Shown here piece after piece: positions 1-64,000 of a DNA stretch of 64,000 bases. Under the pieces are notes generated by a model. It worked only from the letters and a program-made list of their open reading frames with translations. It ran no database searches and was not told the DNA's origin. The stretch comes from Cetobacterium sp. 2A. Lineage in GTDB: Bacteria > Fusobacteriota > Fusobacteriia > Fusobacteriales > Fusobacteriaceae. Numbering within the stretch: the stretch's first letter is position 1; each line of letters starts with the position of its first letter. The position numbers and the translations under genes are program-made. The stretch covers positions 1 to 64,000 of the forward strand of contig NZ_JACFAJ010000014.1 in assembly GCF_014250685.1 (NCBI RefSeq). The letters are read 5' to 3'.

Positions 1-18
1 TTTTTTTCAAAAAATCTA

Positions 19-47
19 TTGACGAAACGAAAAGCCTAAGGTATATA
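19..47 (+). promoter_or_regulatory. Promoter of the lysine fermentation operon
   Basis: A TTGACG -35 hexamer at 19-24 and a TATATA -10 hexamer at 42-47 are separated by exactly 17 bases. It lies about 85 bases upstream of the first gene and is the only strong sigma-70-like promoter seen before the ten-gene run, so it probably drives the whole operon. Confidence 0.7.
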
Positions 48-62
48 CGTCTAGTGTCATAA

Positions 63-78
63 GTAAGTACTCACTTAC
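63..78. promoter_or_regulatory. Inverted repeat, possible operator
   Basis: GTAAGT and ACTTAC form perfect 6-base arms around a 4-base spacer. The repeat starts about 15 bases after the -10 box, near the expected transcription start and before the ribosome binding site. This position suits a repressor site, or a short leader hairpin. No regulator gene is adjacent. Confidence 0.4.
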
Positions 79-132
79 ACTGCTCTACTCAAAATTTAAA
101 AATATCAAACAAATATTTTAGGGGGAGTTAAC

Positions 133-1629
133 ATGGAAATTTTAGTCGCCTTGGCAAAGCTGAGTCCGGTAGCACTATTAGCAGGTCTTATGGTGGGAGG
201 TTATGATGCACTAATAGCAGCTCCAATTGCAACTGTTTATGCAGCGATTATCGCAGTATTTTTCGCAAAGAAAAAAATAAATGATATTATGGATGCTTGT
301 ATAAAAAATGCAAGAGAAATGCAAATAGCTTTCTTTATTTTGATGGCAGCATATGCAATGGCAGAGGCATTTATGTCAACTGGAGTAGGAGCATCAATAA
401 TCAATTTATCACTAAATATTGGATTGACAGCAAGAACAGTGGCTGTAGTGGGAGTAGGAGTAACTTCAATACTATCGATAGCTACAGGAACAAGCTGGGG
501 AACATTTGCAGCATGTGCGCCTATATTTCTTTGGTTAAATCATATTGTTGGTGGAAATATGTATCTTACTTTAGCAGCAATCGCAGGTGGAGCATGTTTT
601 GGAGATAACATTGGACTTATATCTGATACCACAATAGTAAGTTCTGGAATTCAAAGAGTTGAAGTTGTAAAAAGAATAAGACACCAAGGTTTCTGGTCAG
701 CATCTGTATTAATATTAGCTGTAACTTCTTTCTATATAGCGGGAGTTGTTATGGACTTACCTACAACAATAGGAAATGCAGCAGAAGCTATAGATCAAAT
801 TCCTGAGGCAGCTTGGAAAGCATTAGCAGAGGAAAGACCAAGTGCTGAAGCACTTTTAAATCAAGTTAAAAATGGAGTGCCTTACTATATGGTAATTCCA
901 TTGATATTAGTTCTTATTTCAGCTTTTAGAGGGATGACGACTTTACTTTGTCTATTCATAGGAATATTATCAGCATACGTTCTTGGAAGTATAGCAGGGA
1001 CAGTTGAAAGTTTACAATCATTCTTAGATTTAGTAACAACTGGATTTGCAGATGCAGGTTCATGGGTAATTGTTATGATGATGTGGGTAGCTGCATTTGG
1101 TGGAATCATGAAAATTATGGATGCTTTCAGACCTATATCTATATTAGTTGTAAAGATTTCAAGAAATGTTAGACAACTTATGTTTTATAACGGTGTTCTT
1201 TCTATTTTAGGAAATGCAGGTCTTGCAGATGAGATGGCACAAATTGTTACAATAGGACCAATTATAAAAGAATTGGTAGAGAAAAATGTTGTTGGAAAAC
1301 CAGAACATATAGAAACTCTTAGATTAAGAAACGCTACGTTTAGTGATGCATTGGGAGTTTTTGGTTCTCAACTAATACCGTGGCATGTATATATAGGATT
1401 CTATTTAGGAATTGCTAATGCTGTTTATCCTTTACATGTATTTAATGCAATGGATTTAATAAGATTTAACTTTATGGCCTTTATAGCAGTTGGAAGTATT
1501 TTGATTCTTACATTAACTGGACTTGACAGATTAATACCAAGATTTGGATTACCATCAGAACCAGATGTTAGATTAAGACAAGCTCATGAGGAAATAGAAG
1601 TAGAAGATGGTATTGAAGCCGAGGCTTAA
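133..1629 (+). CDS. NhaC-family Na+/H+ antiporter-like transporter of the lysine operon
   Basis: A 498-residue inner-membrane protein with about 11-12 hydrophobic segments. The NhaC hallmark GTSWGT lies near residue 120 and a GDN...SDTTIVSSG motif near residues 157-171, so the family assignment is firm. A GGGGGAG ribosome binding site sits 7 bases before the ATG. It is the first gene behind the operon promoter and is followed after 34 bases by kal. NhaC proteins exchange sodium for protons. The place in a lysine operon suggests ion or pH balance during fermentation, or lysine or end-product transport; that substrate is inference. The C-terminal 25 residues are strongly acidic. Confidence 0.8.
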   Translation: MEILVALAKLSPVALLAGLMVGGYDALIAAPIATVYAAIIAVFFAKKKINDIMDACIKNAREMQIAFFILMAAYAMAEAFMSTGVGASIINLSLNIGLTARTVAVVGVGVTSILSIATGTSWGTFAACAPIFLWLNHIVGGNMYLTLAAIAGGACFGDNIGLISDTTIVSSGIQRVEVVKRIRHQGFWSASVLILAVTSFYIAGVVMDLPTTIGNAAEAIDQIPEAAWKALAEERPSAEALLNQVKNGVPYYMVIPLILVLISAFRGMTTLLCLFIGILSAYVLGSIAGTVESLQSFLDLVTTGFADAGSWVIVMMMWVAAFGGIMKIMDAFRPISILVVKISRNVRQLMFYNGVLSILGNAGLADEMAQIVTIGPIIKELVEKNVVGKPEHIETLRLRNATFSDALGVFGSQLIPWHVYIGFYLGIANAVYPLHVFNAMDLIRFNFMAFIAVGSILILTLTGLDRLIPRFGLPSEPDVRLRQAHEEIEVEDGIEAEA

Positions 1630-1663
1630 TATATAAACAAAGAAGAATAAAAGGAGAGGTAAA

Positions 1664-2050
1664 ATGACAAAATCATTGATCAGATTGAGAATGAGTTCAG
1701 GAGATGCCCATTATGGGGGAAATCTTGTGGATGGAGCAAGAATTTTACAGCTATTTGGAGATGTTGCTACAGAACTTTTGATAAAGCATGATGGAGATGA
1801 AGGGTTATTTAAGGCCTACAGTAATATAGAATTTATAGCACCAGTTTATGGTGGAGATTATTTAGAAGTTGTTGGAGAAATTACAAAAGTTGGAAATACT
1901 TCTAGAGAAATGAAATTTGAAGCAAGAAAAGTTATTGTTCCAAGAACAGACATTTCAGATTCTGCTGCAGATTTCTTAGAAGAACCAATAGTTGTTTGTA
2001 AGGCCATTGGAACTTGTGTTGTACCAAAAAATGTTCAAAGAAAGGGATGA
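1664..2050 (+). CDS. kal: 3-aminobutyryl-CoA ammonia-lyase
   Basis: A 128-residue cytoplasmic protein, the usual length for Kal, a small hotdog-fold enzyme. It converts L-3-aminobutyryl-CoA to crotonyl-CoA and ammonia, a late step of lysine fermentation. The call rests on the overall sequence resemblance ([12 protein letters not shown] start, hotdog-like [13 protein letters not shown] stretch) and on its position directly before kce, kdd and kamA, the order known from fusobacteria. An AGGAGAGG ribosome binding site precedes the ATG. The 3' end touches the first possible start codons of kce, so translation of the two is probably coupled. Confidence 0.9.
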
Positions 2051-2055
2051 TAAAA

Positions 2056-2874
2056 GTGGAAAAACTTATAATTACTGCAGCTATTTGTGGAGCAGAGGTA
2101 ACTAAAGAGCATAATCCAGCAGTACCTTATACTGTTGAAGAGATAGCAAATGAAGCATATTCCGCTTATATGGCAGGAGCATCAATTATCCATCTTCATG
2201 TAAGAGAGGACAATGGTACACCAACTCAGAAAAAAGAAAGATATGAAGAGTGTATGAAAGCAATAAGAGAAAAATGTCCTGATGTAATTATTCAACCTTC
2301 AACAGGTGGATCGGTTGGAATGACATCAGACGAGAGATTAGAACCAGTGGAACTTTCTCCAGAGATGGCAACTTTAGATTGTGGAACTTTAAACTTTGGT
2401 GGGGATGAAATCTTTGTTAATACAGAAAATATGATAAAGATTTTTGGTAAAAAAATGATTGAAAATTCAGTTAAACCAGAAGTTGAAGTGTTTGATAAAT
2501 CTATGATAGATACAGCGATTAGATTAGCTAAAAAAGGATTTATAAAAGAACCTATGCATTTTAGTTTAGTTATGGGAGTTAATGGGGGAATATCTGGAGA
2601 GTTGAGAGACTTTATTTTTATGAAAGAGAGTATTCCATGTGGATCAACTTATTCAGTAGCAGGAATTGGAAAATATGAGTTTACCTTAGCTACAGCTTCA
2701 ATAATTTCGGGGGGACATGTTAGAGTTGGATTTGAGGATAACATCTATTTAAGCAAGGGTGTACTTGCAAAAAATAATGGAGAATTAGTTGAAAAAGTTG
2801 TAAGAATAGCAAAAGAGCTAGGAAGAGATATAGCAACACCAGAGGAAGCTAGACAAATTTTAGGGTTAAAATAG
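2056..2874 (+). CDS. kce: 3-keto-5-aminohexanoate cleavage enzyme
   Basis: A 272-residue enzyme of the BKACE (DUF849) family. It condenses 3-keto-5-aminohexanoate with acetyl-CoA and cleaves it to acetoacetate and L-3-aminobutyryl-CoA, the substrate of Kal. Family signatures seen are SIIHLHVRE near residues 42-50, IIQPSTGG near residue 82, MATLDCGTLNFGG around residue 100 and GGHVRVGFEDN near the C-terminus. The His pair in HLH is the expected metal-binding element. I place the start at the GTG at 2056, nine bases after AAAGGG, because the protein then begins MEKLIITAA like characterised Kce; an in-frame ATG at 2047 overlapping the kal stop is the alternative. Confidence 0.92.
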   Translation: MEKLIITAAICGAEVTKEHNPAVPYTVEEIANEAYSAYMAGASIIHLHVREDNGTPTQKKERYEECMKAIREKCPDVIIQPSTGGSVGMTSDERLEPVELSPEMATLDCGTLNFGGDEIFVNTENMIKIFGKKMIENSVKPEVEVFDKSMIDTAIRLAKKGFIKEPMHFSLVMGVNGGISGELRDFIFMKESIPCGSTYSVAGIGKYEFTLATASIISGGHVRVGFEDNIYLSKGVLAKNNGELVEKVVRIAKELGRDIATPEEARQILGLK

Positions 2875-2885
2875 GAGGAATTAAT

Positions 2886-3920
2886 ATGATAAAAGGATGT
2901 AAATTTGGAACTCACAGAGTACTTCAACCTATAGGATCACTACCACAAGGAGCTTTAAAAATATCTAACGATATGGAAATAGCAACAAATGAAATTTTAG
3001 TGGACGTTAAAACTCTTAATATAGATTCTGCAAGTTTTACTCAAATAAAAGAAGCTTGTCAAAAAGATGAGATCAAAATGGCAGAAATGATTAATAGTAT
3101 TGTTTCTGAAAGAGGAAAAATGCAAAATCCTGTGACTGGTTCAGGTGGAATGTTAATTGGAACAGTTGAAAAAATAGGGCCAGATTTTCCTGATAAAAAT
3201 TTAAAAGTTGGAGATAAAATAGCGACATTAGTATCTCTTTCTCTTACTCCTTTACATATCAATGAAATAAAAAAAGTAAACACTTCAAACGATCAAGTTG
3301 ATGTTGATGCAAAAGCAATTGTATTTGAAAGTGGACTTTATGCAGTATTACCAAGTGATATTCCAGAAAAATTAGCTCTAGCTGCACTTGATGTTGCGGG
3401 TGCTCCAGCTCAAGTTGAAAAACTTGTAAAAGAAGGAGACACTGTTTGTATCATCGGTGGAGGTGGAAAATCAGGAGTTCTTTGTTGTTATCAAGCTATG
3501 AAAAATGTTGGTCCAAATGGAAAAGTTATAGTATTTGAATATTCAGAATCAAATGCTCAAAGAATAAGAGATTTAGGATTAGCTCACGAAGTAATAGTTG
3601 GAGATGCTACAAAACCAGTTGAAATTTACAATACAATAAATGAAGTAACTAATGGTCAACTTTGTGACGTTGTAATAAATAATGTAAATGTTCAAGGAAC
3701 TGAAATGTCTTCAATTCTTATAACTAAAGATGATGGAGTTGTTTACTTCTTCTCAATGGCTACTTCATTTACAAAAGCTGCTCTTGGAGCGGAAGGTGTA
3801 GGAAAAGACGTAAATATGATAGTTGGAAATGGATATACAAAAGGGCATGCAAATCTAACATTACAAATTATTAGGGAATCAGAATCAATCAGACAATTGT
3901 TTGAAAAGCTATATGTATAA
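2886..3920 (+). CDS. kdd: L-erythro-3,5-diaminohexanoate dehydrogenase
   Basis: A 344-residue NAD(P)-dependent dehydrogenase that oxidatively deaminates 3,5-diaminohexanoate to 3-keto-5-aminohexanoate, the substrate of Kce. It has the layout of a medium-chain dehydrogenase-like protein: an N-terminal barrel-like half and a Rossmann half with CIIGGGGKSG around residue 190 followed by an acidic residue in VIVFEYSE. It starts 11 bases after kce behind AGGAGG. The neighbouring kal, kce and kamA genes make the assignment specific; fold alone would give only a generic dehydrogenase. Confidence 0.92.
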   Translation: MIKGCKFGTHRVLQPIGSLPQGALKISNDMEIATNEILVDVKTLNIDSASFTQIKEACQKDEIKMAEMINSIVSERGKMQNPVTGSGGMLIGTVEKIGPDFPDKNLKVGDKIATLVSLSLTPLHINEIKKVNTSNDQVDVDAKAIVFESGLYAVLPSDIPEKLALAALDVAGAPAQVEKLVKEGDTVCIIGGGGKSGVLCCYQAMKNVGPNGKVIVFEYSESNAQRIRDLGLAHEVIVGDATKPVEIYNTINEVTNGQLCDVVINNVNVQGTEMSSILITKDDGVVYFFSMATSFTKAALGAEGVGKDVNMIVGNGYTKGHANLTLQIIRESESIRQLFEKLYV

Positions 3921-3979
3921 TTAATATTTAGGAGAATTTCAACATATATTTTGAGCATATATCAGGGAGGAAAAACATA

Positions 3980-5230
3980 ATGAGAGATTTTAAAAAAGTT
4001 TGGAATGTAACAGACGAACAATGGAATGATTGGAAATGGCAAGTTAGAAATAGAGTCGAAACTTTAGAAGATTTAGAAAAACATATAAGTTTAACAGAAT
4101 CAGAAAAAGAAGGAATTACTAAATCATTAGAAACAATCAGAATGGGAATCACTCCATATTATTTAAGTTTAGTTGATGAAACTGACCCAAATTGTCCTGT
4201 GAGAAAACAAGCAGTTCCAGCTATAAATGAACTTCATAATACCGATGCTGACTTAGAAGATCCTTTACATGAAGATGGAGATTCACCAGTTCCAGGATTA
4301 ACACATAGATATCCTGATAGAGTGTTATTGTTACTAACTGATATGTGCTCTATGTATTGTAGACATTGTACAAGAAGAAGATTCGCTGGGCAAACTGACC
4401 ACGCTATGCCAATGGACAGAATTGACAAAGCTATAGAGTATATTAAAAATACACCTCAAGTAAGAGACGTTGTTTTATCAGGTGGAGATCCATTACTTTT
4501 ATCTGATGAGAATTTAGAAAAAGTTATTAAAAAAATAAGAGCAATTGAACATGTTGATGTTATAAGAATTGGATCAAGAACACCAGTTGTTATGCCTCAA
4601 AGAATTACTCCAGAATTATGTGAAATGCTTAAAAAATATCACCCAATCTGGTTAAATACTCACTTTAACCATTCTAAGGAAGTAACTCCAGAAGCTAGAG
4701 CAGCTTGTGAAATGTTAGCGAATGCTGGTGTTCCGTTAGGAAATCAATCAGTATTATTAAGAGGAGTTAATGACTGTGTGCACGTAATGAAGAAATTAGT
4801 TCATGATTTAGTAAGAATGAGAGTAAGACCATATTATATCTATCAGTGTGACTTATCTATGGGATTAGAGCATTTTAGAACTCCGGTTTCAAAAGGTATT
4901 GAAATAATTGAAGGATTAAGAGGACATACATCAGGATATGCAGTTCCAACATTTGTTGTAGATGCACCTGGTGGAGGAGGAAAAATTCCTGTAATGCCAT
5001 CTTATTTAATATCACAGTCTCCAGATAAAGTTGTACTAAGAAACTTTGAAGGAGTTATAACTACTTATACTCAACCAACTGGATATGTTAATAATTGTCA
5101 ATGTGAAGTTTGTGCTTCTCCTATGGAAAATAAAGTTTCAACAGGAGTGTCTAGTCTTCTTCATGGAGAAACAATGACTCTAGAACCTACAGAATTAGAT
5201 AGAAAAGTAAGAGCTCAATCAAGAGTATAA
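3980..5230 (+). CDS. kamA: Lysine 2,3-aminomutase (radical SAM, PLP)
   Basis: A 416-residue radical SAM enzyme that interconverts L-lysine and L-beta-lysine, the first committed step. The [4Fe-4S] motif CSMYCRHC is at residues 123-130, SAM contacts follow in LSGGDPL near residue 167, and the PLP lysine lies in the GGGGKIP motif at residue 335, two residues from the numbering of the clostridial enzyme. A C-terminal NNCQCEVC stretch supplies the zinc-type cysteines. Length and motifs all match the family. GGGAGG precedes the ATG, after a 59-base gap from kdd, and kamB follows one base after the stop. Confidence 0.96.
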   Translation: MRDFKKVWNVTDEQWNDWKWQVRNRVETLEDLEKHISLTESEKEGITKSLETIRMGITPYYLSLVDETDPNCPVRKQAVPAINELHNTDADLEDPLHEDGDSPVPGLTHRYPDRVLLLLTDMCSMYCRHCTRRRFAGQTDHAMPMDRIDKAIEYIKNTPQVRDVVLSGGDPLLLSDENLEKVIKKIRAIEHVDVIRIGSRTPVVMPQRITPELCEMLKKYHPIWLNTHFNHSKEVTPEARAACEMLANAGVPLGNQSVLLRGVNDCVHVMKKLVHDLVRMRVRPYYIYQCDLSMGLEHFRTPVSKGIEIIEGLRGHTSGYAVPTFVVDAPGGGGKIPVMPSYLISQSPDKVVLRNFEGVITTYTQPTGYVNNCQCEVCASPMENKVSTGVSSLLHGETMTLEPTELDRKVRAQSRV

Positions 5231-5231
5231 A

Positions 5232-6233
5232 ATGCCTTTTATCGAATCTGTAAAAAAATACAAGAGCATTTCCACCATAGGACTTGAAAAGAATGTAGGA
5301 AAGACAGAGACATTGAATTATATTCTAAAAAAATTGAGTAAAGAAAATTATACTGTAGCTCTTACTTCTATAGGGATTGATGGAGAGGTAGTCGACCAAG
5401 TTACGACTACCTCTAAACCGGAAATTTATTTACCAAAAGGAGCTTTGTTTATAACAAGTGAAAAACATTATAAAATGAAAAAATTTCAAGCAGAAGTAGT
5501 TAATGTAAGTGAAAGAACTACAGCGCTTGGAAGATTGGTAACATCAAGAGCTCTTACTCCTGGATATATTCTTTTATCAGGTCCATCTAATGGAACTTGG
5601 GTTAAAGAGGTTATAGACGATACCTTAGAAAAAGGTGCTGATATAATAATTGTTGATGGGGCCCTATCTCGTTTGAGTGTAGGGTCTCCTATCATTACAG
5701 AAGGAATTGTTCTTTCGACAGGAGCTTCGGTATCAATAAACATGAATGAGGTAGTAAAAAAAACTAGACATGTAATAGATTTACTAAATCTTTCGAATGT
5801 AAATTTAGAAGAAAAAAATAAGTTGGAGAATTTATCAGATGGAATTTATCTTATAAATGATGGGATAGAAAAATTACCAATTAAATCTATTCTTCATTTT
5901 ACAAACTTGAAAGAGAATATTTTTCAACACAAGTCTAAAGTTTATATAACAGGAGTTGTTACAGAGAGATTTATAGACTATATAACAAGACAAGAAAATA
6001 TAGAAAATATAGAAATAATCGTTAAAGATTTTACAAAAGTATTTGTAGGGCCTGAAATTTTAAGAAAATTTTTTAGAAAAAATGGAAAATTAAAGGTTTT
6101 AACAAAAACCGAATTAATTGCAGTCACTGTAAATCCAACTTCACCAGCTGGATATATATTAAACTCAAGTGAACTTATACAAAAACTTAAAGAGTTTATT
6201 GATGTTCCAGTTGTTAACTTAAGGGAGGTTTGA
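5232..6233 (+). CDS. kamB: KamB-type P-loop protein of the lysine aminomutase cluster
   Basis: A 333-residue cytoplasmic protein with an N-terminal Walker A motif, GLEKNVGKT, at residues 17-25 and a probable Walker B strand, ADIIIVDGA, near residue 140. Homologous genes regularly accompany kamDE and the related ornithine aminomutase genes; the biochemical role is not firmly established. Because its MutS-like partner KamC is encoded next and the mutase follows, I infer a nucleotide-dependent maintenance or reactivation role for the B12-dependent mutase. It begins one base after the kamA stop with only a weak AAGAG ribosome binding site, suggesting translational coupling. Confidence 0.8.
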   Translation: MPFIESVKKYKSISTIGLEKNVGKTETLNYILKKLSKENYTVALTSIGIDGEVVDQVTTTSKPEIYLPKGALFITSEKHYKMKKFQAEVVNVSERTTALGRLVTSRALTPGYILLSGPSNGTWVKEVIDDTLEKGADIIIVDGALSRLSVGSPIITEGIVLSTGASVSINMNEVVKKTRHVIDLLNLSNVNLEEKNKLENLSDGIYLINDGIEKLPIKSILHFTNLKENIFQHKSKVYITGVVTERFIDYITRQENIENIEIIVKDFTKVFVGPEILRKFFRKNGKLKVLTKTELIAVTVNPTSPAGYILNSSELIQKLKEFIDVPVVNLREV

Positions 6234-6234
6234 A

Positions 6235-7596
6235 ATGACAACTTATGAAAAAATTGGGTTGGATTATATACTTAATAATTTAAACACAGTAACTCTTTTA
6301 GGGAAGAAAAAAATAAAAAATTTGAAATTTCTGACGGACTCTAACTCTATAGAGAATGAATACTATTTCATGGAAGAAGTTAATAAATTCATTACTGAAA
6401 ATAAAGATCTGGATAGGGATATAAAAAGAAAACTTTTAAATATTAAAGATATAACTAACACTATTGATAGACTAGCAGAAGGCTATATTTTGGATGATAT
6501 AGAATTGTTTGAAATTAAAATTTTTGCAATGAGCTCTCAAGAGTTATATAAGATTATAGGAAATGACCTTCCTTTTATATCTCCCAAAAATTTAGAAAAA
6601 GTAGTGGAAATTTTAGATCCAGAAAAAACTGGAATAGCGAGTTTTCATATTTATAGTTCATATTCTCCTGAACTTTATTCAATAAGAGAAGAAATAAAGA
6701 GAGAAAAAGATAACGAATCTCTCTATGAAAGAGAAATGATTATAGAGGATAGAATTAGAAAAGAATTAAGTAAGAAGTTAAGAATTTACAAAGAAGCTAT
6801 TCTAGCTTCTTTAGAAAAAGTTGGACATCTAGATCTCATTTTGGCAAAACTAAAACAAAATCAAGAGTTAGAGTTAAAAAAACCTATTATTGGATTAGAA
6901 ACAAAGTATAAAGAGGTGTTTAATCCAAAAGTATTAAAAACTTTAGAAAATAGTTCTAGAAGTTATCAAAAGATAGATTTAGAAATTGGAGATAGTGTGA
7001 CTGTAATTACAGGTGCCAATATGTCTGGAAAAACATTGAGTTTAAAAACTTTAGCTCTTTGTCAATATATGTGTCAATTGGGATTTTTTATCCCAGCTAC
7101 ATCTTCAGAAATAAAATTGGTAGATGAGATATATTTAACTGTTGGAGATTTTCAATCATTGGAATCAGGATTATCTTCTTATGCAGCAGAAATGCTAGAG
7201 CTTAATAGAATTATATTATTTGTAAGAAGGGGTGTTAAGCCACTTATATTAATAGATGAATTGGCACGTACCACAAATCCTCAAGAAGGACGGGCAATTG
7301 TGCAAAGTGTTATACAAATTTTAAAGGAGTATAATGCAAGAGCAATTATAACAACTCACTATGATAAAATTGGAAAAGACATTAAAAGATTAAGAGTTAA
7401 GGGATTGAAGCATTCAGAAATCCCTGAAAATATATCTGAAAAAAATATAGAAAATTATATAGATTATTCTTTAATAGAAGATAATTTAGATAAAGTTCCA
7501 GAAGAAGCTTTGTCGATTGCAAAACTTCTGAATATAGATGAAGAAATAATCAAAAGAGCTTATGGATACTTAAAAGGGGGAAATACGGATGTCTAG
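6235..7596 (+). CDS. kamC: KamC-type MutS-like ATPase of the lysine aminomutase cluster
   Basis: A 453-residue protein resembling the core and ATPase parts of MutS without the mismatch-binding domain. A helical lever-like region (about residues 60-240) is followed by Walker A GANMSGKT at residues 260-267 and Walker B with LILIDELARTTNP around residue 338; THYD near residue 380 resembles the MutS switch. Such short MutS-like proteins are a constant part of lysine and ornithine aminomutase loci, so a mismatch-repair role is unlikely. A mutase chaperone role with KamB is inference. GGGAGG precedes the start and the 3' end overlaps kamD by 8 bases. Confidence 0.85.
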   Translation: MTTYEKIGLDYILNNLNTVTLLGKKKIKNLKFLTDSNSIENEYYFMEEVNKFITENKDLDRDIKRKLLNIKDITNTIDRLAEGYILDDIELFEIKIFAMSSQELYKIIGNDLPFISPKNLEKVVEILDPEKTGIASFHIYSSYSPELYSIREEIKREKDNESLYEREMIIEDRIRKELSKKLRIYKEAILASLEKVGHLDLILAKLKQNQELELKKPIIGLETKYKEVFNPKVLKTLENSSRSYQKIDLEIGDSVTVITGANMSGKTLSLKTLALCQYMCQLGFFIPATSSEIKLVDEIYLTVGDFQSLESGLSSYAAEMLELNRIILFVRRGVKPLILIDELARTTNPQEGRAIVQSVIQILKEYNARAIITTHYDKIGKDIKRLRVKGLKHSEIPENISEKNIENYIDYSLIEDNLDKVPEEALSIAKLLNIDEEIIKRAYGYLKGGNTDV

Positions 7597-9148
7597 AAGT
7601 AAATTAGGATTAGATTTTAATAAAGTAGATATGGCAAGAGGTCTTGCAAAAAATATAGCTGAGGATGTGCAAGGATTTGTGGATTCTTATACAACAGTTG
7701 CAGTTGAAAGAACTATTTGTAGATTGTTAGGTATAGATGGTGTGGATGCCGATGAAGTTCCATTGCCAAACATAATTGTTGATCATTTAAAAGATAAGGG
7801 TATTTTAAATGAAGGAGTAATGTATTTTATTGGAAATGCAATATTAGAAACAAATCTTTCACCTCAACAAATAGCTGAAAAAGTTTCATCTGGAGAGATT
7901 GATCTATCAAAACTTCCAACACATTCGAAAGAAGATGTAAAAGCCACAATTGAACCAATCGTAAACGAATCAGTTGAAAGAATTAGAAAAAATAGAGAAG
8001 TTAGAGAAAACTATATTGAAAAAATAGGAGAAGGTGACAAGCCTTATCTTTATGTAATAGTTGCAACTGGAAATATTTATGAAGATGTTATTCAAGCTCA
8101 GGCAGCAGCAAGACAAGGAGCGGATGTAATTGCTGTTATAAGAACAACAGGACAAAGTTTATTAGACTATGTACCTTATGGAGCTACAACTGAAGGATTT
8201 GGAGGAACATTTGCAACTCAAGAAAACTTTAGAATAATGAGAAAAGCTTTAGATGAAGTTGGAGAAGAGGTTGGAAAGTATATAAGACTTTGTAATTACT
8301 GTTCTGGACTTTGCATGCCAGAAATTGCTGCAATGGGTGCTTTAGAAAGACTTGATGTAATGTTAAATGATGCTCTCTATGGAATTTTATTTAGAGATAT
8401 AAATATGCAAAGAACGTTAGTTGATCAATTCTTCTCAAGAGTTATAAATGGATTTGCTGGAGTTATTATAAATACAGGAGAAGATAACTATCTTACAACA
8501 GCAGATGCTGTTGAAAATGCACATACAGTATTAGCTTCAGATTTAATTAATGAACAATTAGCTTATATTGCTGGAATTCCAGCAGGACAGATGGGACTTG
8601 GTCATGCATTTGAGATAGATCCAGAATTAAAAAATGGATTTTTACTTGAGTTAGCTCAAGCTCAAATGACAAGAGAAATTTTCCCTGATGCTCCATTAAA
8701 ATATATGCCACCTACAAAATTTATGACAGGAAATATTTTTAAAGGACATATTCAAGATGCTTTATTTAACCAAATTGCGATTATGACAGGACAAGGATTA
8801 CAACTTTTAGGAATGATGACAGAAGCTATTCACACTCCTTTTATGTCTGATAGATATTTATCAATTGAAAATGCGAGATATATCTTTAATAATATGAAAG
8901 ATTTAGGAAGTGAAATAGAATTTAAGCAAGATGGAATGATCCAAAAAAGAGCTCAGGAAGTTTTAAATAACTCTTATGAATTATTAAATAAAATGTCAAG
9001 TGATGGATTATTTAATTCTTTAGAAAAAGGAACATTTGCTGATATAAAAAGAAGTAGAACTGGTGGAAAGGGTCTTGCAGGAGTAGTTGAAAAGGGAAGT
9101 AATTATATGAATTTATTTATCCCTAAAATGTTAGGAGGTAACCAATAA
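7589..9148 (+). CDS. kamD: Beta-lysine/D-lysine 5,6-aminomutase alpha subunit
   Basis: A 519-residue large subunit of the adenosylcobalamin- and PLP-dependent aminomutase that moves the terminal amino group of beta-lysine to give 3,5-diaminohexanoate. The subunit forms the TIM-barrel catalytic core. Length and sequence match the family throughout, including the stretch around YCSGLCMPEIAAMG (near residue 237) and the GIPAGQMGLGHAFE region (near residue 330). A GGGGG ribosome binding site lies inside the end of kamC. Its stop overlaps the kamE start as TAATG, which fits equal production of the two subunits. Confidence 0.95.
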   Translation: MSRSKLGLDFNKVDMARGLAKNIAEDVQGFVDSYTTVAVERTICRLLGIDGVDADEVPLPNIIVDHLKDKGILNEGVMYFIGNAILETNLSPQQIAEKVSSGEIDLSKLPTHSKEDVKATIEPIVNESVERIRKNREVRENYIEKIGEGDKPYLYVIVATGNIYEDVIQAQAAARQGADVIAVIRTTGQSLLDYVPYGATTEGFGGTFATQENFRIMRKALDEVGEEVGKYIRLCNYCSGLCMPEIAAMGALERLDVMLNDALYGILFRDINMQRTLVDQFFSRVINGFAGVIINTGEDNYLTTADAVENAHTVLASDLINEQLAYIAGIPAGQMGLGHAFEIDPELKNGFLLELAQAQMTREIFPDAPLKYMPPTKFMTGNIFKGHIQDALFNQIAIMTGQGLQLLGMMTEAIHTPFMSDRYLSIENARYIFNNMKDLGSEIEFKQDGMIQKRAQEVLNNSYELLNKMSSDGLFNSLEKGTFADIKRSRTGGKGLAGVVEKGSNYMNLFIPKMLGGNQ

Positions 9149-9942
9149 TGAGTGGTGGACTATATTCAATGGAAGCAAGAAGTTTTGATACAACTTTAGA
9201 TTTAAAAATGGTTAAACCTTATGGTGATACTATGAATGATGGAAAGACTCAGATTTCATTTACTCTTCCTGTTCCGGCGGGAGAAGAGGGAGTAGAAGCA
9301 GCAAAGCAACTTTTAAAGAAAATGGGATTTGAAAATCCACAAGTTTCATATTATAAAGAATTAACTGATGGATTTACTTTCTTTAACTGCTATGGAAGTT
9401 GTACTCACACAGTTGATTACAGTACTATATATGTTCCTAAAGTAGAATCAACAACTTGGTCTATGGAAGATACAGATAAGTATATAAAAGAGAATATTGG
9501 GAAAAAGTTGACAATACTTGGAGCAAGTACTGGAACTGATGCTCATACGGTAGGTATAGATGCTGTTATGAATATGAAGGGATATGCCGGTCATTATGGA
9601 CTTGAGAGATATGAAATGTTTGAAGCTTTAAATATAGGAAGTCAGGTTCCGAATGAAGAGTTTGTAGCGAAAGCTATAGAAATTGGTGCAGATGTATTAT
9701 TAGTTTCTCAAACGGTAACTCAAAAAGATGTTCATATAAAAAATTTAATAGAACTTGTTGAAATTTTAGAAGCTGAAGGAATTAGAGATAAAGTTATTTT
9801 GATTTGTGGTGGTGCAAGAATAACTCATGAATTAGCAAAAGAACTTGGATATGATGCTGGATTTGGAACAGGAACTTATGCAGATGATGTTGCGTCTTAT
9901 GTAGCTCAAGAAATGGAAAAAAGATTAAGAGAATCTAAATAG
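9148..9942 (+). CDS. kamE: Beta-lysine/D-lysine 5,6-aminomutase beta subunit
   Basis: A 264-residue cobalamin-binding subunit. The B12 motif D-x-H-x-x-G is DAHTVG at residues 131-136, so the cobalt ligand is His133. Lys144, eleven residues later in NMKGYAGHYG, is the expected PLP-binding lysine; both numbers equal those of the Clostridium sticklandii enzyme as I recall them. The Rossmann-like B12 domain continues to CGGARITHELAKELG. It requires adenosylcobalamin, so the host must make or import B12. AGGAGG lies 8-13 bases before the ATG, which overlaps the kamD stop. Confidence 0.96.
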   Translation: MSGGLYSMEARSFDTTLDLKMVKPYGDTMNDGKTQISFTLPVPAGEEGVEAAKQLLKKMGFENPQVSYYKELTDGFTFFNCYGSCTHTVDYSTIYVPKVESTTWSMEDTDKYIKENIGKKLTILGASTGTDAHTVGIDAVMNMKGYAGHYGLERYEMFEALNIGSQVPNEEFVAKAIEIGADVLLVSQTVTQKDVHIKNLIELVEILEAEGIRDKVILICGGARITHELAKELGYDAGFGTGTYADDVASYVAQEMEKRLRESK

Positions 9943-9962
9943 ATATTTTAAGGAGGAGCTAA

Positions 9963-10682
9963 ATGAAATTAGAAGGTAAAATAGCAGTTGTAACAGGTGG
10001 AGCAAGAGGAATTGGAGCTGAAATTTGTAACAAGTTAGCAGAACAAGGAGCAATCGTATATTCATGCGATTTAGGTGTTGGAGAATTCCAAAATGATAAT
10101 ATAAAATCAGAAATATTAAATGTCGTAGATAGAGAAGGGGTAGCAAATTTAGTTCAAAAAATAAAAGAAAAATATGGGAAAGTTGATATTTTAGTAAATA
10201 ATGCAGGAATAACTAAAGATGCTTTAATACAAAAGATGACAGAAGAAGCTTGGGATGCTGTAATTGACGTTAACTTAAAAGGTGTGTTTAATTTAACTCA
10301 AGCAATAGCTCCTATAATGATGGAAAATGGAATAGGATCTATCATCAATCTTTCATCTGTAGTTGGAGTTTATGGAAATATAGGACAAACTAACTACGTA
10401 GCAACTAAAGCTGGGGTAATAGGATTAACAAAAGCATGGGCAAAAGAGTTTGCAAGAAAAGGAGCAAAAGTTAGAACAAACGCAATAGCTCCTGGATTTA
10501 TAAAGACTCCAATGACAGTTGATTTACCTGAAAAAGTTATAGCTGGAATGATTGAAAAAACTCCTTTAAAAAGATTAGGAGAATCGGAAGATATAGCAAA
10601 TGCTGTTGTATTCTTAGCTAGTGATGATTCAAGTTTTATAACTGGTCAAACTTTAGGTGTAGATGGAGGACTTACTATTTAA
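9963..10682 (+). CDS. Short-chain dehydrogenase/reductase, FabG/acetoacetyl-CoA reductase type
   Basis: A 239-residue classical SDR. The cofactor motif TGGARGIG is at residues 11-18, NNAGITKDAL follows near residue 80, Ser in NLSSVVG near residue 130, and the catalytic Tyr-x3-Lys is YVATK near residue 146. It most resembles 3-oxoacyl-ACP or acetoacetyl-CoA reductases. It is the last gene of the lysine operon, 20 bases after kamE behind AAGGAGG. Acetoacetate and acetoacetyl-CoA arise in this pathway, so reduction of acetoacetyl-CoA or acetoacetate is a reasonable guess; a housekeeping fabG role cannot be excluded. Confidence 0.85.
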   Translation: MKLEGKIAVVTGGARGIGAEICNKLAEQGAIVYSCDLGVGEFQNDNIKSEILNVVDREGVANLVQKIKEKYGKVDILVNNAGITKDALIQKMTEEAWDAVIDVNLKGVFNLTQAIAPIMMENGIGSIINLSSVVGVYGNIGQTNYVATKAGVIGLTKAWAKEFARKGAKVRTNAIAPGFIKTPMTVDLPEKVIAGMIEKTPLKRLGESEDIANAVVFLASDDSSFITGQTLGVDGGLTI

Positions 10683-10725
10683 TAAAGAAAACTTTAGAAT
10701 AATTCTTTTTTCTTTTTTCTACTTA

Positions 10726-10734
10726 TGATATAAT
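10726..10734 (+). promoter_or_regulatory. Extended -10 promoter before the BFD-like gene
   Basis: TGA followed by a perfect TATAAT at 10729-10734 forms an extended -10 element. No good -35 hexamer is present, only a T-rich tract at 10706-10720. It lies 51 bases before the start codon, so the downstream gene can be transcribed apart from the lysine operon. Confidence 0.45.
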
Positions 10735-10785
10735 TATAACGTTTCAAAAACAGCTATATAATTGGAAGATTAAAGGAGAATAAAG

Positions 10786-11106
10786 ATGGCAGCAAATAAA
10801 ATAATATGTACTTGTAAAAATGTAGATTATGTTACTATAAGAATGGCAATGGTTAAAGGGGCACGTACTCTAGATCAGATAAAAGAGATGACAGGAGCAG
10901 CTACTGGTTGTGGAAAATGTGCTGAAGAGATAGAGAAGATACTTTCTTCTGTATGTGGATGTACAGGAACTTCTATGGAATCAGTTATTAATGCAGTTAG
11001 AAATGGTGCTGATACGACAGAGGAAGTAGCAGAAATTACTGGAGCTGGAGCAGCTTGTGGAAGATGTAAGGTTTTAGTAAAGGATATAATAGAGAGAAAG
11101 TTCTAA
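10786..11106 (+). CDS. Tandem BFD-like [2Fe-2S]-binding protein
   Basis: A 106-residue cytoplasmic protein made of two repeats of a BFD-like (bacterioferritin-associated ferredoxin) domain. Repeat 1 has CTC at residues 8-10 and CGKC near residue 43; repeat 2 has CGC near residue 59 and CGRC near residue 95. The C-x-C...C-x2-C pattern is the usual [2Fe-2S] ligand set, so two clusters are predicted. BFD-like domains normally occur singly, or within NirB or glycerol dehydrogenase-type proteins. AAAGGAG precedes the ATG. Electron transfer to a nearby oxidoreductase is possible but not shown. Confidence 0.8.
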   Translation: MAANKIICTCKNVDYVTIRMAMVKGARTLDQIKEMTGAATGCGKCAEEIEKILSSVCGCTGTSMESVINAVRNGADTTEEVAEITGAGAACGRCKVLVKDIIERKF

Positions 11107-11126
11107 TTAAATAAAAAGAGTATTTC

Positions 11127-11167
11127 AGGGGGTCTTAGTTCTGTATTTTATAGAACCAAGACCCCTT
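11127..11167. terminator. Hairpin between convergent genes
   Basis: A 14-base-pair stem (GGGGTCTTAGTTCT with AGAACCAAGACCCC, one mismatch) encloses a 9-base loop. It sits between the ends of the BFD-like gene and the minus-strand flavoprotein gene. No clear T-run follows at once on the plus strand, so termination strength is uncertain; it may serve both directions. Confidence 0.5.
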
Positions 11168-11198
11168 GATTAATATGAAGAATACAATCTCTCTTTTT

Positions 11199-12551
11199 TT
11201 ATTTTCTTAAAAGTTTTAAAATTGGATTTTCAGAAAGATGCTCAACATTTGCCATTTTTGCAATTTTTCTTATAACATCTGAATATGTTGGATATGCTTG
11301 AATAGATTCAACATATTTGTATAGAGGGATATTTAAAGACTTCATTAATTGAATAGTTCCAATAATTTCACCTGCTCTTTCTCCAAGACATGAAGCTCCA
11401 ACGATTTTATCTTTATAGCACATTACTTTTAGAAGAAATTTCTTCTCTAATGAGGCTATAGATCTATCGTTCGTTTTTTCGTCAAGAGTATAAACTCTTA
11501 AATCTACTCCATATTTTTCTCTTGCTTCTTTTTCATTAAGACCTGTTCTGGAATATTCTGGACTTAGAAAAATTACCCATGGAATAGATGTATAGTCTGC
11601 AGATTTTTTTATAACTGGGGCTACAATATTTCTAACGACAATTTCACCTTGATAACCTGCCATGTGTGAAAATTTATATGGGCAACAAACATCTCCAGCT
11701 GAATAAATATTATTCATAGATGTTTGAAGATAGTCATTTGTTAAAATACCTTTTTCTGTATATGAAATATCCGCTTTATCTAAATCTAAATCATCTAAAT
11801 TAGGTTTTCTTCCTGTGGATAGAAAAACTTTTTCACATTCAACAATTTTATTTTTTCCATTTTGGACAAAATTAACTTTAGTTTTGATTCCATCTTTAGA
11901 AAAACTTATCTCATCTACTCCCAATTCTAAAGTAATATTGTTTTCTTTTAGGCAATTAATAGCATACTCTCCTATTTCTGGATCTTCAAGTGGAAGAAGT
12001 ACTTTTGATTTTTCTAAAATAGTGACTTTACTTCCTAACTTTGCAAGCGGTAAAGAAAGTTCTAGAGAAATTACTCCACCTCCTATAAAAACAATAGATT
12101 TTGGGATTTCAGTTTGTAAGAAAAAATTCTCATTAGTGAGATATTCTATTTTTTCTAAGCCAGGAATATGAGGAATAAATGGTGAGCTTCCAGTAGAAAT
12201 AACTATATATTCACTTTTATATTCGCTACCATCTACAATAATGGTATTAGAATCAATAAATTTTGGATTTCCAATAATTACATCAATTCCCATATCCCTT
12301 AAAACATCTGGAGTTTCATGAGAATATACATTAGAAATAATTTTATTGACTTCTTTGAAAATATTAGTTGGATCTGTATTTTGTGCTGCTAGATGAATAA
12401 AAGATTTTGAGGGGATACATCCTGACCAAGTACATTCCCCACCTATATGTTTTTTTTCAATTAAAAGTACTTTTTTTCCAATTTTTGTGGAGCCAATTGC
12501 AACAGTCAATCCTGCAGCTCCGCCACCTATAACGATAACATCATATTTCAT
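11199..12551 (-). CDS. Pyridine nucleotide-disulfide oxidoreductase (lipoamide dehydrogenase/mercuric reductase-like)
   Basis: A 450-residue class I flavoprotein disulfide reductase. The FAD motif GGGAAG is at residues 9-14, the redox pair is CTWSGC at about residues 41-46, an NAD(P) motif GGGVISLEL lies near residue 160, the second FAD motif YSAGDV near residue 290, and the dimerisation domain ends the protein. The C-terminal motif is QAYPTYSD where lipoamide dehydrogenases have HAHPT, so the His base is Tyr and true lipoamide dehydrogenase activity is doubtful. The start at 12551 was chosen for its AAAGGAG site. It is divergent from the transketolase genes across an inverted repeat. Confidence 0.85.
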   Translation of the reverse strand: MKYDVIVIGGGAAGLTVAIGSTKIGKKVLLIEKKHIGGECTWSGCIPSKSFIHLAAQNTDPTNIFKEVNKIISNVYSHETPDVLRDMGIDVIIGNPKFIDSNTIIVDGSEYKSEYIVISTGSSPFIPHIPGLEKIEYLTNENFFLQTEIPKSIVFIGGGVISLELSLPLAKLGSKVTILEKSKVLLPLEDPEIGEYAINCLKENNITLELGVDEISFSKDGIKTKVNFVQNGKNKIVECEKVFLSTGRKPNLDDLDLDKADISYTEKGILTNDYLQTSMNNIYSAGDVCCPYKFSHMAGYQGEIVVRNIVAPVIKKSADYTSIPWVIFLSPEYSRTGLNEKEAREKYGVDLRVYTLDEKTNDRSIASLEKKFLLKVMCYKDKIVGASCLGERAGEIIGTIQLMKSLNIPLYKYVESIQAYPTYSDVIRKIAKMANVEHLSENPILKLLRK

Positions 12552-12575
12552 AGTAATCTCCTTTAAATAATATCC

Positions 12576-12603
12576 TGTGAATAATCTTACAATATTATTC
12601 ACA
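12576..12603. promoter_or_regulatory. Perfect 10-base inverted repeat in a divergent promoter region
   Basis: TGTGAATAAT and ATTATTCACA are perfect inverted arms separated by 8 bases. The element lies between the divergent flavoprotein and transketolase starts, about 25 and 50 bases from them. This is the expected place for an operator controlling both. The 18-base gap between TGTGA and TCACA is too long for classic CRP or Rex sites. Confidence 0.55.
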
Positions 12604-12653
12604 AAAAAAGAAATTATCTTTTAATTTTGTATATTAAAGTGGAGGTGTTACAA

Positions 12654-13448
12654 GTGGAAAAAGAATGTAAAAGAATTAGAAGAGAAATATTAGAAATGAT
12701 TCATACTGCTGGATCAGGGCACCCAGGAGGTTCACTTTCTGGAGTGGAATTATTGTATGTGTTATATTCAGAATTTTTAAAATATGACTCAAATAATCCT
12801 AAGTTAGAGAATAGAGACAGAGTTATTATTTCTAAAGGACATGCATCAGCACTTGTTTACTCAATTTTATCAGAATTTGGATTTTTTCCTAAAAAAGAAT
12901 TAAAAAATTTCAGAAAGTTACATTCGTTATTACAAGGTCATGTCTATAGAGAAGTTCCTGGAGTTGAGCTTTCAACAGGATCATTAGGACAGGGATTGAG
13001 CTATTCTTGTGGAGTAGCGATGGCTGGAGTATTAAATAAAAAAGATTATAAAACTTTTTGTTATCTTGGAGATGGAGAGTTGCAAGAAGGGAATGTTTGG
13101 GAGGCAGCTATGACTGCGGGATTTAGAAAGTTGAATAATTTATGTGCGATAGTTGATTATAATAAAGTTCAGGAAAATGGATTAGTAAGAGAAATAAAAT
13201 CTCTCGAACCATTAAGAAAAAAATTTGAAGATTTTGGATGGTCTACAGTAGAAATTAATGGACACGATATTTCAGAAATTAAAATGGCGTTCAATAAATT
13301 TTTAAAAGAAACTGAAAAGCCGTTTGTAATTATAGCTAATACAATTAAAGGGAAGGGTGTTTCATTTATGGAAATGAATAGTTTATGGCACGGAAAAGCA
13401 CCTAATGACGTGGAATTACAAAAAGCACTTGAAGAGATTGGAGGATAA
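12654..13448 (+). CDS. Transketolase, N-terminal (thiamin diphosphate-binding) subunit
   Basis: A 264-residue protein matching the PP domain of transketolase. The TPP motif begins GDGELQEGN at residues 139-147 and ends with the Asn of VDYNKVQ; GSGHPGGSLSG near residue 21 and SKGHASA near residue 60 are family signatures. With the next gene it makes a split transketolase that moves two-carbon units between sugar phosphates such as xylulose-5-phosphate. I chose the GTG at 12654, nine bases after GGAGG; an upstream TTG at 12627 lacks a ribosome binding site. The partner starts 5 bases after the stop. Confidence 0.93.
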   Translation: MEKECKRIRREILEMIHTAGSGHPGGSLSGVELLYVLYSEFLKYDSNNPKLENRDRVIISKGHASALVYSILSEFGFFPKKELKNFRKLHSLLQGHVYREVPGVELSTGSLGQGLSYSCGVAMAGVLNKKDYKTFCYLGDGELQEGNVWEAAMTAGFRKLNNLCAIVDYNKVQENGLVREIKSLEPLRKKFEDFGWSTVEINGHDISEIKMAFNKFLKETEKPFVIIANTIKGKGVSFMEMNSLWHGKAPNDVELQKALEEIGG

Positions 13449-13453
13449 AGAGA

Positions 13454-14389
13454 ATGGATATGAAATCTACAAGAGATGCATTTGGGGAAGTATTGGTTGA
13501 AATGGGAGAGAAAAACGAAAAGATAGTAGCTCTTTCTGCTGATTTACAGGATTCAACAAAAGCTATTGAGTTTCAGAAGAAATTTCCAACTAGATTTTTT
13601 AATGTTGGAATATCAGAACAAGATTTAATAGGTATAGCATCAGGATTTGCAGATGAAAATTTTATCCCTATAGTTTCCTCATTCGCATCTTTTTTGACTA
13701 CTAGACCATATGACCAAATAAGGATATTAGTTTGTTATAATAACTTAAATGTAAAAATAGTTGCAACTCATACGGGACTGACAGTTGGAGAAGACGGAGG
13801 AACAGCACAAGCTTTAGAAGATATTGCAATTATGAGAGTTTTACCGAATATGAAAGTTTTTCAACCATGTGATTCAAATGAAACTAAAGCTATTTTTAAG
13901 GCAGTTTTAGAAGAGAAAGGCCCTTGTTATATACGTTTAGCTAGAGCTATGTATCCAATAATATATTCGCAGGAAAAATCTTTTAAAATTGGAAAAAGTG
14001 ATATATTAATAGAGGGAACTGATATAACTATTTTTGCAACTGGATTTATGGTTTCAAAAGCATTGGACGTAGAAAAAATGTTAAAAAAAGATGGTTGTTC
14101 GGCAAGAGTTGTGAATATTTCATCAATAAAACCAATTGATAGAGATTTGATAATTGAAAGTGCATTAAAAACAAGGGCTTTTGTTACAATAGAAGAACAC
14201 CAAAAGAGTGGAGGATTAGGATCTGCTATAGCTGAAGTAATTTGTGAAAAAAATCCAATCCCAATTAAAATAATTGGGATTGAGGATGAATTTGGACAAT
14301 CTGGCACGCCATCTGAATTAATAAAAGAATACGGTTTAGACGAGCAATCTATTTATCTTAATATAAAAAACTTTATAGAAGATTTATAA
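13454..14389 (+). CDS. Transketolase, C-terminal subunit
   Basis: A 311-residue protein with the pyrimidine-binding (Pyr) domain and the C-terminal transketolase domain. The Pyr domain contains FNVGISEQDLIGIASG near residue 48, with the catalytic Glu of the SEQ motif that activates TPP, and HTGLTVGEDGGTAQ near residue 115. The C-terminal domain starts near residue 180. GGAGG precedes the ATG by 9 bases. Its last 17 bases overlap the end of the convergent thiY gene. Split transketolases are common in Firmicutes and fusobacteria. Some related two-subunit enzymes act on other substrates, so the exact sugar is inferred. Confidence 0.93.
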   Translation: MDMKSTRDAFGEVLVEMGEKNEKIVALSADLQDSTKAIEFQKKFPTRFFNVGISEQDLIGIASGFADENFIPIVSSFASFLTTRPYDQIRILVCYNNLNVKIVATHTGLTVGEDGGTAQALEDIAIMRVLPNMKVFQPCDSNETKAIFKAVLEEKGPCYIRLARAMYPIIYSQEKSFKIGKSDILIEGTDITIFATGFMVSKALDVEKMLKKDGCSARVVNISSIKPIDRDLIIESALKTRAFVTIEEHQKSGGLGSAIAEVICEKNPIPIKIIGIEDEFGQSGTPSELIKEYGLDEQSIYLNIKNFIEDL

Positions 14390-15359
14390 AGAAATTTTCG
14401 GAAGGAATTTTCTTGTCTATAAGATTTTCTTTTAAAAGCCATTCATTATTTTGTTCCCAAATATTTTTATCTTGAAAGAAAAAATTCCCATTTTCAGAAA
14501 TCATCATTGGAATAAGTATATCTATACTTTTATTTTCAATATTTTTAGATAATGGGAAACTTTCTTTTTGTTGATTTTTAATAATTAAATCTACTGATTC
14601 GTAAGGAGAATTTTTCACGTCAGAAATTGCTCTTTCTGAAGCTTTTAGGAATTTTTTCAAAGTATCTTTTTTATTTAAAATAGTTTCATCTCCCGCTATA
14701 AAAACCCATCCATAATGATTTGGAATCCCATATTGCTCTGGTGTAAAATAATTTATTTCAAATCCTTTATCTTCCATAACTGGAATTTCGTGATTTATAA
14801 CCCCACCAATTGTTGCATCCACTTGATTTGTAATCATCGCCGTTAAAAGCTCAAAACCGACGTCTATTAATTTTACTGATTCAATATCTTTATTACTATT
14901 TTTAACTAGTGATTTGATAATTGATTCTGAATAAAGAGAACCAGAATATCCAATTTTTTTTCCAGCTAAATCTTCCGGAGAAAAAATTTCTTTATCTTTA
15001 AGAGAAATAATAACATTTGAAGGTTTTTTAGTAACTGCTCCGATGGATTTTATAGGAATATTTTCATTAGTCTTTTTCATGATAACTTCATGCATATAGT
15101 AAAGTCCAATATCTGCTTTTCCAGCCGCAGTAAGGGCAATTGGATCGTTTGGAGTTGATGGAAATCTTATATTAACCTTTAGTCCCTCTTCTTCAAAATA
15201 TCCTTTTTCAATTGCGGTATATATAAAACTATGTAGAGCATTGGGGTACCAATCCAAGACTAAATCAACAGATTCTAAATTTTTAATATCTTTAGATTTT
15301 CCACAAGATATTATAATAAATGATAGTATAGATATTATAAAAAATTTAATAATTTTCAT
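14373..15359 (-). CDS. thiY: Thiamin-precursor ABC transporter, substrate-binding lipoprotein (ThiY-like)
   Basis: A 328-residue NMT1/THI5-like binding protein. It starts with a signal peptide and lipobox ending IIISC, with the lipid-anchored Cys at residue 19. The mature part begins DLVLDWYPNALHSF, a typical start for this family. It probably binds a pyrimidine breakdown product of thiamin such as formylaminopyrimidine, which TenA then processes. The ATG at 15359 overlaps the thiX stop as TAATG behind GGAGAGG. It is the last gene of the TPP-riboswitch operon and its 3' end overlaps the convergent transketolase gene. Confidence 0.88.
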   Translation of the reverse strand: MKIIKFFIISILSFIIISCGKSKDIKNLESVDLVLDWYPNALHSFIYTAIEKGYFEEEGLKVNIRFPSTPNDPIALTAAGKADIGLYYMHEVIMKKTNENIPIKSIGAVTKKPSNVIISLKDKEIFSPEDLAGKKIGYSGSLYSESIIKSLVKNSNKDIESVKLIDVGFELLTAMITNQVDATIGGVINHEIPVMEDKGFEINYFTPEQYGIPNHYGWVFIAGDETILNKKDTLKKFLKASERAISDVKNSPYESVDLIIKNQQKESFPLSKNIENKSIDILIPMMISENGNFFFQDKNIWEQNNEWLLKENLIDKKIPSENFFINLL

Positions 15360-16102
15360 TATTGACCTCTCCAATAAATATATTTTTTTTCTAATATACT
15401 AATAAAGTTTACAGAAATGATGGCAAAAATTGATAAAATTAGGATTGGGGCAAATACTCCAAAACCATTTAATTGTGTCATCATTCTTTTACTAAAATAC
15501 CCAAGTCCTTTTTCTGATCCCAACCATTCCCCTATTGAAGCTCCTATTAAACTTAATGGAATGACAATTTTTAAAGATGAAAATAAATAGGGAAGAACTG
15601 TTGGTATTTTAAGTTTGAAAAAAATTTGTCGCTTTGATGCATTCATGGAAATTAATAATTCTAAATACTCTTTTTTTACTGATTTTAAACCTTCATGAAT
15701 ATTAATTGTTATTGGAAAAAATATCATAATTATAGCGACGATAACTTTACTCCATATAGTATATCCAAACCAGAGAATAAAAATGGGGGCAATAGCTATA
15801 ATAGGTAAAGTTTGAGATGTAACTATGAGAGGATAAATCATTTGCTCAAACCATTCATAATTATCCATGAGTATAGCTAGTAAAATTCCCAAAACTATAG
15901 AGATGCTCAGAGAAATTAAAACAATTAATAGTGTTGCTGGAAGATGTACAAAAAATAGTGAGATTCGATTTTCAAATATAAATTTTAAAATTCCTGATGG
16001 CCAAGGAAGAAGATATTGTTTGCCAACATATCTGGATATTATTTCCCAAATTAATATGAAAAATGCTGTAGATAAAAACGAGTAATTTTGCTTATTTTTC
16101 AT
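15359..16102 (-). CDS. thiX: Thiamin-precursor ABC transporter, permease (ThiX-like)
   Basis: A 247-residue inner-membrane permease with about six hydrophobic segments, of the SsuC/TauC/ThiX type. The cytoplasmic EAA-like loop is seen as ELLISMNASKRQIFFKLKIP around residues 145-165, the site that docks to the ATPase. It pairs with ThiZ and ThiY. The start overlaps thiZ by 11 bases and the stop overlaps thiY by one base. The family alone would also fit alkylsulfonate or nitrate uptake; the tenA neighbour and TPP riboswitch decide for thiamin precursors. Confidence 0.88.
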   Translation of the reverse strand: MKNKQNYSFLSTAFFILIWEIISRYVGKQYLLPWPSGILKFIFENRISLFFVHLPATLLIVLISLSISIVLGILLAILMDNYEWFEQMIYPLIVTSQTLPIIAIAPIFILWFGYTIWSKVIVAIIMIFFPITINIHEGLKSVKKEYLELLISMNASKRQIFFKLKIPTVLPYLFSSLKIVIPLSLIGASIGEWLGSEKGLGYFSKRMMTQLNGFGVFAPILILSIFAIISVNFISILEKKYIYWRGQ

Positions 16103-16814
16103 ATTTTTCTCCTTTAATAGTAGTTAAGATATTATTTCTTAGATTATTTAAGTCTATATTTGAAAGATTTTTATTGATATGAAATTCTTTAAAATCTTTA
16201 ATTGGAGAATTTTTTATTACAATAATTCTATCAGATAGATAAATTGCTTCATCAATATCGTGTGTAACAAATAAAAATGTTTTATCGAGATTTAAAATTA
16301 TTTCTGATAGCCATTCTCTAAGAAAAATTTTAGTAATTGAATCTAGAGCACTAAAAGGTTCGTCAAGTAGTAGTAAATCTGCATCCGATATAAGTGTTCG
16401 AACTAGCGAGATCCTTTGTCTCATACCTCCAGATAGTTCTTTTGGGTAACTGTTTCCCCATTGACTTAAGGAAAGAACCTTCAAAAGATCTTTTGCTTTC
16501 TTTAGTGAGGTTTCCTTATCAACACCTTGTATATCAAGAGGTAAAACTATATTCTCTAAAATATTTTTCCATGGCAACAAAGAATCATTTTGAGGCATAT
16601 ATGAAATTTTTAACGAATTATTTAAAATAGATTTTAAATTAACTTTTTCTAAACCAGCTAATATTCTTAGTAAAGTGGTTTTACCAGATCCACTAGCTCC
16701 CAATATAGAAACAAATTCTCCTTTTTTAATATTCAGATTAAAATTTTCTAAAATATTACAATCAGAATTTTTATATTTAAAATTTAAGTTATTAATTTTT
16801 AAAATTGAATCCAT
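16092..16814 (-). CDS. thiZ: Thiamin-precursor ABC transporter, ATP-binding protein (ThiZ-like)
   Basis: A 240-residue ABC ATPase. Walker A is GASGSGKTT at about residues 39-47, the signature is LSGGMRQRISLVR near residue 130, Walker B LLLLDEPFSALD near residue 154 and the switch His lies in VTHDIDEA. It energises uptake through ThiX. The ATG follows the tenA stop with no intervening base, so the two are translationally coupled. ThiY, ThiX and ThiZ form a three-part importer. Confidence 0.9.
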   Translation of the reverse strand: MDSILKINNLNFKYKNSDCNILENFNLNIKKGEFVSILGASGSGKTTLLRILAGLEKVNLKSILNNSLKISYMPQNDSLLPWKNILENIVLPLDIQGVDKETSLKKAKDLLKVLSLSQWGNSYPKELSGGMRQRISLVRTLISDADLLLLDEPFSALDSITKIFLREWLSEIILNLDKTFLFVTHDIDEAIYLSDRIIVIKNSPIKDFKEFHINKNLSNIDLNNLRNNILTTIKGEKYEK

Positions 16815-17474
16815 TTAAACTTCCTTTCCATAAACCATATCCCAGAATAAATATTCATATTTGCTAGTATTAATAAAAATTTCTATTAATTTTTCTTTGT
16901 GAGAACTAGAAAGATTTTGACAAAAATTATTTGTTAAATCGATTAACCATTGGTTTATTTTTTGATAGTCTTCAGAGATATATGTCTTTATCCAATCACC
17001 ATAAAGAGGATGAATGGTAGAATTTTCAATTTTGGATAATTCTAAACCTATAAGATGATAACTCCACATACAAGCTAGCAGGGCAACGGTTATTTCTGGC
17101 ATTCCACCATTGTGAGAAACAGACATCATATAATGAGTATATGATAAATTTATTAGAGATGGTTTTGAGTTTACAATTTCATCTTTAGTAATATTTAAAA
17201 CTTTCATATAATGTTTATGAATTCCCATTTCAGAATTTAAAATTCCATCTAATAGTTTAGAAAATTTTTGCATAGATGCTTCATCTTCAGATTTTATTAC
17301 ACCAAGAGCAAAAATTTTTGCATAATCTAAAAGATATAGATAATCTTGGACTATATAAAATCTAAACTTATCTTCCTCTAATTCTCCCGTTCCAATCCCA
17401 TTAACAAAAGGGTGTGAATAATATGTATCCCAAATATTTGTTGCACTATTTAGTAGCTGATTTGAAAATAACAT
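16815..17474 (-). CDS. tenA: Thiaminase II / aminopyrimidine aminohydrolase
   Basis: A 219-residue helical TenA protein. It hydrolyses aminomethyl-pyrimidine derivatives of degraded thiamin to HMP for reuse. The catalytic cysteine is Cys135 in ALLACMWSYHLIG, the same number as in Bacillus subtilis TenA, and Glu207 in KYEYLFWDM matches the second active-site residue. It is the first gene of the riboswitch operon behind AGGAGG. The tenA plus thiXYZ arrangement is a known salvage module for formylaminopyrimidine. Confidence 0.95.
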   Translation of the reverse strand: MLFSNQLLNSATNIWDTYYSHPFVNGIGTGELEEDKFRFYIVQDYLYLLDYAKIFALGVIKSEDEASMQKFSKLLDGILNSEMGIHKHYMKVLNITKDEIVNSKPSLINLSYTHYMMSVSHNGGMPEITVALLACMWSYHLIGLELSKIENSTIHPLYGDWIKTYISEDYQKINQWLIDLTNNFCQNLSSSHKEKLIEIFINTSKYEYLFWDMVYGKEV

Positions 17475-17500
17475 AAAAACCTCCTAAAATTTTGAAAATA

Positions 17501-17525
17501 AAAAAGCTGCATCAAGGACGCAGCT
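17501..17525 (-). terminator. Expression-platform terminator of the TPP riboswitch
   Basis: On the minus strand AGCTGC and GCAGCT enclose a 13-base segment and are followed by TTTTTT, about 26 bases before the tenA start. It lies just after the TPP aptamer, so ligand binding probably allows this hairpin to form and stops transcription. Confidence 0.8.
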
Positions 17526-17625
17526 AAAAATGCTAAAAAACAGCTTCCCTACGCTGGTACTATCCAGATCAGGTTCAAAGGGTCAGTTATAAACTTCTCA
17601 GCCCAAAGGCTCCCCTAGCATTTTT
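17526..17625 (-). ncRNA. TPP riboswitch aptamer (THI element)
   Basis: Read on the minus strand, the segment holds the conserved parts of a thiamin pyrophosphate aptamer in order: AGGGGAGCC, GGCTGAGA, ACCCTTTGAACCTGATCTGG and CCAGCGTAGGGAAGC. The P1 stem forms between TGCTA and TAGCA at 17531-17535 and 17616-17620. It precedes tenA-thiZXY and should repress that operon when TPP is plentiful. Confidence 0.97.
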
Positions 17626-17643
17626 TTTATTTCGTTAATTGAA

Positions 17644-17673
17644 ACTATACTATAAAAAAGCTAGAAATGTCAA
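17644..17673 (-). promoter_or_regulatory. Promoter of the tenA-thiZXY operon
   Basis: On the minus strand a perfect TTGACA (complement of 17668-17673) and TATAGT (complement of 17644-17649) are separated by 18 bases. Transcription would start about 15 bases before the TPP aptamer. Confidence 0.75.
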
Positions 17674-17700
17674 TTGAAAATAAAAAAATGGGATTTTGTA

Positions 17701-17729
17701 TTGACAAAATCGAAAAAATGGGGTAATAA
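17701..17729 (+). promoter_or_regulatory. Promoter of the exported TSCPD/flavoprotein gene pair
   Basis: TTGACA at 17701-17706 and TAATAA at 17724-17729 are 17 bases apart, followed by GGGGAGG at 17750-17756 and the ATG at 17762. It is divergent from the thiamin operon promoter 27 bases away. Confidence 0.75.
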
Positions 17730-17761
17730 CAGTACAGATTATACAAAATGGGGAGGTTTTT

Positions 17762-18217
17762 ATGAATAAACTAGCAATTTTATTGGCTGGAACTGCAATT
17801 TTAAGCCAAACATCTTTAGCAGAAATAAAAAAAGATGTAAAATTTACGGAAGAACCACACGGAGTATGTAGTACTCTGATGACTGTAGAAGTAAAAGAAG
17901 GGAAAATAGAATCATTTAAAGCAGCGAGAGGTTGCCCAGGAAATTTGAATGCTATTTCTAAACTTCTACCAGGAATGGAAGTTACTAAGGTTATAGAATT
18001 ATTAGATGATAATGAGTGTTCAGGAGCTCAAATGCCAGGAGTAACATCATGTATGGATAATATGGTTGAAATGTTAAAATACCATGTTATGGGTGAGGGA
18101 GAAGGACACGTAACTGAAATAAGAAATAAACTTATGAAGCAAAAGGGTGTAGTGACAATTTTAAATGCTGGACACGTATGTAGTGGATGTGGACTTTGTC
18201 AGGCGAAATTAGGATAA
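17762..18217 (+). CDS. Exported TSCPD-domain protein with a C-terminal CxxCxxC
   Basis: A 151-residue protein of unknown function. Residues 1-20 form a signal peptide ending in SLA before Glu21. Residues 31-110 match the TSCPD domain: GVCS (Cys36), RGCPGN (Cys58), NEC (Cys86) and TSCMDN (Cys97), the four conserved cysteines of the small TIGR03905-like family. A tail CSGCGLC adds Cys140, Cys143 and Cys146. TSCPD domains are usually cytoplasmic, often at the end of ribonucleotide reductases, so export is odd. Seven cysteines suggest a metal or Fe-S site. The next gene, 14 bases on, encodes an exported flavoprotein, which hints at electron transfer outside the cytoplasm. Confidence 0.75.
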   Translation: MNKLAILLAGTAILSQTSLAEIKKDVKFTEEPHGVCSTLMTVEVKEGKIESFKAARGCPGNLNAISKLLPGMEVTKVIELLDDNECSGAQMPGVTSCMDNMVEMLKYHVMGEGEGHVTEIRNKLMKQKGVVTILNAGHVCSGCGLCQAKLG

Positions 18218-18231
18218 TTGGGGGAGAAAAA

Positions 18232-18543
18232 ATGAAAAAATATTTTTTAGTTTTAATGGTGGCATTGGTATCTTCAGCAGTAGCATTTGGGGCGACTACT
18301 GTAAAAGAGGGAGAAGCATTCGGTTATAGAGACAATGTAAAAGTTATTCTTGAAATGGATGGAAAAACAATCAAGGATGTTAAAATAGAGCATAAAGATT
18401 CTCCAAAAGTTGCTGATCCAGCAATAGTTGAAATAAAAAAAGATATTCTTAAAAAGCAAAATGCTAATATTGATAATTATGCAGGAGCAACTTACACAAC
18501 AAATGGTGTAAAAGAAGCTTTAAAAAAAGCTTTAGCTAAATAA
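18232..18543 (+). CDS. Exported small FMN-binding-domain protein
   Basis: A 103-residue protein: a signal peptide (residues 1-20, ending AFG-A or AFGAT) and one FMN_bind domain. The flavinylation motif is AGATYTT at residues 84-90, so Thr87 is the likely covalent FMN site, attached by an ApbE-type transferase that is not in this window. GGGGGAG precedes the ATG at 18232. It shares a transcript with the TSCPD protein and is followed by a strong terminator. Similar mini-flavoproteins carry electrons in extracytoplasmic redox chains; the partner here is inferred. Confidence 0.82.
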   Translation: MKKYFLVLMVALVSSAVAFGATTVKEGEAFGYRDNVKVILEMDGKTIKDVKIEHKDSPKVADPAIVEIKKDILKKQNANIDNYAGATYTTNGVKEALKKALAK

Positions 18544-18556
18544 TAGAGAAATGTAG

Positions 18557-18595
18557 ACCTTCCAAAATTATTGTAAAAATGGAAGGTTTTTTTAT
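18557..18595 (+). terminator. Rho-independent terminator
   Basis: ACCTTCCA and TGGAAGGT form an 8-base-pair stem around a 15-base loop, followed by a long T-run. It ends the TSCPD/flavoprotein unit. Confidence 0.85.
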
Positions 18596-18633
18596 TTTTT
18601 GGAATATTTAGACAAATAATTAAACAAAAAATG

Positions 18634-18662
18634 TTGAAAAAAAGCACAAATTAGTTTACAAT
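18634..18662 (+). promoter_or_regulatory. Promoter of the CUT2/xylulokinase operon
   Basis: TTGAAA at 18634-18639 and TACAAT at 18657-18662 are 17 bases apart. Transcription would start near 18669. This supports the TTG start at 18700, because the upstream GTG at 18676 would be almost leaderless. Confidence 0.7.
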
Positions 18663-18699
18663 ACTATCAGAAATTGTGAAAAAAGAAGGGAGAAACACT

Positions 18700-20184
18700 T
18701 TGAAAGTTGAAATGAACAACATTTGTAAGGCATTTGGAGATATTAAAGTATTGAAAAAAGTGAATCTTAATATACTAGATGGTGAAATCCATGCTCTTAT
18801 GGGAGAAAACGGCGCAGGAAAATCAACTTTAATAAAAGTTTTGACAGGAGTATACACAAAAGATGATGGTGAAATATCTATAGATGGAGAAAAAGTTGAA
18901 ATAAAAAGTATTAAAGATAGTGAAAAATATGGAATTGCATATGTTCATCAAGAGCTAAATGTGGTTAAAGAAATGACAATTTGTGACAATATGTTTTTAG
19001 GAAAAGAATTAAGAAAAAGAGGACTTTTAGATAAAGAAAAAATGTCAAAAATATGCCAAGAAAAATTAAAAGTATTGGGGATTGATCATCTTCTACCGAA
19101 TACACCCATGAAAGATTTGAGTGTTGGTTATCAGCAGATGATAGAGATAGCGAAAGCTCTCTTAATAAATGCCAAATTAGTGATATTAGATGAGCCGACA
19201 GCTGCTCTTACTAATAAAGAAATAGAAAATCTTTTCAGAATAGTTTTTGAATTAAAAAATCAAGGAGTTAGTTTTTTATATGTTTCTCATAGAATGGAGG
19301 AAATATTTAGGATTTGTGATAATATAACTATTTTAAGAGATGGAACTTATATAGGAACAGAATCACTAAAAGAAATTTCTGAAGAAAAAGTAGTAGAAAT
19401 GATGACTGGAAAATCAATTGATAATCTGTATTTAAAAGATGAAGTTGTAGTTGGGGAAACAGTTCTAGAAGTAGAAAATTTATCTCGTAAAGGAGAGTTT
19501 GAAAATATAAGTTTTTCTGTTAAAGCTGGAGAAGTTTTAGGATTTGCTGGTCTTATGGGGTCAGGAAGATCTGAGATAATGCACGCTATATTTGGAAGTA
19601 AAAATTTAGAAAATGGAAAAATATTTATCAACGGGAAAGAAGTTTTAATAAAAAATCCTCTAGATGCTAAAAATCATGGAATAGGTTTTGTTACTGAAGA
19701 CAGAAAAGAAGAGGGGTTAATATTAGATTTTGATGTTAGAGATAATATAGCCGTACCATCTTTGAAAAAATTTATAAATAAATTTATAGTAAATGAAAAG
19801 AAAATAGATACTGTGGTAGATGATTATATAAAAAAATTAAAAATAAAAGTTTTTAATAGTAATCAAAAAGTAAAGAGTTTGAGTGGTGGAAATCAGCAAA
19901 AAATAGTTTTTGCTAAATGGTTAGAAACATCACCAAAAATACTTATATTAGATGAGCCAACAAGAGGTGTAGACGTTGGAGCAAAAAAAGAGATATATGA
20001 AGTAATAAATGAATTGAAAAGACAGGGTGTAGCAATTATTTTGGTTTCAAGTGAACTCTCAGAAGTGGTAGGAGTATCAGATAGAGTCGCGGTCATTCAC
20101 AACAAAAAAATTGCTAAAATCTTTGAAGATAAAAATATAAATCAAGAAGAAGTGCTAAGAGTTGCATTTTTAGGGGGAAATTAA
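18700..20184 (+). CDS. Sugar ABC transporter, double ATP-binding protein (RbsA/XylG type)
   Basis: A 494-residue CUT2-family ATPase with two ABC modules. The first has Walker A GENGAGKST near residue 34, signature LSVGYQQM and Walker B LVILDEPTAALT; the second has a degenerate P-loop (GLMGSGRSE near residue 285) but a full signature LSGGNQQKIVFAKWL and LILDEPTRGVD. This asymmetry is normal for the family. TTG at 18700 is chosen because GAAGGGAG lies 7 bases before it. With the next genes it forms a monosaccharide importer; xylulokinase in the operon suggests a pentose or pentitol. Confidence 0.9.
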   Translation: MKVEMNNICKAFGDIKVLKKVNLNILDGEIHALMGENGAGKSTLIKVLTGVYTKDDGEISIDGEKVEIKSIKDSEKYGIAYVHQELNVVKEMTICDNMFLGKELRKRGLLDKEKMSKICQEKLKVLGIDHLLPNTPMKDLSVGYQQMIEIAKALLINAKLVILDEPTAALTNKEIENLFRIVFELKNQGVSFLYVSHRMEEIFRICDNITILRDGTYIGTESLKEISEEKVVEMMTGKSIDNLYLKDEVVVGETVLEVENLSRKGEFENISFSVKAGEVLGFAGLMGSGRSEIMHAIFGSKNLENGKIFINGKEVLIKNPLDAKNHGIGFVTEDRKEEGLILDFDVRDNIAVPSLKKFINKFIVNEKKIDTVVDDYIKKLKIKVFNSNQKVKSLSGGNQQKIVFAKWLETSPKILILDEPTRGVDVGAKKEIYEVINELKRQGVAIILVSSELSEVVGVSDRVAVIHNKKIAKIFEDKNINQEEVLRVAFLGGN

Positions 20185-20185
20185 A

Positions 20186-21163
20186 TTGGCAGAAAATACA
20201 GTAATACTTACTAACAGTAAAAATTTTTCAATGAAGGAATTTTATGAAAAATATGGATTAATTCTTATACTTTTAATGATTTCAGGATTTTTTGGAATTA
20301 TAAATAATAACTTTTTTTCATTATATAATATTCAAAATATATTTAAACAATCTTCTATAAATGGATTAATTGCTTTTGGAATGACTTTTGTAATTTTATT
20401 GGGATGTATAGATTTAACTGTTGGATCAACACTTGCATTAGTTGGATATTTAGCAGGAATTATGTTGGTAACTTTACAGCTTCCAATCATTATTGTTATT
20501 CCTGTGGCTTTAGCGATGGGAACAACTCTTGGTCTAGTAAATGGTATTCTTGTTTCAAAAATAAAACTTCAACCATTTATAGCAACACTTATAACTATGA
20601 CTATCTATAGAGGAATTACATTGATTATATCAAAAGGACTTCCGATTAGAAATATTAATAATGTATCTCCATTAATGAAATATATAAATCGTGGTGAAAT
20701 AGGGAAATTACCAATATCTATGATAATTTATTTAATAATATTTGGAGTTCTTTGGTTTATTTTAGGAAAAACAGTTTTTGGAAAGCATCTATATGCTACT
20801 GGAGGAAATGAAGAAGCTGCAAGACTTTCAACAGTTCCAATTAATAAAATAAAAATGATAGCTTATTCTGTAAGTGGGTTTTTATCAGCACTTGCTGGGA
20901 TACTTTATATTTCAAGATATAATTCAATATATCCAAATGCAGGTCAAGGGGCAGAACTTGATGCGATTGCAGCAGTTGTTATAGGTGGAACTTCTATGTC
21001 TGGCGGAAAAGGTAAAATATTTGGAACTTTAATAGGAGCACTTATAATAGGAATTTTAAATAACGGTTTAAATCTTTTGGGAGTTTCATCTTTTTATCAA
21101 GAGGTTATAAAAGGTTTAGTAATACTTTTAGCAGTAGTTGCGGATCGTAAAAAAACAAAGTAA
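20186..21163 (+). CDS. Sugar ABC transporter permease (RbsC/XylH type)
   Basis: A 325-residue inner-membrane protein with about 8-10 hydrophobic segments. Family signatures include MTFVILLGCIDLTVGS around residue 65 and AAVVIGGTSMSGGKG near residue 267. It starts with TTG one base after the ATPase stop, with GGGGG 8 bases upstream, so the two are coupled. It probably acts as a homodimer since only one permease gene is present, unlike the second CUT2 operon in this window, which has two. Confidence 0.9.
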   Translation: MAENTVILTNSKNFSMKEFYEKYGLILILLMISGFFGIINNNFFSLYNIQNIFKQSSINGLIAFGMTFVILLGCIDLTVGSTLALVGYLAGIMLVTLQLPIIIVIPVALAMGTTLGLVNGILVSKIKLQPFIATLITMTIYRGITLIISKGLPIRNINNVSPLMKYINRGEIGKLPISMIIYLIIFGVLWFILGKTVFGKHLYATGGNEEAARLSTVPINKIKMIAYSVSGFLSALAGILYISRYNSIYPNAGQGAELDAIAAVVIGGTSMSGGKGKIFGTLIGALIIGILNNGLNLLGVSSFYQEVIKGLVILLAVVADRKKTK

Positions 21164-21195
21164 CAAATAATTAATATAAATGAGGGGGATACAAA

Positions 21196-22149
21196 ATGAA
21201 AAAAATTATACTTTTATCGCTTCTTTGCGGAAGTTTAGCAATGGGGGCACCTGCAAAAAAAGTTGCTTTAATGATGTCAAATAGGTCTAACGAATTTTTT
21301 GGAATACTTGAGAAATCTTTTGTTAATGAGGCTGAAAAATTAGGTTACAAAGTAGACGTTTATGATGCTGCAAACGATGCCACAAAACAACCTAGCCAAG
21401 TTGAAGATGCCATTGTAAAAGGATCATCTGCAATCGTTATAAATCCATTGAACAAGGATGCTACAGAAGGTGTTTTAAATGATGCTATTTCGAGAGACAT
21501 ACCAATAATAACTGTTGATACAAGTGTTGAAGGTGTAGATATTTTAGCTGATATAGCAACAGATAATGAAGATGGAGGAAAGTTTGCAGCAGAATGGATT
21601 GTAAAAAAATCTAATATAAATCCTGAAGAACTTACAGGTATAATTCATATGAAAGGAATCGATGGACATACTGCACATATTTCAAGATATAAGGGATTTA
21701 ATGATTATCTGTTATCAGAGGCAGCAGGACAAAAATGGAATGAATTAGCAAATGATTCAAAAAGATATATTGAGCTTACAGGAAATTTTGCTCAAGATGT
21801 AGCTCAGAATGTTCTTGAATCTAAATTAAGTGCTTTAGATAATAAAGGTAAGTATATTGTATACAATGAAAATGATGTAATGGCAATAGGAACAATTGGA
21901 GCTATAATGAATGATAGCAGATTTGACTTAACGAACTTTACAATAATAGGATTTGATGGATCTTCAGAAGGAAAAAAACTTGTAGACGAAAAGAAAATGG
22001 CTATAACAGTAGTTCAAGATTTCCAATTTATAGGGAAACAGGCAGCTATAGTTATGGATGAATACTTAACAAAGAAAAAATCTCCTGAAAATACAATTAT
22101 TCCAATAGAAGTTGTTATGTACCCAGAATCTCAAAACCCAAGATATTAG
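21196..22149 (+). CDS. Sugar ABC transporter substrate-binding protein (RbsB type)
   Basis: A 317-residue exported type I periplasmic binding protein. A signal peptide ends near AMGA (residue 18), with no lipobox, consistent with a diderm host. Fold signatures include VALMMSNRSNEFF at the start of the mature protein, AIVINPLNKDATE near residue 80 and IIGFDGSSEG near residue 255. The sugar is not evident from sequence; the xylulokinase downstream suggests xylulose, xylose or a pentitol. GAGGGGG precedes the ATG. Confidence 0.88.
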   Translation: MKKIILLSLLCGSLAMGAPAKKVALMMSNRSNEFFGILEKSFVNEAEKLGYKVDVYDAANDATKQPSQVEDAIVKGSSAIVINPLNKDATEGVLNDAISRDIPIITVDTSVEGVDILADIATDNEDGGKFAAEWIVKKSNINPEELTGIIHMKGIDGHTAHISRYKGFNDYLLSEAAGQKWNELANDSKRYIELTGNFAQDVAQNVLESKLSALDNKGKYIVYNENDVMAIGTIGAIMNDSRFDLTNFTIIGFDGSSEGKKLVDEKKMAITVVQDFQFIGKQAAIVMDEYLTKKKSPENTIIPIEVVMYPESQNPRY

Positions 22150-22157
22150 GAGGAAAC

Positions 22158-23618
22158 ATGTATTTAGGAATAGATTTGGGAACTTCTGCCATTAAGCTTT
22201 TACTTATGAAAGCAAGTGGAGATATCGTTAAAACGGTATCTAAAAGTTATCCGATATATTATACAAATTCTAATTGGGCTGAACAAGATCCTAGCGATTG
22301 GTGGGAAGCATGTAAGGAAGCCATGGATGAAGTTTTGGATTTTGAATCTAAGAAAAATCTAAAAGGAATTTCTTTTTCTGGTCAGATGCATGGATTAGTT
22401 ACATTGGATAAAAATGATGAAATTATAAGAAATGCTATGCTTTGGTGTGATCAAAGAACTGAAAAGGAATGTAGAGAATTAAACAATTTAGAATGGCTAG
22501 GAGAAGAAACAGGGAATCAAGCATTAACAGGTTTTACGGCACCAAAAATTCTTTGGATGAAAGAAAATGAAATAGAGAAATTTAATAATATAGAAAAGAT
22601 AATGCTTCCAAAAGATTATTTAGCATATAAATTTTCAGGAATTCATGCAATAGATGTATCAGATGCATCAGGAACCCTTATGCTAGATGTAAAAAATAGG
22701 ACATGGTCAAAAAAAATGTTAGATTTTTTACAAATTAATACTTTGCAGCTAGGTGAAATTTATGAGTCGTGGGAATCGATTGGTTATATTAAACCAGAAT
22801 TGGCTGAAAAATTTGGAATAAGTAAAGATATTAAAATTATAATAGGTGGCGGAGATCAAGCAGTAGGAGCAGTAGGAGTAGGTGCGATAAATGAAGGAAT
22901 AATTTCATTAGCACTTGGAACATCTGGAGTAATATTTGCACCAACTGATAATTATCAAATTGACTCTAAATACAGATTACATTCTTTTTGTGATGCTAAT
23001 GGTAGATATCATCAGATGGGTGTTATGTTGTCGGCAGCAGGAGCTTTCAGATGGTGGGTAGAAGAGGTAAATGAGTCAAAAGATTATGAGTTATTTAATA
23101 AAATAGCTAATGATACGTTAGCTGGTTCAGAAAATCTTTTTTTTCTTCCATATTTAATTGGAGAAAGAACTCCACATAATGATAGTTTTGTTAAAGGAAG
23201 TTTCATTGGATTATCTTATAATCATAAGAAAGGTCATATGACTAGAAGCGTATTAGAGGGCGTAGCTTATTCGTTAAGAGATTCAGTAGAACTTTTAAAA
23301 GATATGGATATATCTATCAGTAAAATTAGAGTTAGTGGTGGTGGAGCAAAAAGTTATCTTTGGAAGCAAATTTTATCAGATACTTTAAATTGTGAGATTA
23401 TTTCTATTGATTCTGCAGCTGAAGGACCAGCATTAGGAGCTGCAATATTAGCTTCTGTTGGTTGTGGAGAGTATAAGAATGTAGAAGAGGCTTGTAATAA
23501 AATTATAAAAGAAGTTGAAATTATAAAACCTATTTTAGAAAATGTTGAAATTTATGAAAAGGGTTATGAAAAATTTAGAAAATTATACCCTTCACTAAAA
23601 GATTTTTATTCTTGTTAA
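22158..23618 (+). CDS. xylB: Xylulokinase
   Basis: A 486-residue FGGY sugar kinase. It phosphorylates D-xylulose to D-xylulose-5-phosphate for the pentose phosphate pathway. Motifs are the phosphate loop DLGTSAIK at residues 5-12, the xylulokinase signature SGQMHGLV near residue 75, the catalytic Asp in GGGDQAVGAVGVG near residue 230 and the C-terminal ATP site SGGGAKSYLWKQILSD near residue 393. AGGAGG precedes the ATG 9 bases after the binding-protein gene. No xylose isomerase gene is in this operon. Confidence 0.93.
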   Translation: MYLGIDLGTSAIKLLLMKASGDIVKTVSKSYPIYYTNSNWAEQDPSDWWEACKEAMDEVLDFESKKNLKGISFSGQMHGLVTLDKNDEIIRNAMLWCDQRTEKECRELNNLEWLGEETGNQALTGFTAPKILWMKENEIEKFNNIEKIMLPKDYLAYKFSGIHAIDVSDASGTLMLDVKNRTWSKKMLDFLQINTLQLGEIYESWESIGYIKPELAEKFGISKDIKIIIGGGDQAVGAVGVGAINEGIISLALGTSGVIFAPTDNYQIDSKYRLHSFCDANGRYHQMGVMLSAAGAFRWWVEEVNESKDYELFNKIANDTLAGSENLFFLPYLIGERTPHNDSFVKGSFIGLSYNHKKGHMTRSVLEGVAYSLRDSVELLKDMDISISKIRVSGGGAKSYLWKQILSDTLNCEIISIDSAAEGPALGAAILASVGCGEYKNVEEACNKIIKEVEIIKPILENVEIYEKGYEKFRKLYPSLKDFYSC

Positions 23619-23626
23619 AGTAAAGA

Positions 23627-23671
23627 AGAGCAGCTCTAGGACATATTAATCCTGGAGCTGCTCTATTTTTA
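23627..23671. terminator. Bidirectional terminator
   Basis: AGAGCAGCTCTAGGA and TCCTGGAGCTGCTCT form a stem of about 15 pairs with one mismatch around an 8-base loop, followed by ATTTTTA. It separates xylB from the convergent flavodoxin-like gene. Confidence 0.8.
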
Positions 23672-23674
23672 TAT

Positions 23675-24310
23675 TTATCTTACAAAACTTGTGTATATTT
23701 TTCTTTCTGAAGAAGGTTCCTCAACAACATCTTTTCCATTTTCAACTAATTTCATTAACCAAGCCATATTCTTACCAAGAACACTCATAATTTGTTTTCC
23801 TTCATCGTCTTTATCTACTTCACCAGCTGCTCTTCCATGAATAACATTCCAATAATTAGATGTAGGCATTAGCATCTCGGCATAAGTTATATAATTATTT
23901 AACTGGTCAAAAGTAGGTATTCCTCCTGAACGTCTAACTGCAACAACTGAAGCTCCAACTTTATGTCTAAAAAGTCCACCATTTACAGAGGCAACATAGA
24001 ACGCTCTATCTAAGAATGATTTCATTGTAGACCCCATAGCAGCGAAATGAACTGGAGATCCTAGTAATACGCCATCAGCTTCTTTAATTTTTTGAATCCA
24101 TTGATTAACATCATCACCAGGAATAACACATTGCTCATTTTTGTTTCTTACACATCCACCACAAGCAAGACAACCTCTTATAAGTTTATTTCCTACATGA
24201 ACGATTTCAACATCAATTCCATTTTTTTCTAACTCTTTAGCTACCATTAAAAGAGCAAAGTATGTATTTCCTTGTTCTCTTGGACTTCCATTAAATGCAA
24301 CAACTTTCAT
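23675..24310 (-). CDS. Flavodoxin-family iron-sulfur flavoprotein / NADPH-dependent FMN reductase
   Basis: A 211-residue cytoplasmic protein with a flavodoxin fold: an FMN phosphate loop NGSPREQGNT at residues 7-16 and a second FMN contact GSPVHFAAMGSTMKSFLDR near residue 84. A cysteine cluster, GCLACGGC followed by a fourth Cys in NEQCVIPGDD (residues about 46-62), resembles the [4Fe-4S] motif of Isf-type flavoproteins. It is likely an electron carrier or quinone/disulfide reductase. It is the second gene of a minus-strand pair, 18 bases after a methyltransferase gene. Confidence 0.82.
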   Translation of the reverse strand: MKVVAFNGSPREQGNTYFALLMVAKELEKNGIDVEIVHVGNKLIRGCLACGGCVRNKNEQCVIPGDDVNQWIQKIKEADGVLLGSPVHFAAMGSTMKSFLDRAFYVASVNGGLFRHKVGASVVAVRRSGGIPTFDQLNNYITYAEMLMPTSNYWNVIHGRAAGEVDKDDEGKQIMSVLGKNMAWLMKLVENGKDVVEEPSSERKIYTSFVR

Positions 24311-24328
24311 TAGTCAACCACCTCTTTT

Positions 24329-24928
24329 TTATTTTTCTGCAATTATTAATCTCACTACATCCTTCATCATAATATTCTTACTAGTAACTTTTGAAAATCC
24401 TACTTCTCTTATAGTTTTTTCAGTTTCTCTAAGAAGTGATGTTCCTAAAGCTTTAGTGGTTATTATATTCATGAATTTCAAAAAAATATTTATAGAAGAA
24501 CTACTACTTTTCATATGTTCAAGAAAAATAGCTTTTCCACCAGGTTTTAAAACTCTTAATATTTCTAATATTCCATTTTTAGGATTAGGAACAGTACAGA
24601 AGACACAAGTTGATAAAACAGAATCAAATGTATTATCTGGAAAATTCATATTTTCAATATTCATTTCAATAAGTTTGACATTATTTAAATTTAAGGTATT
24701 TATTTTTTCTTTTGCAATTTCTAACATCCCAGTAGAAAAATCAATTCCAGTTACATCAGAATCTTTTTTATAAAATTTTAAATTAGCTCCACTTCCAATA
24801 CCAACCTCTAAAATTTTACCTTGCAATAAATTAACAGCTTGTTTTTTAAAATCATTCATGGGCATACGCTGTTCAACCCAATCATATATATGAGCCATCC
24901 TAGTATATTTACTTTGAGTGTTTTTCAA
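24329..24928 (-). CDS. Class I SAM-dependent methyltransferase
   Basis: A 199-residue Methyltransf_11-type enzyme. Motif I is ILEVGIGSGANLKFY near residue 40, followed by VTGIDFS, and motif IV-like SVLSTCVFCTV lies near residue 108. The C-terminal half resembles small-molecule or lipid methyltransferases (UbiE-like), but the substrate cannot be read from sequence. I chose the TTG start at 24928, six bases after GGAGG; the longer version would start with a GTG inside the ribosome binding site. It is divergent from the SAM-riboswitch methionine operon. Confidence 0.8.
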   Translation of the reverse strand: MKNTQSKYTRMAHIYDWVEQRMPMNDFKKQAVNLLQGKILEVGIGSGANLKFYKKDSDVTGIDFSTGMLEIAKEKINTLNLNNVKLIEMNIENMNFPDNTFDSVLSTCVFCTVPNPKNGILEILRVLKPGGKAIFLEHMKSSSSSINIFLKFMNIITTKALGTSLLRETEKTIREVGFSKVTSKNIMMKDVVRLIIAEK

Positions 24929-24950
24929 ATTACACCTCCTCACTATATAG

Positions 24951-24979
24951 ACTTTAATAAATTAATAACATTTTGTCAA
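24951..24979 (-). promoter_or_regulatory. Promoter of the methyltransferase/flavodoxin pair
   Basis: On the minus strand TTGACA (complement of 24974-24979) and TAAAGT (complement of 24951-24956) are 17 bases apart. It is back-to-back with the metNIQ promoter, whose -35 box begins 15 bases away. Confidence 0.6.
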
Positions 24980-24994
24980 ATGGAAAAATAAATA

Positions 24995-25023
24995 TTGACT
25001 TAAATCTTTATATTATGTATAAT
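24995..25023 (+). promoter_or_regulatory. Promoter of the metNIQ operon
   Basis: TTGACT at 24995-25000 and a perfect TATAAT at 25018-25023 are 17 bases apart. The SAM aptamer starts just downstream. Confidence 0.75.
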
Positions 25024-25125
25024 TATCAAAACCATCAAGAGAGACCGAGGGACTGGCCCTATGACGTTTCAGCAACCTACCGTAAAGGTGTGGTGCTAAC
25101 TCCAGCTAGATGGAAGGATAAATAC
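25023..25125 (+). ncRNA. SAM-I riboswitch aptamer (S-box)
   Basis: The segment contains the core S-box elements in order: ATCAAGAGAGACCGAGGG, ACTGGCCCTATGACG, TTCAGCAACC, GGTGCTAACTCCAGC and the closing GATGG/GATAA. The P1 stem pairs TTATC and CCATC near 25023-25036 with GATGG and GATAA near 25109-25122. It controls the metNIQ methionine transporter, which should be shut off when SAM is abundant. Confidence 0.97.
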
Positions 25126-25137
25126 CTAGAAATGTTC

Positions 25138-25175
25138 TAGACTCCTTCATCTTAAAGATGATGGAGTCTTTTTTA
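25138..25175 (+). terminator. Expression-platform terminator of the SAM riboswitch
   Basis: AGACTCCTTCATCTT and AAGATGATGGAGTCT form a 15-pair stem with one mismatch and a very short loop, followed by TTTTTTA. It lies just after the aptamer and 35 bases before metN. Confidence 0.9.
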
Positions 25176-25209
25176 TTTTTAAATTACTTAAGGGAGCAGT
25201 GATTACATT

Positions 25210-26217
25210 ATGATTAAAATTAAAAATCTTAATAAAATTTATCCAAATGGTTTTCATGCGGTACAAGATGTATGCCTAGAGATAAATGAAGGGGATATAT
25301 TTGGAATTATAGGTTTAAGTGGAGCGGGAAAGTCATCATTGATAAGAATGTTAAATAGATTAGAAGAGCCGAGTTCTGGTTCAATAATGATAGAGGGAAA
25401 AGATATAACGTTAGCAGATAAGAAGGGATTATTAAACATTAGAAAAGATGTAGGGATGATATTTCAACATTTTAATTTATTGTCTTCAAGAACAGTTGCT
25501 GATAATATAGCATTTTGTTTGGAGATAGCTGGATGGAATAAGAAAGATATTATGCCTAGGGTAGAAGAACTTTTAGAGGTTGTTGAACTTTCAGATAAGC
25601 GTAACTCGTATCCTAGTCAACTATCTGGAGGACAAAAACAAAGAGTTGCTATAGCGAGAGCTCTTGCTAATAACCCAAAAATAATTTTATCAGATGAGGC
25701 TACATCGGCACTAGATCCAAAAACTACCAAATCTATTTTGAATTTATTAAAAGATATTCAAAAAAAGTTTGGATTAACAGTAGTTCTTATAACTCATCAG
25801 ATGGAAGTTATAAGGGATATATGTAATAAAGTTGCAGTGATGTCGAATGGAAAAATAGTTGAAACGGGTGGGGTACATCATATATTTTCAGAACCACAAA
25901 ATGAAATAACAAAAGAATTAATTTCATATCTTCCTAATGAAGAAGAAAAAGAAATTGAGCTATCTAAAACTAAAGGAAAGAAAATAATTAAACTAATATT
26001 TCTAGGGTCATTAGCGGGAGATCCGATACTTTCAAGAACAGTAAAAAAGTTTGATTTGGATATAAATGTTTTAGGTGGAACTGTAAATGTTTTATCAACA
26101 ATGCAAGTTGGTCATTTAATAGTTGAGTTAATAGGTGATATGAAAAAACAAGATGATGCAATAGAATTCTTTGAAGATTCAGATGTTAAAGTGGAGGTTT
26201 TATACAATGGTATTTAA
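25210..26217 (+). CDS. metN: Methionine ABC transporter, ATP-binding protein
   Basis: A 335-residue ABC ATPase. Walker [10 protein letters not shown] is near residues 37-45, signature [15 protein letters not shown] near residue 139, Walker [13 protein letters not shown] near residue 160, and a C-terminal NIL regulatory domain spans about residues 255-335, the part that senses methionine in known MetN proteins. The SAM riboswitch upstream supports a methionine role. Its 3' end overlaps metI by 11 bases. Confidence 0.96.
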
Positions 26218-26857
26218 TATGATATTAACAGCAACTTGGCAAACTTTGTACATGGTATTTTGGTCCACACTATTTTCTATAATCCTTGGATTACCAAGTG
26301 GAATTTTAGCTGTAATAACAGCTCCAGGACATATATATGAACATAGAAATTTAAATAAAATTTTAAACTTTATAATAAATATTTTAAGATCTTTTCCGTA
26401 CATTATACTTATGATAATATTATTACCACTTTCTAGACTTATAGTTGGAACCACAATAGGAAGTACTGCTGCAATCGTTCCACTTTCAATATCTGCAGCT
26501 CCATTTGTAGCTAGAATAGTCGAAGGGGCTTTAAATGATGTTGATAAAGGATTAATAGAAGCTAGTGAAAGTATGGGTGCAGACAACTGGACAATTATTA
26601 AAAAAGTTATGATTCCAGAATCTATGCCTGCATTAATACATGGACTTACGGTAATTGTAATTAGTTTAGTTAGTTTTTCTGCAATGGCTGGTGCTATTGG
26701 AGGAGGAGGACTTGGAGATTTGGCTATTAGATTTGGTTACCAAAGATTTAAAACGGATATAATGATTTATTCTGTAGTTGTAATTATAATTTTAGTTCAA
26801 ATAATTCAAACTATTGGAAATTATTTTTCAAATAGATTAAAAAATCAGAGGGGGTAA
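26207..26857 (+). CDS. metI: Methionine ABC transporter, permease
   Basis: A 216-residue inner-membrane permease with about five hydrophobic segments. The ATPase-docking loop lies in [20 protein letters not shown] around residues 116-135, and [17 protein letters not shown] near residue 164 is typical of MetI. I chose the ATG at 26207, nine bases after GGAGG inside the end of metN, instead of an ATG at 26171 without a site. It forms the channel of the MetNIQ importer. Confidence 0.95.
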
Positions 26858-26862
26858 TTTAT

Positions 26863-27633
26863 ATGAAAAAAGTTTTAGGAATTTTAGGATTATTGGTATC
26901 GGCTTCTTTATTCGCAGGAGATATTAAAGTTGGGGCATCACCAGTTCCGCATGCAGAATTATTAAATATGGTTAAAGATGATCTGAAAGTTCAAGGTGTT
27001 AACTTGATTGTAATTGAAATGACAGATTATGTAACTCCAAATCTTGCTGTAGATTCAAAAGAAATAGATGCAAATTTTTTCCAACACAAACCATATATGG
27101 ATACTTTTATTGAAGAAAAAGGGTTGAAATTAGTATCAATTGGAAATGTTCATGTTGAACCTTTAGGTGTATATTCTAAAAAAATAAAATCATTAGATGA
27201 ATTAAAAAAAGGGGCTTCTATCGCAATACCAAGTGATCCAACAAATGGAGGAAGAGCATTGATTCTTTTACACAATAATGGAATCATTAAATTAAAAGAT
27301 CCTACAAATCTTTTGGCGACAGAGTTTGATATAATTGATAATCCAAAAAAAATAAAATTTAATGCAATTGAATCAGCTGGAATTCCAAGAGTTTTAGATG
27401 ATGTTGACGCAGCTGTAATCAACGGAAATTATGCACTAGAAGCTGGATTAAATCCAAATAAAAATGCAATTATCCTAGAGGGAAAAGAGTCTCCTTATGC
27501 AAATCTTGTGACAGTTAAAGAAGGAAGAGAGAACGAGGAAGATTTACAAAAGTTAATAAAAGCATTGCAATCTGAAAAAGTAAAAACTTATATTTTAGAA
27601 AAATATGATGGAGCAGTAGTACCAGCATTTTAA
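26863..27633 (+). CDS. metQ: Methionine ABC transporter, substrate-binding protein
   Basis: A 256-residue NlpA/MetQ-family protein. The mature part starts IKVGASPVPHAELL and contains the conserved NFFQHKPYM near residue 67 and IPSDPTNGGRAL near residue 122. The signal peptide ends SLFAG with no lipobox cysteine, so unlike most MetQ proteins it is probably released in the periplasm and not lipid-anchored. GGGGG precedes the ATG, five bases after metI. Confidence 0.93.
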   Translation: MKKVLGILGLLVSASLFAGDIKVGASPVPHAELLNMVKDDLKVQGVNLIVIEMTDYVTPNLAVDSKEIDANFFQHKPYMDTFIEEKGLKLVSIGNVHVEPLGVYSKKIKSLDELKKGASIAIPSDPTNGGRALILLHNNGIIKLKDPTNLLATEFDIIDNPKKIKFNAIESAGIPRVLDDVDAAVINGNYALEAGLNPNKNAIILEGKESPYANLVTVKEGRENEEDLQKLIKALQSEKVKTYILEKYDGAVVPAF

Positions 27634-27672
27634 AATTATGTCCTAACTATATAAAATCTAAATAGATTATAA

Positions 27673-27701
27673 TTGACATATATTAATTATGTATATATAA
27701 T
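27673..27701 (+). promoter_or_regulatory. Promoter of the amino-acid permease gene
   Basis: A perfect TTGACA at 27673-27678 and a perfect TATAAT at 27696-27701 are 17 bases apart. No clear terminator was found between metQ and this promoter. Confidence 0.8.
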
Positions 27702-27773
27702 ATATACATATTATAATTAATTATTTCACTTTTTTAAATGATTTATTTTAGATTTTATATTTTAGGAGGTTTG

Positions 27774-29279
27774 ATGAAGAACGAAAAGAAACTTACTCTT
27801 GTACCACTTATACTTATGATATTTACTTCAGTATTTGGTTTTGCTAACATTCCTAGATCATTCTTTTTAATGGGATATTCTGCAATACCTTGGTATATTA
27901 TTTCATCCGCTCTTTTTTTTATTCCTTACGCTTTTATGATGTCTGAGTATGGTGCCGCATTTAAAAATGAAAGTGGTGGAATATATTCTTGGATGGAGAA
28001 GTCAGTAGGACCAAAGTACGCATTTATTGGAACTTTTATGTGGTATGCATCTTATATAGTATGGATGGTAAACATAAGTTCTTCAATTTGGATTGTTCTA
28101 TCTACAGCGATTTTTGGAAGGGACTTAACTTCAACTTGGCATTTATTTGGATTGAACTCAACACAGACACTTGGATTACTTGGAGTTTGTTTAATAATAC
28201 TTATAACTTTTATCGCTTCAAGAGGACTTGAAAAAATTACTAAGGTAACCTCAATTGGAGGAATAGCAGTTTCTCTTTTAAACTTAGTTTTATTATTCGG
28301 TTCGATTGGAATCTTAATTTTAAATAAAGGGCACTTAGCTCATTCGATATTAAATGTACAGGAAGCATTTACAATTTCGCCGAATCCTAATTATACATCT
28401 ACTATCTCTGTGGTATCATTTATGGTTTTCTCTATTTTTGCATTTGGAGGAATAGAAGTAGTTGGAGGTTTAGTAGACAAAACAGAAACAGCGGAAAAAA
28501 CCTTTCCTAAAGGTGTTACAATAGCAGCCACAGTAATAACAATTGGATATGCAGTTGGAGTTTTCTTAATTGGAATTTTTACTGATTGGCAGACAATACT
28601 TTCAAATCCAAATATTCACATGGGGAACGTAGCTTATGTGATAATGGAAAACTTAGGGTATCAAGCTGGAATTTCTCTTGGATTTTCACAATCTATTTCT
28701 GAGCAAATAGGACTTGTAATGTCTAGATACATGGGAATATCAATGATTCTTGCCTTTATGGGAGCATTCTTTACTTTAGCTTATGCACCTTTAAAGCAAT
28801 TAATAGAAGGAACTCCTAAAGAAATTTGGGGAGAAAAGATGTCTAAAGTAGAAAATGGAATGCCCTTAAATGCAATGTGGATTCAATGTGGAATAGTAAT
28901 TGTATTTATTTTATTAGTATCATTTGGAGGAGAAGGAGCATCTAAATTCTTCTCAAAATTAATTTTAATGACAAATGTGGCAATGACAATTCCTTATATA
29001 TTTATTGCAGCAGCATTTCCAAAATTCAAACAAAATGAAGCTATAAAAAAACCATTTGTAATTTATAAAAGTTCGACAGCTGTAAAAATTGCAACAATTT
29101 CAACAGTTGGGTCAGTAGCTTTTGCTAATTTGGCAACTATAATAGAACCAGCTACAAAAGGTGATTATATGTCTTCAGTTTGGATGGTAATTGGACCTTT
29201 ATTATTCTCGTTAGCTGCATTAGGTTTATATAGAAGATATGAAAAACATATGATTGCAAAAGAAATTCATGGAATATAA
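27774..29279 (+). CDS. yjeM: APC-family amino-acid permease, YjeM-like
   Basis: A 501-residue inner-membrane protein with about 12 hydrophobic segments. It belongs to the amino acid-polyamine-cation family in the glutamate:GABA antiporter group, and its N-terminal part (LTLVPLILMIFTSVFGFANI, KSVGPKYAFIGTFMW) resembles E. coli YjeM as I recall it. The substrate is not known; an amino acid is likely. The ATG at 27774 sits 4 bases after AGGAGG. It stands alone between its own promoter and terminator. Confidence 0.8.
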   Translation: MKNEKKLTLVPLILMIFTSVFGFANIPRSFFLMGYSAIPWYIISSALFFIPYAFMMSEYGAAFKNESGGIYSWMEKSVGPKYAFIGTFMWYASYIVWMVNISSSIWIVLSTAIFGRDLTSTWHLFGLNSTQTLGLLGVCLIILITFIASRGLEKITKVTSIGGIAVSLLNLVLLFGSIGILILNKGHLAHSILNVQEAFTISPNPNYTSTISVVSFMVFSIFAFGGIEVVGGLVDKTETAEKTFPKGVTIAATVITIGYAVGVFLIGIFTDWQTILSNPNIHMGNVAYVIMENLGYQAGISLGFSQSISEQIGLVMSRYMGISMILAFMGAFFTLAYAPLKQLIEGTPKEIWGEKMSKVENGMPLNAMWIQCGIVIVFILLVSFGGEGASKFFSKLILMTNVAMTIPYIFIAAAFPKFKQNEAIKKPFVIYKSSTAVKIATISTVGSVAFANLATIIEPATKGDYMSSVWMVIGPLLFSLAALGLYRRYEKHMIAKEIHGI

Positions 29280-29311
29280 TTGATAATAGTAAAATTAAAG
29301 AATATAATTGT

Positions 29312-29340
29312 AGAGAGCCGATAAAGCTCTCTATTTTTTT
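29312..29340 (+). terminator. Rho-independent terminator
   Basis: AGAGAGC and GCTCTCT form a 7-pair stem around a 7-base loop, followed by ATTTTTTT. It ends the permease transcript. Confidence 0.85.
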
Positions 29341-29359
29341 ATTATAATATGGAGGAATT

Positions 29360-30397
29360 TTGAAAAGAGAAAATAATTTAGATTGTTTGCGAATTATAGC
29401 AGTTGTAATGGTTATAGTAATTCATCTTTCAGCAGGATATATTGTAGATAACATGGATACTCCAAATTTTAATTTTACGGTAGCTAATTTTTTTGATTCT
29501 ATTTCTAGAACTTGTGTATCAATATTTGTTTTGTTAAGCGGAGGGTTTCTTTTAGAAAATAATAACAATAAATCATATAAAGAATTTTATAATAAATCTT
29601 TCAAAAAAGTGGGAATTCCAACTTTAATTTGGAGTTTAGTATATGTTCTTTATAGTTACATAAGAGGAATACTGATTATGAAGATAACAGGGATTCCATT
29701 TGATTTTTTTAAACCACTTTTTGATTGGTTTTTAGGAGTGCCGTTTTATCATTTGTGGTACCTATATATGCTGTTTGGATTATATGCAGTAACTCCAATT
29801 CTCATAAGATTAAAAAATGATATTGGAGATAGAAGTTTTATGAAAGTTGGAATTACTCTTTTGATTCTTGGAATAATAGTTTCAAAATTTAGTAATCTTT
29901 ACTGGTTAGTCCAATTTACAAAATATTTAGGATACTTTATACTTGGTTACTCTTTAAAGATATATAAAAATAAGTCACCATTGTTTTATTTTTTGATATT
30001 TATTATATCTTCAATAACAATATTTATTTTAACAGAGATAATTATAAGAAGTAATATTTGGAATAAAACTCTTTATTTTTATCAAGATTTAAGTCCTTTT
30101 GTTATTATTTCTGCTTTAAGTTTATATATTTCTTTTATAAATATGAATATAATAAAATATGATTTTAGTAGTCTAGCTAAATATTCTTTCAATATATATT
30201 TAATTCATGCTTTCTTTTTAGAAATGATAGAATTTTCTGTAAAATATATTCTTAAAGTTGAGTATAATGCCTTGATTTTCATATTGAGTATGACTCCAAT
30301 AATTTTCGTATTATCTTATGGGGGGTCTTGTTTTTTAGAGAAACATAAGGTATTATTCTATCAGAAACCAATAAATAAGGGAGGGATAAAAAAATGA
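29360..30397 (+). CDS. Acyltransferase family 3 membrane protein
   Basis: A 345-residue inner-membrane protein with about ten hydrophobic segments. The start KRENNLDCLRIIAVVMVIVI followed by His22 is the classic family motif (R, then the active-site His after the first helix). Members O-acylate cell-surface sugars or other exported molecules. The TTG start at 29360 follows GGAGG by 4 bases. Its stop overlaps the start of an exported FMN-binding protein gene (ATGA), so the two are coupled, an unusual pairing whose meaning is unclear. Confidence 0.82.
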   Translation: MKRENNLDCLRIIAVVMVIVIHLSAGYIVDNMDTPNFNFTVANFFDSISRTCVSIFVLLSGGFLLENNNNKSYKEFYNKSFKKVGIPTLIWSLVYVLYSYIRGILIMKITGIPFDFFKPLFDWFLGVPFYHLWYLYMLFGLYAVTPILIRLKNDIGDRSFMKVGITLLILGIIVSKFSNLYWLVQFTKYLGYFILGYSLKIYKNKSPLFYFLIFIISSITIFILTEIIIRSNIWNKTLYFYQDLSPFVIISALSLYISFINMNIIKYDFSSLAKYSFNIYLIHAFFLEMIEFSVKYILKVEYNALIFILSMTPIIFVLSYGGSCFLEKHKVLFYQKPINKGGIKK

Positions 30398-31113
30398 TAA
30401 AAAAATTATTACCATGCATTTTTTTAGCGGGAATGAGTTTGGCTTTTGGTGCGGAAGCGCAAGTTTACCAAGGTTTAGGAAAATCAGCAAACTTTCGTGT
30501 AGGACCTGGAAAAGATAATAAAGATGTTCCGGTTTATAGTTTTAACTATGTGACTGCAGCTGGAATTTTTGATAAGGATGGAAAGATAATAAATATTATA
30601 GTTGATGGATTAGAGGTTAGTACGCCTAATTACGATGGAGAATCTATGCCACATTTCTCAGGATGGCCTGGAACTCCAGGATATAATGTAGCAGATCATA
30701 AAACTGGAGAAGTTTCAGGAGTATCCGAAAATAATGTAGAATTTATTATTGATGAAGTTAGTAATTGGAAAACTAAGCGTGAACGTGGAAAAGACTATGG
30801 AATGAATCCTAGATTGGAATGGCATACACAAATGGATAATTTCCAAAAATTCTTCAAAGGAAAAACAGTAGCAGAGGTAGAGGAATGGTTTAAAAAGTAT
30901 ACTTCTGATATAAATGGTAGACCATTAAAAATGAAAAATAAAGATATTAAAGATCAGCAAAAATACGATAAATTGAATGATACTGAAAAGAAAGAGCTTA
31001 CAGATTTAGTAGCTGGAGCGACTATGAGTATAAAAGATTCACATGGAGATATTTTAGGTGCTATAAAAAATGCTTATGAAAACCGTGTGGAAGTAAATAT
31101 TCCTGTGAAGTAA
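30394..31113 (+). CDS. Exported FMN-binding-domain protein
   Basis: A 239-residue protein with a signal peptide ending around SLAFGA-E (residue 20). The C-terminal motif AGATMS at residues 207-212, followed by SHGDILGAI, fits covalent flavin attachment at Thr210. The rest (residues 22-200) is rich in aromatic and charged residues and resembles larger fusobacterial FMN-binding proteins. Together with the 103-residue flavoprotein at 18232 it points to flavin-based electron transfer outside the cytoplasm. A GGGAGGG site lies inside the end of the acyltransferase gene. Confidence 0.75.
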   Translation: MIKKLLPCIFLAGMSLAFGAEAQVYQGLGKSANFRVGPGKDNKDVPVYSFNYVTAAGIFDKDGKIINIIVDGLEVSTPNYDGESMPHFSGWPGTPGYNVADHKTGEVSGVSENNVEFIIDEVSNWKTKRERGKDYGMNPRLEWHTQMDNFQKFFKGKTVAEVEEWFKKYTSDINGRPLKMKNKDIKDQQKYDKLNDTEKKELTDLVAGATMSIKDSHGDILGAIKNAYENRVEVNIPVK

Positions 31114-31131
31114 ATTTAATAGATTAAAATA

Positions 31132-31175
31132 AAAATCCAAGGTAATCTAATTATATTAGGTTTCTTGGATTTTTT
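31132..31175 (+). terminator. Rho-independent terminator
   Basis: AAAATCCAAG and CTTGGATTTT form a 10-pair outer stem; the enclosed segment can pair further. A T-run follows. It closes the acyltransferase/flavoprotein operon. Confidence 0.75.
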
Positions 31176-31236
31176 AATATTATTATGTTATACTTACTAA
31201 AAGAATATAAAATGAGAAATTTGGATGGGTGATACT

Positions 31237-33717
31237 ATGAAAGAAAAAATATTTAAAGTAGAAGGAATGACCTGTTCTTCATGTGTTAGTCACGTTGAAA
31301 AGGCTGTGAAAAAATTAGAGGGAATAGAGTCGGCCAATGTGAATTTAGCATCTGAAAAACTTACAATTAAGTTCAATGATAATAAAATTAATGAAAAAGA
31401 AATGGAGTTAATTGTTGAAAAAGCAGTAGATGATGCCGGATATAAGGCTTTTATTGAAGATAATATTTCTTTGGATCAGGATAAGATAAAAAAAGAAGAA
31501 GAAATAAAATCTCTTTGGAAAAGGTTTATATGGTCTGCAGTATTTACAGTTCCTCTTTTGATTATTTCGATGGGACATATGTTTGGTTATTCTCTTCCAA
31601 ATTTTATATCCCCAGAAATTAGTCCGAAAACTTTTGCAATGTCGCAATTATTATTAACTACCCCTGTTATGATAATTGGATGGAAATTTTTTAAAGTTGG
31701 AATAAAAACTTTATTAAAAGGTGCACCTAATATGGATTCACTTATAGCCATAGGGACATCATCTGGATATTTGTATGGTTTGTTTGCTATATATCAAATT
31801 TTTAATGGAAATATAAATTATGTTCATCAACTATATTTTGAATCATCTGCGACAATTTTAATGTTGATAACCCTTGGAAAATACATGGAATCAGTAAGTA
31901 AGGGTAAAACTTCAGAGGCAATAAAAAAACTGATGGGATTAGCCCCTAAAATAGCAACTGTAGTGAAGGATGGGAAAGATATACTAACCCCCATAGAAAA
32001 TGTTGAAGTAGGGGATATAATCTTAGTAAAACCAGGAGAAAGATTTCCGGTAGATGGAATAGTAGTTGAAGGTACAACATCTGTAGATGAATCTATGCTA
32101 ACAGGAGAGAGTATACCCGTAGAAAAATTTATAGATTCAACTGTTATTGGAGCAAGTATAAATAAAAATGGTTCGGTAAAATATAGAGCAACAAAAGTCG
32201 GTAAAGATACAACTCTTGCTCAGATAATAAAATTAGTAGAGGAAGCTCAGGGATCTAAGGCACCTATAGCAAAATTAGCAGATATAATTTCTGGATATTT
32301 TGTTCCTGTAGTAATAGTTCTTGCAATTCTATCAAGTGTTGCTTGGTATATAGCTACTGGAGATAAAATATTTGCATTAACAATTTTCATTTCAGTTTTA
32401 GTTATAGCTTGTCCTTGTGCTTTAGGTTTAGCAACTCCTACCGCTATAATGATAGGAACAGGAAAAGGAGCTGAATATGGTGTTCTTATAAAGAGTGGAG
32501 TAGCACTAGAGACGGCTCATAAAATTCAAACAATAGTCTTTGATAAAACAGGAACAATAACGGAAGGGAAACCAAAAGTTACAGATATAAAAGTGAGTAA
32601 AGATATTTCTGAAGATGAACTTTTGATTTTAGCAGCAAGTGCTGAAAAAAATTCAGAACATCCATTAGGAGAGTCAATAGTTAGATTTGCTTCTGAAAAG
32701 AATTTAAATTTAAAAAATTTAGAAACTTTTAAAGCAATACCTGGTTATGGAATAGAAGTAACAATTGAAAATAAAGATATTCTTCTAGGGAATAAAAAAT
32801 TAATGGTTGATAGAAAGATTGCTCTTGATTCTTTTGAAAAAGAATCGGATAATTTAGCAGGTATGGGAAAAACACCTATGTATATAGCAATTGAAGGTTC
32901 AATAGCTGGAATAATAGCTGTTGCTGATACTGTAAAAGAAAGCTCAAAAAATGCAATTTCATTATTGCATAGTATGGGAATAGAAGTAGCTATGATAACA
33001 GGAGATAATAGAAGAACCGCTGAAGCTATTGCAAAGGAAGTTGGAATAGACAGAGTTTTATCAGAGGTATTACCTCAAGATAAAGCACGAGAGGTTCAAA
33101 AACTTCAGGAAGAAGGCAAGCAAGTAGCAATGGTAGGAGATGGAATAAATGATGCTCCCGCTTTGGCACAAGCAAATTTAGGAATAGCAATTGGATCTGG
33201 AACGGATGTTGCGATTGAATCAGCTGATATAGTATTGATGAAAAGTGATTTAATGGATGTCCCTACAGCTATAAAATTAAGTAGAGAAACAATAAAAAAT
33301 ATAAAACAAAATTTATTTTGGGCATTTGGATATAATATACTAGGAATACCTATTGCAATGGGAATTTTACATATATTTGGAGGACCATTATTAAGCCCGA
33401 TGATAGCAGGGGCTGCTATGAGTATAAGTTCGGTTTCTGTTTTAACAAATGCACTTAGATTAAAAAGGTTTAAACCAGATAAATTTATTCAGGAGGAGAA
33501 AAAAATGTCTAAAACAAAAGTATTTATTGATGGAATGAGTTGTGGAAATTGTGTGAAACATGTAAAAAATGAGTTTGCTAGTTTACCTGAAGTTGTTTCA
33601 ATTGAAGTTGATTTACCTGGAAAATTTGCTGTAATTGAGGGAAATATTTCTGATGAAAAGATAAAAAAAACAGTAGAAGATGCAGGATATGTTGTAGTAA
33701 AAATAGAGAAAATGTAA
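31237..33717 (+). CDS. copA: Copper-exporting P1B-type ATPase fused to a C-terminal CopZ-like domain
   Basis: An 826-residue membrane ATPase that exports Cu(I). Domains: N-terminal heavy-metal domain with MTCSSC (Cys13, Cys16); about eight membrane helices; TGES motif; the copper-site CPC at 392-394; phosphorylation site DKTGT at 436; GDGINDAP near residue 630. After the last helices a short linker leads into a second heavy-metal domain with GMSCGNC, starting at Met757. That tail has its own strong ribosome binding site and start (see the nested entry). I chose the ATG at 31237 after GGGTGAT; one at 31225 adds four residues. Confidence 0.93.
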   Translation: MKEKIFKVEGMTCSSCVSHVEKAVKKLEGIESANVNLASEKLTIKFNDNKINEKEMELIVEKAVDDAGYKAFIEDNISLDQDKIKKEEEIKSLWKRFIWSAVFTVPLLIISMGHMFGYSLPNFISPEISPKTFAMSQLLLTTPVMIIGWKFFKVGIKTLLKGAPNMDSLIAIGTSSGYLYGLFAIYQIFNGNINYVHQLYFESSATILMLITLGKYMESVSKGKTSEAIKKLMGLAPKIATVVKDGKDILTPIENVEVGDIILVKPGERFPVDGIVVEGTTSVDESMLTGESIPVEKFIDSTVIGASINKNGSVKYRATKVGKDTTLAQIIKLVEEAQGSKAPIAKLADIISGYFVPVVIVLAILSSVAWYIATGDKIFALTIFISVLVIACPCALGLATPTAIMIGTGKGAEYGVLIKSGVALETAHKIQTIVFDKTGTITEGKPKVTDIKVSKDISEDELLILAASAEKNSEHPLGESIVRFASEKNLNLKNLETFKAIPGYGIEVTIENKDILLGNKKLMVDRKIALDSFEKESDNLAGMGKTPMYIAIEGSIAGIIAVADTVKESSKNAISLLHSMGIEVAMITGDNRRTAEAIAKEVGIDRVLSEVLPQDKAREVQKLQEEGKQVAMVGDGINDAPALAQANLGIAIGSGTDVAIESADIVLMKSDLMDVPTAIKLSRETIKNIKQNLFWAFGYNILGIPIAMGILHIFGGPLLSPMIAGAAMSISSVSVLTNALRLKRFKPDKFIQEEKKMSKTKVFIDGMSCGNCVKHVKNEFASLPEVVSIEVDLPGKFAVIEGNISDEKIKKTVEDAGYVVVKIEKM
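33505..33717 (+). CDS. copZ: Nested CopZ-like copper chaperone read from an internal start
   Basis: The last 70 codons of copA are preceded by AGGAGGAG at 33491-33498 and an in-frame ATG eight bases after the GGAGG core. Translation from this ATG yields a free 70-residue heavy-metal-associated protein with GMSCGNC near residue 10, the usual length for CopZ. What is seen is a perfect translation start with no stop before it. That the site is used, giving both a fused and a free chaperone, is inference. It looks like a former copA-copZ pair whose stop codon was lost. Confidence 0.65.
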   Translation: MSKTKVFIDGMSCGNCVKHVKNEFASLPEVVSIEVDLPGKFAVIEGNISDEKIKKTVEDAGYVVVKIEKM

Positions 33718-33721
33718 AATT

Positions 33722-33769
33722 AAAAAAGAGAGTGATGATAGTTAACTATCATCACTCTCTTTTTTTTTG
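33722..33769 (+). terminator. Terminator formed by a perfect palindrome
   Basis: A 44-base perfect palindrome (33722-33765) centred on GTTAAC folds into a hairpin with a minimal loop and runs into a T-tract. It terminates copA. Confidence 0.9.
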
Positions 33770-33798
33770 TTGAAAATAAATAAAAGATAAAGTAATAT
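33770..33798 (+). promoter_or_regulatory. Promoter of the GGDEF-EAL operon
   Basis: TTGAAA at 33770-33775 and TAATAT at 33793-33798 are 17 bases apart, directly after the copA terminator and 32 bases before the start codon. Confidence 0.6.
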
Positions 33799-33829
33799 AG
33801 GAATGCTGTAGAAAATTGGGGGGGATTAG

Positions 33830-35686
33830 ATGTTAGAAAATATTAAGGGGAAATTCTATGAAAATTTCTTAGATATTTTTACTATATTAATTTTACTAGT
33901 ATTTATTTTTCAAAGTTTTTATACTAAAAAGTATATTTACTTAAAATTAAATATAGTTGAATACTTAATACTAAGCGTTTTTTTGTGTATAGTAGGTTTA
34001 GTTATACTGGAAACTATAAATGAAATTTCAAAAAAATCGCTTAATTTAAATACTTCAAAATATCATTTTGAGAATGAAATGAAAGAAGAAATAAATACAA
34101 GTTATTCCATAATAGTGAAAGTCATTTGTGGATTTACAATTGCCTTAAATATTGGTGAAATAAGAATTTTATTAATTTTAACAGCAATTTTATTCTTTAG
34201 AAAAACACTTATAAAACATTTGAAAATATATACAATTAATAACTTTCTAAAAAAAAAATATGAAAGTGCTAATATTGTATTAGAGAAAAAAATATTAGAA
34301 ATAAATAATATGAATAAAAATTTAGAGAAAAAGGTTTTAGATAGAACTGAGGAGCTTAAAAATAAAAATCAAAAGTTATATCAGATAGCAAATACAGATT
34401 ATTTAACACAATTTCCAAATCGAAGAAAATTTATAAAATATTTAGATAAACTTATAGAAAAAATTGGAAATAATGATAAATTTGCACTTGTTTTTATGGA
34501 TTTAGATAGATTTAAAAGTGTGAATGATTGGTATGGACATGATATAGGGGATAAACTTTTAATTGAAGTATCTAATCGTTTAAAACTAATACTAGATGAA
34601 AATGATTTTATAGGAAGACAAGGTGGAGATGAATTTGTAATAATATTAAAAAACATAGAGAGTTTAGACGATGTAATATTTAAAGCTAATAAAATTATTA
34701 CGAATTTTCAAAAGACTTTCGAAATAGATGGAAGAAAACTTATGTCTACAGCAAGTATAGGTATTGCAATATATCCGGATGTAAGCAAGGACAGAACTGA
34801 GCTAATGAAATGCTCTGATATAGCCTTATGTAGAGCTAAAGAAGACGGGAAAAATAGATACAAAATCTACGAAAAATCTATGAAAAAAGAAAGTGATAAA
34901 AAATTAGAAATAGAGACCAACCTTCAAGAAGCATTAGAAAAAAATGAGTTCAAACTTTTTTATCAACCACAAATGGATATAGATATGAATACTATCATTG
35001 GAGTTGAAGCACTCATAAGATGGGATAGCAAAAAATTAGGGTTTATAAATCCTGGAGAATTTATCCCAATTGCTGAGGAAAATGGATCTATAATAGATAT
35101 AGGAGACTGGGTAATTAAAAAAGCATGTGAAGATATTAAATACTTAAATACAAAATATTTTAAAAATTTAAAAGTTGGAATTAATGTTTCTCCAAAACAA
35201 TTTATTGCTGGAGAGCTAGTGGAAAAAATAAAAAAAATAATAGATAACAATAATATGTTAAGCAACTGGATTGATATCGAAATAACAGAAGCTTGTGCTA
35301 TAAAAAATGAAAGTTTAGCAATAGATAATTTAAATGCTTTGAAAAAATTGGGCGTTAATATTTCAATTGACGATTTTGGAATGGGATATTCAAGTATAAG
35401 CTATCTTAGATGTTATCCAATCAATACTTTAAAAATACCTTTAGAATTAATAAGAGGCATAAATGCAAATAAACAAGACTATAAAATAGTTCAAGCTATA
35501 ATAAATATGGGAAAAAATATGAATTTAAAACTTATTGCAGAAGGAGTTGAAGAATTTAGTCAGGCTGAATTATTGGTTTATCTTGGATGCAACCAATTAC
35601 AGGGTTATTATTTTGATAGACCAATGGAGATTACAGCACTAGAAAAAAAATATTTTTCCCAACGAAGAGGGGATGAAACATTTTGA
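33830..35686 (+). CDS. Membrane GGDEF-EAL protein with both domains intact
   Basis: A 618-residue cyclic-di-GMP turnover protein. N-terminal hydrophobic segments (about residues 15-65 and 92-125) lead into a coiled-coil-like stretch (150-180), a GGDEF domain with GGDEF at 265-269, and an EAL domain with EAL at 393-395, ITE near 485, DDFG at 514-517 and the downstream Lys and EGVE motifs. All main catalytic residues of both domains are present, so it may synthesise, degrade, or switch between both. No RxxD inhibitory site is seen at the usual place. GGGGGG precedes the ATG. Its stop overlaps the next, related gene. Confidence 0.9.
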   Translation: MLENIKGKFYENFLDIFTILILLVFIFQSFYTKKYIYLKLNIVEYLILSVFLCIVGLVILETINEISKKSLNLNTSKYHFENEMKEEINTSYSIIVKVICGFTIALNIGEIRILLILTAILFFRKTLIKHLKIYTINNFLKKKYESANIVLEKKILEINNMNKNLEKKVLDRTEELKNKNQKLYQIANTDYLTQFPNRRKFIKYLDKLIEKIGNNDKFALVFMDLDRFKSVNDWYGHDIGDKLLIEVSNRLKLILDENDFIGRQGGDEFVIILKNIESLDDVIFKANKIITNFQKTFEIDGRKLMSTASIGIAIYPDVSKDRTELMKCSDIALCRAKEDGKNRYKIYEKSMKKESDKKLEIETNLQEALEKNEFKLFYQPQMDIDMNTIIGVEALIRWDSKKLGFINPGEFIPIAEENGSIIDIGDWVIKKACEDIKYLNTKYFKNLKVGINVSPKQFIAGELVEKIKKIIDNNNMLSNWIDIEITEACAIKNESLAIDNLNALKKLGVNISIDDFGMGYSSISYLRCYPINTLKIPLELIRGINANKQDYKIVQAIINMGKNMNLKLIAEGVEEFSQAELLVYLGCNQLQGYYFDRPMEITALEKKYFSQRRGDETF

Positions 35687-38031
35687 AAAAAATTAGTTAT
35701 ATAATATTTGGATATGTCTTAATATATAGTTTTATTGTTTTTTTTTATAAAGGAGAATTAAGAAGAGATACAATAGAAATATTAAGTATAACTGGATCTT
35801 TATTTATAGTGTGGGCATCCTATTTAACATACAAAAAAGCGACTGCAAGATTGATATTCTGGAAAATTTTATTTATAGGATTTTGTTTGAATTTTGTAAG
35901 TAATATTTTGCATATAGTGAGTGAAAAATTTGATATACTAGAAATAATGAATGGAAGAAATATATTGTTTCTTTTGGTTTATATTTTTATGTTATTAGCA
36001 ATATATTATTTTTTATATGAAGCGATTGGACATCTAAATATTTGTCAACTTCTAGTAGATTCCATTATAATGATTGGATTTTCTTTATCTCTAATTTCAA
36101 AATTATTTCTTAAAAAATTCGAATATAATTTTGCTTGTTTTAATTATGAAAGTAATATAATTTTGATATTTATGATTTTAAATTTTTTAATTTTAATCGG
36201 AGCATTTACAATTTATCAAATAAATATAAAAACAAAAATTTTAAAAAAGGCTTCATTAATTAGAACACTGGGATTTTTGATATATACGATATCAGATTTA
36301 GGATATACGTATACAATATTAAAGAAACAGAATATAGGAGAATGTAATCCATTGTTTGAATTTTTATGGCAGCTTGGACTAATAATAGTTGTTTTTTCAG
36401 GGTTATATGAAGTATATAATATAAAAAGAAATTTTAGAAGAAGGGTATCAATTCCAGAAAATTTAGGAATAAGATTTCCGATGGGAATGATTTTTCTATA
36501 TGTTTTGATATTGTCGTTAAACTTTAGAAATATTACAATAGTTTTTATAGCGACTTTGATAATAGTATTGAGAATATTTTTAACAAAACATGTTAATATT
36601 TATGTGACTAATGAATATCTTTATAAAAGTTATAAAGATATTGGCTATCAATTGACAAAAAAAATGGAAGAAATAAGTAATTTAAGTTTATATTTGGAGA
36701 AGATAGTATACGAAAGAAATATAGAGCTTAGTAAAAAAAATATAGAATTAAATAGATTAGCTAATATAGATTGTTTGACTAACTTACCAAATAGAAGGAA
36801 TTGTCTTAATTTTTTAGATAATTTAATTTCTACCAAAAAGTCAGATGGTGAATTTATTTTAATATTTATAGACTTAGATAGATTTAAGTCTATAAATGAT
36901 TGGTATGGGCATGATATAGGGGATAAAGTTTTGCTTGAATTTGTTAAAAGATTAAAAAATTATCTATCACCAATAGATTTTTTAGCAAGATTATCAGGAG
37001 ATGAATTTATTGTCATTATAGATAATATAGGACAAGAAAAAATAATAAAAGAAATGGCATGCCAAATTATCAAACTTTTCCAAAATCCTTTTGTTATAGG
37101 AGAGAATAAAATAATATGTACGCTAAGCATAGGGATTTCTATGTATCCAAAGAACTCTCAAGATAGGTTAGAACTTATGAAATATGGAGATATAGCCTTA
37201 AATAGTGCAAAAGAGGATGGAAAAAATAGAGCTAAAATATATAATAAAGAAATGGAAAAACAAAGTTTAAAAAATTTAGAATTAGAAAATAAAATATATA
37301 GAGCAATAGAAAAAAATGAATTTAAAATTTATTATAGACCTCAGATGAGTTTAGAGAATATGAGAATATCTAGTATTCATGCTGTGATAAGATGGAAAAA
37401 TGATGAATTAGGATTTATTTCTTCAGAAGTTTTTAACCGTATAGCAGAAGAAAGTGGTATTATAATTGAGGTAGGAGAATATATTATTGACAAGTTAGGA
37501 AAAGAAATTAAATATTTAAAAGAGAAGTATAAGGAGAAAATTACAGTTGGTATTTCTGTAAGTCCGAAACAATTTCATGCGGGAGACATAGTTGGAACTT
37601 TAAAAAAGACTATGAAAAAATATGATATAGAGGGAGAGCGCATAGAAATTGGGATTACAGAATCTTGTTCAATAAAAAATGAAGAAAAGACCTTAGAAAG
37701 ATTAAAAGAATTAAAGCATATCGGGATAACAGTAATTCTTGACAAATTTGGAATAGGATATTCTTCTTTTAATAATCTTAAAGTTTATCCATTGGATTCT
37801 ATAAAAATAAGCAAGAAACTAATAAATAATATTGAATCAAACCAAGAAGACTATAATATTTTGAAAACTGTAGTAGAAATTGGAAAAACTTTAAATTTAG
37901 ACATTATTGCAGAAGGATTAAATGATCTCAATGAGGTTAAGATATTAAAAAATCTTGGATGTGGTAAAATTGAGTTTATTCAAGAGTTAATACCATTGAA
38001 AACTTTAGAAGAAAAATATTTAAAAATATAA
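35683..38031 (+). CDS. Membrane GGDEF-EAL protein with a degenerate EAL domain
   Basis: A 782-residue paralogue of the preceding protein with a larger membrane part: about eight hydrophobic segments in residues 1-305. The GGDEF domain has SGDEF at 438-442, still compatible with activity. The EAL domain is broken: EAL is HAV (566-568), the DDFG metal motif is DKFG (687-690), and the final EGVE/QG motifs are changed. It therefore probably cannot cleave cyclic-di-GMP and may bind it or partner with the upstream protein. Start is TTG at 35683 overlapping the previous stop, 10 bases after GAGGGG. Confidence 0.87.
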   Translation: MKKISYIIFGYVLIYSFIVFFYKGELRRDTIEILSITGSLFIVWASYLTYKKATARLIFWKILFIGFCLNFVSNILHIVSEKFDILEIMNGRNILFLLVYIFMLLAIYYFLYEAIGHLNICQLLVDSIIMIGFSLSLISKLFLKKFEYNFACFNYESNIILIFMILNFLILIGAFTIYQINIKTKILKKASLIRTLGFLIYTISDLGYTYTILKKQNIGECNPLFEFLWQLGLIIVVFSGLYEVYNIKRNFRRRVSIPENLGIRFPMGMIFLYVLILSLNFRNITIVFIATLIIVLRIFLTKHVNIYVTNEYLYKSYKDIGYQLTKKMEEISNLSLYLEKIVYERNIELSKKNIELNRLANIDCLTNLPNRRNCLNFLDNLISTKKSDGEFILIFIDLDRFKSINDWYGHDIGDKVLLEFVKRLKNYLSPIDFLARLSGDEFIVIIDNIGQEKIIKEMACQIIKLFQNPFVIGENKIICTLSIGISMYPKNSQDRLELMKYGDIALNSAKEDGKNRAKIYNKEMEKQSLKNLELENKIYRAIEKNEFKIYYRPQMSLENMRISSIHAVIRWKNDELGFISSEVFNRIAEESGIIIEVGEYIIDKLGKEIKYLKEKYKEKITVGISVSPKQFHAGDIVGTLKKTMKKYDIEGERIEIGITESCSIKNEEKTLERLKELKHIGITVILDKFGIGYSSFNNLKVYPLDSIKISKKLINNIESNQEDYNILKTVVEIGKTLNLDIIAEGLNDLNEVKILKNLGCGKIEFIQELIPLKTLEEKYLKI

Positions 38032-38049
38032 AAATTAAGGGGGAAGAAA

Positions 38050-39009
38050 ATGAAAAAAAAGGTTTTATTAGGATTGTTTTTTATTTTATCGGTGATTAGT
38101 TTAACTGCACCTATTAAAGTCGGTCTTATTTTAGCTATGGGAGGATTGGGAGATAAATCTTTTAATGACTCAGCATATCTTGGATTGCTAGAGGCTAAAA
38201 GAGATTTTAATATTGAAGTAAAATATGTAGAGCCAAACTCTTGGATGGAAGATAGTTTTTATTTGGAAGAATATTCGGAGAGTGGATTTGACTTAATAAT
38301 TGCAACTTCTTACACAGCTCTTGATGCTATGGAAAGTATAAGTAAAAAATATCCAAACACAAAATACGCAATAGTAGACACTCAAGCTGAGGTAGGAAAA
38401 AATGTAGCTTCTTTGGTTTTTAATGAAGCTGAAGGTTCTTTTTTGGTTGGAGCTTTAGCAGCCCAAATGTCTAAAACTGGAAAAGTGGGATTCATAGGTG
38501 GGGTAGATATACCTTTAATAAATAATTTCAAAAATGGTTATGAACAGGGGGCTAAACATATAAATCCATTTGTAAAGGTTATGACGACATATATAGGTGG
38601 AGATGCCCCTTTTAACGATCCAATAAAAGGAAAGGAGCATGCAATTTCATTAGCTGGGCAAGAAGTTGATGTTATATATCATGCAAGTGGAAATACAGGA
38701 ACTGGAGTTTTAGAGGGAATAAGAGAAGCAAAAATTTATGGAATAGGTGTAGATTCTAATCAAGATGATGCAGTAAAGGGACAAATTTTAACTTCAATGT
38801 TAAAAAATGTTAATAACGCAGTATATAAAATAATACAAGATACCGTGGAAGGAAATTTCCGTGGGGATATTTATAATTTTGGATTAAAAGAAAATGGAGT
38901 TGGAACAACTGAATTTATATACACGAAAGAAATTATTGGAGAAGATAAAATAAAAGTAATCAATGAAATAAAATCAGATATAATATCTGGAAAGATAAAG
39001 GTGAATTAA
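38050..39009 (+). CDS. BMP-family (PnrA/TmpC-like) exported binding protein
   Basis: A 319-residue periplasmic binding protein of the basic membrane protein family, whose known members bind purine nucleosides. The signal peptide ends near LTAP (about residue 20) without the lipobox cysteine common in this family. Signatures are GGLGDKSFNDSA near residues 31-42, NEAEGSFLVGALAA near residue 125 and GIGVDSNQDDA near residue 235. No ABC permease or ATPase genes accompany it, so it is an orphan or serves a distant transporter, or signals to the cyclic-di-GMP proteins 18 bases upstream. Confidence 0.85.
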   Translation: MKKKVLLGLFFILSVISLTAPIKVGLILAMGGLGDKSFNDSAYLGLLEAKRDFNIEVKYVEPNSWMEDSFYLEEYSESGFDLIIATSYTALDAMESISKKYPNTKYAIVDTQAEVGKNVASLVFNEAEGSFLVGALAAQMSKTGKVGFIGGVDIPLINNFKNGYEQGAKHINPFVKVMTTYIGGDAPFNDPIKGKEHAISLAGQEVDVIYHASGNTGTGVLEGIREAKIYGIGVDSNQDDAVKGQILTSMLKNVNNAVYKIIQDTVEGNFRGDIYNFGLKENGVGTTEFIYTKEIIGEDKIKVINEIKSDIISGKIKVN

Positions 39010-39600
39010 GTGAAAATAACTGTAATAGTAACTCATCCAAATATTAAAGAATCTCTAGTGAATAAAAGATGGATTGAAGAATTGAAGAAAAATGAAAATA
39101 TAACTGTAAGATTTTTAGATGAACTTTATCCAGATGGAAAAATTGATATAAAAAAGGAGCAAGAATATTTAGAAAAATCAGAGAGAATAGTTTTCCAATA
39201 CCCTTTTTACTGGTATAATATGCCTGCATTAATGAGAGAATACTTCGACAAAGTTTTAGAATTTGGTTGGGCATATGGACCAAATGGTAATTCTTTACTT
39301 GAAAAAGAATTTATGGTAGCAATTTCTGTGGGAGCTCCTGAATATTCGTATCAGGGTGGTAGTTATAATAATTTTACAATTACTGAATTATTAAGACCTA
39401 TGGAAGCAGTGTCAAATGCACTTCAAATGATTTATTTACCAGCATGGAGTATTTTTGATACGCCTAGATTAACGAATGAAAAAATTGAAGAATCAGCAAA
39501 AAAATATATAGAATACATAAATAATGAAGATTTGAATCATAGAAAGTTTTTAGAAAAATTAAAAAAAGCAAATAACAAAGCAAGCTTTGTAGATTTATAA
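39010..39600 (+). CDS. NAD(P)H-dependent quinone reductase-like flavoprotein (MdaB/KefF type)
   Basis: A 196-residue flavodoxin-like oxidoreductase of the NAD(P)H dehydrogenase (quinone) family. The motifs are VTHPNIKESLVNKRW at residues 6-20, RIVFQYPFYWYNMPALMREYFDKV (residues 59-82, given here as the family core), and FGWAYGP near residue 87. It probably reduces quinones or similar electrophiles with FMN or FAD. The GTG start follows the previous stop directly with AAGGTGA upstream. It is the last gene of the GGDEF-EAL transcript before a strong terminator. Confidence 0.83.
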   Translation: MKITVIVTHPNIKESLVNKRWIEELKKNENITVRFLDELYPDGKIDIKKEQEYLEKSERIVFQYPFYWYNMPALMREYFDKVLEFGWAYGPNGNSLLEKEFMVAISVGAPEYSYQGGSYNNFTITELLRPMEAVSNALQMIYLPAWSIFDTPRLTNEKIEESAKKYIEYINNEDLNHRKFLEKLKKANNKASFVDL

Positions 39601-39615
39601 AATCTAAGATTATCT

Positions 39616-39639
39616 GGACCTCATAAGAGGTCCTTTTTT
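39616..39639 (+). terminator. Rho-independent terminator
   Basis: GGACCTC and GAGGTCC form a perfect 7-pair stem with an ATAA loop, followed by TTTTTTA. Confidence 0.92.
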
Positions 39640-39689
39640 ATTTCATCAATAATAATTTCACAACTTAAAGTGAACACTAAAAATATATA

Positions 39690-39718
39690 TTGCACATCCA
39701 ATTTAAGTATGCTATTAT
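39690..39718 (+). promoter_or_regulatory. Promoter of the ketopentose operon
   Basis: TTGCAC at 39690-39695 and TATTAT at 39713-39718 are 17 bases apart, 42 bases before the LacI-type regulator. A short AGTG-AA-CACT inverted repeat at 39669-39678 lies just upstream and could be part of an operator, but it is too short to call. Confidence 0.6.
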
Positions 39719-39759
39719 TGTGACATTAAATAAGAACAGACTTTTATCGGGGGGAAAAG

Positions 39760-40773
39760 ATGTCATATAAAACTTTAAGTGAGATATCAAAACATTTATT
39801 ATTATCTCCTTCAACAATTTCAAGAGTTATAAATGGGAAAACTAATGTTTCAACTAAAACTAGAGAAAGGGTAGAGAGAGCACTAGAAGAGTATGACTAT
39901 GTTCCGAATGTAATTGCAAGAAGTTTAAAAACTTCAACAAAATTTATTGGAGTAATATTTCCAGATATTAGAAATCCATATTTTACAGAAGTTATATTAG
40001 GTATAGAGAGCATTTTAAAAGAGAAAGGATATACAATTCTATATTTAAACACAAATAATAGAAAAGAAGAAGAGGAGAAAAGAATCCTAGAACTTCTTTC
40101 TGTAAGAGCTGAAGGGATAATTCTTCTTAGTAACTTTTGTAATGAAGAGAGTAAAGCTATTCAAATAGCAAAGAGAAATACTTACCTTGCTTCTGTAGAA
40201 AACTATATAGAAGGAATTGATAATATAACCGTTGATAATATAAAAGGAACTCAAACAGCTTTAAATTATCTATATGAAAAAGGACACACAAAGATTGGGT
40301 ACTGCGGAAATGATTTGAGTTATAGTTCTTGGCAGTTAAGATACCAAACTTATGAGACATTTATGAAAGAAAAAAATATTTATTCCAATGGTCAACACAT
40401 TTATATTGGTCAAGATTTTACAGATTTATTGGATATTAATAATTTGCCAACTGCAATTTTTACAAACAACGATATGAACGCTTTAAAAATATATAAATGG
40501 TGCCAAAATAATGGAGTTAAAATACCAGAACAACTTTCAGTAATAGGGTTTGATGATATATCTTTTGCAAAAATATTATCACCAAAACTGACAACGATTG
40601 CACAACCTGCATATGAAATTGGGCAAATAGTTTCAAGAAATATGTTTGAAAGAATAGAAAATAAAACAAAAAAAGGAACAAAAAAGATATTTATAAATCC
40701 AATTATAAAAAAAAGAGAATCTGTTTTAGATTTAAAAAATAATATTCAAGGAGAGCTAATAAATAATGAATAA
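39760..40773 (+). CDS. LacI-family transcriptional regulator
   Basis: A 337-residue regulator. An N-terminal LacI helix-turn-helix (residues 5-25, with LSPSTISRVINGK) and hinge (ARSLKTS) are followed by a periplasmic-binding-protein-like sensor domain starting IGVIFPDIRNPYF and ending in IGFDDISFAKILSPKLTTI. It is the first gene of the operon and overlaps the ABC ATPase by 8 bases, so it probably controls its own transcript in response to the imported sugar. GGGGGG precedes the ATG. The effector is unknown. Confidence 0.9.
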   Translation: MSYKTLSEISKHLLLSPSTISRVINGKTNVSTKTRERVERALEEYDYVPNVIARSLKTSTKFIGVIFPDIRNPYFTEVILGIESILKEKGYTILYLNTNNRKEEEEKRILELLSVRAEGIILLSNFCNEESKAIQIAKRNTYLASVENYIEGIDNITVDNIKGTQTALNYLYEKGHTKIGYCGNDLSYSSWQLRYQTYETFMKEKNIYSNGQHIYIGQDFTDLLDINNLPTAIFTNNDMNALKIYKWCQNNGVKIPEQLSVIGFDDISFAKILSPKLTTIAQPAYEIGQIVSRNMFERIENKTKKGTKKIFINPIIKKRESVLDLKNNIQGELINNE

Positions 40774-42256
40774 CACTTTTTTGGAAATAAAAAATATTTC
40801 AAAAACATTTCCTGGAGTTAAAGCTTTATCAGATGTAAATTTTTCAATAAAAAAAGGAGAAGTTCATGCTCTAATTGGTGAAAATGGAGCAGGGAAAAGT
40901 ACTCTTATAAAAATTTTAACAGGGGTTTATCAGGCCGATGACGGGGGCGAAATTTTCATAAATGGAAAGAAAGTAACTCTAAAAAATTCTTTAGAGTCTC
41001 TTGAAAAAGGGATAGCTGTAATCTATCAAGATTTTTCTTTATTTTTAAATTTAAGTGTTGCTGAAAATATAGGGATGGGATTAGAGGTTGAAAAGAAAAA
41101 AAAGTTTTTTGATTGGAAAAATGTCAGATCAAAGGCTAAGGAAGCTTTAGATTTAATAGACTTAGATATAGATTTAGATACTCCTGTTGGTGAGTTATCA
41201 ATTGCAAAACAACAAATGATAGCGATTGCACGTTCTTTGGTGTGCGATGCCAGCTTGATTATAATGGATGAGCCTACGGCAACTCTATCAAAAGAAGAAA
41301 CTAAAATATTATTAAGTTTAATAAAGAAAATTCAGAAGACTGGGGTAAGCATATTATTCGTAAGTCATAAATTAGAAGAGCTATTTGAAGTTGCGGATGT
41401 ATTTACAGTTTTAAGGGATGGAAATTATATAGGAACTTATCCAGCAAATCAAATAGATGAAAAAAAATTAATAACTTTAATGGTTGGACGTCAAATCTTT
41501 TTTGAAAGAAAAACAAGAAAAATAGGAGATTCAACACTTTTAGAAGTAAAGAATCTTTCTAAAAGAGGAAATTTTAAAGATATAAGTTTTTCTTTGAAAA
41601 AAGGAGAGATCCTTGGAATAACTGGAATAGTTGGAGCGGGTAGAACAGAAATGATGGAAGCCATTTACGGTGCAACATCTTATGATTCTGGAGAAATATT
41701 TATTGAAGATAAAAAAATAGTTATAAAAAACACTAAAGATGCACTAAAAAATAAAATTGCATTTGTACCAGAAGATAGAAAAAACTTAGGATTAGTTCTT
41801 AATAAAACGATAGAAGACAATATAGTTATTTCAAATCTAAAAAAAATATCTTCAAAATTTGGAAAATTAAATTTTGACTTAAAATTTAAAGAAGCAGAGA
41901 GCTGGATAGAAAAATTGGATATTAGACCAAAAGATTGTCAACTTCAAACTAAAAAGTTATCAGGAGGAAATCAACAAAAAGTCGTAATTGGAAAATGTCT
42001 TTCAACTAACCCTAAAATTCTAATAATAGATGAACCTACAAATGGTATTGATATCGGAGCTAAGACCAATATTCATGATTTATTAAGAGAATTAGCAGAT
42101 GATGGAATGGGAATAATAATGATTTCTTCAGATTTACCAGAAGTTTTAGCTGTAAGTGACCGAATCTTAGTTATGAGAAAAGGTAAAATAACTGGTGAGT
42201 TTTTAGGAGAAGAGGCAACTCAAGAGTCAATAATTAATAAAGCTATTTTAAATTAA
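40766..42256 (+). CDS. Sugar ABC transporter, double ATP-binding protein (RbsA/LsrA/AraG type)
   Basis: A 496-residue CUT2 ATPase with two ABC modules: the first with GENGAGKST near residue 35, signature LSIAKQQMIAIARSL and IIMDEPTATLS; the second with a degenerate P-loop GIVGAGRTE near residue 290, signature LSGGNQQKVVIGKCL and LIIDEPTNGID. It is a homologue of the ATPase at 18700 but clearly diverged. The start lies inside the end of the regulator gene. It energises the two permeases that follow. Confidence 0.9.
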   Translation: MNNTFLEIKNISKTFPGVKALSDVNFSIKKGEVHALIGENGAGKSTLIKILTGVYQADDGGEIFINGKKVTLKNSLESLEKGIAVIYQDFSLFLNLSVAENIGMGLEVEKKKKFFDWKNVRSKAKEALDLIDLDIDLDTPVGELSIAKQQMIAIARSLVCDASLIIMDEPTATLSKEETKILLSLIKKIQKTGVSILFVSHKLEELFEVADVFTVLRDGNYIGTYPANQIDEKKLITLMVGRQIFFERKTRKIGDSTLLEVKNLSKRGNFKDISFSLKKGEILGITGIVGAGRTEMMEAIYGATSYDSGEIFIEDKKIVIKNTKDALKNKIAFVPEDRKNLGLVLNKTIEDNIVISNLKKISSKFGKLNFDLKFKEAESWIEKLDIRPKDCQLQTKKLSGGNQQKVVIGKCLSTNPKILIIDEPTNGIDIGAKTNIHDLLRELADDGMGIIMISSDLPEVLAVSDRILVMRKGKITGEFLGEEATQESIINKAILN

Positions 42257-42278
42257 AATTAAATATTGGAGGATACGA

Positions 42279-43247
42279 ATGAAGAAGATTTTAAAGTCTA
42301 AAGAAGGGATAATACTGCTACTTATTATATTTATATCAGCTATTATAACTTTAAAAAATCCAGACTTTTTGACAACCGAGAATCTTTTAACACTTTTTAA
42401 AATAAATTCAGTTGTTGCAACAATGGCTATAGGGATGACTTTGGCAATCTTAACTGGTGGAATCGATGTATCAGTTGGTGGGAATATAGCGGTGAGTGCA
42501 ATGATAGTTGGATATTTATCAAAGATGGCTCCTAACCTTAATATATTTTTCTTGATTTTGATTGGATTTGCAATAGGAGCTTCTATTGGAAGTATAAATG
42601 GAATGTTGATATCATTTTTTAACTTTCCACCGATTGTAGTGACACTGGGAGTTTTGAGTATATTAAATGGACTTTTAATGTATTTTTCTAAAGGGAATTG
42701 GGTAAATAATCTTCCTGTTCATTATATGGAGTTTGGAAATATTAAAATTTTAGGATTACCAATACAAATATTATTGTTTCTATTTGTTGCAATTGTAATT
42801 CATATATTTTTAAAATATACAATAATTGGTAGAGGAATTTATGCTCTTGGTGGAGATGAAAATTCAGCTCAAAGAATTGGATTTAACACGAAAAAAATAA
42901 AATTTATTGTTTACATGTTATTAGGTGGAATAGTTGGAATATCATCTGTAATTCATACATCGATAGTAAAACAAGTTGATCCAACGGCCTACTCAGGAAT
43001 AGAGCTTATAGTAATTGCTGCAGTTGTATTAGGTGGAGTTAATATAAATGGTGGATATGGAACAGTGCTTGGAACAACTCTTGGGATTATACTTTTGTCT
43101 ATAATAAACAATGGAATGATAATAATGCATATTCCAGTCTTTTGGCAAAAAATTGCAACAGCATTAATTATACTATTTGCCGTAAGTATAGATATAATTC
43201 AAAGAAAAATAAAAGAAAAAAATACTTATAAAGTTGATATAGTTTAA
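42279..43247 (+). CDS. Sugar ABC transporter permease 1 (RbsC/LsrC type)
   Basis: A 322-residue inner-membrane permease with about 8-10 hydrophobic segments and CUT2 signatures: GMTLAILTGGIDVSVGGNIA near residue 53 and AAVVLGGVNINGGYGTV near residue 250. GGAGG precedes the ATG. A second permease gene follows after 23 bases, so this system probably uses a heterodimeric channel, as in the Lsr and rhamnose transporters. Confidence 0.9.
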   Translation: MKKILKSKEGIILLLIIFISAIITLKNPDFLTTENLLTLFKINSVVATMAIGMTLAILTGGIDVSVGGNIAVSAMIVGYLSKMAPNLNIFFLILIGFAIGASIGSINGMLISFFNFPPIVVTLGVLSILNGLLMYFSKGNWVNNLPVHYMEFGNIKILGLPIQILLFLFVAIVIHIFLKYTIIGRGIYALGGDENSAQRIGFNTKKIKFIVYMLLGGIVGISSVIHTSIVKQVDPTAYSGIELIVIAAVVLGGVNINGGYGTVLGTTLGIILLSIINNGMIIMHIPVFWQKIATALIILFAVSIDIIQRKIKEKNTYKVDIV

Positions 43248-43270
43248 TTTAAAGAGAGGATAAAATATAA

Positions 43271-45262
43271 ATGAAAAAATTAAAAGAAATTGCATTGTCT
43301 AAAGAGGGACTTCTATTTATAGTATTTATTTTGATGTTCACAATATTTTCTATAATATCTCCAAATAAATTTTTTACATATTTAAATTTAGAGTCTATGG
43401 CTTTCCAACTTCCAGAATTAGGAATTTTATCAATAGCTATGATGGTGGTTATACTGACTGGTGGAATAAATTTATCTGTTACATCAGCATGTGCACTATC
43501 TGGGATAGTTGGTGGATATTTTTTAGGAAATTTAAATTATTCCCCTGAATTAACAATCACTTTATCGATATTGATGGCATTACTAACAGGAGGAATATGT
43601 GGATACATAAATGGATTCTTTGTTTCTAAAATTGGGGTGACTCCTATGTTAGCTACATTAGGGACTATGACTTTATTCGAAGGTGTTGGTTTAAATTTTA
43701 CAAAAGGTGGAGCACTAGGAAATTTTCCGTTAGAGTATATGGCATTAGGAAATGATGTATTTTTAAAAATTCCTATTCCCTTCATTATTTTTATACTAGT
43801 AGCTATCATTAGTACTTACTTTTTAGAAAAAACAAAATTTGGACTTGAAGTTTATATGACTGGAGACAATCAAAAAGCAACATATTATTCAGGAGTTAAT
43901 ACTAAAGCTATATTAAATTATATTTATATATTTTCTGGGATTCTATCAGCAATAGCTAGCATAATAATGATTTCAAGATATAATTCAGCAAAAGTAGATT
44001 ATGGGGCATCTTACTTATTACTAACTATAACTGCCGCTGTTTTAGGAGGAACTAATATTACTGGTGGATATGGAAAAGTATTTGGTACAGTTACAGCAAC
44101 AATGATTCTACAAATTTTAACTAGTGGCTTAACAATAATTGGCATTGATAGATTTTTAGTAGATTTCATACTAGGAATGGTGTTATTGTCAACAATATTA
44201 ATTCAATATTTTATTTCTAATAGACAAGAAACTGATAAAACAAAAATAACTAAAAAGTCAACGGAGGGAAAAGTTATGAAAAAAAGTATTATTACAATGG
44301 TAATTGGAGCATTCTTATTTGGGGGGTTATCTAAAGGAGTAATAGCGGCAGAAAAGAAAATAAGAATTGTTGTAATGCCTAAATTAATGGGAATTCCATA
44401 TTTTAACGCTGCACAAAAAGGCGCAGAAATGGCAGGGAAGGATTTAGGAATTGAAGTTTCATATGTTGGACCAACAACTGCTGATGCAGCTCTTCAAGTA
44501 AAAATGTTAGAAGATATATTAGTTCAAGGAGTAGATGCAATAGCTGTGGCACCAAATGATCCATCTGCATTAACTCCAGTATTAATGAAAGCTAAAAAGA
44601 TGGGTGTAAAGGTCCTAGATTGGGATACAGCAGCAGATCCAAGAATTGTAGATGCTTCGATTAAACAAATAGATGATAAAGAGTATGCAATTGCACTATG
44701 GGATTCTCTAGTTAAAGTTATGGGAAAAGAAGATGGAAATTATGCAATTGTAACAGGAGGACTATCTGCAGCTAATTTAAATACTTGGATTGATTTAGGA
44801 TTAGAATACTCTAAAAAAAGATATCCTAATTTAAAATTAGTAACTGATAAAGTTCCAAGTGATGAGATGCAACAATTGGCTTACCAAAAGTCTTTAGAGC
44901 TAATGACAGCATATCCTAATTTAGATGGAATAATAGGAGTAGGAACAATCTCGCCTATTGGAGCAGCACAAGCAGTAAAAGAAAAAGGAATGCAAGATAA
45001 AGTTGCTGTAGTTGGAGTAGCACTTCCGATGGACTCAAAACCATACTTAAATGATGGAGCTTTAAAAGAAGCAATTTTATGGGATCCTGTAAAACTTGGA
45101 TATTTAACTGTATTTGCAGCAAATGAATTAGTAAATGGAAGAAAATTAACTAATGATCAAGATATCCCTAAAGTTGGAAAAATAAAAAGTGAAGGAAAAA
45201 ATGTAATAATGGGAAAACCAACAACTTTTACAAAGGAAAATGTTGAAAACTATGATTTCTAA
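43271..45262 (+). CDS. Sugar ABC permease 2 running in frame into its substrate-binding protein
   Basis: A 663-codon open frame that joins two normally separate proteins. Residues 1-335 are a complete CUT2 permease (MMVVILTGGINLSVTSACAL near residue 57, TAAVLGGTNITGGYG near residue 257). A hydrophilic linker with KTKITKKSTEGKV then runs without a stop into Met336, the start of a signal peptide and a full LsrB/RhaS-like sugar-binding protein. As a fusion, the signal peptide would act as an extra membrane segment after the cytoplasmic permease end and place the binding domain in the periplasm. The internal start is intact, so separate synthesis of the binding protein is also possible. Confidence 0.88.
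   Translation: MKKLKEIALSKEGLLFIVFILMFTIFSIISPNKFFTYLNLESMAFQLPELGILSIAMMVVILTGGINLSVTSACALSGIVGGYFLGNLNYSPELTITLSILMALLTGGICGYINGFFVSKIGVTPMLATLGTMTLFEGVGLNFTKGGALGNFPLEYMALGNDVFLKIPIPFIIFILVAIISTYFLEKTKFGLEVYMTGDNQKATYYSGVNTKAILNYIYIFSGILSAIASIIMISRYNSAKVDYGASYLLLTITAAVLGGTNITGGYGKVFGTVTATMILQILTSGLTIIGIDRFLVDFILGMVLLSTILIQYFISNRQETDKTKITKKSTEGKVMKKSIITMVIGAFLFGGLSKGVIAAEKKIRIVVMPKLMGIPYFNAAQKGAEMAGKDLGIEVSYVGPTTADAALQVKMLEDILVQGVDAIAVAPNDPSALTPVLMKAKKMGVKVLDWDTAADPRIVDASIKQIDDKEYAIALWDSLVKVMGKEDGNYAIVTGGLSAANLNTWIDLGLEYSKKRYPNLKLVTDKVPSDEMQQLAYQKSLELMTAYPNLDGIIGVGTISPIGAAQAVKEKGMQDKVAVVGVALPMDSKPYLNDGALKEAILWDPVKLGYLTVFAANELVNGRKLTNDQDIPKVGKIKSEGKNVIMGKPTTFTKENVENYDF
44276..45262 (+). CDS. 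Substrate-binding protein readable from an internal start (LsrB/RhaS-like)
   Basis: From the internal ATG at 44276, preceded by GGAGGG at 44263-44268 with ideal spacing, a 328-residue exported binding protein would be made. Its signal peptide ends VIAA (about residue 25). The mature part starts KKIRIVVMPKLMGIPYF and contains LDWDTAADPR and KAILWDP-like signatures of the LsrB/RhaS group. Compared with LsrB as I recall it, the Lys and one Asp ligand of AI-2 remain, but the Asp-Gln pair and the Pro/Ala ligands are changed, so AI-2 is an unlikely ligand. The neighbouring araB and araD suggest a pentose. Confidence 0.72.
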   Translation: MKKSIITMVIGAFLFGGLSKGVIAAEKKIRIVVMPKLMGIPYFNAAQKGAEMAGKDLGIEVSYVGPTTADAALQVKMLEDILVQGVDAIAVAPNDPSALTPVLMKAKKMGVKVLDWDTAADPRIVDASIKQIDDKEYAIALWDSLVKVMGKEDGNYAIVTGGLSAANLNTWIDLGLEYSKKRYPNLKLVTDKVPSDEMQQLAYQKSLELMTAYPNLDGIIGVGTISPIGAAQAVKEKGMQDKVAVVGVALPMDSKPYLNDGALKEAILWDPVKLGYLTVFAANELVNGRKLTNDQDIPKVGKIKSEGKNVIMGKPTTFTKENVENYDF

Positions 45263-46214
45263 TAAAATTAAATTACAAAATTTTCAATTGGAAAATGAAA
45301 TTTTAAAAAATAAATTTATGGAATTAAAAGGCAAAATAAATTCAAAAGAGTCTTTGAAACTATCTTGGAGTAATTGGGGATTTGGAATTGAAAACCTTGA
45401 AGATTCAATCAAAAGATTAAAAAATAATAATTTAGATTATATAGAATTACATGGAAATAAATATAGTCCAGATTTAGGATACTCTTCTATAGAGGTAAAC
45501 AAACTTTTAAAAAATTATGATATGAAAGTAAGTGGTGTATGTGGAATGTTCTCGAAAGAAAATGATCTTTCGAGTAACAATCCTATTCATCGTCAAAGAG
45601 CGATAGATTATATAAAAAGACAAGTTGAATTTACCGCAGAAGTTGGTGGAGAGTATCTTTTAGTTGTTCCTGCCGCTGTAGGAAGACCTGTAGCATATGA
45701 TGATTGCGAAATTGAAAGAAGTATTGATAGTTTAAGCAGAGTGGCAGATATATTTGTAGAGTATAAGATAAAGGGAGCTGTTGAACCAATAAGAGCGGCT
45801 GAAACATCAATTATACACACAGTGGCTGAAGCTAGAGAATATATAGAAAGATTAAATCATCCAGGAATCCAACATATAAATGGAGATATCTATCATATGC
45901 AAAGTGGTGAAACTCATATTGGAAAAGCTATACTGAGTTCTGGCAAAAGTTTAGTAAATCTTCATATGGCAGATAGTAATAGATGTGCTCTTGGGGAAGG
46001 GTCAATGGATTTAGATTCGATAATAATGGCTCTTTATATTTTAGGATATAATGAAGGGAATAAGTATGTAACTCCTGAGCCATTAGGTCCCGGGGCTGAT
46101 CCTTATCCTGCAATGAATGGAAAAAATAATCCAAAAGATTTGGATTTACTTGTAAAAAGTAGTATTGATTATTTTAGATTTAGAGAAAAAGAGGTTTTAA
46201 GCCTATTAAAATGA
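45240..46214 (+). CDS. Ketose 3-epimerase-like TIM-barrel sugar isomerase
   Basis: A 324-residue protein of the AP-endonuclease-2 / D-tagatose 3-epimerase superfamily. The four metal-binding residues expected for these epimerases are seen: Glu182 (GAVEPIR), Asp216 (HINGDIYH), His242 (LHMADS) and Glu280 (TPEPLG). It probably epimerises a free ketopentose or ketohexose at C3, for example L-xylulose to L-ribulose, feeding the ribulokinase next door; that is inference. About 40 residues precede the usual start of the fold. It begins inside the binding-protein gene; the ATG at 45240 is close to AAAGG, and TTG 45243 or ATG 45252 are alternatives. Confidence 0.78.
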   Translation: MLKTMISNKIKLQNFQLENEILKNKFMELKGKINSKESLKLSWSNWGFGIENLEDSIKRLKNNNLDYIELHGNKYSPDLGYSSIEVNKLLKNYDMKVSGVCGMFSKENDLSSNNPIHRQRAIDYIKRQVEFTAEVGGEYLLVVPAAVGRPVAYDDCEIERSIDSLSRVADIFVEYKIKGAVEPIRAAETSIIHTVAEAREYIERLNHPGIQHINGDIYHMQSGETHIGKAILSSGKSLVNLHMADSNRCALGEGSMDLDSIIMALYILGYNEGNKYVTPEPLGPGADPYPAMNGKNNPKDLDLLVKSSIDYFRFREKEVLSLLK

Positions 46215-46230
46215 GATGGAGTGGGGAAAA

Positions 46231-47904
46231 TTGGATAAAGAAAATTATGTAATAGGTGTGGATTATGGAAGTGATTCTTGTAGAGCAGTATTAATTAATG
46301 CAAGTAATGGAAATGAAGTTGCAAACTCAATTTTCGAATATCCTCGTTGGAAAAATAAACTATATTGTGATGCAAAAAAAAATAAATTTAGACAACATCC
46401 CTTAGATTACATTGAAGGATTAAAATTTGTGGTAAGAAATTGTTTAAAGGATATTTCAGAAGATAAAATAGAAAAGATTAAAGGCATTTCAATTGATACA
46501 ACTGGGTCAACTCCGATTGCTGTGAATGAGGCAGGAATACCTCTAGCATTGACAGAAGAATTTAAAGAGAATCCAAATGCAATGTTTATTTTATGGAAAG
46601 ACCATACTTCAATAAAAGAAGCTCAAGAGATAACCAAATTATCAAAAAATTGGGGAGGAAAAGACTTTACAAAATATTCTGGCGGAGTATATTCAGCGGA
46701 ATGGTTTTGGGCAAAAATTTTACATACTATAAGAGAAGATGAAAAGGTAAAAGAAGCTGCTTATTCTTGGGTTGAACACTGTGATTGGATGCCAGCTCTT
46801 TTAACAGGAGTAAATAAGTCGGAGAATATCAAGAGGGGAAGATGTTCTGCAGGACATAAAGCTATGTGGAATGAAGAATTTGATGGATTACCATCTGAAG
46901 AATTTTTAAATCAACTGGATCCGTATTTGGGAGCATTAAGATCTAGATTATACACTGAAACATTTACTTCTGATAAATCAGCGGGAAATTTATCAGAATA
47001 CTGGGCAAAAGAACTAGGATTATCTACAGATATAACTGTTAGTATTGGAGCCTTTGACGCCCATATGGGAGCTGTTGGAGGTCAGATTAAACCTTATTCT
47101 TTTGTTAAAGTTATGGGGACATCAACATGTGATATTTTAATGGTTCCAGAAACGGATATTATGGATAGAGTAGTTGATGGGATATGTGGCCAAGTAAATG
47201 GATCAGTTATAGATGGAATGATAGGAATGGAAGCTGGACAATCTGGATTTGGAGATATATATGCATGGTTTAAAGATATTATCTCTTGGCCATTAAATCT
47301 ACTAAATGAAGTAGACGGTATAGATATTGAAATAAAAAATAAAATAAAAAATCAAATTCTTTTTGAACTTGAAAAAGAAGCACAAAAGTTAAAACCTGGG
47401 AGTAATGAACTGATTTCATTGGATTGGATGAATGGAAGAAGAACTCCTTTTGCAAACCAAGAGTTAAAAGGAGCTATAACTGGAATAAATCTTGGAGATA
47501 CAGCACCTAGTCTATATAGATCTTTAGTTGAATCAACAGCTTTTGGAGCTAAGGCAATAGTTGACCAATTCAAAGTGAAGGGAATTAGAATAGACGAAAT
47601 AATAGCTATAGGTGGAGTTGCAAAAAAATCTCCTTTAATAATGCAAATTTTAGCAGATACATTAGATATGCCAATAAAAGTTTCTGAATCGAGTCAGACA
47701 GTTGCACTAGGAGCGGCAATATTTGCATCTGTTAGTTCTGGAATATATAAGGATGTTCAAACGGCTCAAAAGATAATTGGTAGTAAGTTTGAGAAAGAAT
47801 ATCTGCCTATAGAAGAAAATGTTCTAATTTATAAATCTCTTTATGAAAAATATTCTGAACTTGGAAATTTTATAGAAAATAAATCTCTTAGAAAGAGAGG
47901 GTGA
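46231..47904 (+). CDS. araB: Ribulokinase
   Basis: A 557-residue FGGY kinase of the AraB type. The phosphate loop is DYGSDSCRA near residues 9-17; FEYPRW near residue 35, [14 protein letters not shown] near residue 183, the catalytic Asp in [13 protein letters not shown] near residue 275 and [18 protein letters not shown] near residue 460 are all AraB-like. It phosphorylates L-ribulose to L-ribulose-5-phosphate. I prefer the TTG at 46231, nine bases after GGAG; the ATG at 46216 has no site. It precedes araD with a 4-base-scale overlap of signals. Confidence 0.9.
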
Positions 47905-47906
47905 TG

Positions 47907-48617
47907 ATGTTAGAGGAATTAAAAAAGGAAGTTTTAGAAGCTAATTTAGAATTGAATAATAGAAAATTAGTAACATATACTTGGGGAAATGTTAGTGGAA
48001 TAGATAGAGAGCTTGGATTAGTGGTAATTAAAGCAAGTGGAATTAGATACGAAGATATGACACTAGAACATATGGTTGTTGTTGATTTAGATGGAAATAT
48101 TTTAGAAGGAAAATATAATCCATCTTCAGATACACCAACTCATCTTGAGATATATAAAAAATATTTAAATTTAGGTGGAATAGTACATACACATTCTACG
48201 TATGCTACGGGATGGGCACAGGCATGTAGAGATATTCCTGTATTTGGAACAACTCATGCAGATTATTTTTATGGTTCTGTTCCTTGTACAAGAGTTTTAT
48301 CAGAAGATGAAATAGAGGGAAATTATGAGAAAGAAACTGGAAAAGTTATAATTGAGACATTAATAACTAGAGAAATAAATCCATTAGAGGTTCCAGGGAT
48401 TACTGTAGCCAGTCATGGTCCATTTACCTGGGGAGAGAGTCCTAAAAAAGCTGTACACAATGCTGTTGTACTAGAAGAAATTGCTAAAATGGCATATTTA
48501 ACAAATTCAATTAATCCAAATATAAGACAAGTTTCTAAAGCTTTAGAAAATAAACATTATTCTAGAAAACATGGTAAAGACTCATATTATGGTCAAAAAA
48601 ATGAGGTAGAGAGCTGA
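47907..48617 (+). CDS. araD: L-ribulose-5-phosphate 4-epimerase
   Basis: A 236-residue class II aldolase-family epimerase that converts L-ribulose-5-phosphate to D-xylulose-5-phosphate. Zinc-ligand motifs [13 protein letters not shown] (near residue 93) and SHGPFTWG (near residue 168) are present, along with SGIRYEDMT and SSDTPTH. Length is as usual for AraD. GAGGGTGAT precedes three consecutive start codons (GTG 47901, ATG 47904, ATG 47907); I use the last for spacing. Its final codons form half of a hairpin shared with the convergent ppk gene. Confidence 0.95.
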
Positions 48618-48635
48618 TTTTAAGTCAGCTCTCTA
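48607..48635. terminator. Hairpin shared by the ends of araD and ppk
   Basis: TAGAGAGCTGA and TCAGCTCTCTA are perfect 11-base inverted arms around a 7-base loop. The left arm includes the last codons and stop of araD; the right arm lies in the last codons of minus-strand ppk. Only 2 bases separate the two genes. No strong T-run follows in either direction. Confidence 0.55.
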
Positions 48636-50653
48636 TAATATTCTTGCACGTTGAATGATTTAGAATTTTTCTTTTTAGGAACTTTTGTATAGGTTCCATC
48701 AGGATTTTGGATAGATAATTTAACATTGTCTTTTAAACAGTTATTTATTATACTTTGAATTTTTTTCTGATCATCTTTATTTTCAATAGGAAACATAAGT
48801 TCAACTCTTTCACTAAGATTTCTTGTCATCCAATCGGCACTTCCAAGATAATATTCATGTTTTCCATTATTTTCAAAAAAAATAATTCTATCATGTTCTA
48901 AAAATCTTCCCACAATACTATAAACTTTAATATTTTCACTTAAATTTTTAATGCCTGATTTCAAGCAGCAAGCGCCCCTAATGAGCAAAATAATTTCAAC
49001 TCCTGCTTTGGAAGCGTCGTATAATTTTTCAATTATTTTTTTGTCAGTCAATCCGTTTGCCTTAACAAATATTTTGGCCTTTTTTTTCAATTTTGCATTT
49101 TTAATTTCTCTATCAATTAAAAAATATAGTTCATTTCTTAAATATTGTGGAGCAACTAATAATTTTTTCCAATTATCTATTTTTGAAAAGCCTGTAAGTT
49201 TATTGAAAAGATTGGAAATATCTATTCCAATTTCTTGATCAGAAGTAAAAAAGGAAGTATCTACATAGAGTTTTGCAGTTGAGTCATTATAATTTCCAGT
49301 TCCAAGATGTACATACCTTTTTATACCCTCGTCTTCTTTTCTAATTACAAGCAAAGCCTTACAATGAGTTTTAAGGCCACTTAGCCCATAAATAACGTGG
49401 CAACCTGATTTCTCGAGCTCTCGGGCCCATTTTACATTGTTTGCTTCATCAAATCGAGCTTTAAGCTCAACAACAACGCTTACCTGCTTACCGTTATTTG
49501 CAGCTTGAATTAGAGCTTTAATAACAGAGGAATTTCCACTTACTCTATAAAGAGTTTGTTTAATTGCTAAGACTTTTGGGTCATTTGCTGCTGCATTTAT
49601 AAAATTTATTATATACTCAAAAGAATCAAAAGGATGTCTTAGTATAAGATTTTGATTTTTTAAGATGCTAAATACTTCATCATCCTTAAAATCGGGATTA
49701 AACTTTGGAATATTCGGTGGAAATTTTAGGTTATCTGAAGAATTAATATTTGAAATTTTCCAAAGAAAATTAAGATTTAAAGGACCGTCTATTTCATAGA
49801 AATCAATATTATTACTTTCCAATTTTTCAGATAAAAATTCTAAATAATGTTTTGGAGTTTCTTTGGTATATTCAATTCTAACTGTTTCACCCCAACGTCT
49901 TGCTCTTATTTCTTTTTCAACTTCCATAAGCAGATCTTCTGAGATATTTTCATCTTCGATGGTAGTATCTTCATTTCTTGTAATTCTAAAAAGCCCATAA
50001 CTAAGTATTTCATAACCATAAAAAATATTTAATAAATTATGTTTTATTATATCTTCTAAAAGTATAAAGTGGAGTTCTTCACCTGGAAGTTTTACTATTC
50101 TGTCTATGACACTTGGGATTTCTAGAAATGAAAAGTTTATTCCATTTCTTTCTTTAACATTAACAACAAGGTGAAGTTGACCTGCATTAAGATTTGGAAA
50201 AGGTCTATAGGCATCAACAGCCATAGGTGTCAATATCGGAAAAATAATATCTCTAAAATAATTATCAATATAAACTTTTTCTTTATCCGTAAGAGTGTCA
50301 AATTTTTTTATATGGATATTTACTTCATCTTTTAAAGATTCAGACAATACAGAATAATATTCATATTGAGTTTTAACCAATGAGGATACTTCTTTTTTAA
50401 TTTCATCTAAATGTTTTTGTGGGAGTAAACCAGAGATATCAAGATTATTAATATTTTGATCTGCTTGTACCTTTAAAGAGGCAACTCTAACCTTAAAAAA
50501 TTCATCTAGATTTGAAGAGAGTATAGCTAAGAATTTAATTTTTTCTAATAGAGGGTTTGTATTATCTTGAGCCTGTTTTAAAACTCTATAGCAAAATTTT
50601 AACCAGCTCAATTCACGACTAAAAAAATCACTAGATGTGTATTTATTCTCCAT
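48620..50653 (-). CDS. ppk: Polyphosphate kinase 1
   Basis: A 677-residue PPK1 with all four domains of the family. The N-terminal part starts FFSRELSWLKF and FLAILSSNLDEFF, the catalytic histidine is His430 in SGLKTHCKALLV (His435 in E. coli), a second active-site His lies in RFLEHDRIIFF and the protein ends near GSADWMTRNL plus a basic tail. It makes polyphosphate from ATP reversibly. It is the last gene of the minus-strand polyphosphate operon and overlaps the upstream gene by 11 bases. Confidence 0.96.
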   Translation of the reverse strand: MENKYTSSDFFSRELSWLKFCYRVLKQAQDNTNPLLEKIKFLAILSSNLDEFFKVRVASLKVQADQNINNLDISGLLPQKHLDEIKKEVSSLVKTQYEYYSVLSESLKDEVNIHIKKFDTLTDKEKVYIDNYFRDIIFPILTPMAVDAYRPFPNLNAGQLHLVVNVKERNGINFSFLEIPSVIDRIVKLPGEELHFILLEDIIKHNLLNIFYGYEILSYGLFRITRNEDTTIEDENISEDLLMEVEKEIRARRWGETVRIEYTKETPKHYLEFLSEKLESNNIDFYEIDGPLNLNFLWKISNINSSDNLKFPPNIPKFNPDFKDDEVFSILKNQNLILRHPFDSFEYIINFINAAANDPKVLAIKQTLYRVSGNSSVIKALIQAANNGKQVSVVVELKARFDEANNVKWARELEKSGCHVIYGLSGLKTHCKALLVIRKEDEGIKRYVHLGTGNYNDSTAKLYVDTSFFTSDQEIGIDISNLFNKLTGFSKIDNWKKLLVAPQYLRNELYFLIDREIKNAKLKKKAKIFVKANGLTDKKIIEKLYDASKAGVEIILLIRGACCLKSGIKNLSENIKVYSIVGRFLEHDRIIFFENNGKHEYYLGSADWMTRNLSERVELMFPIENKDDQKKIQSIINNCLKDNVKLSIQNPDGTYTKVPKKKNSKSFNVQEYYRELT

Positions 50654-52172
50654 GATATCTCCTCTTAATTTTTAGTTCTATATCAAGATTAAAAACATTT
50701 TTAAATAAATCTAAATTTTTATTTATTGAAAATTTTTCTAATAAAAAATTTTCTGTAGATTCAGCTTCTAATACTAAAGAATTATTTTTCAGTGTGGCTT
50801 TAAAATTTTTAAATTTTTGTTTTTTACTTTCATCTAAAGAACGAGCTAATTTAAGGATTGCTCCTAATTTAACAAAGGGAATAATTTCATTTTCAGGAAT
50901 TTCAAATTTATCAGAATTTTCTAAAATTGAATTTGTTTTACTTATACTAACTAAAAAAATAATTTTTCTGAGCTGTTTTTCTGTTAAACCAAAAATGAAT
51001 GAGTTCTCTATTATATAATTAGAATGTCTATTATGATTACTGAATCCAATGTATTTTCCAACATCTTGAAGATAAGAAGCTAGGATAAGATATTTCTTAT
51101 ATTCTGTACCGAGTTGATGCAAATCACTCAGAGAATCAAAAATGGTTTCACTAGATTCTAGAACAAATGCGACATGATTTTTATTAAAATTATATTTGTT
51201 ACCAAAATCATCTAAAAGATCCAATGTCATTTTCCACATTTTTTCTCTTAGAACTTTTTTTTCATCTTTATAGAAGTTCTCATAAGCTATAATATTTTTG
51301 CTGTCGTAACTTAAATACTTTAAAATTTTTATATCAAAAAAATCTCTTATAATTTCAAGAATAGAGAATTTTGTAAAAATATGAATAGCCTCTTGGTTTG
51401 TAATATTATATTTTTTTGTAATATCTTTAAATGATTTTTTTTTAAGATTATTTAAGATGTTTTTTAAGTCATCTGTTTGAAGATTTTTAATACCCTTACT
51501 TTCTAAAATAGTTGTAAGATATTTATCCTCGTCACCTATTATAGAAAGATTTAGTATCTTTTTTCTACCTATTTGTGTTTTTAGAGAAAGCAAATAGGTT
51601 TTAAGTTGATCTTCTATAAAATCAAACATTTCATCATTAGAGAGTTTTTCATTCTCTACTATCTGAAAAATATCGGATGTTTCCAAGGATTCATCTAGTA
51701 AAAGTTTATTTTTTGAAAAAAGATAGAAATCTATACTTTCTTTTTCTAAGCTTAGTAGAAGAGTATTGCTAGCTGATGTTAACATAGATTTTTCAAATTG
51801 AATAAATTTTTTTAAAATTAATCTTTTCCTTTCAAATGGAGTTGGAATAGATATCTTAAAATTAGTTTTAATAAATATGTAGTCTAAAATTATATTTAAA
51901 TTTTTAATTTTATTAAAGAAATTCTTGGCAGTAACAATAGTGTTTGTTACATCATAATCTTTCAGTATATTTTTCATTTTTAAAATTATTTTACAAAGTT
52001 TATCGATTTCACCCATAGAAATTGAGTTGTTTGATTCATCTTCAGGAGATAGATTTATTTCTTCCGAAATATATTCCAAAACATTAAACATATCTTTGTT
52101 TTCTGTTTTTTCGTATATAACGAGCTCAATATCAGTATTTGAAATCTCAATTATTCCTAATAAGGCAACCAT
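50643..52172 (-). CDS. Diverged Ppx/GppA-like paralogue with HD-like C-terminus
   Basis: A 509-residue protein lying between ppx and ppk. Its N-terminus, GIIEISNTDIELVIYE, aligns by pattern with IIDVGSNSVRLVIF of the neighbouring Ppx, but the phosphate-binding Asp, Gly, Ser and Arg are lost, so phosphatase activity is unlikely. The C-terminal part keeps an HD-like core: ASYLQDVGKYIGFSNHNRHS near residue 380, close to the Ppx HD pattern though the first His is Gln. It may be a regulatory or scaffolding subunit of polyphosphate metabolism; this is inference from position. GGAGGG precedes the ATG. Confidence 0.7.
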   Translation of the reverse strand: MVALLGIIEISNTDIELVIYEKTENKDMFNVLEYISEEINLSPEDESNNSISMGEIDKLCKIILKMKNILKDYDVTNTIVTAKNFFNKIKNLNIILDYIFIKTNFKISIPTPFERKRLILKKFIQFEKSMLTSASNTLLLSLEKESIDFYLFSKNKLLLDESLETSDIFQIVENEKLSNDEMFDFIEDQLKTYLLSLKTQIGRKKILNLSIIGDEDKYLTTILESKGIKNLQTDDLKNILNNLKKKSFKDITKKYNITNQEAIHIFTKFSILEIIRDFFDIKILKYLSYDSKNIIAYENFYKDEKKVLREKMWKMTLDLLDDFGNKYNFNKNHVAFVLESSETIFDSLSDLHQLGTEYKKYLILASYLQDVGKYIGFSNHNRHSNYIIENSFIFGLTEKQLRKIIFLVSISKTNSILENSDKFEIPENEIIPFVKLGAILKLARSLDESKKQKFKNFKATLKNNSLVLEAESTENFLLEKFSINKNLDLFKNVFNLDIELKIKRRYHGE

Positions 52173-52196
52173 AGAAAAAATCCCTCCATTTAGTTT

Positions 52197-53693
52197 TTAT
52201 CTAACCTCTAATGTTTTACCAAAAATATCTTTAAATTTTTTATCTGAAAGATACATATCCATAATTTTAGGATTTATTATAGATTTTTTATTTATATTTA
52301 TATGAATTTTTTTATTATCTGAAAATATATCGAAATCCGAGCTATTTAAATTTAAAAACTTGTTTAAAATATCTGATATTTTTAAAATTTTTGAAACTGC
52401 AGCAAGGTTTTTAATTTGATCTTTAGTTAAAAGTTTAGAATATTGAGATAAAATATTTTTTTTTCGAGCCATTTCTCCAGCTAATAGTGCTGAATAAATT
52501 ATTTCCCAATGCTCCATACCTTTTATTCCTGAATTTAATATTGTATAAAAAGAATGAGAGTTTTGATTATAATAATTTATTTTTATTCCAATATTATCTA
52601 AATAACATATAAGTTTTGTTATTTTAGTATTTACAGAATCTACATTTTCAAATGGAGTTAAGGCATTCATGATTTTTATAAAATTATGATATGTGTTATC
52701 TCTATCTGCAATATTAACATCATAATATTCCAAAATATTAGAAAGGCTATCATCAAAGACATTTGTAATTTTTCTTCCATATTCATTTAATTTTGTAAAT
52801 AGAAAACCTTCCCTTACACCATTACCACTTATAATTATATTTTTTAGTTTTGAAAAATCTAAAATTTCACTAATAGCAACAGTTGCTCCACTAAAAAGAT
52901 CGGCTCTAGATTTTGAGAGACCTTGAAGGTTACATTTTTGTTTATAATCCAAGTCTTTAATATTTTTTAATACTTCAAGAACATCCCCACTTGTCATTTT
53001 ATAATTATGAAGAATTTGTAGGGGATATTTTGTCATATTTAGATGGACATTTGCAACACTTCTTACAACTCCACCAACTCCAATAAGAGGTAAACCTTCT
53101 ATATTTTTTAACCATGGAATTTTATTAAGCTCATTTTTTACAAAATTTCTGATATTTTTTTCATCTTCCAATGAAAGACATTCTTTTATATTACCAATTT
53201 CACCAAAAGTAACAGAACCAAAATCTAGACTTATTTTATCAAAAGGTTTTCTATCCTTAAACCAAAGTAACTCAGTACTTGATCCACCCATATCCATGAC
53301 TAACCCTTCACTTATATCTAAGCTATTTAGGGCACCTGTAAAAGAATAAAAAGCTTCTTCAACACCTGAAATAACTTTAATATCAATATTTAAATCGGCT
53401 TTTACTTTATCAAGTAGAATATCTGCATTTGAACCAATTCTTAAGGCCGCGGTTCCAAAGGCAACAATTTCATCAACTTTATATTTTGAACAAACTCCTT
53501 TAAATAGTTCAAGAGTTTCAAATGCCAATTGAATTTTTGTATCTTTAATTTCACCTGTTAAATGGATATCTTCTCCTAATCTAATAGTCTCTTTAATATC
53601 TTCTATTGGAAAAAAACCGTTAGATTTTGTTATATGAAAAATAACCAGTCTTACTGAATTAGAGCCAACGTCAATTATTGCAACTCTTTTCAT
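52197..53693 (-). CDS. ppx: Exopolyphosphatase (Ppx/GppA family)
   Basis: A 498-residue ASKHA-fold phosphatase that removes terminal phosphate from polyphosphate, or acts on pppGpp. Motifs are IIDVGSNSVRLVIF at residues 5-18, the catalytic Glu in SGVEEAFYSFTGAL near residue 117, DMGGSSTELLW near residue 138 and GVGGVVRS near residue 205. The C-terminal domain has lost the HD residues: the expected H-D pair reads LDNIG near residue 383. The polyphosphate kinases on both sides favour an exopolyphosphatase role over GppA. It starts 16 bases after the upstream PPK2 gene. Confidence 0.9.
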   Translation of the reverse strand: MKRVAIIDVGSNSVRLVIFHITKSNGFFPIEDIKETIRLGEDIHLTGEIKDTKIQLAFETLELFKGVCSKYKVDEIVAFGTAALRIGSNADILLDKVKADLNIDIKVISGVEEAFYSFTGALNSLDISEGLVMDMGGSSTELLWFKDRKPFDKISLDFGSVTFGEIGNIKECLSLEDEKNIRNFVKNELNKIPWLKNIEGLPLIGVGGVVRSVANVHLNMTKYPLQILHNYKMTSGDVLEVLKNIKDLDYKQKCNLQGLSKSRADLFSGATVAISEILDFSKLKNIIISGNGVREGFLFTKLNEYGRKITNVFDDSLSNILEYYDVNIADRDNTYHNFIKIMNALTPFENVDSVNTKITKLICYLDNIGIKINYYNQNSHSFYTILNSGIKGMEHWEIIYSALLAGEMARKKNILSQYSKLLTKDQIKNLAAVSKILKISDILNKFLNLNSSDFDIFSDNKKIHININKKSIINPKIMDMYLSDKKFKDIFGKTLEVR

Positions 53694-53709
53694 TTACTTC
53701 ACCTCAGTA

Positions 53710-55149
53710 TTATTTTTTTAAGTGGTCTTCAATAGCTTCAATAACAGTTTTTAAAACAAATAATCTTGAATAATATTTATTATTTGAAGGGACTATAGTC
53801 CAAGGTGCACGGATATTATTTGTTCTAGCAATCATTTCCGAGACAGCAAGTTCATATTCATCCCATTTTTCTCTATTTCTCCAATCTTCATCTGTTATTT
53901 TCCATTGTTTATCTTGATTATTTTTTCTTTCTTCAAATCTTCTTAGTTGCTCATCTTTATCTATTTGTAGCCAAAATTTAATAACAACAGCATTGGAATT
54001 TACCCATTGTTCTTCCATTTCTCTAATTTCTTTATAAGAACGTTTCCATTCTAATTCTGTTGCAAAGTTTTCAACTCTTTCAACTAGAACTCTACCGTAC
54101 CATGTTCTATCAAAAATAGCAAAATAACCAAATTTCGGGAAATAATGCCAAAATCTCCAAAGATAAGGTCTACTTTTTTCGAAGTCATTCGGTGAAGAAA
54201 TTGGAATAACTGAATATCCACGAGGATCAAGTTTTTCAACAAGACGTTTTATATTTCCCCCTTTTCCAGCTGCATCCCAACCTTCATAAGCAATAATAAC
54301 AGGAATTTTTTTCTTAAAAACTTCAAATTGCAAATCATGTAATCTTTTCTGATATTTCTTTAGTGTTTCTTTATATTCTTTTGGTTTTATATTTTGTTTT
54401 AAATCAACAGTACTTAAATCAAACGATTGTATAGTTGGTAAAACTATTGGAATTTGAGAAGTTTTTACTTCTAGACGATTTTCTAGTTCTTGAGAAATAA
54501 GTTTTAAAACTTCAAGTTTAGCAAAATTTAAATCCTCAGCACATATAATATGCCAACCAACAATTCCATTATCACTGATTTGAATTATTTTTTCCCATTT
54601 ATCCATAATTTCATCATAGTGCTTATTTTTTCTAAGTGCAATTCGTCTAGACTTTTTGGAACTAAGTGGATTTTTTTCAAATCTTTTCAATCTTTTAGAT
54701 TGTTCATTTTTTGAGGTATATAAAAAGAATTTTAAAACAACCATTCCAGAGTCTTGTAAAAATTCTTCTATATTATTTATATCTATACAACTTCTATTAT
54801 AATCTTTTTCACGCCAAAGAGTTGAGAAATACCAACTTCTATAAAATATAGAAATTTCTCCAGTTTTTGGAAGATGCTCCCAAAATTTCCAAAACATTGG
54901 TCTTTCAGTAAGATTTTTTCTATCGTCTGGATTATTATAAAGGTTATATCCTCTAGGATCTAAAGAAAGAAGGAGCTCATTTATAATAAGTCCTTTACCA
55001 GTTCCCTGCATTCCTTCAAATATTATTAAGATAGGAACTTTTAATTCTTTAGCTTTCCTTTGAAGTTCTCCAACTTTTAACATTAGTTCGTCTTTTTGAG
55101 TTTTATAATCTACTTTTGATATTTTCTTAATCTTCTCTACTGTAAACAT
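53710..55149 (-). CDS. Two-domain PPK2 family protein (polyphosphate:AMP phosphotransferase-like)
   Basis: A 479-residue protein with two PPK2 domains. The C-terminal domain has the active motifs YEGWDAAGKGGNIKR (Walker A) and FDRTWYGRVLVER (Walker B) around residues 294 and 347; the N-terminal domain has weakened forms, FEGMQGTGKG near residue 45 and YRSWYFSTLW. Two-domain PPK2 class II proteins phosphorylate AMP to ADP with polyphosphate. It is the first gene of the operon ppk2-ppx-paralogue-ppk, behind GGGAGG. The operon therefore can make, spend and degrade polyphosphate. Confidence 0.92.
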   Translation of the reverse strand: MFTVEKIKKISKVDYKTQKDELMLKVGELQRKAKELKVPILIIFEGMQGTGKGLIINELLLSLDPRGYNLYNNPDDRKNLTERPMFWKFWEHLPKTGEISIFYRSWYFSTLWREKDYNRSCIDINNIEEFLQDSGMVVLKFFLYTSKNEQSKRLKRFEKNPLSSKKSRRIALRKNKHYDEIMDKWEKIIQISDNGIVGWHIICAEDLNFAKLEVLKLISQELENRLEVKTSQIPIVLPTIQSFDLSTVDLKQNIKPKEYKETLKKYQKRLHDLQFEVFKKKIPVIIAYEGWDAAGKGGNIKRLVEKLDPRGYSVIPISSPNDFEKSRPYLWRFWHYFPKFGYFAIFDRTWYGRVLVERVENFATELEWKRSYKEIREMEEQWVNSNAVVIKFWLQIDKDEQLRRFEERKNNQDKQWKITDEDWRNREKWDEYELAVSEMIARTNNIRAPWTIVPSNNKYYSRLFVLKTVIEAIEDHLKK

Positions 55150-55210
55150 TTAAACCTCCCTAAAAAATGTTTATTTAGTGTTATTCAAATGTATAAGTCA
55201 CAATCCTTTT

Positions 55211-55256
55211 AAAAAAAAAGGAGCCTAAAAGATATAACAAATATCTTAAAAGCTCC
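55211..55256 (-). terminator. Terminator of the IclR gene
   Basis: On the minus strand GGAGCTTTTAAGATAT and ATATCTTTTAGGCTCC form an imperfect stem around TTGTT, followed by a run of nine T. Confidence 0.85.
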
Positions 55257-55269
55257 ATAATATATTAAA

Positions 55270-56028
55270 TTATTTATTTCCTAATTCTGCAGAAAGTTTT
55301 TTGCCAACAGCTAACATTTTAGGAACCAGTTTTGATAAAATTTGATTTAATTTTTCTTTAGTTGCCATAATCGAAATGGTTCCAATAAATTCATTATTAA
55401 TCTTGAATATGGGTACTGAAATACAATGAATTCCAATTTCTACTTCTGCTTGTTCCAAAGAATATCCTTGTTTTCTAATAACTTCAATCTCTTCTATTAA
55501 AGTTTTTTTATCAGTTATAGTTGTATTAGTATATTTATGTAAAAGATTTTTTTCAAAAATTTTATCAATATTTATTTCTTTAGAATATGCTAAAGCTAGT
55601 TTTCCAGAAGCTGAAGCATTTAGTGGGATTTTCTTTACCGAGGTACTGATGCTATAGTACATACTCAAAGAAGAAACTCTATCAATTAAATGTAAATGTA
55701 AACTTTTAAATAGAAAAATATTAACTGTTACATTAAATTCATTAGATAAGCTTTCAAGATATTTTCTTCCTATATTTTTTAATAAAACATCTTCATCAAC
55801 TAAAAAACTTTTTTCAATAAATGCGGCTCCTAAAGAGTAGTCACTAGAAATTTTGTTTTGTTGTAAAAATGAATTCTTAATTAGTGTCGATATAATACCA
55901 TGAACGGTACTTTTACTTAATTCTAATTTATTGCTTATATCTTTTAAAGATAATTCGTGTTCATCTTCTGTAAAACAATTTATTATATCGATAGCTCTTT
56001 GAACTGATTGAATAGTTTTTCCTTCCAT
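55270..56028 (-). CDS. IclR-family transcriptional regulator
   Basis: A 252-residue regulator: an N-terminal winged helix-turn-helix (residues 5-65, with LELSKSTVHGIISTL) and a C-terminal IclR effector domain (about 75-248) with LNASASGKLALAYS and the Cys-containing GIHCISVPIF motif. The ATG at 56028 is used because the upstream GTG lies inside the AGGTGA ribosome binding site. It is divergent from glnN across 179 bases and may regulate it, though IclR control of glutamine synthetase is not typical. The effector is unknown. Confidence 0.9.
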   Translation of the reverse strand: MEGKTIQSVQRAIDIINCFTEDEHELSLKDISNKLELSKSTVHGIISTLIKNSFLQQNKISSDYSLGAAFIEKSFLVDEDVLLKNIGRKYLESLSNEFNVTVNIFLFKSLHLHLIDRVSSLSMYYSISTSVKKIPLNASASGKLALAYSKEINIDKIFEKNLLHKYTNTTITDKKTLIEEIEVIRKQGYSLEQAEVEIGIHCISVPIFKINNEFIGTISIMATKEKLNQILSKLVPKMLAVGKKLSAELGNK

Positions 56029-56098
56029 AATCTTCACCTATTTTAAATGATTTTTAATAATAGGATAACATATTTCTTTCTTTTATGAAATTTTTTTA

Positions 56099-56127
56099 TT
56101 GACTTTGAGAGAAAATAGCGATATATT
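56099..56127 (+). promoter_or_regulatory. Promoter of glnN
   Basis: TTGACT at 56099-56104 and TATATT at 56122-56127 are 17 bases apart, about 80 bases before the start codon. Confidence 0.7.
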
Positions 56128-56207
56128 ATTTTAAAGTTCTACAATGATGAATGCCGTTCGACAATACAGAAAAATAAAATTAACATAAATTTAGGAGGAT
56201 TATACCA

Positions 56208-58316
56208 ATGAAAAATATGCTAGAAATTTTTGGAACTCAATGTTTTACAGAAGCAGAGTTAAAAAACAGAGTTCCTAATTCAATATTTAAGGAGTTTAAA
56301 GCAGTTCAAAATGGAGATAAAGAACTTTCTTTAGAGATTGCAGATGTAATTGCAAATGCCGTAAAAAACTGGGCAATTGAAAATGGTGCCACTCACTTTA
56401 CTCATTGGTTCCAACCCCTTACAGAACTTACAGCCGAAAAACATGATTCTTTTCTTTCTATAAATTCGGATGGAAATGTTTTTTCACAGTTTTCAGGAAA
56501 AGAGATTATTAAAGGTGAAGCAGACACATCATCATTTCCAAATGGTGGTATAAGGTCAACATTTGAAGCTAGAGGATATACAGCTTGGGATTTAAAATCT
56601 CCTATGTTTTTAAGAGGTGAAGGAATTTCTAAAACTCTTTATATTCCAACAGCTTTTATTGGATATAATGGAGAAGCTTTAGATAAAAAAGTTCCGCTTT
56701 TAAAATCAATAGACTTTGTAACGGAGCAAGCTTTAAAACTAAAAAAAATATTAGGTGATAAAGAAAGTAAGAATATAATTAATACTTTAGGAATAGAGCA
56801 AGAATATTTCTTGGTTGAAAAAAAATTCTGGGAAAAGCGTCAAGACTTAATGTTATCAGGAAGAACTATATTTGGTTCTCTTCCTCCAAAAGGTCAAGAG
56901 TTAAATGATCATTATTATGGAACGATAAAAGAAAGAGTAGAATCATTTATGGCAGAGTTAGATGCTGAGCTTTGGAAAATTGGAATAATGGCTAAAACAA
57001 AACATAATGAGGTTGCACCAAATCAATTTGAAATAGCATTGATATTTTCTACTGCAAATGTGGCAGTTGATCAAAATCAATTAGCAATGGATATAATAAA
57101 AAAAGTAGCTGATAGACGTCAATTAGCAGCCTTATTACATGAAAAGCCATTTCAAGGTGTCAATGGATCAGGAAAACATTGTAACTGGTCACTATCAACT
57201 GATACAGGAGAAAATCTTTTAGAGCCATCAACATTAACTGAAGAGAATTTAAGTTTCTTGGTATTTATGATGGCTATTCTTGAAGCTGTAGATAGATACT
57301 CATCAATTTTAAGAGTATCTACAGCAACACCAGGAAATGATCATAGACTTGGTGGGCACGAAGCACCACCTGCAATAATTTCAGTATATATCGGAAATGA
57401 ACTTGAGCAAGTATTTGAAAATATCGGAAAAATATCTGTTGAAAATCCTAATACTTCAGTACTAGAAGTTGGAATTCATAATTTTCCTAAAATACCTAAA
57501 GATGTTTCAGATAGAAATAGAACTTCACCATTTGCCTTCACTGGGAATAAATTTGAATTTAGAATGCCAGGATCAAGTGCATCTGCATCAACTCCAGTTT
57601 TTATAATGAATACTATGATAGGAACAGTTTTAAAAGAATATGCTGAAATATTTCAAAATGTTTCACCAGATAAAATGAAGAAACAAATTGTTAAATTAAT
57701 AAAAGATAGATATCAAAAACATAAAAGAATCATATTTTCTGGAAATGGATACGACGATTCTTGGGTAAAGGAAGCTAAAAAAAGAGGGCTTTTAAATTTA
57801 AAGAATACTGTTGAATCTCTTCCTGTATATATGGAAGAAGAAACAATAAAATTATTTGAAGAAAGTGGTGTTCTTTCGAAAGCTGAACTTGAAGCAAGAT
57901 ATATAGTTTACTGTGAGAGATTTATAAAACAGATAAATATTGAGGCCGGAACAGCCATAAGAATGGGAAGAAATGAAATTTATCCAGCAGTTATGAATCA
58001 TATAACAAAAATATCTCAAGCTATAAAATTAGTTGAGGATGTATTAAAAAACGAAGAGTTTGTTAGTTCAGATAAAGCTCATTTGATAAGACTTCTTTCT
58101 TCAAAAGATAGAATGAAAACTATATTATCTCAAATTGACTCTCAACTTGTTGTATGTAATAAAATAGCAGAGGTTTATGAAAAAGTAAAACATCTTCAAG
58201 AAAATGTTGTTCCACTTATGTCAGATTTAAAGATACATGTTGATTTATTAGAGCATCAAACAGAAAAGTCTCTTTGGCCAATTCCAACATATGAGGATTT
58301 ATTGTTTAAATTATAA
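56208..58316 (+). CDS. glnN: Type III glutamine synthetase
   Basis: A 702-residue glutamine synthetase of the GSIII class, much longer than the roughly 450-residue GSI type. Class markers are the start MLEIFGTQCFTEAELKNRVP, FTHWFQPLTE near residue 64, KHNEVAPNQFE near residue 264, GVNGSGKHCNWS near residue 312 and NDHRLGGHEAPPA near residue 378. It joins ammonia and glutamate with ATP. Ammonia is a product of lysine fermentation in region 1, so it could recapture nitrogen. AGGAGG precedes the ATG. Confidence 0.97.
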   Translation: MKNMLEIFGTQCFTEAELKNRVPNSIFKEFKAVQNGDKELSLEIADVIANAVKNWAIENGATHFTHWFQPLTELTAEKHDSFLSINSDGNVFSQFSGKEIIKGEADTSSFPNGGIRSTFEARGYTAWDLKSPMFLRGEGISKTLYIPTAFIGYNGEALDKKVPLLKSIDFVTEQALKLKKILGDKESKNIINTLGIEQEYFLVEKKFWEKRQDLMLSGRTIFGSLPPKGQELNDHYYGTIKERVESFMAELDAELWKIGIMAKTKHNEVAPNQFEIALIFSTANVAVDQNQLAMDIIKKVADRRQLAALLHEKPFQGVNGSGKHCNWSLSTDTGENLLEPSTLTEENLSFLVFMMAILEAVDRYSSILRVSTATPGNDHRLGGHEAPPAIISVYIGNELEQVFENIGKISVENPNTSVLEVGIHNFPKIPKDVSDRNRTSPFAFTGNKFEFRMPGSSASASTPVFIMNTMIGTVLKEYAEIFQNVSPDKMKKQIVKLIKDRYQKHKRIIFSGNGYDDSWVKEAKKRGLLNLKNTVESLPVYMEEETIKLFEESGVLSKAELEARYIVYCERFIKQINIEAGTAIRMGRNEIYPAVMNHITKISQAIKLVEDVLKNEEFVSSDKAHLIRLLSSKDRMKTILSQIDSQLVVCNKIAEVYEKVKHLQENVVPLMSDLKIHVDLLEHQTEKSLWPIPTYEDLLFKL

Positions 58317-58320
58317 GAGT

Positions 58321-58356
58321 AAAGCTCCTGAAGTTATATCTTTCAGGAGCTTTTTT
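58321..58356. terminator. Bidirectional terminator
   Basis: AAAGCTCCTGAA and TTCAGGAGCTTT form a perfect 12-pair stem around about 9 bases, with T-runs on either strand. It separates glnN from the convergent ROK kinase gene. Confidence 0.9.
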
Positions 58357-58359
58357 ATT

Positions 58360-59229
58360 TTACAATTTTTTTAGAGTAAGAGCTAGAGCACCAAGTAGAC
58401 CGGCATTGTCACCAAGACCTGGATAAACTATATATTCATCAATATTTTTATAGATTTCTTTAGTTTGTACATAACCATTTAAAAGTTTCACAACCTCTTT
58501 TCTAATAAGAGGAAAAAGATGTTGTTGTTTCATAACTCCACCGCCAAGTATAATTTTTTCTGGAGATAAAGTTAAAATAAAATTAACAAGAGCTTGAGCA
58601 ATGTAAAAAGCTTCTAATTCCCAAGCTTCATGGTTAGTAGGAAGAGTAAATGCTTTTACACCCCATCTTTTCTCAATAGAGGGTCCTGAAGCCATTCCTT
58701 CAAAGCAATCCTCGTGATATGGGCAACATCCCTTAAAATCGTCATTAGGATGTCTTCTAACGAGGATATGACCCATCTCTGGATGTAACATTCCATGGAC
58801 AAGATTTCCCTCAACTAAAGCACCACCACCAATTCCAGTTCCGATAGTTAAATACAGACAATTTTTAAGTCCTTTTCCTTCACCCCATGTTGCTTCTCCA
58901 AGAGCTGCACCATTGACATCAGTATCAAAAACCATAGGGATATCAAAATGTTTTTTTAATTCGCCTACTAAATCATAATTTCCCCAACCAGGTTTTGGAG
59001 TTGAAGTAATATAACCATAAGTTGGTGATTTTGGATCTGGATCAATTGGACCAAAAGATCCAATTCCAATTGCTTTAATTCCTTTATGCTTGAAAAAATT
59101 TACTACATTTATCATAGTCTTTTCAGGAGTTTCAGTTGGAAAACTCACTCTTTCAAGAATATCACCCTTATCATTACCTACTCCACAAATGAACTTTGTT
59201 CCACCAGCTTCAATACCACCTATAAACAT
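58360..59229 (-). CDS. ROK-family sugar kinase, probable fructokinase
   Basis: A 289-residue ROK kinase. The ATP loop is GIEAGGTKF at residues 5-13, the catalytic Asp lies in DTDVNGAALGE near residue 102, and a zinc-type cluster runs from GHILVRRHP to CCPYHEDCFEG near residues 154-176. The CPYH...C arrangement is typical of fructokinases of the ScrK/GmuE kind. It is divergent from nanE, so an N-acetylmannosamine kinase role is an alternative, but the zinc motif and GTGIGGG pattern favour fructokinase. AGAGGTGAT precedes the ATG. Confidence 0.85.
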   Translation of the reverse strand: MFIGGIEAGGTKFICGVGNDKGDILERVSFPTETPEKTMINVVNFFKHKGIKAIGIGSFGPIDPDPKSPTYGYITSTPKPGWGNYDLVGELKKHFDIPMVFDTDVNGAALGEATWGEGKGLKNCLYLTIGTGIGGGALVEGNLVHGMLHPEMGHILVRRHPNDDFKGCCPYHEDCFEGMASGPSIEKRWGVKAFTLPTNHEAWELEAFYIAQALVNFILTLSPEKIILGGGVMKQQHLFPLIRKEVVKLLNGYVQTKEIYKNIDEYIVYPGLGDNAGLLGALALTLKKL

Positions 59230-59301
59230 AAATCACCTCTTATATATTTTTTATTACATTCTTATTAGATTTTACAACTTTTTTAAAGTTTTTCAAGTTA
59301 T

Positions 59302-59330
59302 TTGTTTTTTTTTAAAACATAAAGTATAAT
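59302..59330 (+). promoter_or_regulatory. Promoter of nanE
   Basis: TTGTTT at 59302-59307 and a perfect TATAAT at 59325-59330 are 17 bases apart, 28 bases before the start codon. Confidence 0.6.
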
Positions 59331-59358
59331 AAATTTATAAAATTGTAGGGAGGAAGTT

Positions 59359-60030
59359 ATGAAAATTTTGGAAAAAATAAAAGGTAAATTAGTTGTTTCA
59401 TGTCAAGCATTAGAAGATGAACCTTTACACAGTTCTTTTATTATGGGAAGAATGGCATTTGCAGCTGAAGTTGGAGGAGCGTTTGGAATAAGAGCCAATA
59501 CAGTATCAGATATAAAAGAGATTAAAAATAATGTGAAATTACCAATAATTGGAATAATCAAAAAGAATTATGGAAAATGTCCTGTATTTATAACTCCGAC
59601 AATGTTAGAAGTTGATGAGCTTGTAAATGAAGGAGTAGATATTATAGCAGTAGATGGAACTTTGAGAGAAAGACCTGATAAGGTTCCAACTATTAAATTT
59701 TTAAAAGATATAAAATTGAAATATCCAAATCAACTAATAATGGCAGATATTTCATCTGTAGAGGAGGCAATAGAAGCTGAAAAATCTGGTGTTGATTTAA
59801 TAGGAACAACACTTGTAGGATATACAGATAATACACTTGGAAATGATCCTTTAATAGAGCTAGAAAAGGTATTAAAAGCAGTAAAAATTCCAGTTATAGC
59901 AGAAGGGAATATGGATACACCAGAAAAGGCAAAAAAATCTTTAGAAATGGGAGCTTTTTGTGTAGTAGTTGGAGGTGCAATTACAAGACCCCAATTAATA
60001 ACTAAAAAATTTACAGATTATATTTCTTAA
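59359..60030 (+). CDS. nanE: N-acetylmannosamine-6-phosphate 2-epimerase
   Basis: A 223-residue TIM-barrel epimerase that turns ManNAc-6-P into GlcNAc-6-P in sialic acid breakdown. Signatures are [18 protein letters not shown] near residues 9-26, IIGIIKKNY with the active-site Lys near residue 66, ADISSVEEA near residue 134 and [12 protein letters not shown] near residue 180. No other nan genes are in view. GGGAGG precedes the ATG. Its stop codon begins a palindrome shared with the convergent HAD gene. Confidence 0.95.
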
Positions 60031-60069
60031 ATAAATTAGAGAGGTGAATTCACCTCTCTAATTTATTTA
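60028..60069. terminator. 42-base perfect palindrome bounded by two stop codons
   Basis: A perfect palindrome centred on GAATTC runs from the nanE stop (TAA at 60028-60030) to the stop of the minus-strand HAD gene (complement of 60067-60069). It can fold into a hairpin in both transcripts and is probably a two-way terminator, although only short T-tracts flank it. Confidence 0.8.
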
Positions 60070-60783
60070 CATTATTTCAACATCAGAATTTACTTTATAA
60101 ATTATATCTTTTCTTTCTATAAAAATTTCAACCTTATCTTTAAGAATAGGAGTTTCTTTTATTCTTGCTAGAAGCTCACTAGAGGGATTTATAGCTCTTG
60201 GGTGACCTACTAAGCTAAGCATACTGAAATCCCCATTGGTATCCCCATATGCATAGCTCTCATCTAAATTGATATCGTATTTCTCACAAAATTTTGCAAT
60301 AGCTTTCATTTTGTTATGAGAATCCCACATAGGAGATATCTCTCCAGATAAAGCTCCATTCTCAGTATGATAAATAGAACCACAGAAATCATCTGCTCCC
60401 CATTTATGAGCCATTCTTGAAACTAAAAAGTCCGGACTTCCAGAAATAAATATAACTTTATGTCCTTGCTCTTTGTGCCATTTAATCATATCTCTAGTGT
60501 ATCTGTAAACTCTATTACCTTTTAACTCCATAACTTGATCTGAAATAAATTCATTATATTTTAAAGATAAACCTTTTATAGCTTCAACATAAGTTTCTGT
60601 TAAACCTTGAAGGTATAAATCGTAATCTCCTGTTCTTTCATCCCATTGTTTAAATGTTGATTTTACTTTTGTTTCATATTCTCTAATATCTAGTAATTCA
60701 TATTTTATTAATTTTTTAAAATGTTCTGTTAAAAGAGAATTTCTGTAAATTGTACCGTCAATGTCAAAAAAAGCTGCTTTCAT
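60067..60783 (-). CDS. HAD-superfamily phosphatase (SerB-like subclass IB)
   Basis: A 238-residue HAD hydrolase. The nucleophile motif FFDIDGTI has Asp7 and Asp9, motif II is IFISGSPDF near residue 113, and motif IV is YGDTNGDFSML near residue 188. The helical cap between residues 20 and 95 and overall length fit the HAD-IB group that includes phosphoserine phosphatase-like enzymes. The substrate is unknown. It follows the HD-domain gene by 13 bases behind AAGGAGG, as a two-gene unit. Confidence 0.87.
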   Translation of the reverse strand: MKAAFFDIDGTIYRNSLLTEHFKKLIKYELLDIREYETKVKSTFKQWDERTGDYDLYLQGLTETYVEAIKGLSLKYNEFISDQVMELKGNRVYRYTRDMIKWHKEQGHKVIFISGSPDFLVSRMAHKWGADDFCGSIYHTENGALSGEISPMWDSHNKMKAIAKFCEKYDINLDESYAYGDTNGDFSMLSLVGHPRAINPSSELLARIKETPILKDKVEIFIERKDIIYKVNSDVEIM

Positions 60784-60796
60784 AATTTGTTCCTCC

Positions 60797-61399
60797 TTAA
60801 TATTTTACTTCTTCAGGTTTTATTATTCCTTTTTTCATATACTCTTCAAATTCTGGCATAACAAAATCATAGAAAAGTTTAGGTGTATAAAGTTTTATGG
60901 GTTCTGCTCTTTTTAAAACTTTATCGATAGAAACATTAAATTTTTTCCAAGTATGTCCGTCAGAAGTTAAATTTTGAATAAATCCTTGTAATCTATCACA
61001 AACAGTTGCAAATTTAGCTTCTGGAGTTTTCATATCTTCGAACTCCAACCATAAATTTAATAACTCCTCACTTTCTTTTACTGGAAGAATTCCAAAAACT
61101 TTTTTAGCACTTTCTAATTCTGCTTCAAACTTGTCATTTCTTATATCACCAAATGCCGGAGTATCACCTGCATATATCTCTATTATATCGTGAATTAGAA
61201 TCATTTTCAAAACTTTTTCCATATTTACAGGTTCTAAAAAATATTCTTGTAAAGTTACAGCAGTCATTGCCATATGCCAGCTATGTTCTGCATCATTTTC
61301 TTCACGTTTTCCATTTACAACTAATGATTGTCTAAATATATCTTTTACTTTATCTATTTCATAAAGAAAATTGATTTGTTGTTGTAATTTATTTTCCAT
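60797..61399 (-). CDS. HD-domain phosphohydrolase (YfbR/HDDC2-like)
   Basis: A 200-residue HD hydrolase. The metal-binding set is seen as AEHSWHMAM near residue 38, LIHDIIEIYAGD near residue 68 and a later Asp in CDRLQG near residue 134. The closest characterised relatives are 5'-deoxynucleotidases such as YfbR, so dephosphorylation of deoxynucleoside monophosphates is likely but not certain. AAGGAG precedes the ATG. The HAD phosphatase gene follows in the same transcript. Confidence 0.87.
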   Translation of the reverse strand: MENKLQQQINFLYEIDKVKDIFRQSLVVNGKREENDAEHSWHMAMTAVTLQEYFLEPVNMEKVLKMILIHDIIEIYAGDTPAFGDIRNDKFEAELESAKKVFGILPVKESEELLNLWLEFEDMKTPEAKFATVCDRLQGFIQNLTSDGHTWKKFNVSIDKVLKRAEPIKLYTPKLFYDFVMPEFEEYMKKGIIKPEEVKY

Positions 61400-61456
61400 T
61401 TTTAGCTCCTTTTAAATTTTCTAAAAATTGTAACATATTTTTAAAGAATATGCTAT

Positions 61457-61471
61457 TCTATACTGTATAGA
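61457..61471. promoter_or_regulatory. Small perfect inverted repeat before the deacetylase gene
   Basis: TCTATAC and GTATAGA flank a single T. The repeat overlaps TATACT, a possible -10 box, about 30 bases before the start codon. It could be an operator or chance in AT-rich DNA. Confidence 0.25.
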
Positions 61472-61497
61472 TAATTAATAAAAAGGGAGAAAAATTT

Positions 61498-62169
61498 ATG
61501 ATTAAAAAATTTGTATTACTGTTTTTTACTGTTTTCACATTGATTATTGCTGAAGGAAAAATAGTTTATTTGACGTTTGATGATGTTCCAAATAAAAATA
61601 CTCCAAAGCTTTTGGAAATTTTAAAAAAAGAGCAGATTAAGGCGACATTCTTTCCTATTGGAAATTATATAAGAAAAGAAAGCGATAAAGATATAATTAG
61701 ACAAATCAAAGACGATGGACATGCTTTAGGATTACATACTATGACGCATGATGCAAAAAAAATATATAATAAATCAAAACCAGAAACTTTAGTAAATGAA
61801 TTAATACAGGAACAGGATTTAATAGAGTCGATAACTGGAGAAAGAGTTATTATTTTCCGTCCACCATTTGGAAGCTTTAAAAACATTACAAAAATTCAAG
61901 CAGATCAAATGGTTAATAAAGGAATAAAACTTTGGGACTGGAATGCAGGAAGTGGAGATTGGATGCATAAAAATGTTCCAGATATTATGAAAACTTTAAA
62001 ACAAATGGGAACTGGGCCAAAAATGGTTGTTCTTCTGCATACTAAAGATATAACTGTGGAAGCACTTCCTGAAGTAATTAAATACTATAGAAGCAAGGGA
62101 TATGAGTTTAGAGCTTGGTCATTAGACGAGCATTTTATGCTAAATTCTTTAAAAGATCCAAGATTATAA
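61498..62169 (+). CDS. Exported polysaccharide deacetylase (NodB domain)
   Basis: A 223-residue carbohydrate esterase family 4 protein. Residues 1-19 form a signal peptide ending IIAE. Metal and catalytic motifs are TFDD (Asp28, Asp29), LHTMTHD with His80 and His84, RPPFGS near residue 122 and the late WDWNAGSGDW. It removes acetyl groups from peptidoglycan or another surface N-acetyl sugar polymer in the periplasm. It is short for the family, being the catalytic domain alone. GGGAG precedes the ATG. Confidence 0.9.
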   Translation: MIKKFVLLFFTVFTLIIAEGKIVYLTFDDVPNKNTPKLLEILKKEQIKATFFPIGNYIRKESDKDIIRQIKDDGHALGLHTMTHDAKKIYNKSKPETLVNELIQEQDLIESITGERVIIFRPPFGSFKNITKIQADQMVNKGIKLWDWNAGSGDWMHKNVPDIMKTLKQMGTGPKMVVLLHTKDITVEALPEVIKYYRSKGYEFRAWSLDEHFMLNSLKDPRL

Positions 62170-62208
62170 AATTTTAAAATAAACAAACCAATTAGGAGGA
62201 TATATATA

Positions 62209-62637
62209 ATGAAGAAATGGGAAGATATAAAAACTGCAGAGGAATTAATGAGAGCTAGATATCAAGCTTATGTGGATGCAGATATTGAATTTATAAAGGT
62301 TACACACGATCCTGAAACAATTCATGCAGTGTCATGGGAAGAGACAGAAAAATGGTCTAAAAATTCTGAATGGTTAGGATTAGAGATTATAAATATTGAA
62401 GATGGAACTGAAAATGATGAAGATGGATTAGTTGAGTTCAAGGCAACTTATATGGAGAACGGAAAAGAAGTAGTTCACCATGAGAAGAGTCTTTTTGTAA
62501 AAAAAGATGGGAAATGGTATTACAGACAATGGTTGCCTCTACAAGAAACAATAGTTAAAGAAAATAAAGTTGGAAGAAATGACTTATGTGTATGTGGAAG
62601 TGGAAAAAAATATAAAAAATGTTGTGGAAAAAAATAG
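62209..62637 (+). CDS. YchJ-like protein with C-terminal SEC-C zinc motif
   Basis: A 142-residue cytoplasmic protein. Residues 5-115 resemble the NTF2-like domain of YchJ ([20 protein letters not shown], then [15 protein letters not shown]). Residues 123-140 are a SEC-C motif, [17 protein letters not shown], as found at the end of SecA. In E. coli YchJ a SEC-C motif is at the N-terminus, so the order differs. The function of YchJ proteins is unknown; a role with zinc or ribosome/secretion partners is speculative. AGGAGG precedes the ATG. Confidence 0.85.
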
Positions 62638-62725
62638 TATTAAGATATTATAAATTTAGACTAGAAATAATCCCGATGTTATGATAAAATCTTTGGAAAG
62701 ATATTTATACACAAAGGAGATTAAT

Positions 62726-63925
62726 ATGAGACTATCACAAAGAGTATTAGATTTAAAAACATCGCCAGTTAGAAAATTAGTCCCTTATGCTGAAGATGCT
62801 GTAAAAAATGGGAAAAAAATATATCATCTAAATATAGGGCAACCGGATGTAGAAACTCCTCAAGAGTTTTACGATGCTATTAATAATTTTGATGAAAAAA
62901 CTCTAAAATATTCACATTCTGCGGGAAAAAAAGAATTAATTGAAGAAATATCTAAATATTATAAAAAATTAAATATAAATTATAATCCTGAAGATATACT
63001 TATAACAGTTGGAGGAAGTGAGGCAGTTTTATTCACACTTCTAGCACTTTTTGATGAAGGTGACGAAATATTAATTCCAGAACCTTACTATGCAAATTAT
63101 AATAGTTTTTTTGATCTTCTAAGAGTTAAAGTAGTTCCTATCAGAACTTCAGGAGATAATGGATTCCATTTACCATCTAAGGAAGAAATTGAAAAATTAG
63201 TTACTACAAAAACGAAAGCTATCATGTTCTCTAATCCAGGAAATCCAACTGGAACAGTTTATAAAGAAGATGAACTTAATATATTAAATGAAGTTTCAAA
63301 AGAGAATAATTTATATATCATAAGTGATGAAGTATACAGAGAGTTTACTTACGGAGAAAATAAAGCTATTAGTTTTGGAGATTTTAAAGATGCGGAAGAA
63401 AGAGTAATAATAATTGATTCAATCTCTAAAAGATATTCTGCTTGTGGAGCAAGAATAGGATGTATAATAAGTAAGAATAAAGAGTTTATGAAATCAATTT
63501 ATAAACTTTGTCAATCTAGATTATCAGCACCAACACTTGATATGGTTGGAGCAGAGGCTCTTTATAAACTTCCAGTTGAATATTTTGACTCTGTAAAAAA
63601 TGAATATCAAAAAAGAAGAAATACTCTATTTAAAGAACTTTCTACAATGGAAGGTGTAAAAGCCAGCGAACCAGAAGGTGCTTTCTATACAGTTGTAAAA
63701 CTTCCAGTTGAAGATGCAGAAGCTTTTTCAATTTGGTTATTAAAAGATTTCCAAATTAATATGGAAACAATTATGTTAACTCCGGCAGAAGGGTTCTATG
63801 CAACACCAGGTCTGGGAAAAGATGAAGTTAGAATTTCCTATGCTATTAAAGATGAAGAGTTAATTACATGTATGAAGATTATGAGAGAAGGATTAATCGA
63901 ATATAAAAAATTAAAAAATAAATAA
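62726..63925 (+). CDS. PLP-dependent class I/II aminotransferase (aspartate aminotransferase-like)
   Basis: A 399-residue fold type I aminotransferase. Motifs: LNIGQPDVETP near residue 35, VGGSEAVL near residue 95, NPGNPTGTVY near residue 170, DEVYREF near residue 201, PLP lysine Lys235 in DSISKRYSACG, and the substrate-binding Arg in DEVRISYA near residue 380. The exact amino acid cannot be told from the sequence; aspartate, alanine or aromatic amino acids are all possible. I chose the ATG at 62726, six bases after AAAGGAG, over the ATG at 62681 without a site. Confidence 0.9.
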   Translation: MRLSQRVLDLKTSPVRKLVPYAEDAVKNGKKIYHLNIGQPDVETPQEFYDAINNFDEKTLKYSHSAGKKELIEEISKYYKKLNINYNPEDILITVGGSEAVLFTLLALFDEGDEILIPEPYYANYNSFFDLLRVKVVPIRTSGDNGFHLPSKEEIEKLVTTKTKAIMFSNPGNPTGTVYKEDELNILNEVSKENNLYIISDEVYREFTYGENKAISFGDFKDAEERVIIIDSISKRYSACGARIGCIISKNKEFMKSIYKLCQSRLSAPTLDMVGAEALYKLPVEYFDSVKNEYQKRRNTLFKELSTMEGVKASEPEGAFYTVVKLPVEDAEAFSIWLLKDFQINMETIMLTPAEGFYATPGLGKDEVRISYAIKDEELITCMKIMREGLIEYKKLKNK

Positions 63926-63966
63926 AAAATAGGGAAGTGGTAGAAAATTACCATTTCCCTATTTTT
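63925..63966 (+). terminator. Rho-independent terminator
   Basis: AAAAATAGGGAAGTGGTA pairs with TACCATTTCCCTATTTTT around a 6-base loop, with one non-Watson-Crick pair. It follows the aminotransferase stop directly and ends in a T-run. Confidence 0.9.
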
Positions 63967-64000
63967 CAACTATTATACATTTTGTAGTAAAAATCTTTAT

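Follow-up and report, generated by a model that had tools for sequence, protein, structure and literature searches.

We propose that the 663-codon frame at 43271-45262 of the window (the whole 64,000-nucleotide stretch of Cetobacterium sp. 2A DNA analysed here) belongs to an ordinary CUT2 sugar-uptake operon whose second permease gene has lost, in this lineage, the stop codon that divided it from the receptor gene; we put the probability of this reading at about two in three. Most likely the join arose by chance and does not represent a new kind of transporter, and it matters little in itself.

Translated with table 11, positions 43271-45262 form one uninterrupted frame of 663 codons, in which residues 1-335 are the permease (Pfam BPD_transp_2, residues 40-306) and residues 336-663 the sugar-binding protein (Peripla_BP_4, residues 366-625), with residue 336 being the methionine encoded by the ATG at 44276. 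A preliminary description of this DNA was therefore right that no stop separates the two. The whole product has a calculated mass of 71.6 kDa, the receptor precursor one of 35.4 kDa and the cut receptor one of about 33 kDa. The same bases are found in contig C14 of genome G000, which is the same assembly and hence no independent confirmation of them. The frame and its surroundings comprise:

39760..40773, + strand: LacI-family regulator of the operon (ORF; Pfam LacI and Peripla_BP_3)
40766..42256, + strand: double-domain sugar ABC ATPase of RbsA/AraG/XylG type (Pfam ABC_tran, two stretches)
42279..43247, + strand: first CUT2 permease (Pfam BPD_transp_2)
43271..44275, + strand: second CUT2 permease, which opens the 663-codon frame and lacks a stop (translation; Pfam; orthologues at 50% and 46% have their own stop)
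44219..44275, + strand: joining stretch, made up of the permease tail (to about 44257) and then the receptor ribosome site (G091 tail alignment; all-frame stop scan)
44263..44268, + strand: Shine-Dalgarno sequence of the receptor gene, GGAGGG, 7 bases ahead of the ATG at 44276
44276..45262, + strand: sugar-binding protein (RhaS/LsrB-like) with signal peptide and its own ATG at 44276 (Pfam Peripla_BP_4)
45240..46214, + strand: TIM-barrel protein resembling ketose 3-epimerases, whose gene starts before the receptor gene ends (Pfam AP_endonuc_2; solved ketose and D-tagatose 3-epimerases)
46216..47904, + strand: L-ribulokinase (NCBIfam L-ribulokinase, over cut-off)
47901..48617, + strand: L-ribulose-5-phosphate 4-epimerase, AraD family (NCBIfam PRK12348 and PRK08193, over cut-off)

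The presence of a BPD_transp_2 permease, a double-domain ATPase and a Peripla_BP_4 receptor in a single operon identifies a CUT2 importer. The ATPase scores under the curated NCBIfam cut-offs of XylG, AraG and RbsA. Genes for a ketose 3-epimerase-like protein, for L-ribulokinase and for AraD are present in the operon (39760-48617), while none for an arabinose isomerase is, suggesting that a ketopentose, for instance L-xylulose or L-ribulose, is imported; we infer that the operon serves to take up and degrade a sugar of the L-ribulose/L-xylulose kind, a pentose or a pentulose. The receptor scores 215 bits against RhaS (NCBIfam TIGR02637), under the cut-off of 342, and is not assigned to that family; RhaS and LsrB are its nearest families, yet it falls under the curated cut-offs of both. 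Its solved relatives are 9i1m, 3d02, LsrB and rhamnose-binding proteins, while a search of solved structures gave no sequence match for the permease half.

Several features mark 44276 as a place where translation begins. The sequence after this ATG, MKKSIITMVIGAFLFGGLSKGVIAAEKK, reads as a normal signal peptide: residues 340-358 form a hydrophobic segment of signal-peptide type, followed by AAEKK, with the cleavage-type end GVIAA-EKK. The pattern GGAGG(N4-9)ATG occurs 22 times in the whole window, 44276 included, and 18 of the 21 other sites start an ORF of more than 140 residues and have little open frame ahead of them (the remaining three lie at 206, 13110 and 33505, the latter two inside longer frames), so that the pattern serves well to indicate genuine gene starts. 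The GGAGG site, together with the signal peptide and the position of the boundary between the two families, makes it very probable that the receptor gene starts at 44276. The RNA around it showed no stable structure, folding no better than shuffled sequence.

Thus the full signal peptide and GGAGGG that had been described at Met 336 are both in place, and so are the signals for two products from one frame, which had been put forward as possible. The suggestion that a fusion would be topologically workable was also sound, as the permease tail is positively charged and the hydrophobic segment follows at 340-358. If the stop was lost as we propose, perhaps recently, the permease tail would read on through the receptor ribosome site into the ATG at 44276 in the same frame. 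The receptor would still come mainly from ribosomes starting at 44276, as it did before the loss; ribosomes arriving from the permease would make the long form, whose signal peptide would cross the membrane from the cytoplasmic side. Signal peptidase I would probably cleave this form into the unchanged receptor and a permease with a slightly longer tail. Since the cut long form would yield the same two proteins, loss of the stop should cost little and be tolerated by the topology. An annotation pipeline will nonetheless report one protein of 663 residues, although the cell probably makes two.

The joining stretch itself is an ordinary permease tail followed by the receptor ribosome site. The permease aligns with its orthologues through the last helix, and its tail DKTKITKKST aligns with the G091 permease tail, DKSLITKRKNKTA-stop; beyond DKTKITKKST there are only ribosome-site bases, and an added linker domain is absent. 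With the local intergenic composition, a frame would stay open by chance over 6 codons in about 54% of cases and over 19 codons in about 14%. Frame +1 has stops at 44247 and 44277, and frame +2 has stops at 44221-44251, so that one base gained or lost could produce or hide the join.

This raises the alternative that a sequencing or assembly error of one base (substituted, inserted or dropped) near 44219-44275 hides the end of the permease gene, and that the two genes are in truth separate. The junction is rich in A and contains short homopolymers, stops lie close by in both other frames, and 12 of the 171 single substitutions across the 19 joining codons create a stop. Furthermore, the frame +1 stop at 44277 would give an ATGA stop/start overlap at the receptor start, and a 4 nt overlap is one of the most frequent spacings between serial genes (PMC10666635). 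Against this, the neighbouring reading frames of the operon are intact (ORF list), and with the nearest orthologue already 50% divergent, a real stop loss would come easily. Assembled contigs, moreover, generally contain few errors. We regard an error as unlikely, though it is the alternative to which we give most weight.

Among the 98 Fusobacteriota genomes searched, only G000, the genome of the window itself, gave a stop-free match through both halves; all other matches spanning both halves hold at least one stop. The absence of the join from every other genome searched is also what an error would predict. The nearest orthologues, in two genomes from another family of the same order, are G090:C21 (permease 50%, receptor 55%) and G091:C10 (permease 46%, receptor 59%). 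In both, permease and receptor are separate genes, one junction having an 8-base overlap (by mechanical start) and the other 95 bases between the genes, and thus the join is not conserved among orthologues. The two orthologue operons hold different enzymes. The only other genome of the same genus that was searched lacks an orthologue; the best match there (34%) belongs to a different operon. Searches of plasmids, viral contigs and genome contigs found no second strain of the species and no second copy of the locus, the genome contigs giving one unrelated weak match.

Paralogous pairs on the same contig show how little separates two genes from one frame. The pairs at C14:71447-73414 and C14:96493-98265 each have a single stop between permease and receptor: the first junction reads TAG GGAGGAAAAGTT ATG, where the window has ACG GAGGGAAAAGTT ATG with a nearly identical ribosome site, and the second has one TAA, then AAGGGGAGGATTTTT ATG. 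Of 34 permease-receptor junctions read, a sample biased to in-frame pairs because the search favours them, 19 were in the same frame and ten of these had a single stop, so that one substitution would fuse any of the ten. In-frame pairs with a single stop are thus common in the phylum and one lost stop suffices for a join; tightly packed permease and receptor genes sit near fusion, one base away in about a third of the junctions sampled. Long frames in G055, G093 and G094 (L018, L039 and L044) were considered as fusions and rejected, as the permease there has its own stop. Each of these loci has a CUT2 permease, one stop and then an in-frame sugar kinase-like gene, and so is also one substitution from a fusion.

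The receptors of both orthologues (L045:7249-8292 and L046:5789-6808) are lipoprotein-like (LLGAFVACGKK and LLISCGEKK), while the signal peptide of the window receptor has no cysteine; the mode of receptor anchoring would thus differ between relatives. From these sequences, the join could conceivably reflect a switch in the way the receptor is anchored, as compared with the lipoprotein-like receptors of the orthologues. A further reading is that the 663-residue fusion works as a tethered receptor, with the signal peptide staying as an uncut helix, as in GlnPQ, OpuA and EgtU. The open frame and workable topology would allow this, such fusions occur in other ABC importers (PMC9732360), apparently one CUT2 fusion exists on a Gemmatirosa plasmid (below), and the lipoprotein-like receptors of the nearest orthologues might mean that a membrane-held receptor is ancestral. 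However, neither of the two paralogous receptors that were read in this genome is a lipoprotein, so that the lipoprotein look of the orthologues gives weak support for tethering. A tethered receptor would have a continuous frame with its permease and no independent start; the frame is continuous through permease and receptor, but GGAGG and ATG are retained at 44263-44278 as a strong internal start. The signal peptide is ordinary, with its cleavage-type end, the linker is too close to a normal permease tail and ribosome site, and the join is found in a single genome. We therefore hold a working tethered receptor to be very improbable, and the proposal that the join is a device for tethering is not supported, the orthologues being separate genes and the paralogues unfused. 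Only a very slim chance, slimmer if anything, attaches to a CUT2 importer with permease-tethered and free receptor from one frame, as a first step from lipoprotein to tethered receptor in a diderm bacterium.

It could also be imagined that fusion and free receptor are made deliberately, in a regulated ratio in which both matter, as all the signals for both are present. The join is not conserved, however, no regulatory feature was seen at it and the RNA at the receptor start folds no better than shuffled sequence, and we think such a dual output scarcely credible. A stop lost between two cistrons thus remains our preferred explanation.

The preliminary description had stated that no tethered receptor was known in the RbsC/LsrC class. 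This stands for the literature searched, from which most subscription papers were out of reach and in which no CUT2-class permease-receptor fusion was found; for sequences it probably needs correcting. A tblastn match on Gemmatirosa kalamazoonensis plasmid 1 (NZ_CP007129.1, L053:1285-3534, about 684073-686322) is a 749-residue ORF in which translation probably begins further in; it contains BPD_transp_2 at 100-365 and Peripla_BP_4 at 453-708. Between these halves lie a transmembrane helix, VAALSAVILAGALIVAGSNWYLV, and a linker rich in Ala and Pro, and no ATG occurs there; a GTG present in this part has no evident ribosome site. From its sequence, this ORF is apparently a true CUT2 permease-receptor fusion with a tether, although the GTG leaves some room for separate genes. 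The NZ_CP007129.1 record bears no annotation at this place. No other plasmid record covers 80% of the Gemmatirosa fusion in one place, and of the five best plasmid matches read, four were separate genes and one was fused.

In GlnPQ, OpuA and OpuF, the receptor is fused to a membrane domain. These importers and EgtU have membrane domain and receptor in one chain, like the frame of the window, but they belong to other transporter classes and their fusion is an established product, whereas that of the window is known from sequence and keeps its receptor start. The paper on EgtU describes receptors of Gram-positive bacteria as lipid-anchored or fused to a membrane domain (PMC9732360). Compared with the CUT2 importers of Fusobacteriota (RbsABC, LsrACDB and Rha-type), the window has the same families in the same order of ATPase, permease(s) and binding protein, with spacing and a ribosome site before the binding protein of the same kind; it differs in lacking the stop that separates their second permease from the binding protein. 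The Gemmatirosa ORF, like the window, has a CUT2 permease and a Peripla_BP_4 receptor in one frame, but it comes from a high-GC, unrelated lineage and has a transmembrane helix, an Ala/Pro-rich linker and no ATG between the two. It is better suited to the question of whether a tethered receptor can work in a CUT2 importer.
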